The notes below the pieces were generated by a model. The model searched no databases. It saw only the letters and a program-made list of their open reading frames with translations, and was not told the DNA's origin. The translations under genes were made by a program, and so were the position numbers. This document shows, piece after piece, positions 1 through 32,692 of a stretch of DNA of 32,692 nucleotides. Within the stretch, counting starts at the first letter, position 1. Each line of letters begins with the position of its first letter. Origin of the DNA: Selenomonadaceae bacterium (lineage in GTDB: Bacteria; Bacillota; Negativicutes; Selenomonadales; Selenomonadaceae); the NCBI GenBank assembly GCA_017446845.1, contig JAFSOQ010000112.1, forward strand, positions 1-32,692, read 5' to 3'.

Positions 1-942
1 GTGGCAATGGGTCTTGTAAAGGACGGCGACGCCCACACGATACTAACTGATATTCAAGGCATGGAAGACGCGCTCGGCGACATGGACTTTAAAGTTGCTG
101 GCACAACCGAAGGCGTTACGGCGATTCAAATGGATATAAAGGTTGCGGGCATTTCAAGAGAAATTCTAAGCGATGCATTGGCTCAGGCGAAGCGCGGCAG
201 AAGTTTTATCTTAGGCAAAATGCTTGAAGTCATCAGCGAGCCCGCCGCAGACTTGTCGCCGTATGCACCGCGAGTCCGCACGCTTAAAATTGCCGTCGAT
301 AAAATCCGCGAGGTTATCGGCACGGGCGGCAAGATTATCAACAGGATTATTGAGGAAACGGGCGTTGACATTGACATTAACGACGACGGGCAAGTTTTCG
401 TTACGTCCAAGAATGTCGAGGGCATTGACCGCGCAGTTGAGATTATCGAACAGATTGTTCATGATGTGACAATCGGCGAAGTTTACGAAGGACCTGTTAC
501 GCGAATCATGCCGACGGGCGCATTTGTGGAAATTGCATTCGGCAAAGAGGCAATGTGTCACATTTCCCAACTGTCCGATAAAAGAATTCCGACGGTTGAA
601 GACGCGGTTAAAGTTGGCGACATGCTCAAAGTTAAAATTACCGAGATTGACGACAAGGGCAGAATCAATGCAAGTCATCGCGCTCTGCTTGAGGGTGATG
701 CTCCCAAGCCGCGTAATTTTGACAGACCGCCGCGCAGTGACGACCGTCCGCCGAGAAATTTTGACAGACAAAGTAGCAACGACCGCACGAGAACTTCCGA
801 CCGCCCGCGCAGCAATGACAGAACGAGAAGTAACGACAGACCGTCCGGGAATTTTAACAGGTCGCGCAGCGAATCTCGAACCATTAAAGATTTCAAGGAT
901 TTAAAAAATTCTCGTGACAGCCGTCGCAGACGAGACAGATAG
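1..942 (+). CDS. pnp: Polyribonucleotide nucleotidyltransferase, 3' part
   Basis: This is the C-terminal part of PNPase, the phosphorolytic 3'-5' exoribonuclease of mRNA decay; the 5' end lies outside the window. Visible are the end of the second RNase PH domain (about residues 1-80), a KH domain with its GxxG loop in VIGTGGKII (about 96-150) and an S1 domain (about 157-232, [21 protein letters not shown]). The last ~75 residues are an unusual low-complexity tail rich in Arg, Asp, Ser and Asn, with repeated DRPP/NDRTR-like units, ending RRRRDR. Such basic tails are known on RNA-binding proteins of some bacteria; a role in RNA or degradosome contact is inference. The gene ends at TAG 940-942. 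Confidence 0.97.
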
Positions 943-943
943 T

Positions 944-985
944 GGTTAGGGTTTTTCCCCTAACTCCTAACTCCTAAATCCTAAG
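944..985. repeat. Heptad repeat (CCTAACT/CCTAAAT units) with small hairpin
   Basis: The short pnp-downstream gap is made of heptads CCTAACT, CCTAACT, CCTAAAT, the complement of the TTAGGAG family seen elsewhere in the window. Its left part (GTTAGGG, short T-rich loop, CCCTAAC) can fold into a hairpin that may act as a weak terminator after pnp. Confidence 0.6.
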
Positions 986-1000
986 AAGGGAGATTTTTCA

Positions 1001-1384
1001 ATGGCAACGCTTGACAGATTTAAAGAAGCAACGGAAACGGGCACAATCATCGACGCGAACGATTTGGAAGTTCCGCTTTCCGCACAACTGAAATACGATT
1101 TTCTGGCGGCAATTCACACAATGGAGCAACTCGAAAAACTCGCGCGGGAAATCGAAAATCGCAAAAGGTCTCGCATAAAATTGGAAGACGAACTTTTTAA
1201 AAGTTGCAAGCAAATGCTCAAAAAGCTCGGCGACGACGAAAAACCGCTCACGCTCAGAAAAATCGACGACGCAATTAAAACGCTCAACGATTGCCGCCGC
1301 GAGATTATGAAAATCGACAGCGCGGCTCGTGAAAGCGATAAACTTGCAAAACTCATCAAAGACGGAATTTCTGCGGGAAGTTGA
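1001..1384 (+). CDS. Unrecognised helical protein, 127 aa
   Basis: I do not recognise this family. The ATG at 1001 has a good ribosome-binding site (AAGGGAG, 9-10 bases upstream). The product is highly charged, has no signal peptide or membrane segment, and looks almost wholly alpha-helical, with coiled-coil-like stretches around residues 40-75 (MEQLEKLAREIENRKRSRIK) and 80-120 (KIDDAIKTLNDCRREIMKID). Codon use matches its neighbours. It follows pnp after a heptad-repeat hairpin and precedes an FMN-binding protein. Nothing ties it to a pathway; a small cytoplasmic structural or adaptor protein is possible but unsupported. Confidence 0.8.
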   Translation: MATLDRFKEATETGTIIDANDLEVPLSAQLKYDFLAAIHTMEQLEKLAREIENRKRSRIKLEDELFKSCKQMLKKLGDDEKPLTLRKIDDAIKTLNDCRREIMKIDSAARESDKLAKLIKDGISAGS

Positions 1385-1390
1385 ATTCAA

Positions 1391-1414
1391 TTAGGAATGA
1401 GGAATTAGGAATTG
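1391..1414 (+). repeat. TTAGGAA-type repeat forming RBS and TTG start
   Basis: The stretch TTAGGAATGAGGAATTAGG, followed by AATTG, belongs to the dispersed TTAGGAA/G repeat family. It sits directly before the next gene, supplying the AGGA/GAGG-like ribosome-binding bases and possibly the TTG start codon at 1412. Confidence 0.6.
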
Positions 1415-1924
1415 AAAAGTTCGACATTCAGAGAAATGCGGCGCAGTAAACAAGTTTTGTCGCAAGAAACGGCAGAAAAAATTTTGCGCGAAGGTGAATT
1501 CGGAATTTTGGCACTTTCGGGCGACGACGGTTACAATTACGCCGTGCCGATTAATTACGCCGTCGAAGGCAACAAAATTTATTTTCACAGCGCGAAAACC
1601 GGTCACAAACTCGACGCGATTAAAAATAACGATAAAGTTTCATTTTGCGTCGTCGACCGGCACGAAGTCGTTGCCGAAGAGTTCACGACTTATTTCACCA
1701 GCGCGATTGCCTTTGGGCGAATAAAAATTGTTGAGGACGATAACGACCCCGATAAATTGCGCGGGCTTGAACTTTTGGCGGATAAATATTCTTCGACGGC
1801 AAGTCCCGCTCGTCGCGAAAAAGAGTTATCACGTTTAAGCGCGTTGGTTGTCCCCGTCATGACGATTGAACATTTGACGGGCAAGGCGGCTCGCGAACTT
1901 TTTAAGCGCGGAGATTTTTCTTAA
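1412..1924 (+). CDS. Pyridoxamine 5'-phosphate oxidase-family (NimA-like) FMN-binding protein
   Basis: A split-barrel flavin-binding protein of the NimA/PPOX-like family, about 170 aa, the usual size. It carries the family opening FREMRRSKQ, the strand pair YNYAVPINYAVEGNKIYFHSAKTGHKLD (about 44-71) and the core NDKVSFCVV (about 75-83). Such proteins bind FMN and reduce small substrates; some act on nitroimidazoles, but the substrate cannot be read here. Start: TTG at 1412 keeps the FREMRR motif and lies in a repeat that supplies the RBS. An in-frame ATG at 1436 is the alternative. The relB/relE-type pair follows after 21 bases. Confidence 0.88.
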   Translation: MKSSTFREMRRSKQVLSQETAEKILREGEFGILALSGDDGYNYAVPINYAVEGNKIYFHSAKTGHKLDAIKNNDKVSFCVVDRHEVVAEEFTTYFTSAIAFGRIKIVEDDNDPDKLRGLELLADKYSSTASPARREKELSRLSALVVPVMTIEHLTGKAARELFKRGDFS

Positions 1925-1945
1925 GCAAAAGGAGCGTGATTAACA

Positions 1946-2170
1946 ATGGTTGAAGTGACTGTAACTTTCACTGAAGGAGCCGTCGAATTGATGAAAGGTT
2001 TTGCGGCCGAAAAAGGACTTACTTTGTTGGAATATGTTAAGCAAGCAGTGCTCGACCGCCTTGAAGACGATGAAGATATTCGCGACGCGGACGCGGCTTA
2101 TGCGGAGTACTTGAAAAATCCGGTGACAATTTCGCACGAAGAATTAAAACGGGAGCTTGGATTGTTATGA
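1946..2170 (+). CDS. RelB-like antitoxin (DUF6290-type)
   Basis: A 74-aa acidic protein of the RelB/DUF6290 antitoxin kind: a short beta strand VEVTVTF (residues 2-8) as in ribbon-helix-helix proteins, a helix ending in LLEYVKQAVLDRLED, and an acidic C-terminal part (DDEDIRDADAAYAEYLKN) typical of the toxin-wrapping tail. The RBS is AAAAGGAG. Its stop overlaps the toxin start (ATGA at 2167-2170), the normal translational coupling of type II toxin-antitoxin genes. Such antitoxins usually repress their own promoter; no operator was identified here. Confidence 0.85.
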   Translation: MVEVTVTFTEGAVELMKGFAAEKGLTLLEYVKQAVLDRLEDDEDIRDADAAYAEYLKNPVTISHEELKRELGLL

Positions 2171-2436
2171 AGCAATACAGCGTCGACTACGACCCGCACG
2201 TAATAAAAAAACTTAACAAGCTTGATACGTCCGTTCGTAACCGAATTATTACATGGATTGATGAACACTTGGTTAGTTGCGAAAATCCTCGATTGCTCGG
2301 CAAGGCATTGCACGGCGATCGGCACGGGCATTGGCGTTATCGCGTCGGCGATTATCGAATTATCGCCAAGATTGAGGACGACAAAATTATTATCTTCGTC
2401 GTGAAGATTGACAAGCGCGGCGAAATTTACGACTGA
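2167..2436 (+). CDS. RelE/ParE-family toxin
   Basis: An 89-aa RelE-superfamily protein: QYSVDYDPHVIKKLNKLD at the start, a central LLGKALHGDRHGHWRYRVGDYRIIAKIED and a final strand KIIIFVVKIDKRGEIYD. The block WRYRVGDYRIIAKI is the hallmark RelE beta-sheet with the Arg residues used by ribosome-dependent mRNA interferases of this group. It overlaps the antitoxin gene by four bases. It appears intact and full length. RelE-type mRNA cleavage is the likely activity; a ParE-type gyrase target is less likely but not excluded. Confidence 0.88.
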   Translation: MKQYSVDYDPHVIKKLNKLDTSVRNRIITWIDEHLVSCENPRLLGKALHGDRHGHWRYRVGDYRIIAKIEDDKIIIFVVKIDKRGEIYD

Positions 2437-2454
2437 TTTTTTTGAGGAGGCGTC

Positions 2455-3207
2455 ATGGAAAAAAATTTTTTAACTTACAACATGGAAGTCAACGGACTGT
2501 TGCAGGAAGTCAAATTCAGCAAAGAGGCAATCGAAGAAATTTTTATGCCGTTCCTGCACGGGTTGACCGATTTAAAAATGACAATGGACAGAAAAGTTAT
2601 CGCGTACCTTGTCTCGCCGCCCGGAGCAGGTAAATCGACGCTGGCACAATTTTTGGAGCAATTAAGCCGCGAACGTTCCAACGAAGTCGATACGATTCGC
2701 GCACTCGGCATGGACGGTTTCCACTACACGGCGGCTTATATGAACGTCACCAAAGTCGAACGCGACGGCGAAGAAGTTTTGATGCGCGACATTAAAGGTG
2801 CGCCCGAAACTTTTGACATTGATTTACTCGTCGAGAAAATTCGCGAGGTACGTTCGGAAGGCACCAACTGGAATATTTACGACAGAAAAATTCATGACGT
2901 CTTGCCCGATTATTGGAGCGTCGAAGATGATATTCTTTTAATCGAGGGAAATTATCTGCTGCTCAAAGATGCGGGCTGGACTAACGTCCGAGTGCTTGCG
3001 GATTATTCTGTCTTCATTGACGCCGAACCTAATCTTTTGCGCGAACGATTAATCAATCGTAAAATCGCGGGCGGCAAGTCTCGTGAGGAGGCAGAAAGAT
3101 TTTTCGACTTCAGCGACAGCAAAAATATCGAACGCGTCTTGAAAAATTCTGCGCGGGCTGACGAAACTTGGAAACTTTTGCCCGACGGCGATTTTGAAAA
3201 AAATTAG
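2455..3207 (+). CDS. P-loop nucleoside/sugar kinase family (uridine kinase/phosphoribulokinase-like)
   Basis: A 250-aa P-loop kinase of the uridine kinase/phosphoribulokinase-like group often annotated as nucleoside/nucleotide kinase family. The Walker A motif is PPGAGKST (residues 55-62). A substrate-loop motif MDGFHY follows (86-91), then an acidic strand ILLIEGNYLLL (about 160-170). The C-terminal part LLRERLINRKIAGGKS matches the lid region with catalytic Arg residues. ATG 2455 has a strong RBS (GAGGAGG). The physiological acceptor (nucleoside, sugar or pantothenate-like) cannot be told. The gene closes with a long heptad-repeat hairpin. Confidence 0.8.
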   Translation: MEKNFLTYNMEVNGLLQEVKFSKEAIEEIFMPFLHGLTDLKMTMDRKVIAYLVSPPGAGKSTLAQFLEQLSRERSNEVDTIRALGMDGFHYTAAYMNVTKVERDGEEVLMRDIKGAPETFDIDLLVEKIREVRSEGTNWNIYDRKIHDVLPDYWSVEDDILLIEGNYLLLKDAGWTNVRVLADYSVFIDAEPNLLRERLINRKIAGGKSREEAERFFDFSDSKNIERVLKNSARADETWKLLPDGDFEKN

Positions 3208-3301
3208 GAGTTAGGAGTTAGGAGTTAGGATTTAGGATTTAGAGAAAAACCCTTAACTCCTAAATCCCAACTCCTAACCCCCGGACAGGAATGAGGAATT
3301 G
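3205..3301. repeat. Heptad-repeat block TTAGGAG/TTAGGAT with inverted arm
   Basis: Tandem heptads TTAGGAG (four) and TTAGGAT (two) are followed, after a short A-rich loop, by an inverted arm of CCTAACT/CCTAAAT-type heptads and then by an AGGAATGAGGAATTG segment. The arms can pair into a long imperfect hairpin. The block begins at the stop codon of the kinase and runs into the TTG start of the next gene. Confidence 0.85.
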
Positions 3302-4165
3302 GGAATTAGGAATGTAAAAAGCTCAAAATTTAAAGCTCATGCAAACAACGTAGCATTGCCGCACACGATTTTTAGTTTGCCGTTCGCGTTGGCGAGTGCA
3401 TTCATGGCGGCGGACGGTCATCCCGATTTTTGGACGGTCATTTTAATTTTGGTCGCGATAACTTCTGCGCGGTGGGCGGCAATCGCAATCGACAACCTTG
3501 CCGATTTAAAATACGACAAACTTCAGCCGCGCTTATCTTATCGGGCAATGGTGCGCGGCGAAATTTCCAAGGGCGAGGCGTTAATTTTTATCCTGCTTTG
3601 CATAATCGTCTTGGTCGTGACGGTCGCACAACTTCCGCCGATTTGCTTAAAACTTTTGCCCGTCGCGGCGATTCCGTTCATAATTTATCCGTTCACGAAA
3701 CGATTTACCGCGTATTGCCATTTATGTTTGGGCGTTGCGATTGCAATGGCTCCGGCGGGCGCGTGGGTCGCCTTGACCGAAAAAATTTCCTTGCCGATGA
3801 TAATTTTGTGCGTGGCAGTCGCGTTGTGGATTGGAGCTTTCGACGCGGTTTACGGCGCACAAGACGAACAATTCGACAAATCTCAACGGCTCCACTCCTT
3901 GGCGACAAAATACGGCGCGGCGGGCGCATTGAACATCGCCAAAGGTCTTCACGTCGTGTCAATCATCTGCTTCGTGACGGTCGGGCTTATGCTCGGCTTG
4001 GGCAAGTTGTATTTCGTCGGCGTCTTGATTGCGGCGATTGCTCTGATTTATCAGCACGCGCTTGTTAAGGCGGGCGATTATCGCGAAGTCACTCAAGCCT
4101 ACTTCATGCGCAACGGAATTGTTTCTATCGCGATTTTTATTTTTACTTGGCTCAGCTACGATTAA
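3299..4165 (+). CDS. UbiA-family 4-hydroxybenzoate-type polyprenyltransferase
   Basis: A 288-aa multi-pass membrane protein of the UbiA superfamily, the length and order of the MqnP/UbiA-like type that prenylates an aromatic quinone precursor. The first Asp-rich motif reads DNLADLKYD, where the family consensus has Asn first (NxxxDxxxD); the PR..R element follows (QPRLSYRAMVRGEIS). The second motif is FDAVYGAQDEQFD. About eight hydrophobic helices can be seen. No ATG lies upstream of the first conserved helix (LPHTIFSLPFALA), so TTG 3299, within the repeat block, is the best start. Menaquinone (futalosine-route) synthesis is the likely pathway by family, not proven. A terminator follows. Confidence 0.85.
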   Translation: MGIRNVKSSKFKAHANNVALPHTIFSLPFALASAFMAADGHPDFWTVILILVAITSARWAAIAIDNLADLKYDKLQPRLSYRAMVRGEISKGEALIFILLCIIVLVVTVAQLPPICLKLLPVAAIPFIIYPFTKRFTAYCHLCLGVAIAMAPAGAWVALTEKISLPMIILCVAVALWIGAFDAVYGAQDEQFDKSQRLHSLATKYGAAGALNIAKGLHVVSIICFVTVGLMLGLGKLYFVGVLIAAIALIYQHALVKAGDYREVTQAYFMRNGIVSIAIFIFTWLSYD

Positions 4166-4172
4166 GCAAATT

Positions 4173-4205
4173 AAAATCCCGTTGAAAATCTCGGCGGGAT
4201 TTTTT
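4173..4205 (+). terminator. Intrinsic terminator after the UbiA gene
   Basis: AAAATCCCG and CGGGATTTT form the stem around a 15-base loop, followed by T residues. The stem type AAATCCCG/CGGGATTT recurs in the terminators after both CRISPR arrays. Confidence 0.85.
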
Positions 4206-4226
4206 CTCTGCTCAAAAAAGTTTTGC

Positions 4227-4255
4227 TTGCATTTTTTTGCTCAGTGTGTTATAAA
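4227..4255 (+). promoter_or_regulatory. Promoter of CRISPR array 1
   Basis: TTGCAT (4227-4232), 17-base spacer, TATAAA (4250-4255). The spacer ttttttgctcagtgtgt and the -35 box are identical to those before array 2 at 8849-8877, so this is a shared leader core. Confidence 0.75.
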
Positions 4256-4495
4256 ATCTACGGTTCAAATTTGGTTCAAATTTTAAACGGAAAGTGTTTT
4301 CGGGTCACGCAACGACGTCGTTTAATCAAAACATTCTCCAAATCGAAAGGAGCGCGCCAATTCAACAAGCTCAAGACTTTTATGAAACCTATATGATTGA
4401 TTTTTTCAGAGAACGCAATCGAACAGCGGGCTTTTCCGATCACTTTCCAAAAGCCCGAATTTCGTGGCGTTGCGACACTCCCCGCAAGGCGTACT
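4256..4495 (+). other. CRISPR leader region of array 1
   Basis: This 240-base AT-rich stretch between the promoter and the first repeat contains no convincing gene. It holds a perfect 9-bp inverted repeat (CGGGCTTTT near 4427, AAAAGCCCG ending near 4457) and a GAAAGGAG sequence at about 4339 without a good ORF behind it. In array 2 the promoter is only about 25 bases from the first repeat, so this long leader is specific to array 1. Leader bases near the first repeat are normally where adaptation proteins bind; no such proteins are encoded here. Confidence 0.5.
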
Positions 4496-5338
4496 GTCGC
4501 GCATGCCTCCTTACCGTTTACGGTTTTGAAACTTCTGTCGCCCAACTTGCAGCTTCATCTACTTTGATGACGCCAGTCGCGCATGCCTCCTTACCGTTTA
4601 CGGTTTTGAAACTTTGGGCTGCGGGTATACGGTTACCATACAAATCAAAGAAGTCGCGCATGCCTCCTTACCGTTTACGGTTTTGAAACTAGAGAGGAGT
4701 TCGTCCGGGAAGAGTACGATCGTTTCACCGTACAGTCGCGCATGCCTCCTTACCGTTTACGGTTTTGAAACTACTCATGATCATGAACCGAGTCTGGATT
4801 GCCCGTTTGAAGTCGCGCATGCCTCCTTACCGTTTACGGTTTTGAAACACGATTCATCAACTCTACAGCTTTCTCAAACTTGCGGGCCTCTAGTCGCGCA
4901 TGCCTCCTTACCGTTTACGGTTTTGAAACTTCCAGCCATCTATATTACTTCCTTTCAAAATTTCAATATAATTGTCGCGCATGCCTCCTTACCGTTTACG
5001 GTTTTGAAACATTTATACGATGTCTGCAGTCCTTGAGGCTGACATTAAAACCTAGTCGCGCATGCCTCCTTACCGTTTACGGTTTTGAAACCTGCGATTA
5101 TCAATTACCTTGAAGAAGTCGATTTTGCTAAACAGTCGCGCATGCCTCCTTACCGTTTACGGTTTTGAAACTGGCACGGCCACTTGTGCGGTAAACGTCA
5201 ACGTCAAGCATGTTGTCGCGCATGCCTCCTTACCGTTTACGGTTTTGAAACTCGTTAAATCTACGATCAGGAATCTCAACTTTAATGGTCGGAGTCGCGC
5301 ATGCCTCAGAATCCCTACCCGTTCACGGTGTCTGAAGT
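4496..5338 (+). CRISPR. CRISPR array 1: 10 intact repeats plus degenerate terminal repeat, 10 spacers
   Basis: Ten identical 37-base repeats beginning GTCGCGCATGCC and ending CGGTTTTGAAAC start at 4496, 4576, 4653, 4735, 4812, 4893, 4974, 5055, 5135 and 5215. Spacers are 40-45 bases (42 for the last). Each repeat contains the stem ACCGT-TT-ACGGT. The eleventh repeat, from 5294, has a 7-base insertion (AGAATCC) and a changed 3' half (GTGTCTGAAGT) and marks the leader-distal end. Direction is left to right: promoter left, degenerate repeat and terminator right. Long spacers and a nearby CARF-HEPN gene suit a type III-linked array, but no cas operon is present. Spacer targets cannot be determined here. 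Confidence 0.98.
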
Positions 5339-5340
5339 AA

Positions 5341-5373
5341 AAAAATCCCGTCGGAAAACTCGGCGGGATTTTA
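5341..5373 (+). terminator. Terminator after CRISPR array 1
   Basis: AAATCCCG and CGGGATTT flank a short loop and are followed by TTTA. It lies directly after the degenerate repeat, the same layout as after array 2 (9266-9298). Confidence 0.8.
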
Positions 5374-5391
5374 CTTTTGGCAGACGAGCGC

Positions 5392-5427
5392 AAAAAAAAT
5401 AGCCGCTACGCTTTCACACAACGGCTA
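5392..5427 (-). terminator. Terminator of the minus-strand micro-ORF operon
   Basis: Read on the minus strand, TAGCCG and CGGCTA form the stem and are followed by eight T residues (5392-5399). The first bases of the stem are the stop codon of the last micro-ORF (5425-5427). It faces the array 1 terminator, so the two transcripts converge here. Confidence 0.8.
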
Positions 5428-5469
5428 AAGAATTTTGTCATCTCTGTTATCCGAGTTATCACTTTGCAT
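5425..5469 (-). CDS. Micro-ORF, 14 aa (MQSDNSDNRDDKIL)
   Basis: Last ORF of the minus-strand micro-ORF series. ATG (5469-5467) follows GGGGGTGA by about seven bases. The peptide is very hydrophilic and acidic, unlike the hydrophobic peptides before it. Its stop codon starts the terminator stem. It may be a real peptide or only a translated tail of the transcript; no family is recognised. Confidence 0.35.
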   Translation of the reverse strand: MQSDNSDNRDDKIL

Positions 5470-5507
5470 TTTTCAATCACCCCCAAATTTTTATCGATAA
5501 GTTCAAA

Positions 5508-5561
5508 TTACAACCGCGGGAACGGGAAGGGGAACGGCATCGGGAACGGGAACAACATCAT
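5508..5561 (-). CDS. Micro-ORF, 17-aa Phe-Pro repeat peptide
   Basis: ATG at 5561 is preceded by AAAGGAGGTG at normal spacing. The peptide MMLFPFPMPFPFPFPRL alternates Phe and Pro because the DNA is a tandem hexamer (TTCCCG units). I know no matching family. A membrane-active or signalling peptide is conceivable; hexamer slippage producing a meaningless ORF is the main alternative. Confidence 0.45.
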   Translation of the reverse strand: MMLFPFPMPFPFPFPRL

Positions 5562-5599
5562 AAATCTCACCTCCTTTCAAAACTCAGACGCTGTAAGAA

Positions 5600-5641
5600 T
5601 TAATCCCGAAGGAGCAACCACAACAACAACAACTCACCCAT
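5600..5641 (-). CDS. Micro-ORF A, 13-aa Leu-rich peptide MGELLLLWLLLRD
   Basis: ATG at 5641 follows AAAGGAGGTGAGAGC, an excellent Shine-Dalgarno context. The peptide is a single very hydrophobic stretch ending in Arg-Asp. It is one of two copies 78 bases apart that differ only at Leu/Trp position 7. The RBS and the peptide are both conserved between copies, which favours translation. Function unknown; a small membrane peptide is the natural reading. Confidence 0.55.
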   Translation of the reverse strand: MGELLLLWLLLRD

Positions 5642-5677
5642 GCTCTCACCTCCTTTCAAACTCGGACGCTGTAAGAA

Positions 5678-5719
5678 TTAATCCCGAAGGAGCAACCACC
5701 ACAACAACAACTCACCCAT
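5678..5719 (-). CDS. Micro-ORF B, 13-aa Leu/Trp-rich peptide MGELLLWWLLLRD
   Basis: Tandem duplicate of micro-ORF A with the same RBS (AAAGGAGGTGAGAGC before ATG 5719) and the same ends MGELLL and LLLRD; the only peptide change is Leu to Trp at position 7. The codon for position 7 is TGG here and TTG in the other copy. Function unknown. Confidence 0.55.
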   Translation of the reverse strand: MGELLLWWLLLRD

Positions 5720-5750
5720 GCTCTCACCTCCTTTCAAGAAGAAAACTTAC

Positions 5751-5867
5751 TTAATCGCGGCGGAAGACTGAAACTGCTGCGGAGGCACCGGCGACGAACA
5801 TTGAGGCAGATTCGTAAGCAAGAGCGGATTCGACTGCGGAGGCAACCAACGGCGCGAGAAAAAACAT
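5751..5867 (-). CDS. Small hydrophobic protein, 38 aa
   Basis: ATG at 5867 follows GAAGGGAG by nine bases and starts two bases after the stop of the preceding micro-ORF, so the two would be translationally coupled. The product begins MFFLAPLVASAVESALAYES, is rich in Ala, Val and Ser with small-residue spacing, and ends VFRRD, sharing the charged Arg-Asp end of the 13-aa peptides. One membrane helix, or a bacteriocin- or holin-like peptide, is plausible. No known family is recognised. Confidence 0.55.
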   Translation of the reverse strand: MFFLAPLVASAVESALAYESASMFVAGASAAVSVFRRD

Positions 5868-5869
5868 AC

Positions 5870-5992
5870 TTAACAGCTCCCTTCAATCGATGACAGATAT
5901 TTAATTTTCAAACAGCTTGGTCGTCCCTGACCTTGCAAGCGAAGTATAGCAGGAAGTTCTGAGGAAGTCATTTCAAGTTTCCTGCGAATCAA
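5870..5992 (-). CDS. Possible 40-aa ORF (TTG start) inside repeat element copy 1
   Basis: A TTG at 5992 follows AAAGGAGGTGCC. The predicted peptide begins with TTG-encoded Met then IRRKLEMTSSELPAILRLQG. It reads entirely through a copy of the 117-119 bp repeat (promoter plus hairpin) and ends two bases before the 38-aa gene. The strong RBS argues for translation, perhaps only to couple ribosomes to the next gene. The repeat nature argues that the peptide itself may not matter. Confidence 0.3.
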   Translation of the reverse strand: MIRRKLEMTSSELPAILRLQGQGRPSCLKIKYLSSIEGSC

Positions 5993-6004
5993 GGCACCTC
6001 CTTT

Positions 6005-6109
6005 CTATCGCAGACGATATTTTTTCAAGCAGCTTGGTCGTCCCTGACCTTGCAGGCTAAGTTTAGCAGGAAGTTCTGAGGAAGTCATTTCAAGTTTCCT
6101 GCGAATCAA
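6005..6109 (-). CDS. Possible 34-aa ORF (TTG start) inside repeat element copy 2
   Basis: TTG at 6109 follows AAAGGAGGTGCC. The peptide has the same first 15 residues as the ORF in the neighbouring copy and stops at TAG 6007-6005, which directly precedes the next AAAGGAGG. In the next copy to the right, the RBS is degraded to AAAGCAAGG and no comparable ORF exists. Treat it as a doubtful coding region. Confidence 0.25.
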   Translation of the reverse strand: MIRRKLEMTSSELPAKLSLQGQGRPSCLKKYRLR

Positions 6110-6296
6110 GGCACCTCCTTTCTATCGTCGACAATATTTTTTTCAAGCAGCTTGGTCGTCCTTGACCTTGCAGGCTAAGTTTAGCAGGAAGTTTTGAGGA
6201 AGTCTTTTTAATTTTCCTGCGAACTGAAACCTTGCTTTCTATCGTCGGCGATATTTAATTTTCAAGCAGCTTGGTCGTCCTTAACCTTGCAAGCGC

Positions 6297-6325
6297 AGTA
6301 TAGCATGAGATTTCGCGGCAGTCTT
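6297..6325 (-). promoter_or_regulatory. Probable promoter of the minus-strand micro-ORF operon
   Basis: On the minus strand AAGACT (6325-6320), 17 bases, then TGC-TATACT (-10 at 6302-6297), an extended -10 with a weak -35. The same arrangement, AAGACT-17-TAATAT, occurs in the fifth element near 8.8 kb, supporting the assignment. Confidence 0.5.
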
Positions 6326-6349
6326 TTCAATTTTCCTGTGAATCAAAAC

Positions 6350-6378
6350 TTGCGCCAAAAATTTTTTTCTGCTATAAC
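6350..6378 (+). promoter_or_regulatory. Promoter of the small CRISPR-accessory gene and CARF-HEPN gene
   Basis: TTGCGC (6350-6355), 17 bases, TATAAC (6373-6378) preceded by TGC (extended -10). It is back-to-back with the minus-strand micro-ORF promoter, mirroring the arrangement before array 2. Confidence 0.65.
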
Positions 6379-6408
6379 ACGTCAGAGAATATTTTTAGGA
6401 GATGCGAC

Positions 6409-6777
6409 GTGCAAAAAGTTTTCGTTAATCATACAAATCACCCTTCGGCGAGATGGAACGCCGAACAAATTTCGGCGGCAAAATTTTACGGCGAGATTCA
6501 AGATTTCCCGTTTCCCGCGATAAATCCGCGAGCCGACCGCGCAGATATTATCGAACTGGCTAAAGAAAATCTCGAAAAAATTTTGGAACTTAAGCCCGGT
6601 GCCGTCCTTTGCCAAGGCGAATTCAATTACACTTTTGCGCTGGTCGAACGACTTAAAGCTTTGGGGATAACTGCTTTGGCGGCGACGAGTGAACGAGTTG
6701 TCAGCGTAGAAATTTTGCCCGACGGTTCTTCGCGACAAATTTCTACTTTTCGTTTTGTCAGATTCAGGGAATATTAA
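6409..6777 (+). CDS. Small Rossmann-like CRISPR-accessory protein, 122 aa
   Basis: GTG start at 6409 with AGGAG seven bases upstream. The predicted order is strand (KVFVNHTNH), helix (SARWNAEQISAAKFY), strand (EIQDFPFP), helix, strand (AVLCQGEFNYTF), helix, strand (ITALAATSERVV) and a closing beta hairpin ending FRFVRFREY: a compact alpha/beta fold with conserved-looking NHPSxxW and QGEF elements. It ends one base before the CARF-HEPN gene, so they are one operon. Several small proteins of this size next to CARF nucleases are known or suspected cyclic-oligoadenylate ring nucleases (Csx15/16/20-like). Membership here is inference from size, fold and context. Confidence 0.7.
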   Translation: MQKVFVNHTNHPSARWNAEQISAAKFYGEIQDFPFPAINPRADRADIIELAKENLEKILELKPGAVLCQGEFNYTFALVERLKALGITALAATSERVVSVEILPDGSSRQISTFRFVRFREY

Positions 6778-6778
6778 A

Positions 6779-8530
6779 ATGGAAAAAAATATAATGCTGG
6801 CATTCGTCAGCCCGGTAAGTGCCTCTTCGCTCGGCAAGCCGATAAATTATCCCGACATACACGGGCGGGCTTATGAGGCAATTCAAACGAACGAATCGGC
6901 AATAATTTACGTCGAACGAATGCTCGGAGAAAATTCCTTGTCGAAAATTTTTCTGATAGTAAGTGATTCGGTAAAACGCGGCAAAGTTCCGTCCGATAAC
7001 GAATTCGGCGACGTAACTCATTTGGAATTTTTACGGCGGAGAATCGCCAAAGAATTTCCCAAGCTCGCCGAAAAATTTTCCGCGCAAGATTATTCGGAAG
7101 AAGGCAGCGGCTCGACCAAACTTGAGAAAAATATTTTGCAAATCGCCAAGATAGCCGACGCCGTCACGGATTTTGCACGCGAAAATTTCGGCGACACGAT
7201 AACGGTGCACGCAGATATTACCGGCGGCTTTCGTCATACGTCAATGCTTATGATGTCCGTCATTCAACTTTTAAGGTATCGCGGAATAAAAATCGGCGAA
7301 ATTCTTTATTCCGACCCGACAAGTCGCACGGTGTATCGCGTGACTGAAATTCAAAGAATGTTTTCGCTGATAACGGGCGCAGATGAATTTGTTAAATTCG
7401 GGAGCGTGACGGCTTTGCAAGATTACTTCGGAGAAAATCCGCCGCCCGCCGTGAAAAATTTACTCGGCGCGATGAATCGTTTTTCCGAGGCAATAAAAAT
7501 TTGTCGGACGAGCGCGATTGAAGACGAATTAAAAAATCTCGGTCAACACATTCAGACTTTCCGCGAAAATCCCGACAAAGATTTGAAAAGCGAACTATTC
7601 GCGAAAATTATCGACACGATTGAATTTGAATACGGGAAATTGATTCACAGCACGAGCGGGCGATTGGATATAATTCGCTGGTGCATGGAAAAAGATTTCT
7701 GGCAGCAGGCAATGACGCTTTGCACCGAGTGGCTCCCCGAAGAAATTATCGCCCGAAAAATTTACATGCCGCGTGATTCAAAGATTATAAAAACTGCCGA
7801 GCTTGAAGGCGTCAACTTCGGGCGGAATTGGCAGCAACAACTTATCATTGCTTATCAAGGCGCGGAAAAATCTTTCGACGACAACGATGAGGACGAATTT
7901 TGCAAAAGTTTGCGCGATGTCTTGGAAAATTTCTCGACAAGAAAAATCCGTTCGGATAAAATTTTCGGCGAGCTTAATAATTTTTCCAAAGAATACGGCG
8001 CGGGCGAAATTCCCTTTGCACTTTTTAAAAAAGGTCGGCTAAAAAATTTCCAAAAAAAATTTCCTTTGCTTGCCGCTGCTCTCAAGATAATTCACGACGA
8101 ACGCCAAAAAAGTTTGGACTACAGAAAAAATTTCAGCCAATTTCTTCAAACGATTTACTACGAAAAAATTCCTAAACTTATCGCAAATTTACCCGCCGAA
8201 AAAATTCTTAACCTGTTCAAGATTGACCGCACCAAAATTCCAAAGAGCGGCGTTGAGTTGATTGATAAAGCGGAAACCAAATGGGAAAATCGCGAGAAAA
8301 TTTATCGGGAGATGTTCGACAAAAAAATTATTCATTCCGAGTTCGATGAACGCATTGTATTAAATTTTCTGCGCGGCTACTACGATATTCGCAACGAACG
8401 CAATCAAATTAATCACGCCAATGCTCAAGCCTCAAAAAATATTTCCGACTTGAAACCGATGATTGAAAGTTTTCTCGGCGAGCTTGAGAAAATAAAAAAA
8501 ATGCCGCTGCGCTCTTCACGCAACGACTAG
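6779..8530 (+). CDS. CARF-HEPN ribonuclease, Csx1/TM1812 (Csx2) family
   Basis: A 583-aa CRISPR ancillary effector. The N-terminal CARF domain shows the TM1812-type ligand motif HADITGGFRHTSMLMMSVI (from residue 144), followed by RGIKIGEILYSD. The C-terminal HEPN domain ends with the catalytic R-x4-H motif RNQINH (Arg541, His546). Members bind cyclic oligoadenylates made by type III Cas10 and then cut RNA non-specifically. ATG 6779 is chosen over the in-frame TTG at 6755 because AGGG lies eight bases before it and it avoids overlap with the upstream gene. No Cas10 gene is in the window, so the signal must come from elsewhere in the genome, or the module is orphaned. Confidence 0.9.
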   Translation: MEKNIMLAFVSPVSASSLGKPINYPDIHGRAYEAIQTNESAIIYVERMLGENSLSKIFLIVSDSVKRGKVPSDNEFGDVTHLEFLRRRIAKEFPKLAEKFSAQDYSEEGSGSTKLEKNILQIAKIADAVTDFARENFGDTITVHADITGGFRHTSMLMMSVIQLLRYRGIKIGEILYSDPTSRTVYRVTEIQRMFSLITGADEFVKFGSVTALQDYFGENPPPAVKNLLGAMNRFSEAIKICRTSAIEDELKNLGQHIQTFRENPDKDLKSELFAKIIDTIEFEYGKLIHSTSGRLDIIRWCMEKDFWQQAMTLCTEWLPEEIIARKIYMPRDSKIIKTAELEGVNFGRNWQQQLIIAYQGAEKSFDDNDEDEFCKSLRDVLENFSTRKIRSDKIFGELNNFSKEYGAGEIPFALFKKGRLKNFQKKFPLLAAALKIIHDERQKSLDYRKNFSQFLQTIYYEKIPKLIANLPAEKILNLFKIDRTKIPKSGVELIDKAETKWENREKIYREMFDKKIIHSEFDERIVLNFLRGYYDIRNERNQINHANAQASKNISDLKPMIESFLGELEKIKKMPLRSSRND

Positions 8531-8577
8531 GAAAAAATTTTTGTCTGTGTTATCATTGTGCAATTCAAATCAACTCC

Positions 8578-8637
8578 TCAGAAAAATACAAGCGAACCAA
8601 ACCGCGACGAAAACTCCAAATCCATAACGAAACCCAT
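8578..8637 (-). CDS. Micro-ORF, 19 aa (MGFVMDLEFSSRFGSLVFF)
   Basis: ATG at 8637 follows TTGGAGGTGACAAGTT, a very good RBS. It is the second ORF of a minus-strand pair, 21 bases after the 20-aa ORF. The peptide is aromatic and hydrophobic at its end. No family is recognised; the RBS and the parallel with the 5.4-5.9 kb micro-ORFs are the support. Confidence 0.45.
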   Translation of the reverse strand: MGFVMDLEFSSRFGSLVFF

Positions 8638-8658
8638 AACTTGTCACCTCCAAAATTT

Positions 8659-8721
8659 TCAACGCTCGGAGCCGAGAACCATCAAACCCGTTATCACGAA
8701 TCCTGCCACGAACCACGGCAT
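8659..8721 (-). CDS. Micro-ORF, 20-aa membrane peptide (MPWFVAGFVITGLMVLGSER)
   Basis: ATG at 8721 lies nine bases after GAAAGGAGG; an ATG at 8727 in the same frame is too close to the RBS. The peptide is one hydrophobic segment with glycines and a charged SER end, suiting a small membrane protein. It lies directly downstream of the fifth promoter/hairpin element, the position held by the micro-ORFs of the other cluster. Function unknown. Confidence 0.55.
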   Translation of the reverse strand: MPWFVAGFVITGLMVLGSER

Positions 8722-8756
8722 TTGCATTTGCCTCCTTTCGAGCGGTGACGTTATTT

Positions 8757-8848
8757 AGTTTTCAAGGGGCTTGGTCGTCCTTGACCTTGCAAGCGTATAT
8801 TATCAAGAAATTTTGCGGCAGTCTTTTCAATTTTCCTGTGAATCACGC
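8757..8848 (-). repeat. Fifth copy of the promoter/hairpin element
   Basis: A diverged copy of the 117-119 bp element (CTTGGTCGTC at 8770). On the minus strand it has AAGACT, 17 bases, TAATAT preceded by TGA, then the same CTTGCAAGGTCAAGGACGACC hairpin core and a GAAAGGAGG RBS. It drives the 20-aa and 19-aa micro-ORFs and stands back-to-back with the array 2 promoter. Confidence 0.75.
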
Positions 8849-8877
8849 TTGCATTTTTTTGCTCAGTGTGTTATAAG
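8849..8877 (+). promoter_or_regulatory. Promoter of CRISPR array 2
   Basis: TTGCAT (8849-8854), 17 bases, TATAAG (8872-8877). The -35 box and spacer are identical to the array 1 promoter at 4227-4255; the first repeat starts about 25 bases downstream. Confidence 0.75.
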
Positions 8878-8901
8878 ATTTGCGTTTCAGTTATTTGAAA
8901 A

Positions 8902-9263
8902 AGTGCGCAACCCTCCTTACTGCTTGCGGTTTTGAAACTCTTCCAACTGTTCCATAGAGAGTTCTTCACGCATATACGATTGCGCATGCCTCCTTACCGT
9001 TTACGGTTTTGAAACCCGCCAGTGTAAGTGACGGTGATTATTTCTGGTTTTGTTTTCAGTTGCGCAGTTCCTCTTACCGCTTGCGGTTTTGAAACTCCAT
9101 CGTTTTGACGTATTTATCTACCATCTCCCAACTACGATTGCGCAGCCCTCAGAATCCCTACCCGTTTACGGTTTTGAAACATGTTCGCATACACGAGCTC
9201 GTCGACGATGAAATTGCAGTCGCGCATGCCTCAGAATCCCTACCCGCTTGCGGTGTCTGAAGT
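8902..9263 (+). CRISPR. CRISPR array 2: five repeats (diverging), four spacers
   Basis: Repeats at 8902-8938, 8979-9015, 9059-9095, 9137-9180 and 9219-9263 are variants of the array 1 repeat; spacers are 40, 43, 41 and 38 bases. All but the last end CGGTTTTGAAAC. The stem changes from ACCGT/ACGGT to ACCGC/GCGGT in repeat 3, keeping pairing. Repeat 4 carries the AGAATCC insertion inside the array, and the last repeat repeats the degenerate end of array 1 (GTGTCTGAAGT). The array looks older or decaying, yet it keeps a promoter and a terminator. Confidence 0.95.
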
Positions 9264-9265
9264 AA

Positions 9266-9298
9266 AAAAAATCCCGTCGGGAGAGTCGGCGGGATTTT
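9266..9298 (+). terminator. Terminator after CRISPR array 2
   Basis: AAAATCCCG and CGGGATTTT stem, same type as after array 1. It ends 17 bases before the ATG of the first WYL gene; the ribosome-binding site of that gene lies just behind it. Confidence 0.8.
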
Positions 9299-9314
9299 GC
9301 GTTATGGAGGAAAA

Positions 9315-10544
9315 ATGATTAAAGCTCAAAAGACATTGAACAAATTCAATCGCTCACACGCGGGCTTGAGGAAATTTTTGCGGCTGCTGTCCTACGGTTG
9401 CTATCATCGAATGCTTTTCATGCGCCACGAGATTACGCCGCGCAGTTACGATGATTCCTTGCGGCAAGTCAGATTTTTTGTCCCCGAAAAAAATTTGCAG
9501 GTGACGCGCTACGACAAGTGCTCATATTTTACTTTGGTCGGAGATTTTCGGCACGGCACGAAAAATTTTTACTACTCGTCATTTCTCTTGAAAACGCTGT
9601 TGCCCGATCATTGCCTTTATAAAATCGTCCTCTTGCAAGTGTTGGAAGGCGCGCAGCCTTTGACGTTGCCGGAAATTTTAAATCGGACGGCGGACATTTT
9701 GATTGAGCACAATCCGCAAATAGAATCGGGCACGACGGATTTAATGCAGAGTTTGCGACGCCGCCTGAACGAGTTGACGGAATCGGGAATAGTGCGCCGC
9801 CTTGAATCGAAGAATAAAATTTTCTACGAAAAAATTTCCAATCCGCTCGGCGAACTTTCCGAGACTGAAATAAAAATTCTTTATAACGCGCTGAAATTTT
9901 TCCGTAATGTATCGCTGATTGGAACGGCGGGATATTTTTTGTGCGACAGTCTGAAAAATTTTTACGCAACGCCCGAACCCGTCCGAGAAATTTTTCAATT
10001 CAAGAATAATAATTTTGCGCGAATTCTCGACGATGATATTTTGCTTGCGATTACCGAGGCATTTCGTCGGGGCAAAAAAATTTTGGTCGAACGCGAAAAT
10101 AAATCGCCCGTGAAAGTCGTGCCCGTTGCCGTCGAAACCGATTTTCTTTACGGCAGGCAATATCTCGTTGCGCTCAAGCAAAAGGATTTAATGCGACTTC
10201 GCGTCGAGAAAATTACGGCGATAAAAATCCTCAAGGACGATGCGGAAAAATTTTCATCGGCGCGAGAAAAATTACGGGAAGTTCGATTGCGCGTGAAGTT
10301 CAAAGATTCGGAGGAACGCCGCCGCCGCGAAAAACTTTTGACGGAAGAATTATCCGCCCGAATCGTCGAAGAAACGGCAGGCGAATTTATTTGCGCAGTA
10401 GCGACGCTTGACCCGTTGCAAATTTATCCGCAGCTGTGGAAGTTTCAACCTTGGGCGGAAATTTTATCGGGCGCGGACGGTCTTCGCGAACGAATCAAAG
10501 CGGACACATTGGAGGCGTTAAAAAATTATGCGGAGCCTCTTTGA
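9315..10544 (+). CDS. WYL-domain transcriptional regulator-like protein (409 aa)
   Basis: ATG 9315 is chosen because GGAGG lies five bases upstream; the in-frame TTG at 9297 is inside the array terminator. The N-terminal third has helix-rich DNA-binding character with a helix-turn-helix-like block (PLTLPEILNRTADIL...LRRRLNELTESGIVRR, about residues 120-165). The WYL-type barrel lies at about residues 255-315 (KILVERENKSPVKVVPVAV, then YGRQYLVALK). WYL proteins sense nucleic-acid or nucleotide ligands and often regulate CRISPR and other defence loci. The position immediately after an array supports a regulatory role, not demonstrated. It overlaps the next gene by 17 bases. Confidence 0.8.
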   Translation: MIKAQKTLNKFNRSHAGLRKFLRLLSYGCYHRMLFMRHEITPRSYDDSLRQVRFFVPEKNLQVTRYDKCSYFTLVGDFRHGTKNFYYSSFLLKTLLPDHCLYKIVLLQVLEGAQPLTLPEILNRTADILIEHNPQIESGTTDLMQSLRRRLNELTESGIVRRLESKNKIFYEKISNPLGELSETEIKILYNALKFFRNVSLIGTAGYFLCDSLKNFYATPEPVREIFQFKNNNFARILDDDILLAITEAFRRGKKILVERENKSPVKVVPVAVETDFLYGRQYLVALKQKDLMRLRVEKITAIKILKDDAEKFSSAREKLREVRLRVKFKDSEERRRREKLLTEELSARIVEETAGEFICAVATLDPLQIYPQLWKFQPWAEILSGADGLRERIKADTLEALKNYAEPL

Positions 10545-11457
10545 TGACACAAAAAATCCGGTCTTCCGACTGCTGTGCCAAATCGTCAATGAAATCGGCG
10601 CGGGAGCAAAATTGACGCGAAAAGAAATTCTCAATCGAATTTTTGCCTTGCCCGAATTTGTTTACCTTGAATCGCCCGAAACCGAGCGCGAGGAAAAAAT
10701 TATCGATACGTTGTTCAGATTCAACGGCGCGGGCTTTGCCGAAGTACCTTTGGCGAAAAATTTTTCGTTGCCGCCGGCGGACGCCGAACTTTGCTGGTTG
10801 AGCGCGGTGCTTTCGGACGAAGAATTATTTTTCCTGTTGCCCGAAACCTTGCGGCAAAAATTATCCGCCCGATTAAAAAATTTCCCGCCGTTGTACGAAA
10901 AAAATTTTTGGCGAAAACTTCGGGCGGACAAGTCGGCGGCTGATAAAATTTTTTCGGACAAGTTATCGGTCGCGGTCAAAGCTTTGACGTTGCAGAAAAA
11001 AATAATTTGCGGCAAGGAACTTTTGACGCCGTGCCGCTTGGAGTACGATTTATTTTCGGATAAATATTTTTTGCTTGTCCTGCGTGCGCGAACTTTTGAA
11101 AAAATTTCCGTCGAAACTTTGGACGCATTGACTTTGAGTGATGAAAATATCCCGTCGGACGTCGAGGAGCAGTTGAAAAAATTTTACGCCGAAAACGTCG
11201 CCGAAGTCACAATCAAAGTTCGGAACACGCGCAACGCCGTAGAAAGATGTTTTGCGCTGTTCGGTTCGTTCGACAAAAAATCCCGCCTGCAAGACGACGG
11301 GACATATTTTTTAACGATAAAATATTGCACGTTCGACGCGGAAGAAATTTTCGAGAAAATTTTTTCTTTGGGCGCGACGGCTACTGTTATCTCGCCGAAA
11401 GATTTCCGCGAACGAGTCATTAAAAAATTTTTGGCGATACAAGCTCTGTACGAATGA
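10528..11457 (+). CDS. Second WYL-like protein (309 aa)
   Basis: Starts at ATG 10528 within the end of the first WYL gene, so the two are co-translated. An N-terminal helical region contains a possible helix-turn-helix (GAKLTRKEILNRIFALPEF, about residues 26-44). The middle holds a weak WYL-like beta segment (TPCRLEYDLFSDKYFLLVLRA, about 167-187). The C-terminal part (VAEVTIKVRNTRNAVERCF) resembles the WYL C-terminal extension. Motifs are more degenerate than in its neighbour. Paired WYL proteins commonly form hetero-assemblies or activator/repressor couples; this is inferred from context. Confidence 0.65.
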   Translation: MRSLFDDTKNPVFRLLCQIVNEIGAGAKLTRKEILNRIFALPEFVYLESPETEREEKIIDTLFRFNGAGFAEVPLAKNFSLPPADAELCWLSAVLSDEELFFLLPETLRQKLSARLKNFPPLYEKNFWRKLRADKSAADKIFSDKLSVAVKALTLQKKIICGKELLTPCRLEYDLFSDKYFLLVLRARTFEKISVETLDALTLSDENIPSDVEEQLKKFYAENVAEVTIKVRNTRNAVERCFALFGSFDKKSRLQDDGTYFLTIKYCTFDAEEIFEKIFSLGATATVISPKDFRERVIKKFLAIQALYE

Positions 11458-11463
11458 AAATTT

Positions 11464-11547
11464 TCAATCGGCGGGCAAATTTTCTTTAATCTCTGCAACC
11501 GCCGCGAGCATGAATTCGCGCAAACTTTTTGTGGTCTTGAATTCCCC
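11464..11547 (-). pseudogene. Possible 3' remnant of a lost gene
   Basis: On the minus strand an open frame reads EFKTTKSLREFMLAAVAE, then further residues to NLPAD and a stop at 11466-11464. It has protein-like composition but no start or RBS; it is cut on its 5' side by the CTTGTCC-type inverted repeat (11552-11591) and by an in-frame stop. It may be the C-terminus of a degraded gene. Confidence 0.3.
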
Positions 11548-11551
11548 AAGA

Positions 11552-11591
11552 TTAAGGGACAAGGAACAAGTTCAAAACTCTTGTCCCTTAC
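11552..11591. repeat. AAGGGACAAG / CTTGTCCCTT inverted repeat
   Basis: Two 10-bp arms, AAGGGACAAG and CTTGTCCCTT, surround a short loop. The units belong to the CTTGTCC heptad family that also occurs inside the gene at 16.5 kb. It can fold as a strong hairpin on either strand. Confidence 0.7.
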
Positions 11592-11885
11592 AAAGACCAA
11601 CTATAGAAAGTCAAAATAAAAATTGAATTTCATAAAGGCAATTTTTGGAGAGAATAGCATGTACAGTATAGCAAAGTTTACGAGGTTTCATCACGACGGC
11701 GGTCTGCGACAGTCTTGGTAAATCTGATAATTGTTATGAACTTCGCTTGCAAAAGAAAATATGCCGAAATGGTTCACAAGCTTAAATGACAAACAAAAAA
11801 TGCCTTTCAATTCATTCTGCGGAAGGTGTTTTTTATTTCAGGTCGCTGTGATAAAATCAATAAAAAAATTCCGGGAGGAATCACT
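11592..11885. other. Intergenic region upstream of hemL
   Basis: About 290 bases without a convincing gene. It contains a minus-strand extended -10 shape (TTGCTATACT at about 11680) like that of the micro-ORF promoters, and a 20-codon plus-strand ORF (11659-11721) with only a weak GGAG. A TGATAAAAT sequence near 11850 may be part of the hemL promoter. No RNA gene was recognised. Confidence 0.4.
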
Positions 11886-13172
11886 TTGAATTTAAAAAAA
11901 TCTTTAGCCGCATTCAACGAGGCAAAAAAATTTATGCCGGGCGGCGTAAACAGTCCTGTTCGTTCGTTTAACAGTGTTGATTCAAATCCGCCGTTCATTT
12001 CTCACGGTGCAGGCTCCAAAATTTTCGACATAGACGGCAACGAGTACATTGATTACGTCGGCTCATGGGGACCGCTGATTTTGGGACATGCTCACCCGCG
12101 AGTTGTCGACGCTTTAAAAAAATCTGTCGAACGCGGCACGAGCTACGGTGCTCCGACGGAACTTGAAACCAAATTGGCAAAACTCGTGAATAAAATTTTT
12201 CCGAGCATGGAAGTAATGCGCATGGTCAATTCCGGCACCGAATCGACGATGAGTGCGTTGCGTGTTGCCAGAGGATTTACGGGACGCGAAAAGATTATAA
12301 AGTTTATCGGCTGTTATCACGGGCACAGCGATTCACTGCTTGTCAAAGCGGGCAGCGGCGCGGCGACGTTCGGAGAGCCGTCAAGCCCCGGCGTTACTCG
12401 CGGCACGGCGCAGGATACGATAACTTTGCCTTACAACGACCTTGACGCCGCAGAAAAAATTTTTGCTCAATGCGGCGAAGAAATTGCGGCGGTTATTGTC
12501 GAACCTGTCGCGGGGAATATGGGCTTGGTCTTGCCGAAAGAAAACTATCTGCGCGGCTTGAGAGAAGTCACTAAAAAATTTGGTGCGCTTTTGATTTTTG
12601 ATGAAGTCATGTGCGGTTTTCGAGTTTCACTCGGCGGCGCGCAGGAAAAATATCACGTCACGCCCGATTTGACTTGTCTCGGAAAAATTATCGGCGGCGG
12701 CTTGCCTTGTGCGGCTTACGGCGGTCGAGAAGAAATTATGCGCAACGTTTCGCCCGACGGCAGAATTTATCAAGCGGGGACGTTAAGCGGCAATCCGTTG
12801 GCGATGACTGCGGGCATTGAAACTTTGACGATTTTGCTTGAGGAAAATTTGACTGAAAAAATTTCCGCAAAAACTTCAAAACTCGTCGCAGGAATTAAAA
12901 ATGCCGCGCAGATTGCAAACGTCACGATTCAGACGCCGCAAGCCGGTTCGATGTTCGGAATATTCTTCAGCGACAAAGCCGTTACGAACTACGACGAATC
13001 AGCAGCGGCGAATCAGGAACGGTTTAAAAAATTTTTCGCGTCGATGTTGGAGCAGAAAATTTATCTCGCGCCGTCGCAATTTGAAACGCTGTTCATGTCG
13101 GCGGCTCACACTGACGAAGATATTGCAAAGACGATTTCGGCGGCGGAAAAAGCATTTGGAGATTGCAAATGA
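11886..13172 (+). CDS. hemL: Glutamate-1-semialdehyde 2,1-aminomutase
   Basis: A PLP-dependent enzyme converting glutamate-1-semialdehyde to 5-aminolevulinate in the C5 route of tetrapyrrole synthesis. At 428 aa it has the usual length. Hallmarks: [13 protein letters not shown] near the start, [29 protein letters not shown], the DEVMCGFR block, and the PLP lysine in [22 protein letters not shown] follows. TTG 11886 is the start because GGGAGG lies seven bases upstream and the protein then begins [20 protein letters not shown], as in the family. Its stop overlaps the start of the next gene. The rest of the heme pathway is not in the window. Confidence 0.96.
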
Positions 13173-14137
13173 TTGAGGAACTGAAAAATTTTATTGCGGA
13201 AGGTATCTGCGCCTGCAAAGTTATGGTCGTCGGCGACGTGATGTTAGATAAATATTATTTCGGGGAAGTCACGCGCATTTCTCCCGAAGCTCCTGTTCCG
13301 ATTGCCCGCGTCTTGGAAGTCAAAGAAACTTTGGGCGGCGCGGCTAACGTCGTACATAATCTGGCATTGCTGGGCTGTGAAACTTCGATAATCGGGCAAA
13401 TCGGCTCGGACAATCAAGGCGAAATTTTTTTGAGCAAGTTGAAAAATCTCGGCGTAAATTATTCGGGCTTGATTGAAACTTCAAAGCCGACCACGACGAA
13501 AATTCGCGTGATAAGCAGTCATCAACAAATGATTCGGCTTGACTTTGAGGACGCCACGGAACTTGACGGCGCGGAGACCGATAAACTTTTGAAAAATTTT
13601 TCCGAGCAATTATCGAACGTCGACGCGGTGATTATTTCGGATTACGGCAAAGGTGTCTGCACGAAAAAAATTTGCCGCGAGGTTATCGGCGCATGTCGGG
13701 CGCAAAAAAAATTCGTCGTGATTGACCCGAAAGGCGATAACTGGCAAAAATATTTCGACGCGAGTTTCATCACGCCGAACCTTAAGGAATTAAACGCCGT
13801 CCTTCCGAAAAAAATTTCCAACGTCGACGCTCAGATTGAGGAAACGGCTCAAAAAGTTGTCGACGAATTCAACTTGCGGGGATTGATTGTCACGCGTTCG
13901 GCGGAAGGTTTATCGTTGATTGAGGACAAAAAAATTGCCCATATCAAAGCGCGGGCGCAAGAAGTTTTCGACGTGTCAGGCGCGGGCGATACGGTCATAG
14001 CGGTTTTCACTTTGGCATTGGCGGGCGGCTTGAGTTCGGAGGCGGCGGCTTATCTTGCCAACGTTGCGGCGGGCGTCGTCGTCGCGAAGGTCGGAACTTA
14101 TGCCGTAAATCGCGAAGAACTTTTAAATGCTTTATAA
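13169..14137 (+). CDS. rfaE1: D-glycero-beta-D-manno-heptose-7-phosphate kinase (RfaE domain I-type)
   Basis: A 322-aa PfkB-family kinase matching the kinase half of Hld[24 protein letters not shown] near residue 20, [15 protein letters not shown], the ATP/catalytic motif [12 protein letters not shown], and [11 protein letters not shown] at the end. It makes heptose-1,7-bisphosphate for the LPS inner core, implying an outer membrane. The adenylyltransferase half is absent, so the enzyme is of the split type. ATG 13169 overlaps the hemL stop (ATGA) and has GGAG eight bases upstream; an in-frame TTG at 13163 is less likely. Pairing with hemL appears to be operonic rather than functional. Confidence 0.92.
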
Positions 14138-14221
14138 ATGTCCCCTCTTTTTCAAATTAGAATTTCCGCCGCGCTGGTTTTGATGATTTTTTCATTGTGT
14201 TGCACTTGCATTTTACATTAA
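14138..14221 (+). CDS. Possible small membrane peptide, 27 aa
   Basis: An ORF starts with ATG directly after the kinase stop codon. The product begins MSPLFQIRISAALVLMIF and ends SLCCTCILH: one hydrophobic segment with a Cys cluster. There is no clear RBS, so it could be translated only by coupling to the kinase gene. It may be chance. Confidence 0.25.
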   Translation: MSPLFQIRISAALVLMIFSLCCTCILH

Positions 14222-14251
14222 AGGAATAAAAAAAGGTTTCGGAGGAAGTAA

Positions 14252-15184
14252 ATGTTCGACAAAGAAATTTTGCAGTACAAAGTCGGCGGCTTGCTTTACA
14301 TGCCGGCTTTCCAAAAAAATATCGTTCAGAAAATTGCAAAAAACAAGTTGCCGCGCTTAACGTCAGCGGCTTTTTGTTTGGAAGATTCGATACGCGACGA
14401 ATCACTTGACGAAGCGGAAAAATCTTTGCAAATGATTTTGCGGGAGCTTGAAAGCTTGGAAAATTTGCCGCTAATCTTCGTGAGGATTCGTTCGCCGCGT
14501 CATCTGGAAATTTTTCATGAGGAAATCGGCTCGCGCTCGAAAATTTTAACGGGCTATATCCTTCCAAAGTTCGATATGAGCAATGCGGGCGCATATATCC
14601 AACTCGCCAAGGAAATAAATCTTCCAATCATGCCCACGCTTGAAAGTAATCGCGTCGCAAGTCTTTTAACTCGTCGCACGGAACTTTTATCGCTCAAGCA
14701 GGCTCTCGACGAAATTAAAAGTATCGTGCTCAACATTCGCGTCGGCGTCAATGATTTTTGCAACCTTTACGGACTGCGCCGCAATGTCAATCAGACGATT
14801 TACGACTTGGGAATTGTGCACGACGTGCTGATTGATATTTTGAACGTCTTCGCAAAAGATTACGTCGTTGCCGGCTCGGTTTGGAATTTTTACGGCGGAA
14901 AATTTTGGGCGGACGGCTTGAAAAAGGAAATGGAAATGGACAAGGCGAACGGCTTTATCGGCAAGACCGCGATTCACCCCGCGCAGTTGCCGATTATTTT
15001 CGACGGCATGAAAGTTTCCAAAATCGATTTAGACGACGCAAATCAAATTTTGAATTGGCAATCGAGCACGCATGGCATTATAAAAAGTGCGGACGGCTCG
15101 CGCATGAACGAAGTTAAATGCCATTTGAATTGGGCGCGGCGCATAAAAATTCTCGGTGAACTTTACGGGGTCGTTGACGATTGA
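14252..15184 (+). CDS. HpcH/HpaI-CitE-like C-C bond lyase of the Ter-associated module
   Basis: A 310-aa TIM-barrel protein of the CitE-like lyase type found in Ter (tellurite/stress) gene clusters. Visible are GGLLYMPAFQKNIV, the acidic AAFCLEDSIRDES strand, PLIFVRIRSP with the substrate-binding Arg, YILPKFDM, MPTLESN, LNIRVGVNDFCNLYGLRR, and the C-terminal FIGKTAIHPAQLPII with the conserved GK..IHP. ATG 14252 has GGAGG upstream. In comparative studies of Ter systems this lyase occurs with PRTase-TRSP, StiP-PELOTA and ATP-grasp genes proposed to make a nucleoside-like metabolite. The first two partners are downstream here, beyond a 700-base insert. Confidence 0.85.
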   Translation: MFDKEILQYKVGGLLYMPAFQKNIVQKIAKNKLPRLTSAAFCLEDSIRDESLDEAEKSLQMILRELESLENLPLIFVRIRSPRHLEIFHEEIGSRSKILTGYILPKFDMSNAGAYIQLAKEINLPIMPTLESNRVASLLTRRTELLSLKQALDEIKSIVLNIRVGVNDFCNLYGLRRNVNQTIYDLGIVHDVLIDILNVFAKDYVVAGSVWNFYGGKFWADGLKKEMEMDKANGFIGKTAIHPAQLPIIFDGMKVSKIDLDDANQILNWQSSTHGIIKSADGSRMNEVKCHLNWARRIKILGELYGVVDD

Positions 15185-15202
15185 TGATTCCAAAACGCAA
15201 TA

Positions 15203-15229
15203 AAAAACGCCCCGACTACTCGTCAGGGC
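15203..15229. terminator. Bidirectional terminator between lyase gene and minus-strand micro-ORF
   Basis: GCCCTGAC and GTCGGGGC form a stem flanked by A-rich sequence on the left and T-rich sequence on the right, so it can end both the plus-strand lyase transcript and the minus-strand 21-aa ORF transcript. Confidence 0.75.
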
Positions 15230-15295
15230 TTAATTTTTTATCCTAAATCCAAGTACAACATTTCCGACCTTATCAGTTGTAAATTCGTAAGTCAT
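15230..15295 (-). CDS. Micro-ORF, 21 aa
   Basis: ATG at 15295 has GAGGTG nine bases upstream (an ATG at 15301 is in frame but too close to it). The peptide begins MTYEFTTDKVGNVVLGF and ends RIKN; it is not very hydrophobic and looks like a beta hairpin. It has its own promoter (TTGATT-17-TAAAAT) and its own terminator, a complete small transcription unit, which makes chance less likely. Unrecognised family. Confidence 0.5.
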   Translation of the reverse strand: MTYEFTTDKVGNVVLGFRIKN

Positions 15296-15313
15296 ATTCA
15301 TCACCTCGCTGAT

Positions 15314-15342
15314 ATTTTAGCCGATTCAACTCAAAAAATCAA
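15314..15342 (-). promoter_or_regulatory. Promoter of the 21-aa micro-ORF
   Basis: Minus strand: TTGATT (15342-15337), 17 bases, TAAAAT (15319-15314). The leader before the start codon would be only about 15 bases. Confidence 0.6.
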
Positions 15343-15364
15343 TCATAAATTTTTTTATATATAG

Positions 15365-15391
15365 TTGACGGTTCATTTTTTTTTTTATAAT
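15365..15391 (+). promoter_or_regulatory. Promoter for the structured RNA / 85-aa gene
   Basis: TTGACG (15365-15370) and a perfect TATAAT (15386-15391), separated by 15 bases of mostly T. The spacer is short, but the -10 box is ideal. It is divergent from the promoter at 15314-15342. Confidence 0.6.
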
Positions 15392-15397
15392 GGCGCA

Positions 15398-15537
15398 GCT
15401 GATTTGGTTTGATTTTTTGAAAAAAAATTCTACGTAAGTATCAGAATAGTTTTTAGCAGTAAAAATCACTTCGGTATTAAAATTTTAATCGTCCTTCCGG
15501 TTAAATCCCGTTATCGGAGTGATTTTTCTGCTTTTTT
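15398..15537 (+). ncRNA. Structured leader RNA or small RNA ending in a 21-bp hairpin
   Basis: Between the promoter and the 85-aa gene lies a 140-base untranslated stretch. Its 3' part folds into a 21-bp stem with one bulge and two wobble pairs: arm 1 AGCAGTAAAAATCACT.. (15455-15476), arm 2 ..AGTGATTTTTCTGCT (15512-15532), followed by TTTTTT. A palindrome TTAAAATTTTAA and a TCCTTCCGG segment lie in the loop. It could be an attenuator, a riboswitch-like leader or an independent RNA; I do not recognise a known class. Confidence 0.5.
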
Positions 15538-15550
15538 AGGAGCAGATGTT

Positions 15551-15808
15551 ATGAGTATGTTGGAAAGTATATTAGATTACAAATTTTTAATGGATATGGG
15601 TCTGGAAAATGACGAATACAAATATTTTAGCGAGTTAAAGTTAAAAGTACGGAATAATTTCAGGCTTAATGGAATAAATATCATAACGAGCGACAAATTA
15701 GGAAACAAATACTATAATGGCGTGAAAAATATCAGTCGCCGAGAGGCATTGAGCATTATTAATAAAAAAAATGGCTTTCGATTGAATGTAGACAACCATT
15801 TAGATTAA
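15551..15808 (+). CDS. Unrecognised 85-aa protein
   Basis: ATG 15551 follows TTTAGGAGC, a good RBS. The product is soluble and charged: an N-terminal helical part (LESILDYKFLMDMG), a central stretch KLKVRNNFRLNGINIIT and a C-terminal half with YYNGVKNISRREALSIINKK. Base composition is clearly more AT-rich than the neighbouring genes, with codons such as AAT, ATA and AAA, which suggests recent acquisition. It sits between a structured RNA and its own terminator, in the insert that separates the Ter-associated lyase from its partner genes. Function unknown. Confidence 0.7.
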   Translation: MSMLESILDYKFLMDMGLENDEYKYFSELKLKVRNNFRLNGINIITSDKLGNKYYNGVKNISRREALSIINKKNGFRLNVDNHLD

Positions 15809-15843
15809 AAAATCCCTTCGGTAGCGCGTCGTAGGGTTTTTTT
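15807..15843 (+). terminator. Terminator after the 85-aa gene
   Basis: AAAATCCCT and AGGGTTTT arms with a 19-base loop, followed by a T run. Confidence 0.75.
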
Positions 15844-15845
15844 CG

Positions 15846-15874
15846 TTGACGGAGAGAAAATTTCTTGCTAAAGT
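15846..15874 (+). promoter_or_regulatory. Promoter of the PRTase-TRSP/StiP operon
   Basis: TTGACG (15846-15851), 17 bases, TAAAGT (15869-15874) preceded by TGC (extended -10). It lies directly after the terminator of the 85-aa gene, so the PRTase and StiP genes have their own transcription start. Confidence 0.6.
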
Positions 15875-15894
15875 GTATTCGGAGGTGATTTTTA

Positions 15895-17007
15895 TTGAAA
15901 ATTTTCAGCTCTGAAGATGTTTTGCGCATTGCCAAAAGATTCAAGAACACGCGGCGAAATTATTTGCTGGTCAATCCGCTGCAAGGTAAACATTTGCCGA
16001 CAAAACCTTCTGCCGCCCTCGAAATGATGAATTCTTTAGGCAAAATGGTCGCTGAAAAATTTTCTTCGGCGCGATTGGTTATCGGATTCGCTGAAACGGC
16101 TACGGCAATCGGCGCAGTTGTCGCAAAAAATTTATCGGACGAGTGTTTTTACATTCAAACGACTCGCGAAGACTTCAACGGAACTTTCGTTGAATTTTTG
16201 GAGGAGCACAGCCACGCGCCCGAACAAAAACTTTTTGCCGAAAATCTTTCCACGCTGATTAATCAGACGTCGGAAATAATTTTTGTCGACGATGAACTTT
16301 CGACGGGCAAAACTCTTTTGAACATTGTTCGCCAACTTAAAAATAAATTCTCCGCGCTCAACGACAAAAAAATCTGCGCAGCGTCGATAATCAATCGATT
16401 GTCGGAGGAAAATCTTGCGGCATTGGCGGCGGAAAATATTTTCTGCGTTTATCTCGTCAAGCTCGAAAAAAATTTCGACGCGGATAAATTTTCAATCACT
16501 TCGGCAAGTGAAGTCTCAGACGCACACCAAAAAACTTGTCCCTTGTCCGTTGTCCCTTTTCCCTTACAAGATACAAGATTCGGCGTAAAAATCGGCGAAT
16601 ATTTTAATAAGTGCGAGGAACTTGGAAATTTTATCGCTGAAAATTTCCGGCGCGAGAAATTTGGCGAAGTTTTGATTTTGAGCACGGAAGAATTTATGTT
16701 GCCCGCGATTATCGTCGGACGGAAGTTGGAAGAAAATTTTTCGGTCGTGACACACTCGACGACGCGCAGTCCGATTGGCATTTGCAAGGATAAAAATTAT
16801 CCGATTCGCGAGGGATTCAAGCTTAGAAGTTTCTACGATTCGACGCGCACGACTTTTATTTACAACTTAAAATTTTACGACGCGGCGATTATCGTGACGA
16901 ACGCCGAAAATTTTTCTGAGGGGCTTGAAGATTTAATTTCTGCGTTGAATGTTCACGGCGTCGGGAAAATTTTTTGTGCGGAGGTTAAAAATGTTCGGGA
17001 CTTATAA
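15895..17007 (+). CDS. PRTase-TRSP domain protein of the Ter-associated module
   Basis: A 370-aa two-domain protein. The N-terminal phosphoribosyltransferase domain opens with NPLQGKHLPTKP (about 23-34) and has the PRPP-binding loop IIFVDDELSTGKTLLNI (about 129-145). The C-terminal TRSP domain carries its name-giving motif in HSTTRSPIG (about 284-292). In Ter-linked clusters this protein is thought to act in synthesis of a nucleoside-like metabolite. TTG 15895 has GGAGGTG seven bases upstream. Oddly, the interdomain linker (about residues 214-227) is encoded by tandem CTTGTCC heptads. The 3' end overlaps the StiP gene by 17 bases. Confidence 0.88.
   Translation: MKIFSSEDVLRIAKRFKNTRRNYLLVNPLQGKHLPTKPSAALEMMNSLGKMVAEKFSSARLVIGFAETATAIGAVVAKNLSDECFYIQTTREDFNGTFVEFLEEHSHAPEQKLFAENLSTLINQTSEIIFVDDELSTGKTLLNIVRQLKNKFSALNDKKICAASIINRLSEENLAALAAENIFCVYLVKLEKNFDADKFSITSASEVSDAHQKTCPLSVVPFPLQDTRFGVKIGEYFNKCEELGNFIAENFRREKFGEVLILSTEEFMLPAIIVGRKLEENFSVVTHSTTRSPIGICKDKNYPIREGFKLRSFYDSTRTTFIYNLKFYDAAIIVTNAENFSEGLEDLISALNVHGVGKIFCAEVKNVRDL
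16535..16576 (+). repeat. CTTGTCC heptad tandem inside a coding sequence
   Basis: CTTGTCC, CTTGTCC, GTTGTCC, CTTTTCC, CTTACAA and GATACAA follow each other in phase. Together they encode the linker residues CPLSVVPFPLQDT of the PRTase-TRSP protein without breaking its frame. The same unit forms the inverted repeat at 11552-11591. Confidence 0.8.
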
Positions 17008-18040
17008 GGCGCAAGACGTGACGATTTTATTAAAAGACATAAGCGGACTGGTCGAACCGCTCGGCACGCGCGAACGGGAAAAATTAATTCAATCGGGGCG
17101 ACACTATTCGGAAATGCTGCCGATTGAGTACGAGCCGTCGGAAAAATATTTGCAAGCATATTTCTACGCGCTCAATCGTTATTCAAAAATCACCGCCGCC
17201 GCCGTCGCAAATGTCGCCGAAAAAATTTTCCTCGACAAGGGCAAAAAAATCGCGTTGGTATCTTTGGCGCGAGCAGGCACGCCGATTGGAATTTTGATTA
17301 AGCACTATCTGGAGAGAAAATTTCCTTGCGCGGTTACTCATTACACAATCTCGATTATTCGCGGCATCGGCATCGATAAAAACGCCGTCAATTTTATTTT
17401 ACAACGTCACAAGCCCGAAGAAATTCAATTTGTCGACGGCTGGACCGGCAAAGGCGCAATTCAACGCGAACTCAACAAAGCAATAGAAGATTTTCCCGAA
17501 GTCAACGCGGGCTTGGCTGTTTTGAGTGATCCGGCGGGCGTCGCGGATAAATGCGGCACTCACGAAGATTTTTTAATTGCAAGTTCATGTTTGAATTCGA
17601 CGGTCAGCGGACTTTTGAGCCGAACTTTTTTGCGCAACGACATAATCGGCGCGGAAGATTTTCACGGCGCGGCTTTTTACTCCGAACTTGCCGACAAGGA
17701 TTTAACTTATCAATTCATCAACGCGATTGAAAAGCATTTCGACGACTTACCCGAAATAAAAAATTCCGCCGTCGAAATGAACAGCGGGCTTGCCGAGGTA
17801 AAAAAAATCGCCGCAGATTTTAAAATCGCCGACATAAATTTAATCAAGCCGAGTATCGGGGAGGCAACGCGGGTTTTATTGCGCCGCTTGCCATGGAAAA
17901 TTTTGGTGCACAGTTTGCACGATGAAAAACATCTTGGACATCTGTATCAGTTGGCAAAGGAGAAGGGCGCACCGCTCGAAGTTTATCCGCTGAAAAATTA
18001 TAAAGCTTGCGGATTGATTCAGCGGCTCGCCGATAATTGA
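16991..18040 (+). CDS. StiP-like cysteine protease with PELOTA RNA-binding domain
   Basis: A 349-aa protein of the StiP family of Ter-associated clusters. The StiP part shows IALVSLARAGTPIG, THYTISIIRGIGID and the conserved FVDGWTGKGAI (about 146-156). The C-terminal PELOTA-like domain reads LIKPSIGEATRVLLRRLPWKILV. ATG 16991 has GGAGG upstream and overlaps the PRTase-TRSP gene by 17 bases, so they are co-translated; an in-frame start at 16949 lacks this support. Family roles in metabolite processing are predictions from comparative genomics. It is the last gene before the toxin/antisense RNA tandem. Confidence 0.88.
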   Translation: MFGTYKAQDVTILLKDISGLVEPLGTREREKLIQSGRHYSEMLPIEYEPSEKYLQAYFYALNRYSKITAAAVANVAEKIFLDKGKKIALVSLARAGTPIGILIKHYLERKFPCAVTHYTISIIRGIGIDKNAVNFILQRHKPEEIQFVDGWTGKGAIQRELNKAIEDFPEVNAGLAVLSDPAGVADKCGTHEDFLIASSCLNSTVSGLLSRTFLRNDIIGAEDFHGAAFYSELADKDLTYQFINAIEKHFDDLPEIKNSAVEMNSGLAEVKKIAADFKIADINLIKPSIGEATRVLLRRLPWKILVHSLHDEKHLGHLYQLAKEKGAPLEVYPLKNYKACGLIQRLADN

Positions 18041-18054
18041 CATGAAAATTTATT

Positions 18055-18168
18055 CGCCTCCGATTTTTGGAAGCGGTCTTTTGCGTTTATTAAATCTATC
18101 GCAAAAAAGAAATCCCGGTGGCTGGTCGGGACTTCTTGCACATTTTAGAGAGTAATGCTAACTACGCG
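18055..18168. repeat. 114-bp perfect direct repeat, copy 1 (remnant unit)
   Basis: Identical over 114 bases to 18438-18551. It contains the 3' part of an antisense-RNA terminator (CGCCTCCGATTTTTGGAAGC) and the minus-strand terminator region of peptide 1. The 5' part of the RNA gene is missing here, so this is the remains of a further unit left of peptide 1. Confidence 0.9.
18102..18137 (-). terminator. Terminator of the peptide 1 transcript
   Basis: On the minus strand AAGTCCCG and CGGGATTT form the stem, followed by CTTTTTT. The same terminator is found in the second unit (18485-18521). Confidence 0.75.
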
Positions 18169-18182
18169 GGGAATACTGATGT

Positions 18183-18257
18183 TCAATGCCGATCGAGAAA
18201 TTTGCAAATGTAATGCGTAATCACACCTGCCAAGATCGACAAAGCGAAACTAATCAT
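18183..18257 (-). CDS. Small hydrophobic toxin-like peptide 1, 24 aa
   Basis: ATG at 18257 follows AAAGGAGGTGAACGGC. The peptide begins MISFALSILAGVITHY and ends ICKFLDRH: one membrane segment and a short charged tail. The tail motif (K-F/W-L-D-R) is shared with peptide 2, 380 bases away, although the rest differs. A divergent RNA (18360 onward) starts with 14 bases exactly complementary to codons 1-5 and the bases just before them. Size, membrane character, antisense RNA and duplication together match type I toxins such as the Fst/TxpA kinds; homology to a named family is not claimed. Confidence 0.75.
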   Translation of the reverse strand: MISFALSILAGVITHYICKFLDRH

Positions 18258-18303
18258 GCCGTTCACCTCCTTTCTGCTAAAAATGGGAGGGCGGCAAAAA
18301 AAT

Positions 18304-18331
18304 TTTACAGTACAAAAGATTCTCTTGTCAA
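18304..18331 (-). promoter_or_regulatory. Promoter of peptide 1
   Basis: Minus strand: TTGACA (18331-18326), 16 bases, TGTAAA (18309-18304). Its -35 box overlaps the -35 box of the divergent RNA promoter (18325-18330) by five bases. Confidence 0.6.
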
Positions 18332-18353
18332 ACAAAATTTTTTATGGTATAAA
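18325..18353 (+). promoter_or_regulatory. Promoter of antisense RNA 1
   Basis: TTGTCA (18325-18330), 17 bases, TATAAA (18348-18353) preceded by TGG. It is a near-consensus promoter, stronger in appearance than the peptide promoter it overlaps, as expected for an antitoxin RNA. Confidence 0.75.
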
Positions 18354-18359
18354 TTTGAC

Positions 18360-18466
18360 GAAACTAATCATGCAAGTTCTTAGCGGCAACACCTCGGTTG
18401 GCTGCCGAGGCAAAACAGTAACTTCAGACAAAAAGACCGCCTCCGATTTTTGGAAGCGGTCTTTTG
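18360..18466 (+). ncRNA. Antisense (antitoxin-like) RNA 1, about 106 nt
   Basis: Predicted start seven bases after the -10 box. The first bases GAAACTAATCATGC are identical to the plus strand of the peptide 1 start region (18246-18259), so the RNA can pair with the mRNA over AUG and codons 2-5; GTTC follows in both after a one-base offset. A constant body has the hairpin CCTCGG/CCGAGG (about 18391-18410), then the GACCGC../..GCGGTC terminator and TTTT. Body and terminator are nearly identical to RNA 2, while the 5' ends differ and match different peptides. Confidence 0.75.
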
Positions 18467-18551
18467 CGTTTATTAAATCTATCGCAAAAAAGAAATCCCG
18501 GTGGCTGGTCGGGACTTCTTGCACATTTTAGAGAGTAATGCTAACTACGCG
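18438..18551. repeat. 114-bp perfect direct repeat, copy 2
   Basis: Identical to 18055-18168. It contains the terminator of antisense RNA 1 (plus strand) followed by the minus-strand terminator (18485-18521) and 3' end of the peptide 2 transcript, which shows how adjacent units share a boundary block. Confidence 0.9.
18485..18521 (-). terminator. Terminator of the peptide 2 transcript
   Basis: AAGTCCCG/CGGGATTT stem and CTTTTTT on the minus strand, identical to that of peptide 1. Confidence 0.75.
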
Positions 18552-18562
18552 AGGCAGGTGTT

Positions 18563-18640
18563 TTAACGGTCGAGCCACTTAATAATAAAGTAAGCTGCGA
18601 CGTTCGCCGCGACACTCACCAAGAAATTGGAAAGCAACAT
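18563..18640 (-). CDS. Small hydrophobic toxin-like peptide 2, 25 aa
   Basis: ATG at 18640 follows GGAAAGGAGGAGACAAGT. The peptide begins MLLSNFLVSVAANVAAY and ends FIIKWLDR, with the same layout as peptide 1 (membrane segment, then K-W-L-D-R). A divergent RNA starting at about 18764 has a 5' end matching the plus strand of codons 1-6 with two mismatches, one of which leaves a G-U pair in the RNA duplex. The two peptides have diverged together with the 5' ends of their RNAs while the RNA bodies stayed constant, which argues for matched toxin-antitoxin pairs. Confidence 0.75.
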   Translation of the reverse strand: MLLSNFLVSVAANVAAYFIIKWLDR

Positions 18641-18690
18641 ACTTGTCTCCTCCTTTCCATTGTCGGTATCGGAAGTGACAACGTCGCAAG

Positions 18691-18717
18691 TTTATAACAT
18701 ATGAATTATTTTTGCAA
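18691..18717 (-). promoter_or_regulatory. Promoter of peptide 2
   Basis: Minus strand: TTGCAA (18717-18712), 15 bases, TATAAA (18696-18691) preceded by TGT (extended -10). Confidence 0.5.
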
Positions 18718-18728
18718 TAAAAATTTTC

Positions 18729-18757
18729 TTGCCAAATATGTTAAAATGATGTATATT
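18729..18757 (+). promoter_or_regulatory. Promoter of antisense RNA 2
   Basis: TTGCCA (18729-18734), 17 bases, TATATT (18752-18757). The predicted start seven bases on, at 18764, begins with GAAA just as in RNA 1. Confidence 0.7.
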
Positions 18758-18763
18758 AATAAT

Positions 18764-18874
18764 GAAATTGGTAAGTAACAGAAAGTCTTTAATGGCAACA
18801 CCTCGGTTGGCTGCCGAGGCAAAACAGTAACTTCAGACTAAAAGACCGCCTCCGATTTTTGGAAGCGGTCTTTT
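18764..18874 (+). ncRNA. Antisense (antitoxin-like) RNA 2, about 111 nt
   Basis: The predicted 5' end GAAATTGGTAAGTAACA matches the plus strand of the peptide 2 start region, GAAATTGGAAAGCAACA (18623-18639), with one true mismatch and one change that leaves a G-U pair. A constant body from GGCAACACCTCGG with the CCTCGG/CCGAGG hairpin follows, then the terminator at 18841-18874. The next gene's 3' end (18894) is just beyond. Confidence 0.72.
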
Positions 18875-18893
18875 GCGTTTATAAAATTTAAAT

Positions 18894-19574
18894 TTAATTG
18901 CTTGGAACGATTGAACGAATCCAGCCCTCGAAACTGTCGGGATTGCGTGTTTGAATCAAAACGACGCCGGGACCTCTGAAACGACAAACAAGACCTTCGC
19001 CCGAAGTTAAACTGGAAATCCAACCGCTTGCGGCCCTTTCGATTTTGTAATCCATGTAATCGGGCCAGGCGACAAGATGTCCGTTGTCGATTATAAATTC
19101 TTCGCGGTCGTCAAGATTTATCGGATGAATGACGCCGTAACTCGATACAAAAATCGTGCCGCGACCTTTGGCGTTCAGAACGAAAAAACCTTCGCCGCTC
19201 AAAAATCCGCGCGCAAGATTTTGCGTCTTCGTCGTAATATCAATTCCCTGTGTGGCTGCCAAAAATCCGTTTTTCTGAATCGTCAAGCCGTAGGAGCCGT
19301 CAAGTTCAACGTCCATGATTCCGCCGGGCAGTGCGTGTCCGAATAAAATTTTTCCCGCGCCGCGACGTGCAGTCAACTCTTGAAAGAACATGCTTTCGCC
19401 CGAAAGAAGTTTCCGAGCCAAACCGCCCAAAATTCCGCCGTCCATCTTGCCTTCAACTTCAATCGTCGGAGACATGGCTATCATCGCGTCAGATTCTGCT
19501 TTTATGCTCTCGCCGCGTTCAAGCCAACATTCGACGACCGGAAACGCTTCGGGATATAAAATTTCGTACTTCAA
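18894..19574 (-). CDS. AIM24/TIGR00266-family protein
   Basis: A 226-aa beta-rich protein of the AIM24/TIGR00266 family. Family features are repeated Gly-rich turns: GESIKAESDAMIAMSPTIEV near the start, GGILGGLARKLLSGESMFFQEL, then LARGFLSGEGFFVLNAKGRG and LTSGEGLVCRFRGPG. TTG at 19574 is the start (GAGGTGA seven bases upstream). Family members often occur near TerD-type stress genes; the molecular function is not known. It is the last gene of the flhF-flhG operon and lies tail-to-tail with the antisense-RNA tandem. Confidence 0.85.
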   Translation of the reverse strand: MKYEILYPEAFPVVECWLERGESIKAESDAMIAMSPTIEVEGKMDGGILGGLARKLLSGESMFFQELTARRGAGKILFGHALPGGIMDVELDGSYGLTIQKNGFLAATQGIDITTKTQNLARGFLSGEGFFVLNAKGRGTIFVSSYGVIHPINLDDREEFIIDNGHLVAWPDYMDYKIERAASGWISSLTSGEGLVCRFRGPGVVLIQTRNPDSFEGWIRSIVPSN

Positions 19575-19579
19575 TCAAA

Positions 19580-20213
19580 TCACCTCAAAAAATTTTTTTC
19601 GCCGCCGAATTCGCCCGACGGTTTTTTTTGTTGCCAAATCCAATACAGCGCAACAATCGGCAACGTCATATACAAAATTAATTCGTTGGACTCCTCCAAA
19701 ATTTGTCCGCACATCTTGCCGACAAATAATCCTTTGTCGCCAATGTAATTTAACAGCAACGCTAAAAAAATTATTCCGAAGACCGCAAGCGGTTGACTGC
19801 CGGAAATAATTTCTTTCACGGGCACGAATCGAATCAGCATTATCAGCATTGCCGAAATGTAAATCACAAGGAAAATGTAAACGTAAACGCGATATTTATA
19901 ATCCGCCATCGAAACGAATACAGGTCCCAATTTTTCCGATTCAAGCGGGAAAAAGACTCGTCCCCAACTCAATTCGCGCAAAGCAATCAGTACAAGTCCC
20001 CGCAAAAAATCTTTGGAACCACTTCATCGGCGAACGAATTGTTAAAATCCAAATCGCCTCGACAAGCAAAATAATTACTTGCGCGTTTTCGATAAACCCG
20101 TTCTCAAAACTCCACTCGACGGGCAAAACAAATGCAAGCGGTACGCTTGAAATTACGGCGATAAATGCAATCACTACATAAATTTTATAAATGCGATACT
20201 GCGACGGTGTCAA
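19580..20213 (-). pseudogene. Frameshifted multi-pass membrane protein
   Basis: Two overlapping frames make one protein of about 210 aa. The first (from TTG 20213) reads MTPSQYRIYKIYVVIAFIAV through QVIILLVEAIWILTIRS to MKWFQRF. After a run of six T (minus strand, 20010-20005) the protein continues in the next frame as RGLVLIALRELSWGRVFFP with further helices to the stop at 19580. Removing one T restores one frame (QRFLRGLVLIALREL). About six membrane helices are visible. The ELSWG motif after an N-terminal ExGxIExxQ-like region recalls a widespread uncharacterised membrane family. It may be a pseudogene, slippage-controlled, or a sequencing error. Confidence 0.75.
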
Positions 20214-20232
20214 ATTTGTTTCGCCTCTTAAC

Positions 20233-21132
20233 TTAGTAGCCGAATAATCTGTACAAAAAACTTCGCCAGCCGTTGGAAACCGAACCCATTTTTTCTCCGC
20301 TCAACAAACTTTTTACAAGCTCCAAAATGCAACGCGACGCAGGAGAATCGGGCTTGGCGATAAGGAAAGGCTCCTGCTTTTGCACAGCCTCCAAAACGGC
20401 TCTGTCTTCGTAAATGTAACCGAGATAATCAACACTTAAGCCGAGAAATTTTTTCGTCGTCTGATTGAGTTTTTCAACGACCTCGTAGCACTCTTCTTCG
20501 TCGTGAATTCGATTGGCGACGAGTTTTATATTTCGGCGTTCGGTGTAGGTGCTGTAAGCTTTTATGACGGCGTAGGCATCGGCGAGCGCAGTCGGTTCGG
20601 GCGTGGTTATCAGCAAAACTTCTTGAGCCGCCAAGACGAATTCAATCACGTTGCGATTTAAGCCCGCGCCCGTGTCGATTATAATTATGTCCGCCAAATC
20701 CGAACAGCGACTTAATTTTTTGTGGAGTTTCTTCTGGTTAAAGCGATTCAAATTCAAAGCCGCCTCAATACTTGCCGCGCCCGAAATATATTTCACACCT
20801 GCCGCGCCTTCCTCAACAACGTCATCAAGTTCGACGTCATCTTCCAAAAGGTCAATCAGACTTCGATTCGTGACGGAACCCATTAAAAGATTTACATTCG
20901 CCATGCCGATATCCGCGTCAATCAGCATAACTTTTTTCCCTGCCAATTGCAAACCGACCGCAAGATTGACGGCGAGATTGGTTTTGCCGACGCCGCCTTT
21001 GCCCGAAGTGATTGCAATTACCCGAACATTTTCCGGCACGTCCAAATAAAGTTCGCCTATCTGCCGCGCTTGAGCCTCCTCTTCGGCGCGCTCCTCAACT
21101 AAAATTCTAAGCTTTGATGCTTGGTCAGACAT
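20233..21132 (-). CDS. flhG: Flagellar number regulator FlhG (MinD-like ATPase)
   Basis: A 299-aa MinD/ParA-type ATPase. It begins MSDQASKLRILVEE, containing the DQAxxLR motif by which FlhG stimulates the FlhF GTPase. The deviant Walker A is SGKGGVGKTN (about 44-53), LIDADIGMANVNLLMG follows, and IIIIDTGAG is the Walker B/switch. The C-terminal helices (LVKSLLSGEKM...FLYRLFGY) would form the membrane-targeting part. It follows flhF by 13 bases with its own RBS, the classic flhF-flhG pair that sets flagellar position and number. Confidence 0.95.
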   Translation of the reverse strand: MSDQASKLRILVEERAEEEAQARQIGELYLDVPENVRVIAITSGKGGVGKTNLAVNLAVGLQLAGKKVMLIDADIGMANVNLLMGSVTNRSLIDLLEDDVELDDVVEEGAAGVKYISGAASIEAALNLNRFNQKKLHKKLSRCSDLADIIIIDTGAGLNRNVIEFVLAAQEVLLITTPEPTALADAYAVIKAYSTYTERRNIKLVANRIHDEEECYEVVEKLNQTTKKFLGLSVDYLGYIYEDRAVLEAVQKQEPFLIAKPDSPASRCILELVKSLLSGEKMGSVSNGWRSFLYRLFGY

Positions 21133-21145
21133 TTTCCTTACCTCG

Positions 21146-22870
21146 TCACAGCTCGTCGACTTTCTTCAGCAGAAGCGTCGCAAGGATGTCGGCACTTGCC
21201 AGCTCTATGTCGTCGGGGACACTTTGCCCCGCTGTTATGTATGACAGCGCATATTTTGTATCATGCAGCAGATTTACAATCATGCCGAGGCTGCTCGTCT
21301 CGTCAATCTTTGTGAAAATTATTTTATCGGGTTCGACCAGCGAAAATTTATTCATAATGTGTCGGGCATCGGTAAATTTGGTTGTCGCGCTTATGACCAA
21401 ATGTTTTTCGATTCGCGGATTTACGCGCAGAAATTCTTCAAGCTCGCGCATTTGATATTCATTGTGCTGACTGCGCCCCGCCGTGTCGATTAAAATCAAA
21501 TCTTTATCGCGGTGGCGTTCAAGTGCAGAGGCAAGTTCGGGCGGATTGTAAACGATGTCCAGCGGCAATTCCAAAATGTCGGAATAAGTTTTGAGCTGTT
21601 CAACTGCGGAGATTCTGTAAGTGTCGGCAGTCACCAGCGCAACATTCGTCCTTTGCTCCAAAACAAATTTCGCGGCGATTTTGGCAAGCGTCGTAGTTTT
21701 TCCGACACCCGTCGTGCCCAACAGTGCGACAATCCTCACACCGTGACGATTGAGTTTTACGCCTTCGGAAAATCTGACGTGTTCATTAAGATAACGAATC
21801 AGCGTCGACTTGGCGGCGGGCGTGTGAACGTCGACAAGAGTATCGCCGGCATTTGATTGCGCTGCCATCTCGTTTAAAATTTCCTCGTCGACTTCTTGAC
21901 CCTTCAAAGCCTCGTGCAAGGAAATTGTTCCTCTGTTCGTGCCGCGTCCCAAAACTTCAGCGAGCAACGCTTTCATCTGCGCGATTTCTTCTTCGAGCCG
22001 CTTAATTTTTTCTTCGTTCTGCGAAGAGGGAGTCGGCATGATTACGTTTTGTTGCGCTTGAGCCTCTTGTTGCAAGCGGATTTGTTCGACGGCTTGCGCT
22101 TGTGCTTGAGCGATTGCCGCCTGCTGCATCATTTGCATTTGATTGAATTGCGCCATAATCATTGCCTGCGTCTGCGCCATTTGCTCTTGAGTAAATCCTG
22201 CGCTCTCTGCGGTCGGAGGATTTTCTTCGGCGGGTTTAGATTCTTCAGCGGGCTGAGATTTTTCTTCGGGCTGAGATTCTTCGACGGGCTGAGATTCTTC
22301 GACGGGCTGAGATTTTTCAGCGGGCTGAGATTTTTCAGCGGGCTGAGGATTTTCTTCAGCGGGCTGAGATTCTTCAGCGGGCTGAGGATTTTCTTCAGCG
22401 GGTTGAGATTCTTCGACGGGTTGAAGTTCTTCGGCGGGCTGAGGTTCTTCGACGGATTGAGATTTTTCTTCGGCGGGCTGAGATTCTTCTTGCTTAGCCG
22501 TTTCGAGCAAGTCATCAAAATTTTGCGGTTCGGGGTTTTGATTTTCTTGTTCGGAAGATTTTTCGTTGAGAGCCTCGATAGATTGTTCTGCATTGGCAAC
22601 GGCTTGAGCGGTGCCGTCGGTTTTGTATCGTGTCACAAGCGGATTGGGCGTAACCGTCGGGTGCTTAAGTTGCGGCTCTTCAGTTTTTTTCGGCAAAGAA
22701 CTTTCTTCGACCGCCGCAGTTATCTCCACGACTTCGCGGCTCCCGATTCCCAAAATTCCGCCCTCTTTATATTTTTTGCTGTGCAATATGACAGCTTCGT
22801 CGCCGAGTTCGGCTTTCATTGCCGCCATTGCGTCTTTCATATTGCCCGCTTTAAAAACTTTTATCTGCAA
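21146..22870 (-). CDS. flhF: Flagellar SRP-type GTPase FlhF
   Basis: A 574-aa SRP-family GTPase. The N-terminal B domain is MQIKVFKAGNMKDAMAAMKA. A very long low-complexity linker follows (about 115-215) of near-repeats such as QPAEESQPAEENP, then a Gln-rich stretch (MAQTQAMIMAQFNQMQMMQQ). The NG domain has G1 GTTGVGKT (385-392), G3 DTAGRS (462-467) and TKID (520-523). TTG 22870 is the start, after GGTGG. FlhF places the first flagellar components at the cell pole. The usual neighbour flhA is absent; the gene here starts the operon from its own promoter, divergent from leuS. Confidence 0.95.
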   Translation of the reverse strand: MQIKVFKAGNMKDAMAAMKAELGDEAVILHSKKYKEGGILGIGSREVVEITAAVEESSLPKKTEEPQLKHPTVTPNPLVTRYKTDGTAQAVANAEQSIEALNEKSSEQENQNPEPQNFDDLLETAKQEESQPAEEKSQSVEEPQPAEELQPVEESQPAEENPQPAEESQPAEENPQPAEKSQPAEKSQPVEESQPVEESQPEEKSQPAEESKPAEENPPTAESAGFTQEQMAQTQAMIMAQFNQMQMMQQAAIAQAQAQAVEQIRLQQEAQAQQNVIMPTPSSQNEEKIKRLEEEIAQMKALLAEVLGRGTNRGTISLHEALKGQEVDEEILNEMAAQSNAGDTLVDVHTPAAKSTLIRYLNEHVRFSEGVKLNRHGVRIVALLGTTGVGKTTTLAKIAAKFVLEQRTNVALVTADTYRISAVEQLKTYSDILELPLDIVYNPPELASALERHRDKDLILIDTAGRSQHNEYQMRELEEFLRVNPRIEKHLVISATTKFTDARHIMNKFSLVEPDKIIFTKIDETSSLGMIVNLLHDTKYALSYITAGQSVPDDIELASADILATLLLKKVDEL

Positions 22871-22903
22871 ACAAATTCACCACCATTCTCCGTTATTGTA
22901 AGA

Positions 22904-22931
22904 ATTATATCAGAAAAATTTCTTGTAGCAA
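22904..22931 (-). promoter_or_regulatory. Promoter of the flhF operon
   Basis: Minus strand: TTGCTA (22931-22926), 16 bases, TATAAT (22909-22904) preceded by TGA, a perfect extended -10. Confidence 0.75.
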
Positions 22932-22953
22932 AGGAAAAATCGGCAACAAAACT

Positions 22954-22981
22954 TTTAATTTCCCGCGCAGGCTGATATAAT
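22954..22981 (+). promoter_or_regulatory. Promoter of leuS
   Basis: A perfect TATAAT (22976-22981) preceded by TGA; the -35 region (TTTAAT at 22954-22959, spacer 16) is weak. The leader is short, with no T-box-like structure, so leuS seems not to be under tRNA-sensing control. Confidence 0.65.
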
Positions 22982-23009
22982 TTAGCGCGTTTAACAGGAG
23001 GCGAAATAA

Positions 23010-25472
23010 ATGGATAAATACAATCCGCAGGAAGTAGAAAAGAAATGGCAGCAAGTTTGGAACGCGCCGGATTATTATCGCACGACGGAAGATTCGACGC
23101 GCCCGAAATATTATGCTTTGGAAATGTTCCCGTACCCTTCGGGGAATTTGCACATGGGTCACGTTCGGAATTATTCAATCGGCGACGTGGTTGCGCGCTA
23201 TCGCATGATGGCAGGTTATAACGTCTTGCACCCGATGGGATTCGACGCCTTCGGTATGCCCGCCGAAAATGCCGCGATTGCTCACGGAGTTAAGCCGGGC
23301 GATTGGACGTTCGCCAATATCAAAAACATGACCGCTCAGCAAAAGGCAATGGGCTTGGCTTACGATTGGGACAGAGAAGTTGAGACTTGCCGCGAGGATT
23401 ATTATCGTTGGACGCAGTGGCTTTTTGAACTTTTTTATAAGCGCGGGCTGGCTTACAAGAAAGAAGCGTCGGTCAACTGGTGCGACAAATGCGGCACGGT
23501 TCTTGCCAATGAACAGGTCGTTGACGGAAAATGTTGGCGTTGTGATTCCGAAGTCCATAAAAAAAATTTGGCGCAATGGTTTTTCAAAATCACCGCTTAC
23601 GCCGACGAACTTTTAGCTGACTTGGATAAATTGACGGGCTGGCCGAATCGCGTCAAAGTTATGCAGGAAAATTGGATTGGTCGCAGTGAAGGTTTGGAAT
23701 TTTTCTTTGACGCTCCCGCGCTCGGCGAAAAAATTTCCGTCTACACCACGCGTCCCGATACGTCGTTCGGAATAACTTTTCTTGCGTTGGCTCCCGAACA
23801 CCCGCTTGTTGAAAAAATCTGCGCGGTCAGCGATAAATCCGACGAGATTAAAAAATTCTGCGAACGCGCCCGCAGTCAAAGCGATATTGAACGCACAAGT
23901 TCCGAATCGGAAAAGGAAGGCATTTTCACGGGCGTTTATTGCGTCAATCCGTTTAACGGCAATGACGTTCAAATTTGGGTCACAAATTACGTCGTGTTTG
24001 AATACGGCACGGGCGCGGTTATGGGCGTTCCCACTCACGACGAGCGCGATTGGATGTTCGCCACGAAATACGGCTTGGATAAAGTTTGGGTTATCGACAA
24101 TCCGAAGACGCCGCTTGACTTTGACAAAATGGACAATGCTTACGTCGACAAGGAAGGCGTTTTGATAAATTCGGGCAAGTTCACGGGCATGGAAATGCAC
24201 GCGGCGATGAGCGCGATAATTGACGAGGCGGAGCAAAAAGGATTCGGCACGCGAAAAATTAATTATCGACTGCGCGATTGGCTGATAAGTCGTCAAAGAT
24301 ATTGGGGCGCACCGATTCCCGTCATTTACTGCGACAAATGCGGTGAAGTGCTCGTGCCCGAAGAAGATTTGCCGGTTTTACTTCCCGACGACGTGGAGTT
24401 TAAGCAGGGCGCGTTAAGTCCGTTGTCAACGAGCAAAAAATTTAACGAGTGCACTTGCCCGAAATGCGGCGGTCATGCTCACCGCGAGACGGATACAATG
24501 GATACGTTCATTTGCTCAAGCTGGTACTACATGCGCTACGCCGACCCGCACAATGATAAAAAGCCCTTCGACCGCGACAAAGTTAATTATTGGAATCCCG
24601 TCGACCAATATATCGGCGGCATTGAGCACGCGATTTTACATTTGCTTTACTCCAGATTTTTCACGAAGGTTTTGCGCGACGCCGAGCTTTTGGATTACGA
24701 CGAGCCGTTTGCAAATTTGTTGACGCAAGGCATGGTTATCAAAGACGGCGCGAAGATGTCGAAGTCTTTGGGCAACGTTGTCAGCCCCGAAGAAATTATC
24801 AACAAATACGGCGCGGACACTGCCAGATTGTTTATCCTGTTCGCCGCGCCCGTCGAACGTGATTTGGATTGGAGCGATGAAGGCGTCCAAGGTTCGTTCA
24901 GATTTTTAAATCGCGTGTGGAGGATTTTAAATATTTTTGCCGACGCGATTAAATCTCCGGACGCCGCGCAGGCATTGACGGCTGAAGAAATAAATTTGCG
25001 TCGCACGTTGCACAAGACGATAAAAAAAGTCACGGAAGATGTCCGCGACCGTTTTGCATTCAATACGGCAATCAGCGCGCTAATGGAGCTGGTCAACGCA
25101 ATGCACGCCTTCCAAGACAAGCCGATTAATCCCGCGCTTGCCCGCGAGCTTGCAAAAAATTTATTGCTGATGCTTGCGCCGTTCGTACCGCACATTGCCG
25201 CCGAACTTTGGAGCAAATTTTTTGAAGGCGACGTTCACAAACAAAATTGGCCGACCTTCGACGCGGAAGCAATCGTCGAGGAAGAAATCGAAATTGTAAT
25301 TCAGATTAACGGCAAAGTCCGCGAGCATGTAAAAGTTCCCGTCGGCTTGAGCAAAGCTGATTTGGAAAAACTTGCGCCGACGTTGCCGCGTGTCGAAGAA
25401 TTGACGGCGGGCAAGAAAGTTATAAAAATTATTGCCGTGCCGAACAAGCTGATTAACATCGTCGTGAAATAA
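23010..25472 (+). CDS. leuS: Leucyl-tRNA synthetase
   Basis: A full-length class I synthetase of 820 aa that charges tRNA-Leu. The HIGH-type motif is [11 protein letters not shown] (41-51). Cys pairs of zinc-binding inserts are seen (CDKCG...CWRCD, and later CDKCGEVL...CTCPKCGG). The editing (CP1) domain has the threonine-rich TTRPDTSFG (about 246-254), and KMSKS is at 582-586. The C-terminal part with [12 protein letters not shown] is the tRNA-binding end. ATG 23010 has AGGAGG upstream. It stands alone, divergent from flhF and followed by a terminator. Confidence 0.98.
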
Positions 25473-25493
25473 ATTTTATCCGAAAAAATTTTT

Positions 25494-25523
25494 ATCCCCC
25501 GCAATTCGCGAGGGATTTTTTTG
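25494..25523 (+). terminator. Terminator of leuS
   Basis: ATCCCCCGC and GCGAGGGAT arms with a short loop, followed by T residues. A near copy follows the next small gene. Confidence 0.85.
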
Positions 25524-25549
25524 ACTTAGTGAAAAATTTTTGTTAAGCT
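25521..25549 (+). promoter_or_regulatory. Possible promoter of the 62-aa gene
   Basis: TTGACT (25521-25526), 17 bases, TAAGCT (25544-25549): good -35 and spacing, weak -10. Confidence 0.45.
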
Positions 25550-25567
25550 TGTTGCGGAGATGGTTTT

Positions 25568-25756
25568 ATGGGAAGTATCAGGATTTATAAGGGAATGCCG
25601 CCTTTGTCAGAGGAACAAATCTGCAGACTGGAAGAAAATAAGCCAAAATCCGATGGCGAGATTGATTACAGCGACATTCCGCCGTTGACTGATGAAGAAC
25701 TTGCCAGAATGAGACAGTCGGGGCTTCGCAGACAAAAACAAAAGATTGCAAGCTGA
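25568..25756 (+). CDS. Small acidic protein, 62 aa, antitoxin-like
   Basis: ATG 25568 has GGAGA upstream. The protein has two similar halves: MPPLSEEQICRLEE and IPPLTDEELARMRQSG. The second, within DYSDIPPLTDEELARM, resembles the region preceding the DNA-binding part in BrnA-type antitoxins. No toxin gene is adjacent, and the protein ends in a basic tail (RRQKQKIAS). It could be an orphan antitoxin or a small regulator. Similar small ORFs are often left unannotated. Confidence 0.6.
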   Translation: MGSIRIYKGMPPLSEEQICRLEENKPKSDGEIDYSDIPPLTDEELARMRQSGLRRQKQKIAS

Positions 25757-25764
25757 AAAAAAAT

Positions 25765-25794
25765 TATCCCCCGCAAATCGCGAGGGATTTTTTA
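25765..25794. terminator. Terminator shared by the 62-aa gene and the FHA gene
   Basis: ATCCCCCGC/GCGAGGGAT stem with A-rich sequence left and T-rich sequence right, usable in both directions. It touches the stop codon of the convergent FHA gene. Confidence 0.75.
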
Positions 25795-26577
25795 TAGAAC
25801 TTTGTAGGTGAGCGTCGTGCGCCCGATTAAAATTTTATCGCCGTCCTTAAGCTCGCGGCGACTTATCGATTTTTTGTTGACAAAGGTCCCGTTCAAACTG
25901 CCGGCGTCGTAAAGAACATGACGGTGCCGCTCGTAGGCAATGTAAGCGTGAATTCTTGAAACACTCTCGTCGGCAAGGACGAAATCATTTGTCTCTTTGC
26001 GCCCGATATAAATTTGCCGTTCGCCGAAAACAATTTCCGCCGTCTTGTAGTCGGTTAGGAGTGCCAAATTGTATTCAATCTTTCGCGGCGCGGCGGTGCG
26101 CATTGTCTCGACGATTTTCATTTTATCGGCGATTATCGTTTGATCGTCGTCCGCCGAGTCCGTATTTTCAATCAGCGTCTGCGAAAGGACGTCGTTATCA
26201 AGATTAATCGTATTTTCGTCCTGAACAAATTCTTCGACGTAGCTCGACACAATGACGATTGAATTTTCGTCGGCGGTCATTTTTTTTATTTTGACGGAGA
26301 GCGCACCTTCCATGAAACAATCTTCGCGAATGACTTTGCGTTCAACCGCCTCATGCAAAGCTTTAATCAGCCGAGCCGCGCTCAATCTGTGACAATCCTC
26401 CTCGCAAAGATAAATAGTGTAAGAATTCGGGACGAGGCTTTCTTTAGTTTTTTGTTTGGCGACTTCGTGTTCAAGTGCTTTTATCAATTCGTTCGGCTCG
26501 ACTTCGCCGCGTCGCTGAAAAAGATTTGCCAGACGCCCGATTATCGCGCTTGCCGACTTCAACTTTGCCACCCCCAA
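25792..26577 (-). CDS. DUF3662/FHA-domain protein (FhaA-like)
   Basis: A protein of about 256-261 aa with an N-terminal DUF3662-type domain (about 5-120: LANLFQRRGEVEPNELIKAL, PNSYTIYLCEED) and a C-terminal FHA domain (about 185-258). The FHA phosphothreonine-binding residues are visible in IYIGRKETNDFVLADESVSR, then H of SRIHAYI, and GSLNGTFVN. FHA domains bind Thr-phosphorylated partners; FhaA-like proteins act with Ser/Thr kinases in envelope growth, but no kinase is nearby. The start is uncertain: TTG 26577, GTG 26571, or TTG 26562, the last having GGGGGTGG at ideal spacing. Confidence 0.85.
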   Translation of the reverse strand: MGVAKLKSASAIIGRLANLFQRRGEVEPNELIKALEHEVAKQKTKESLVPNSYTIYLCEEDCHRLSAARLIKALHEAVERKVIREDCFMEGALSVKIKKMTADENSIVIVSSYVEEFVQDENTINLDNDVLSQTLIENTDSADDDQTIIADKMKIVETMRTAAPRKIEYNLALLTDYKTAEIVFGERQIYIGRKETNDFVLADESVSRIHAYIAYERHRHVLYDAGSLNGTFVNKKSISRRELKDGDKILIGRTTLTYKVL

Positions 26578-26580
26578 AAA

Positions 26581-26660
26581 AATTAGGAATTGGGAGTTAG
26601 GAATTAGTAATTAAAACTGCAACGTCCTCATTCCTAATTCCCCATTCCAAATTCCTAATT
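26581..26660. repeat. TTAGGAA-family inverted repeat block
   Basis: Left arm AATTAGGAATTGGGAGTTAG.. and right arm ..CATTCCTAATTCC..AAATTCCTAATT can pair over about 30 bases around a short loop. It fills the gap between rplQ and the FHA gene and may act as a transcript-end or processing hairpin. Confidence 0.8.
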
Positions 26661-26665
26661 GCTTT

Positions 26666-27004
26666 TTAAACCAGTTCAATCAAAACCATGGGCGCGGCAT
26701 CTCCGCGACGAGGTCCGAGTTTATAAATTCTGGTGTAGCCGCCCGAACGCTCGCTGTATTTTTCGGGAATCTCCTCGAAAATTTTATGTACAACGTCGAC
26801 ATTCGCGACGAGATTTATAGCTTGACGACGTGCGCTTAAGTCGCCGCGTTTGGCAAGCGTTACAACTTTTTCGGCGAACTTACGAAGCTCTTTAGCCCGC
26901 GCTTCGGTCGTCTCAATTCGTTCGTGCTCAAATAATGCGCTAAGCAAACTTTTGAACATGGCTTTGCGTGCGCCGCTGTTCCTGCCGAGTTTTCTATAGC
27001 TCAT
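26666..27004 (-). CDS. rplQ: Ribosomal protein L17
   Basis: 112 aa with the bacterial L17 core: [20 protein letters not shown] at the start, [19 protein letters not shown], and the end [22 protein letters not shown] 27004 is chosen over the TTG one codon upstream because of its spacing from GGAAGGAGG. It is the last gene of the alpha-operon part, directly after rpoA. Confidence 0.97.
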
Positions 27005-27028
27005 CAAATTTCCTCCTTCCTGCGAAAT

Positions 27029-28132
27029 TTATTCGTCAATCGGGTTGATATTGTTCGTATTCGGCGACGGCTTAAATGAAACGCCGAGTTGATCCATGGT
27101 GTGCTTAATTTCCTCAAAAGACTTGCGACCGAGATTGCGGAACTTCATCATTTCTTCTTCGGTCTTGTCGACCAAATCCGCCACAATGTGAATTCCCGCG
27201 CGTTTCAAGCAGTTGGTCGAGCGCACGGACAATTCCAACTCTTCGATAGGTTTGGCAAGAGCTTTGTCCATTGCAACGGCAATTTCGTCGTCGGGTTCTT
27301 TTACGGAAGGTTCGTCCGTTTCCTCAACTTCCTCAAGCGCGACGCTGTCCATGCTCTGGAAAAGTTTCATGTGCGCGATTATAATAGCCGCAGCTTTTGC
27401 GACTGCCTCTTCGGGTCTCAATGTGCCGTTCGTCCAGACTTCCAGCGTCAACTTATCGAAGTCCATTTCGTTGCCGACGCGGGTATCTTCGACGTTGTAA
27501 TTGACGCGCAACACCGGCGAGAAAATCGAATCAATCGGGATTGTTCCGATAATGTCGTCGGGATTTTTATTTTTCTCCGCCTGATCGTAGCCGCGTCCGC
27601 TCCGAGCCGACATTTCCATTTTGAGTTTGCCGGTCTCGTTGAGCCACGCGATATGCAAATCGGGATTGAGAATTTCGATGCTGGGGTCGCAATCAATATC
27701 CTCAGCAGTAACTTCGCGTCGTCCGCCCTTATGTACGCCGGCTTTGATTTCTTCCTCAACGTCGACGTCAATCCGCAACGTATAAGTTCTCGGCTGAGTG
27801 GCAACTATCTGCGGGAAATATTGAGGCGGTTGATTTTTTTCCTCGTCGATTCTCAAGTAAAGCTGTTTGATGTTGAGGACGATATTTGTAACGTCCTCGC
27901 GCACGCCGGGGATTGTCGAGAATTCGTGGAGAACGCCGTCAATCCTAATCGACGTGACCGCCGCACCTTCCAACGAGGAAAGCAACATACGACGCAGACT
28001 GTTACCGATTGTAATTCCGTAGCCGCGTCCGAGCGGTTCACAGATAAATTTTCCGTAGCAACCGTCTTCGCTGACTTCGACCATTTCAATCTTTGGCGGC
28101 TTTTGGTTTTCGTTTTTATCGTTGTCGACCAT
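27029..28132 (-). CDS. rpoA: RNA polymerase alpha subunit
   Basis: The alpha subunit has an N-terminal dimerisation domain (GYGITIGNSLRRMLLSSLEG, then AWLNETGKLKMEM) and a C-terminal domain (ELELSVRSTNCLKRAGI, FRNLGRKSFEEIK). At 367 aa it is about 40-50 residues longer than most. The extra length lies in an acidic N-terminal lead (MVDNDKNENQKPP), in enlarged loops around residues 105-140 and 180-195 (RSGRGYDQAEKNKNPDD), and in a longer acidic linker (EEVEETDEPSVKEPDDE). It follows rpsD and precedes rplQ in the conserved order. Confidence 0.97.
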   Translation of the reverse strand: MVDNDKNENQKPPKIEMVEVSEDGCYGKFICEPLGRGYGITIGNSLRRMLLSSLEGAAVTSIRIDGVLHEFSTIPGVREDVTNIVLNIKQLYLRIDEEKNQPPQYFPQIVATQPRTYTLRIDVDVEEEIKAGVHKGGRREVTAEDIDCDPSIEILNPDLHIAWLNETGKLKMEMSARSGRGYDQAEKNKNPDDIIGTIPIDSIFSPVLRVNYNVEDTRVGNEMDFDKLTLEVWTNGTLRPEEAVAKAAAIIIAHMKLFQSMDSVALEEVEETDEPSVKEPDDEIAVAMDKALAKPIEELELSVRSTNCLKRAGIHIVADLVDKTEEEMMKFRNLGRKSFEEIKHTMDQLGVSFKPSPNTNNINPIDE

Positions 28133-28176
28133 TCAAAGAATCCGCTCCTTTCACAGAAAATTTCTGTCGGGACGAA

Positions 28177-28782
28177 TTATCTGGAGTACAATTCGATAAT
28201 GGACTGTTCGTTGACGGGAATATCGCTGATGTCTTCGCGAGTCGGGAAACGAGTAACGGAGCCTTTGAGATTCGCCTGACTTGAATCGAGCCACGGCGGA
28301 GCACTGAGGGCGTTGTTGATTTCCATAATCGCCTTAAAAACTTCTTTGCCCCGGCTTTTCTCGCAAACTTCGACGGTATCGCCGACGCTGACAAGTGCAG
28401 AGGGAATGTTGACGCGCTTGCCGTTGACGGTGATGTGACCGTGACGAACGAATTGACGAGCTTGACGGCGAGTGTTGGCGAAACCCATGCGGAAGACGAC
28501 GTTATCGAGACGACGTTCGAGCAGGATTAAAAGATTTTCGCCCGTGACGCCCGACATTTTTTTAGCCTTCTCGTAGTAGTTACGGAATTGACGTTCAAGG
28601 ACGCCGTAGATAAATTTAGCTTTTTGTTTTTCTTTGAGCTGCAAGCCGTACTCGCTGACTTTGCGGTTCATGCGTTGTTGCGGATGTTTTTTCTCGCTGA
28701 CTTTGCGCGAACGACCGATAACCGCCTGTTCAATTCCGAGTGCGCGGCAGCGTTTTAAAGCGGGAGTTCTATCGATTGCCAT
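28177..28782 (-). CDS. rpsD: Ribosomal protein S4
   Basis: 201 aa. The S4 core is clear: [40 protein letters not shown] and the S4 RNA-binding motif [17 protein letters not shown]. The N-terminus [18 protein letters not shown] lacks the four-Cys zinc site of the classic form, so this is the C-minus, zinc-independent paralogue type used in several Firmicutes. S4 nucleates 30S assembly and often represses its own operon. ATG has GGAGGTG upstream. Confidence 0.96.
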
Positions 28783-28797
28783 GTTTGCACCTCCAAA

Positions 28798-29190
28798 TTA
28801 AACTCTTCTGCGTTTGGGCGGACGGCAGCCGTTGTGCGGAATGGGTGTCACGTCTTTAATCATGTTGACTTCCAGACCCGTAGCTTGGAGCGAACGGATA
28901 GCCGCCTCGCGACCTGCGCCGGGACCTTTGACGTAAACTTCGATTTGCTTCAAGCCGTGCTCCATAGCCGCTTTAGCTGCAGTTTCTGCCGCCATCTGCG
29001 CGGCAAACGGTGTAGACTTGCGCGAGCCGCGAAAACCTAAACCGCCGGCAGATGCCCAGGAAATTGCGTTGCCGCTTTTGTCGGTGAGCGTGACAATCGT
29101 ATTGTTAAACGTGGAGCTGATGTGCGCCACGCCGTATTCGATATTCTTGCGAACTTTTTTCTTGGCGCGAACTGTTCTTTTTGTTGCCAC
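28798..29190 (-). CDS. rpsK: Ribosomal protein S11
   Basis: 130 aa with the S11 signature: [41 protein letters not shown], and the basic end [15 protein letters not shown]. The start is GTG (29190) with AGGAGG eight bases before it. A heptad-repeat block separates it from rpsM, although the two genes are normally almost contiguous. Confidence 0.98.
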
Positions 29191-29207
29191 CTGTTTAGCC
29201 TCCTTTT

Positions 29208-29272
29208 AATTAGGAGTTAGGAGTTAGGAGTTAGCAGTTAGAAGCTAACCACTAATCACTAATCGCTAACCA
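29208..29272. repeat. TTAGGAG heptad block between rpsK and rpsM
   Basis: TTAGGAG units in tandem, then degenerate TTAGCAG/TTAGAAG and inverted CTAACCA/CTAATCA-type units, which together can fold into a hairpin. It sits inside the ribosomal protein operon immediately after the rpsM stop codon (minus strand). Confidence 0.85.
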
Positions 29273-29273
29273 C

Positions 29274-29645
29274 TTACTCTTTCTTCTTGCCCTGGACGAG
29301 TTTCTTGGGACCCTTGCGAGTCCTGGCGTTGTTCTTGGTGTTCTGTCCACGAACAGGGAGACCGAGACGGTGACGGCGTCCGCGATAACAGCCAATATCA
29401 ATGAGTCGCTTGATGTCCATCTGGATATCGCGGCGGAGGTCGCCCTCCACGACGAAATTGTGGTCGATGGCATCACGAAGTTTAACAACATCGTCATCCG
29501 TGAGATCTTTCGTGCGGGTGTCGGGGTTGACGCCTGTCATCGCCAAAATTTTCTGCGACGTGGGCAACCCGATTCCGAAAATGTACGTGAGAGCGTATTC
29601 GATTCTCTTGTCACGGGGCAAATCTACACCGGCTATACGTGCCAT
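29274..29645 (-). CDS. rpsM: Ribosomal protein S13
   Basis: 123 aa, typical: [35 protein letters not shown], then [20 protein letters not shown] and a Lys-rich tail. GGAGGTG precedes the ATG. It lies in the usual order after rpmJ; S13 contacts the head of the 30S subunit and bridges to 50S. Confidence 0.98.
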
Positions 29646-29660
29646 AATTTTTTCACCTCC

Positions 29661-29774
29661 TTAACCTTGACGTTGTTTGTGCTTGGGATTTTCGCAAATA
29701 ACCATGACGCGCCCTTTGCGCTTGATGATTTTGCATTTGTCGCACATCTTTTTGACTGACGGTCTGACTTTCAT
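29661..29774 (-). CDS. rpmJ: Ribosomal protein L36
   Basis: A 37-aa protein: [20 protein letters not shown], then [17 protein letters not shown]. The C-x2-C ... C-x4-H zinc ligands are all present, so this is the zinc-binding form. GGAGGCGGC precedes the ATG. It lies between infA and rpsM as expected. Confidence 0.97.
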
Positions 29775-29831
29775 AATGCCGCCTCCTAAACGATTCGATA
29801 ATGTATCACGTTTGCTGATTGTTGTCCAGAA

Positions 29832-30050
29832 TTATTTGAAACGGTAAGTGATTCTTCCGCGCGAGAGATCGTAAGGCGTGAGCTCGATTGTAACTTTGTC
29901 GCCGGGGAGGATTCGGATAAAGTTCATGCGGATTTTCCCCGACACGTGCGCCAAGACCTTGTGCCCGTTCGCCAGCTCGACTTGGAACATTGCATTCGGC
30001 AGAGCCTCCAAGACTTTGCCCTCGACTTCGATAACGTCTTGCTTTGACAT
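29832..30050 (-). CDS. infA: Translation initiation factor IF-1
   Basis: 72 aa with the complete S1-like OB fold: [39 protein letters not shown] and the end [13 protein letters not shown]. It binds the ribosomal A site during initiation. GGAGGCGAC precedes the ATG. The gene directly upstream is adk; the methionine aminopeptidase gene often found between them is missing. Confidence 0.98.
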
Positions 30051-30066
30051 GATTGTCGCCTCCGGT

Positions 30067-31996
<1,930 letters not shown>

Positions 31997-31997
31997 T

Positions 31998-32438
31998 TCA
32001 AATCACCTCAGCTGTCCCGCCGGCCGCCTCAATCTTTTGAAGGGCAGTCTTCGTGAAACCCTGCGCCTTTACGTTCAATTTCTTGGTCAATTCACCGTCG
32101 CCGAGAATTCTCACGCCGTCGAGGACGTTCTTGAGAATTCCGATTTCGACGAGCGCAACCGCGTCAACCGTCGTGTCGTCGTCAAAGATGTTGAGCTGGG
32201 CGACGTTGACTTCGGCATATTCCTTGCGCCAAATATTTTTGAAACCGCGTTTGGGCAAGCGACGATAAATCGGCATCTGCCCGCCTTCGAAGCCGGGACG
32301 AACGCCGCCGCCGCTGCGAGACTTCTGACCTTTGTGGCCGCGCCCCGACGTTTTGCCGCAACCCGAGCCCGTGCCGCGCCCGACGCGTGTTGCGTCTTTG
32401 CGAGAGCCTTCCGCAGGTTTAAGTTCGTGCAATTTCAT
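31998..32438 (-). CDS. rplO: Ribosomal protein L15
   Basis: 146 aa with the L15 Gly/Arg-rich N-terminus [20 protein letters not shown], then [20 protein letters not shown] and [15 protein letters not shown]. Standard position before secY. ATG has AAGGGGG upstream. Confidence 0.98.
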
Positions 32439-32458
32439 CAGCTAAACCCCCTTCCGAT

Positions 32459-32668
32459 TTATTTTTCGAGTGCAACCTTGCCTTCGTCGGCGACTTCTTC
32501 GACCTTCACGAGATGTTCGACCTTGTGAATTTGTCCGCGAATCGTCGGGGAGTCCGGCAGAATCGAAAAGGAATTCAACTTGCGCAAGCCGAGCGAGCGA
32601 ACTGTTCTGCGCTGAGTTTCGGGGCGACCGATTACGCTTCTGACCAATGTTATTTTCAATTTAGCCAC
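32459..32668 (-). CDS. rpmD: Ribosomal protein L30
   Basis: 69 aa: [32 protein letters not shown], then the [14 protein letters not shown] end, slightly longer than the usual ~60 aa. GTG start at 32668 with GGAGGG upstream. The few bases beyond it (to 32692) hold that RBS; rpsE would be expected next but too little is visible to call. Confidence 0.95.
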
Positions 32669-32692
32669 GTGTCGACCCTCCTCAGTTAAAAA

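Follow-up and report, generated by a model that had tools for sequence, protein, structure and literature searches.

Dispersed period-7 repeat modules at gene junctions of Quinella-like bacteria and their apparent contribution to translation starts

Heptad repeats dispersed among bacterial genes have been described before. Among the closest cases is the heptamer TAACTGA, found as direct repeats in Beggiatoaceae, cyanobacteria, and Bacteroidetes (MacGregor 2015, PMC4679880); in the parts of that paper devoted to them, these repeats consist of one fixed heptad with one inverted set among 170 and little Shine-Dalgarno (SD) character. Among small structured repeats, the pneumococcal SPRITE elements have AAAA/TTTT ends and may act as terminators, according to passages of PMC3049150. 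The main text of a review on miniature inverted-repeat transposons (MITEs; PMC10969869) contains neither "ribosome" nor "start codon," and in the literature searched, no title or abstract describes a hairpin-ribosome-binding site (RBS) cassette of the kind reported below.

We analyzed a 32,692-nucleotide stretch of DNA (here called the window). Its host is a Quinella-like bacterium, whose relatives inhabit ruminant guts. A preliminary description had named several intergenic blocks of TTAGGAG/TTAGGAA heptads, and arrays were found at these blocks. The window has 23 occurrences of TTAGGAR where 5.1 would be expected (maximum of 12 across 100 shuffles). Counting and mapping were extended to the host's own assembly (2.19 Mb, 73.6% complete), which contains three perfect TTAGGAG units in a row 33 times (backward control, 0). 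In the 406 kb of this genome that were scanned, we found 63 arrays of period 7, 35 of period 14, 13 of period 21, 5 of period 18, 2 of period 15, and 1 each of periods 9 and 12; the same 406 kb holds 78 array clusters, 65 of them mostly intergenic. When the window was scanned together with 38 related loci (L009-L046; 423 kb in total), period 7 accounted for 36 arrays, period 14 for 22, period 18 for 4, and period 21 for 2, with no array of any other period between 4 and 21; the 445 kb of 36 outgroup loci had no period-7 arrays and one each of periods 12 and 16. The heptads are genuine: they far exceed chance, and most of them lie between genes. They also occur outside the genus, in 2 genomes of other genera. 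As a side observation, triple TTAGGAG is present in 15 viral contigs (IMG/VR). The unit first proposed proved too narrow: its sequence is variable (AATGCGT, CCCTTGT, TTAGTGA, GTGTCAG, and others), while the period of 7 persists. Period 7 as an absolute rule was rejected, as period 8 also occurs. The features of the window are as follows.

943 to 984, + strand: hairpin GGTTAGGG/CCCCTAAC plus CCTAAnT array (tandem array 959-984) in the gap between pnp and the gene starting at 1001 (X)
985 to 1000, + strand: RBS tail GAAGGGAGATTTTTCA, a short form of the conserved tail described below, immediately 5' of ATG 1001
1389 to 1413, + strand: one-arm array AATTAGGAATGAGGAATTAGGAATT; GAGGA at 1399-1403 is a candidate SD
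1412 to 1414, + strand: TTG start of the PNPOx-family gene 1412-1924 (PPOX); the relatives' start position reads ACA
3204 to 3277, + strand: two-armed heptad hairpin, including array 3204-3242; TAG at 3205-3207 ends the kinase-like gene UK (2455-3207)
3287 to 3314, + strand: second, G-rich array; AGGA at 3287-3290 is a candidate SD, and TTG at 3299-3301 starts the UbiA gene (3299-4165)
26581 to 26660, - strand: heptad hairpin (arrays 26581-26613 and 26625-26660) followed by a T run, in the gap between rplQ and an FHA-domain gene
29210 to 29274, - strand: heptad hairpin (arrays 29210-29241 and 29245-29274) in the rpsM/rpsK gap, with the native AAAAGGAGG SD of rpsK retained

That these blocks form hairpins, as initially suggested, was borne out by predicted folding at 3200-3320 (z = -3.2) and on the minus strand at 26578-26665 (z = -5.7) and 29191-29273 (z = -3.5); folding was weak at 940-1003 (z = -1.37), and the single arm at 1391-1414 did not fold (z = -0.65).

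The heptads had further been proposed to supply both the SD and the TTG start of the genes at 1412 and 3299. At both positions, the unit before the TTG has an AGGA at a distance of 8 nt from it, and comparison of orthologous gaps with and without the repeat supports repeat-made starts at both genes. All 28 syntenic relatives start PPOX with ATG, TTG, or GTG before TTC-AGA-GAA. This start codon is lost in the window, which leaves two candidates: the heptad TTG with its heptad SD, and an ATG inside the gene (1436) that has no SD. In L179, which is not syntenic, an ATG stands where the window has the heptad TTG. For the UK-UbiA junction, we compared 30 loci including our own, 26 of them syntenic: 18 carry a native ATGA overlap, 7 carry heptads in its place, and 1 is unclear (L137). 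In six of the seven heptad loci, heptads contain both the stop of UK and the start of UbiA, with an SD score of at least 4 in four loci and a weak score (2) in L128 and L142; the seventh, L139, keeps the native ATGA, its array having turned into N-terminal codons. The native AAAGCTC beside the UbiA site is itself multiplied in several relatives.

The broader suggestion that a spreading repeat creates or retunes translation starts fits 1412 and 3299 and fails as a general rule. Across the 406 kb of the host genome, an array lies within 60 nt upstream of 40 out of 341 genes (starts called by a custom script). The SD is outside the array in 31 of these, 6 start in or at the array with a heptad SD (one of them doubtful), and 3 have no SD.

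The preliminary description missed a stronger form, a subfamily in which a variable, mostly period-7 hairpin is joined to a separate conserved tail, CTAAAAATCGACYGAARGGAGATTTT; the SD lies in this tail, which ends at the start codon. We analyzed 79 tails (78 of the 95 exact copies and one with a mismatch), whose uniformity is partly built in by the search pattern. A start codon opening 30 codons lies at +5 to +10 of the tail in 78 of the 79 copies, compared with 582 of 3,894 random nearby anchors; the exception is L235, whose tail is ~95 nt upstream of its gene. The copies belong to 56 gene families. Of 18 host-genome proteins taken from this set, the 10 scanned fall into 10 different Pfam families, including EF-Ts, RNAP omega type, DNA polymerase III delta', SecD, HIT, and YbaB. 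A same-strand open reading frame ends within 220 nt upstream of 69 of the 79 tails (median stop-to-tail distance of 60 nt; n = 70). A period-7 or period-8 array lies beside 66 of them, with a best period of 7 in 64, and a recognizable array is missing at 13. A universal hairpin constraint was unsupported: folding reached z < -2 in 51 of the 79 copies and not in the other 28, and the tsf copy of G000 did not fold at all. Exact copies occur in 21 of 66 genus genomes. With up to one mismatch, the tail was found in 14 of 300 class genomes, all among the 25 genus members drawn, and in none of the 275 nongenus genomes searched (backward control, 0). Viral carriage of the tail was rejected, with no exact match in IMG/VR, and Rfam gave no match over the gathering score (11 sources, 81 kb). 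The comparison shows a tail that stands before the start codons of many genes in many species and, in the genomes surveyed, is confined to the genus.

At two junctions, the cassette occupies a place where relatives have other RBSs. Of 30 rpsB-tsf loci including our own, 21 have the TGAGGTGA SD, 5 the conserved tail, 1 a diverged tail, 2 a second SD tail, AAAAATGACAAGGAGATTTTT, and 1 the TGAGGTGA SD preceded by an octad hairpin (all classes except the five tail loci were assigned by eye). At the pnp-X junction, the tail is present in 4 of 29 loci, our own having the short form; here, the pnp stop codon TAG (940-942) abuts the hairpin, and the RBS type of several relatives, AAAGGAGCGATTGAA, is absent from 985-1000. 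On a small tree of 24 taxa (three genes, midpoint root, with the unclear L137 counted as filled), the states are scattered, taking 4 changes for 5 taxa, 3 for 4, and 7 for 7; phylogenetic clustering of states was not seen on it. Mean 8-mer sharing between array units of different genes is 0.123 when both lie in one genome (320 pairs) and 0.044 when they lie in two (2,651 pairs), a difference reached in 0 of 2,000 permutations. For units at one gene compared across genomes, the mean is 0.081 (32 pairs), descriptively closer to the within-genome figure than to the background; every median is 0.02 or 0.

The blocks are probably copies of a dispersing family of intercistronic modules, about 20 to 110 nt long, in Quinella-like bacteria. 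Such a module is a tandem array, or an inverted pair of arrays folding to a hairpin, with units of 7 nt or, in some species, 8 nt. Some modules also have the tail, which has the SD inside a small predicted hairpin and ends 5 to 10 nt before the start codon. Copies take the place of native operon junctions (a stop codon, a terminator, an RBS, or a stop/start overlap) and are probably tolerated because they bring what a junction needs: a stop-containing 7-nt unit passes through all frames within 21 nt, and the AGGA of one unit sits 8 nt before the ATG or TTG of the next. They may move by recombination or transposition with a putative enzyme and gain or lose units via slippage and foldback copying, while selection would favor copies that leave both flanking genes functional; the starts they carry may actually be used. 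Comparison between loci shows junction replacement at a few sites, where the stop, SD, and start lie inside the module, and some modules appear to provide the stop, RBS, or start of neighboring genes, essential ones included. More tentatively, and at slightly less than an even chance, the tailed form may be a mobile translation-initiation cassette that spreads as a whole junction (stop, hairpin, and SD hairpin) and repeatedly displaces the RBSs of essential genes, its arms being rewritten in each genome at a constant 7-nt period.

The modules could instead be ordinary MITEs moved in trans by an insertion sequence transposase, with RBS effects as by-products, a possible reading that we find rather doubtful. 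Their short, noncoding, many-copied form suits it, as do the frequent inverted arms, the mostly intergenic clusters, the dispersed copies with a common loop (3 in 406 kb), and the recurrent ends CTAAYTGATAGAA (27 copies in the assembly) and AAAAGCAATTAGG. However, no fixed terminal repeat runs through the copies (subsets share GATAGAA or AAAAGC at their ends, and many have neither), and at the tsf, X, and UbiA junctions read, native bases are missing and no target-site duplication was noticed, though a repeated AAT at L142 could be one. Moreover, unit sequence at one site differs between genomes, and the genes at whose start codons the tail ends are unrelated. In a search limited to Y1_Tnp, Y1 transposases were found in 7 of 66 genus genomes and in none of the array-rich genomes G000 (73.6% complete), G013 (94%), and G022 (85%). 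Reverse transcriptases were found in 21 of the 66, with two in G013 and none in G000 or G022. Neither enzyme was retained as the driver, as their presence does not track array number; the Y1 (RAYT) transposase expected of the REP/RAYT group is absent from these three genomes.

It is unlikely that the tail is instead the regulon mark of an immobile leader, an RBS hairpin bound by a protein or small RNA and kept by selection. The conservation of the tail, its SD within a small hairpin, and its recurrence at the same gene in several species speak for such a leader, as does a coupled change of the inner hairpin pair (C-G in 69 copies, T-A in 9, and C-A in 1). Covariation support is modest because of the inner-pair exceptions (with one mismatch allowed, more tails appear, and among those listed, the pair is C-A in two further copies and T-G in one) and because 10 of the 79 tails do not keep the outermost pair. 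Against a leader stand the different RBSs used by other species of the genus at the gene after pnp and at tsf, the mixed gene functions, and the scatter on the tree. It can be combined with dispersing modules that were mobile first and regulatory later.

A role solely as transcription terminators or mRNA stabilizers, irrelevant to translation, seems still less credible. Arrays fill the rplQ-FHA gap in 14 of 29 loci; 12 of these 14 are without a canonical terminator motif, which 14 of the 15 array-free loci have (judged by eye), and most filled copies have a T run. A stem with a T run, as in intrinsic terminators, is present at 26581-26660 and absent at 29210-29274, and arrays inside ribosomal operons are without T runs. 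The gap context of arrays (44 tandem, 13 divergent, 6 convergent, and 2 at edges) is close to that of background gaps of at least 50 nt (144 tandem, 33 divergent, and 27 convergent), so a preference for operon 3' ends was rejected; the SD and start evidence also opposes a terminator-only role. Local slippage of long simple sequence repeats without dispersal is very improbable. In its favor, the long simple sequence repeats of many genomes are most often heptads (according to parts of PMC4679880), AAAGCTC is multiplied next to the UbiA site, and unit number differs between orthologous copies. Against it count the loops, ends, and tails that recur at loci unrelated to one another, the inverted arms, and the RBS replacement, and the dispersed tail contradicts slippage as the sole cause.

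If the mobile-cassette reading is true, it would describe a selfish or semiselfish element living on translation-initiation regions. RBSs themselves could then spread from gene to gene, which would change the reading of operon evolution and start codon annotation in the genus. Native and replaced junctions of the same essential gene in related species provide natural experiments on making and swapping translation starts, and the cassette offers a compact, naturally portable intercistronic part.

Among known systems, pneumococcal BOX, RUP, and SPRITE are likewise small structured repeats within operons, but they form conserved sequence families, with target-site duplications for BOX and RUP, and the passages of PMC3049150 concerned do not describe RBS replacement. 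The GGGNATC heptads of Xanthomonas and Nostoc are similarly dispersed, mostly between aligned open reading frames, but form G-quadruplexes; the abstract of PMC4692102 mentions neither inverted arms nor an SD tail. The class I/II heptad stem in P6b of the Nostoc trnL intron, as presented in portions of PMC4476775, resembles our modules in its 7-nt-repeat stem, two unit types with one structure, unit gain and loss, and repeated replacement at one site, and differs in being a single site inside an intron without an RBS. The TAACTGA repeats, as far as the relevant parts of their description go, share with our modules tandem, dispersed, mostly intergenic 7-nt units just 5' of start codons and also within ribosomal operons. 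In place of one fixed direct unit with little SD character, the modules of Quinella-like bacteria have variable units, inverted arms, and an SD or start carried by the unit itself or by a conserved tail.

The assembly holding the window (contig C95) comprises 2.19 Mb in 142 contigs and is 73.6% complete. Assemblies of Selenomonadaceae/Selenomonadales supply the relatives with 74 to 93% RpoA identity; many of them come from ruminant guts, and four of their loci are labelled Quinella. Veillonella and others come next (38 to 60%). Our evidence comes from the comparison of draft assemblies, with starts called by script. The genes around the repeat blocks are as follows:

Beside repeat blocks, end of pnp (S1/KH domains)
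1001, X, gene of unknown function
1412, PPOX, PNPOx-family gene
2455, UK, kinase-like gene
3299, UbiA
Remaining genes around the blocks, FHA-domain gene, L17, S11, and S13
rpoA and rpsD, assigned by relation to other loci

A small open reading frame (ORF) between repeat blocks (2167 to 2436) presumably resembles a RelE/ParE-type toxin partner.

The preliminary description reported dispersed TTAGGAG/TTAGGAA heptads in the window, with blocks at 944 to 985, 1391 to 1414, 3205 to 3301, 26581 to 26660, and 29208 to 29272; the heptads proved to be in excess and to form arrays at these positions. When periods of 4 to 21 were scanned, period 7 and its multiples predominated in related loci, and the same scan found no period 7 arrays in outgroup loci. 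Within 406 kb of the window's own genome, 86% of it coding by script gene calls, 65 of 78 array clusters were mostly intergenic. Runs of three TTAGGAR units occurred in 34 of the 66 genomes of the genus, at 0 to 237 matches per genome, and in 16 of 300 genomes from the class, of which 14 belong to the genus and 2 to other genera of the family. The backward control of this pattern gave zero in all genomes but G010, G011, G012, and G030; G011 had 23 backward versus 6 forward matches, which may reflect another unit type. Units of 8 nt, with otherwise similar architecture, were seen in genomes G053 (locus L222) and G065 (L166 and L299) and at loci L025, L026, and L044. Fifteen IMG/VR viral contigs (L275 to L289) bear three perfect TTAGGAG units, at five places in L285. 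A window array of CTTGTCC and then TACAAGA (16535 to 16579) lies within a called ORF (15895 to 17007), so that either these heptads are coding or the gene boundary is misplaced. At locus L101, a very long AATTGGG-type array (18014 to 18149) is open as LGIGNWE repeats, and the start of the next gene is ambiguous. Longer tandem units are present in the window at 4811 to 5011 (81 nt), 5565 to 5737 (78 nt), and 5877 to 6346 (117 nt), where the gene caller placed no gene, and at 22223 to 22489 (18 nt, about 14 copies), within a minus-strand ORF (21146 to 22870).

Comparison of upstream regions revealed identical stretches preceding unrelated genes. The assembly has 11 copies of GAARGGAGATTTTTYA, mostly inside the longer CTAAAAATCGACYGAARGGAGATTTT, whose exact copies number 19 in the same genome and 95 across 21 of the 66 genus genomes. 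We read 79 copies of this Shine-Dalgarno (SD)-bearing tail from 21 genomes, sampled by exact pattern (78 of the 95, plus L170 with one mismatch). They precede genes of 56 families, and in 78 a start codon stands 5 to 10 nt past GAGA; random anchors placed close to these loci gave 15%. In the one exception, L235, the tail is about 95 nt upstream of its reading frame, which we take to resemble phosphofructokinase. Upstream of the tails were a same-strand ORF end (69 copies), an apparently divergent gene (3), no ORF (6), or insufficient flank (1), and the upstream stop lay inside or within 7 nt of the array in 41 of 70 copies. The tail is predicted to fold as AAAAATC/GATTTTT enclosing CC-GAA-GG (z = -1.7; 16 of 200 shuffles equally good). 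Its inner pair is C-G in 69 copies, T-A in 9, and C-A in 1, with two further C-A and one T-G among the one-mismatch copies listed; these changes lend modest support to the structure. Window block 944 to 1000 has a short form, CCTAA-GAAGGGAGATTTTTCA, common to two other loci read. A second SD tail, AAAAATGACAAGGAGATTTTT, with an inverted repeat around the SD, occurs upstream of tsf in L303 and L309, its only copies among the loci compared. Another recurrent element end, CTAAYTGATAGAA, is found at 27 places in the window's genome, followed by an AGGGAG SD at some and by unrelated sequence at others.

Hairpin folding of the tail copies is frequent yet not constant (median z = -2.7; below -2 in 51 of 79). 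At tsf, one tail is common to four species, with units that differ among them. Units of different genes had more in common when they came from one genome than when they came from two (mean sharing of 0.123 versus 0.044; 0 of 2,000 permutations), and units at the same gene in different genomes had a sharing of 0.081 (32 pairs). The arms therefore appear to be rewritten or replaced between species, on a species time scale and perhaps with partial memory of the site. Units also grow locally: the native AAAGCTC adjoining the UbiA site has multiplied in several relatives.

Copies occupy junctions that are built differently in relatives. Between rpsB and tsf, 21 of 30 loci carry TGAGGTGA; the others have the tail (five), a diverged tail (one), another SD tail (two), or the TGAGGTGA SD preceded by an octad hairpin (one), all classes except the five tail loci being assigned by eye. 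All that is left of the native sequence in the tsf tail carriers is a few bases directly ahead of ATG, and the rpsB stop continues into the first unit at L290, L295, L297, and L309. Between pnp and X, the tail is present at 4 of 29 loci (in short form at the window's own), periodic hairpins with a different SD are seen by eye at L165, L166, L181, and L182, and ribosome-binding sites (RBSs) elsewhere are diverse, AAAGGAGCGATTGAA being one type. Arrays lie between rplQ and the FHA-domain gene at 14 of 29 loci, 12 of these without a canonical terminator; of the 15 loci without arrays, one lacks a gap and the other 14 have such a terminator, as judged by eye. Arrays are also found at rpsM-rpsK (6 of 29 loci), rpsK-rpsD (6 of 35), and rpsD-rpoA (7 of 38), and at 0 of 39 loci in the rpoA-rplQ gap. 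Since copy presence is scattered on a midpoint-rooted three-gene tree and reversion to a native RBS is unlikely, the pattern suggests repeated gain at junctions. Interspecies exchange by homologous recombination could be another source of the scatter.

Heptads appear to supply start codons at UK-UbiA and PPOX, as the preliminary description proposed, but not as a rule: of 40 array-proximal genes in the genome sample, 31 are preceded by an SD outside the array, the start codon falls in or at the array for 6 (including the doubtful L101:18037), and 3 lack an SD. The UK-UbiA set comprised 30 loci, four without a UK neighbor and one (L137) of ambiguous state. In 18 of 26 syntenic loci, UK and UbiA meet in the native ATGA overlap, and in seven, heptads begin at the overlap. 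In six of these seven, the UK stop and UbiA start both lie within heptads, with SD scores of 4 (four loci) or 2 (two loci); at L139, the array has turned into the UbiA N terminus. The PPOX start codon is kept in 28 of 28 syntenic relatives. The window has ACA at that position, leaving TTG 1412 with GAGGA of the preceding unit 8 nt upstream; L179 carries ATG where this TTG stands, and an internal ATG at 1436 is a possible alternative start.

The unit length itself may explain why such units are tolerated. As 7 is a multiple of three plus one, a stop in the unit would close every frame within 21 nt, and if the unit holds AGGA together with ATG or TTG, each AGGA would lie 8 nt upstream of the start offered by the next unit. 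Because of this phase and spacing, a copy landing over a stop/start junction could restore both signals in any frame. Surviving copies would then be expected to be enriched at junctions with no need for targeting, and the observed enrichment matches that expectation; precise targeting is also possible. We infer this argument as a whole from sequence.

A bolder reading would make the cassette (hairpin arms plus tail) a mobile RBS; our transposase comparison covered the Y1 family. Heptad arrays near starts (TAACTGA repeats), heptad stems (trnL P6b), and small structured repeats in general (BOX, SPRITE, and MITEs) are already known. The cassette family belongs with such dispersed heptad and small interspersed repeats but is set apart from known members by inverted arms that change quickly and by a tail that brings the SD up to the start codon.

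Follow-up and report, generated by a model that had tools for sequence, protein, structure and literature searches.

Conserved micro-peptide operons in a type III-D CRISPR island of Quinella, candidate targets of a PafBC-like WYL regulator pair

Introduction

CRISPR accessory genes have been catalogued largely from annotated proteins, and open reading frames (ORFs) of micro size usually go unannotated. The CreT mini-ORFs of CreTA are similar in look to the ORFs described here, being very short and having strong ribosome-binding sites (PMC8501985). Like CreTA, the operons of this study place short ORFs with strong ribosome-binding sites inside cas loci; whereas CreTA is found in type I systems, they belong to type III-D and encode conserved peptides with common codons. 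Type I toxins, e.g. those of the Ibs, Fst/Ldr and TisB kinds, offer another comparison. They are small hydrophobic proteins with antisense RNA partners, and a review covers the Clostridia set (PMC6563280). The peptides of the present locus are likewise mostly hydrophobic, 12-40 residues long and present in tandem copies, but several unrelated peptides share one mRNA, no antisense RNA was found for them, and their place in the CRISPR island is fixed. The operons also resemble the ancillary effectors of type III systems (CARF/SAVED) as an accessory output of a III-D locus, although their peptides have no ligand-binding domain and are, to our knowledge, far smaller than any described type III ancillary effector.

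On the regulatory side, PafBC is a heterodimer activated by single-stranded DNA, which enables the housekeeping RNA polymerase to work at PafBC's own promoters from a position between the DNA and the -35-contacting sigma domain (PMC11804915). The present locus is similar to PafBC and DriD, both activators that sense single-stranded DNA, in its linked HTH-WYL-WCX pair (fused in Veillonella) and in candidate target promoters with an asymmetric element but without a good -35 box. The candidate targets differ from those of PafBC/DriD, being micro-peptide operons of a CRISPR island and not DNA repair genes. The WYL fold is also compatible with repression, as in BrxR and CapW.

Genomic setting

The window, i.e. 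the whole 32.7-kb stretch of DNA that was analysed, corresponds to contig C95 in a MAG of 73.6% completeness from Quinella, a genus of rumen Selenomonadaceae whose same-genus Cas10 relatives include 'Quinella sp. 1Q7'. The cas genes of this MAG lie on a separate contig (C112), and its CRISPR system is type III-D as judged by relatives with PADLOC models, the set Cas10d, Cas7, Csx10, Csx19, Cas6 and Cas1/2 being present. Both CRISPR arrays of the window are read on the + strand; alongside them are csx20, one CARF-HEPN gene and a pair of WYL genes that overlap. Array 1 (4490..5330, +; repeat GTCGCGCATGCCTCCTTACCGTTTACGGTTTTGAAAC, the last repeat degenerate) is read in the + direction from a leader of promoter-like sequence at about 4237-4270 and is closed by a terminator at 5339-5377. 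Micro-ORF operon A follows on the minus strand, then csx20 (6409..6777, +), a Csm6/Csx1-like CARF-HEPN effector (6779..8530, +), operon B on the minus strand, array 2 (8896..9262, +) and, beyond it, the two WYL genes. The original prediction had set the micro-ORFs between a CRISPR array and a CARF-HEPN gene; the array is in place, while the next gene on the other side is csx20 and the CARF-HEPN gene is one further. Operon B (8495-8850), csx20 and the two WYL genes extend its list, and its proposal of a CRISPR accessory island is borne out by a strong link that is conserved among relatives. Many type III-D loci of Quinella are without micro-ORF operons, though most compared genomes are MAGs and an apparent absence may reflect incompleteness.

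Elsewhere in the window, a ParE-type toxin gene is found at 2167-2436 (+; Pfam E 6.6e-12), and runs of short repeats of the TTAGGAGTTAGGA type occur in inverted arrangement at 959-984 and 3204-3281. Two near-duplicate units at 18183-18257 and 18563-18640 (minus), each with a strong ribosome-binding site and repeated flanks, encode hydrophobic peptides of 24-25 residues, MISFALSILAGVITHYICKFLDRH and MLLSNFLVSVAANVAAYFIIKWLDR, which give weak sub-threshold matches (E 0.003 and 0.09) to the type I toxin family NF047374 of NCBIfam. In a relative (G107, L045 6180-6310), a two-repeat mini CRISPR array of opposite orientation lies between operon A and cas10.

The micro-ORF operons

Operon A runs on the minus strand from 6350 to 5392. 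It opens with four direct tandem copies of a 117-nt promoter/leader unit (5880..6350), as the original prediction of amplified promoter elements had it, and continues through five micro-ORFs: A1 (5751..5867; 38 codons, MFFLAPLVASAVESALAYESASMFVAGASAAVSVFRRD, Ala-rich family), A2 (5678..5719; 13 codons, MGELLLWWLLLRD, LLW family), its tandem copy A3 (5600..5641; 13 codons, MGELLLLWLLLRD, LLW family), A4 (5508..5561; 17 codons, MMLFPFPMPFPFPFPRL, Phe-Pro family) and A5 (5425..5469; 14 codons, MQSDNSDNRDDKIL). A5 overlaps the terminator (5392..5427, minus), detected by scan as a hairpin with a 12-pair stem followed by T8 (-13.4 kcal/mol), which agrees with the strong terminator expected there. 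Two further ORFs with TTG starts lie within the third and the last promoter/leader unit (34 codons, 6005..6109, and 40 codons, 5870..5992, both minus).

Operon B (minus, 8850 to 8495) opens with a fifth unit of the 117-nt type (8734-8850), followed by B1 (8659..8727; 22 codons, MQMPWFVAGFVITGLMVLGSER), B2 (8578..8637; 19 codons, MGFVMDLEFSSRFGSLVFF) and B3 (8527..8568), which has a TTG start and overlaps the terminator at 8495..8529. Both terminal peptides, A5 and B3, are short and charged. Counterparts of A5 are kept in relatives as MQSDKVDKRDKIF... and MESDNTDKH..., and those of B3 as MDNDKVSKNF... and MDDAYNTEKTF.

All seven ORFs that had been predicted for operon A (34, 40, 38, 13, 13, 17 and 14 codons) are present on the minus strand at those lengths. 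Good ribosome-binding sites had been claimed for most of them; those of the 38- and 14-codon ORFs are weaker than AAAGGAGGTG. With a strict rule (Shine-Dalgarno match of at least 5 nt, ATG start, 8-60 codons), the whole window contains nine micro-ORFs, five of them in operons A and B and one more resembling rpmJ. Under this rule operon A has three, whereas 1000 dinucleotide shuffles averaged 0.11 and no shuffle had more than two.

Conservation and selection of the peptides

The peptide families of the two operons (Ala-rich MFFLxP..., LLW, FPFPFP, PWFVAGF and ...VFF) recur with ribosome-binding sites in about ten species. A search of 189 family genomes with the 38-residue query detected this Ala-rich family in nine genomes of Quinella, among them that of the window, the weaker matches being backed by locus context. 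The order of operon A is constant in relatives, i.e. the Ala-rich peptide, the LLW peptide, a Phe-Pro rich peptide and a short polar ORF running into the terminator, and operon B retains the MPWFVAGF... and ...VFF peptides. Copy number and length are variable among relatives (LLW 1-3 copies, FPFP 13-41 residues).

In the proposed frame, pN/pS was 0.53 for the Ala-rich peptide (95% range 0.37-0.73), 0.32 for B1 (0.18-0.50), 0.64 for LLW (0.45-0.82) and 0.61 for B2 (0.31-1.16), the sole family with a bootstrap range past 1. Alternative frames gave 0.80-2.01, the values under 1 being a mild 0.80 and 0.92, each from a single alternative frame in two of the families. The alignments were built on amino acids, which slightly biases these values downward, a bias that is limited in alignments so short and nearly gap-free. 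The comparison with relatives that had been put forward as a check of the ORFs thus shows start, ribosome-binding site and frame kept together with an excess of synonymous change, and translation of the 38-, 13-, 13-, 17- and 14-codon micro-ORFs is well supported by this conservation.

The 34- and 40-codon ORFs fared differently. The original prediction had itself named relatives with retained ribosome-binding sites and lost frames as counter-evidence, and this is what was found for these two ORFs: their frame is not conserved, because G057 reads the corresponding promoter/leader unit in another open frame (MFTGKLKCK...). They are probably by-products of the tandem duplication of promoter units.

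Hydropathy is positive for all tested conserved peptides of the window except the polar A5, with most GRAVY values at 0.8-1.2. None of the tested peptides matched a family in Pfam or NCBIfam. In other genomes, highly divergent short peptides may have escaped the searches.

Promoter element and leader

A 20-nt element, TTCRCAGGAWWWTTGAWATG or a close variant, lies upstream of the operons, and in 29/34 copies a -10 box is located 20 nt downstream. The four copies of operon A (all minus) are at 6323..6342 (TTCACAGGAAAATTGAAAAG, with a -10 TATACT at 6297-6302), 6204..6223, 6086..6105 and 5969..5988 (-10 TATACT at 5943-5948), and that of operon B is at 8823..8842 (minus). The exact 16-mer of the element has 18 matches in 9 of 66 Quinella genomes (0 for the control), all 18 in micro-ORF loci. 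When the 20-mer is allowed one mismatch, every in-genus match is inside a III-D island, two of these islands being decayed. Outside Quinella, single motif matches are mostly near background (7 vs 2 for the reversed control), with one exception in another family (G207). The element ends at about the expected start of a -35 box, and a good -35 box is absent. An element with a -10 and no -35 box has the shape of an activator-dependent promoter, judging from sequence, and its asymmetry is as would be expected for a heterodimer. An origin of the element in viruses was considered and rejected: it occurs in five IMG/VR contigs, none with such micro-ORFs and three representing the same gene, which was taken as chance.

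The promoter unit has been amplified with species-specific lengths of 117, 106 and 131 nt. A conserved CTTGAAAACTGAATA at the end of the leader is similar to the boxA of rrn operons; the rrn leaders of two relatives (G025 and G037) have a similar CCCTGAAAACTACACA and those of a third (G141) do not, so the boxA likeness is a lead only. A conserved leader RNA was rejected, with no Rfam match, no consensus structure, no covariation and a folding no better than that of shuffles. Pairing of the CCTCCTT of the CRISPR repeat with the ribosome-binding sites of the micro-ORFs was also rejected as not conserved, because the repeats of G072 (C114), G077 and G097 are without CCTCCTT.

The WYL regulators

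WYL1 (9297..10544, +) is a predicted HTH-WYL-WCX regulator, and WYL2 (10528..11457, +) overlaps it, its WCX domain being assigned by Pfam. The predicted folds of both have DriD and PafBC as top matches, followed by CapW and BrxR. Model confidence is modest (pLDDT 64 and 68), with low-confidence stretches in the N-terminal half, and the HTH assignment rests on these models. A sequence search of the PDB with WYL1 gave no match. Two adjacent HTH-WYL-WCX proteins are thus predicted, which fits a PafBC-like pair.

WYL1 is found in 10/10 genomes whose operons were located via a peptide or the 16-mer, compared to 16/66 genus-wide (p=3.8e-8). The association with Cas10 is weaker (8/10 vs 22/66; p=0.0015). 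Operons of G065, G079 and G082 were excluded from these statistics as they had been found via WYL loci. In G053, G097 and G112, operon B and WYL1 are divergently oriented; in the window, array 2 separates the two. WYL1 also occurs with no visible micro-ORF operon in G056 and G081 within Quinella and in most other genera, and it has internal stops in G053 (L044 2111-3825) and G072 (L145), where the operons are intact. In G037 (L187 8685), a small ORF of 49 residues, rich in Ser, Asp and Trp and having a ribosome-binding site, is located between WYL2 and the CARF-HEPN gene.

Operons beyond the genus

In another genus (G173), two hydrophobic micro-ORFs are divergent from WYL1. The exceptional G207 combines a CRISPR array, Cas6, the WYL pair and CARF-HEPN with two micro-ORF operons that have a related element. 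A further genome (G366), probably Veillonella parvula DSM 2008, carries III-D genes along with WYL1 and WYL2 fused into one protein of 814 aa, and its micro-ORF operons, of which there are at least four, have promoters of the CTTAGTTTTYTTGAAT...TATAAT type. Its acidic peptide MDELLDLVIEVAVDAAVDFVLDELFD is recognisably homologous to MDDLLDVVIDVVIDEVIDEVLDELFS of Quinella (z 7.9, 0/2000 shuffles), and its Ala-rich peptide is similar to that of Quinella (z 5.7). Two paralogous operons of this genome give a pN/pS of 0.20 over six peptides.

Proposed function and rival explanations

Conserved peptides, a fixed place and activator-type promoters suggest that the operons are an inducible output of the III-D island. 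Two transcription units would encode micro-peptides only, and the WYL pair would most likely switch them on via the 20-nt element at about the -35 position, as linkage and promoter shape indicate. The mostly hydrophobic peptides would then most likely act jointly on the infected cell, probably at the membrane, halting or killing it beside the CARF-HEPN RNase driven by cyclic oligoadenylate. Activation by the WYL pair upon infection, with the peptides as growth-halting and probably membrane-acting effectors, is given about an even chance. The defence or abortive-infection role originally suggested fits the conserved link to the CRISPR island. We think that membrane-active or otherwise growth-halting peptides are likeliest; regulators of the III-D machinery come second.

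As such regulators or helpers, the peptides might, e.g., inhibit the Cas10 complex or CARF-HEPN or anchor them to the membrane. In favour of this, the peptides have long stayed closely linked to cas10, cas2, CARF-HEPN and csx20, and in the probable V. parvula genome a hydrophobic micro-ORF of 20 residues lies between a related promoter and cas2 and cas1; nevertheless it is unlikely, since peptide sequence and copy number turn over at a rate unusual for parts fitting a conserved complex, and many III-D loci of Quinella do without the peptides. The absence of any toxin-family match weighs against membrane toxins of type I toxin-antitoxin systems, which would be restrained by antisense RNA instead of WYL and which the peptides resemble in size, hydrophobicity and tandem copies. 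A consensus scan of the + strand revealed no antisense promoter in operon A, several different peptides share each mRNA, and the promoters have a common activator-like element, making this explanation improbable.

The ORFs could also be accidents in a non-coding RNA or in promoter debris, with only promoter and leader conserved. Amplification of the units at 117, 106 and 131 nt in different species and the conserved boxA-like leader end agree with this, and the 34- and 40-codon ORFs are such accidents; for the operons as a whole it is very improbable, as no frame but the proposed one gives a pN/pS under 1 (bar 0.80 and 0.92), the value is as low as 0.20 in Veillonella, a homologous peptide is found across families, and the leader has neither a special fold nor covariation. 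Least probable of all is a CreTA-like toxic RNA, in which mini-ORFs deplete the cell's supply of a rare tRNA and a CRISPR guide represses the RNA, despite the strong ribosome-binding sites on very short ORFs within a cas locus. When 126 spacers (22 loci) were compared with 22 operons for a creA-type guide, the matches listed were of chance size (12 nt exact or less); an array of G107, overlapping its own operon region, was set apart, and spacers of the own genome were fully covered. No ectopic degenerate repeat was found, 14/14 repeat matches in the window being inside the two arrays. Mean relative adaptiveness of micro-ORF codons is 0.61-0.92 vs 0.77 for window genes, and consecutive rare codons of the CreTA type, in which the peptide as such does not matter, were not found; codons are ordinary and selection acts on amino acids. 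Membership of CreTA was therefore rejected on the lack of a guide (among the matches listed), of an ectopic repeat and of rare codons.

The preferred reading, i.e. activation of growth-halting peptides by the WYL pair, may extend beyond Quinella. An undescribed, Negativicutes-wide CRISPR effector arm, in which an infection-sensing WYL activator releases a cell-halting cocktail of 10-40-residue peptides, is proposed tentatively, its chances falling somewhat short of even. No operons or modules of such anatomy were described in the open-access literature searched, and novelty rests on this anatomy, not on a demonstrated mechanism. If the proposal is true, type III CRISPR loci have a micro-peptide output under a dedicated regulator, and a blind spot in surveys of defence islands is opened. 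The question is directly testable because the genome matching the cultured type strain V. parvula DSM 2008 has at least four operons.

The same genome has two further features of note. At L279 6200-6900, a related promoter is followed by a hydrophobic micro-ORF of 20 residues, a larger ORF that is also hydrophobic, another micro-ORF and, directly after it, cas2-cas1. At L279 7000-9600, the CRISPR arrays are interrupted several times by a repeated element of about 110 nt inserted in the repeat (TATGCGCCGAAGGGTGCGAGAC...), which holds an ORF, MRSAHLKYLNEVKVK.
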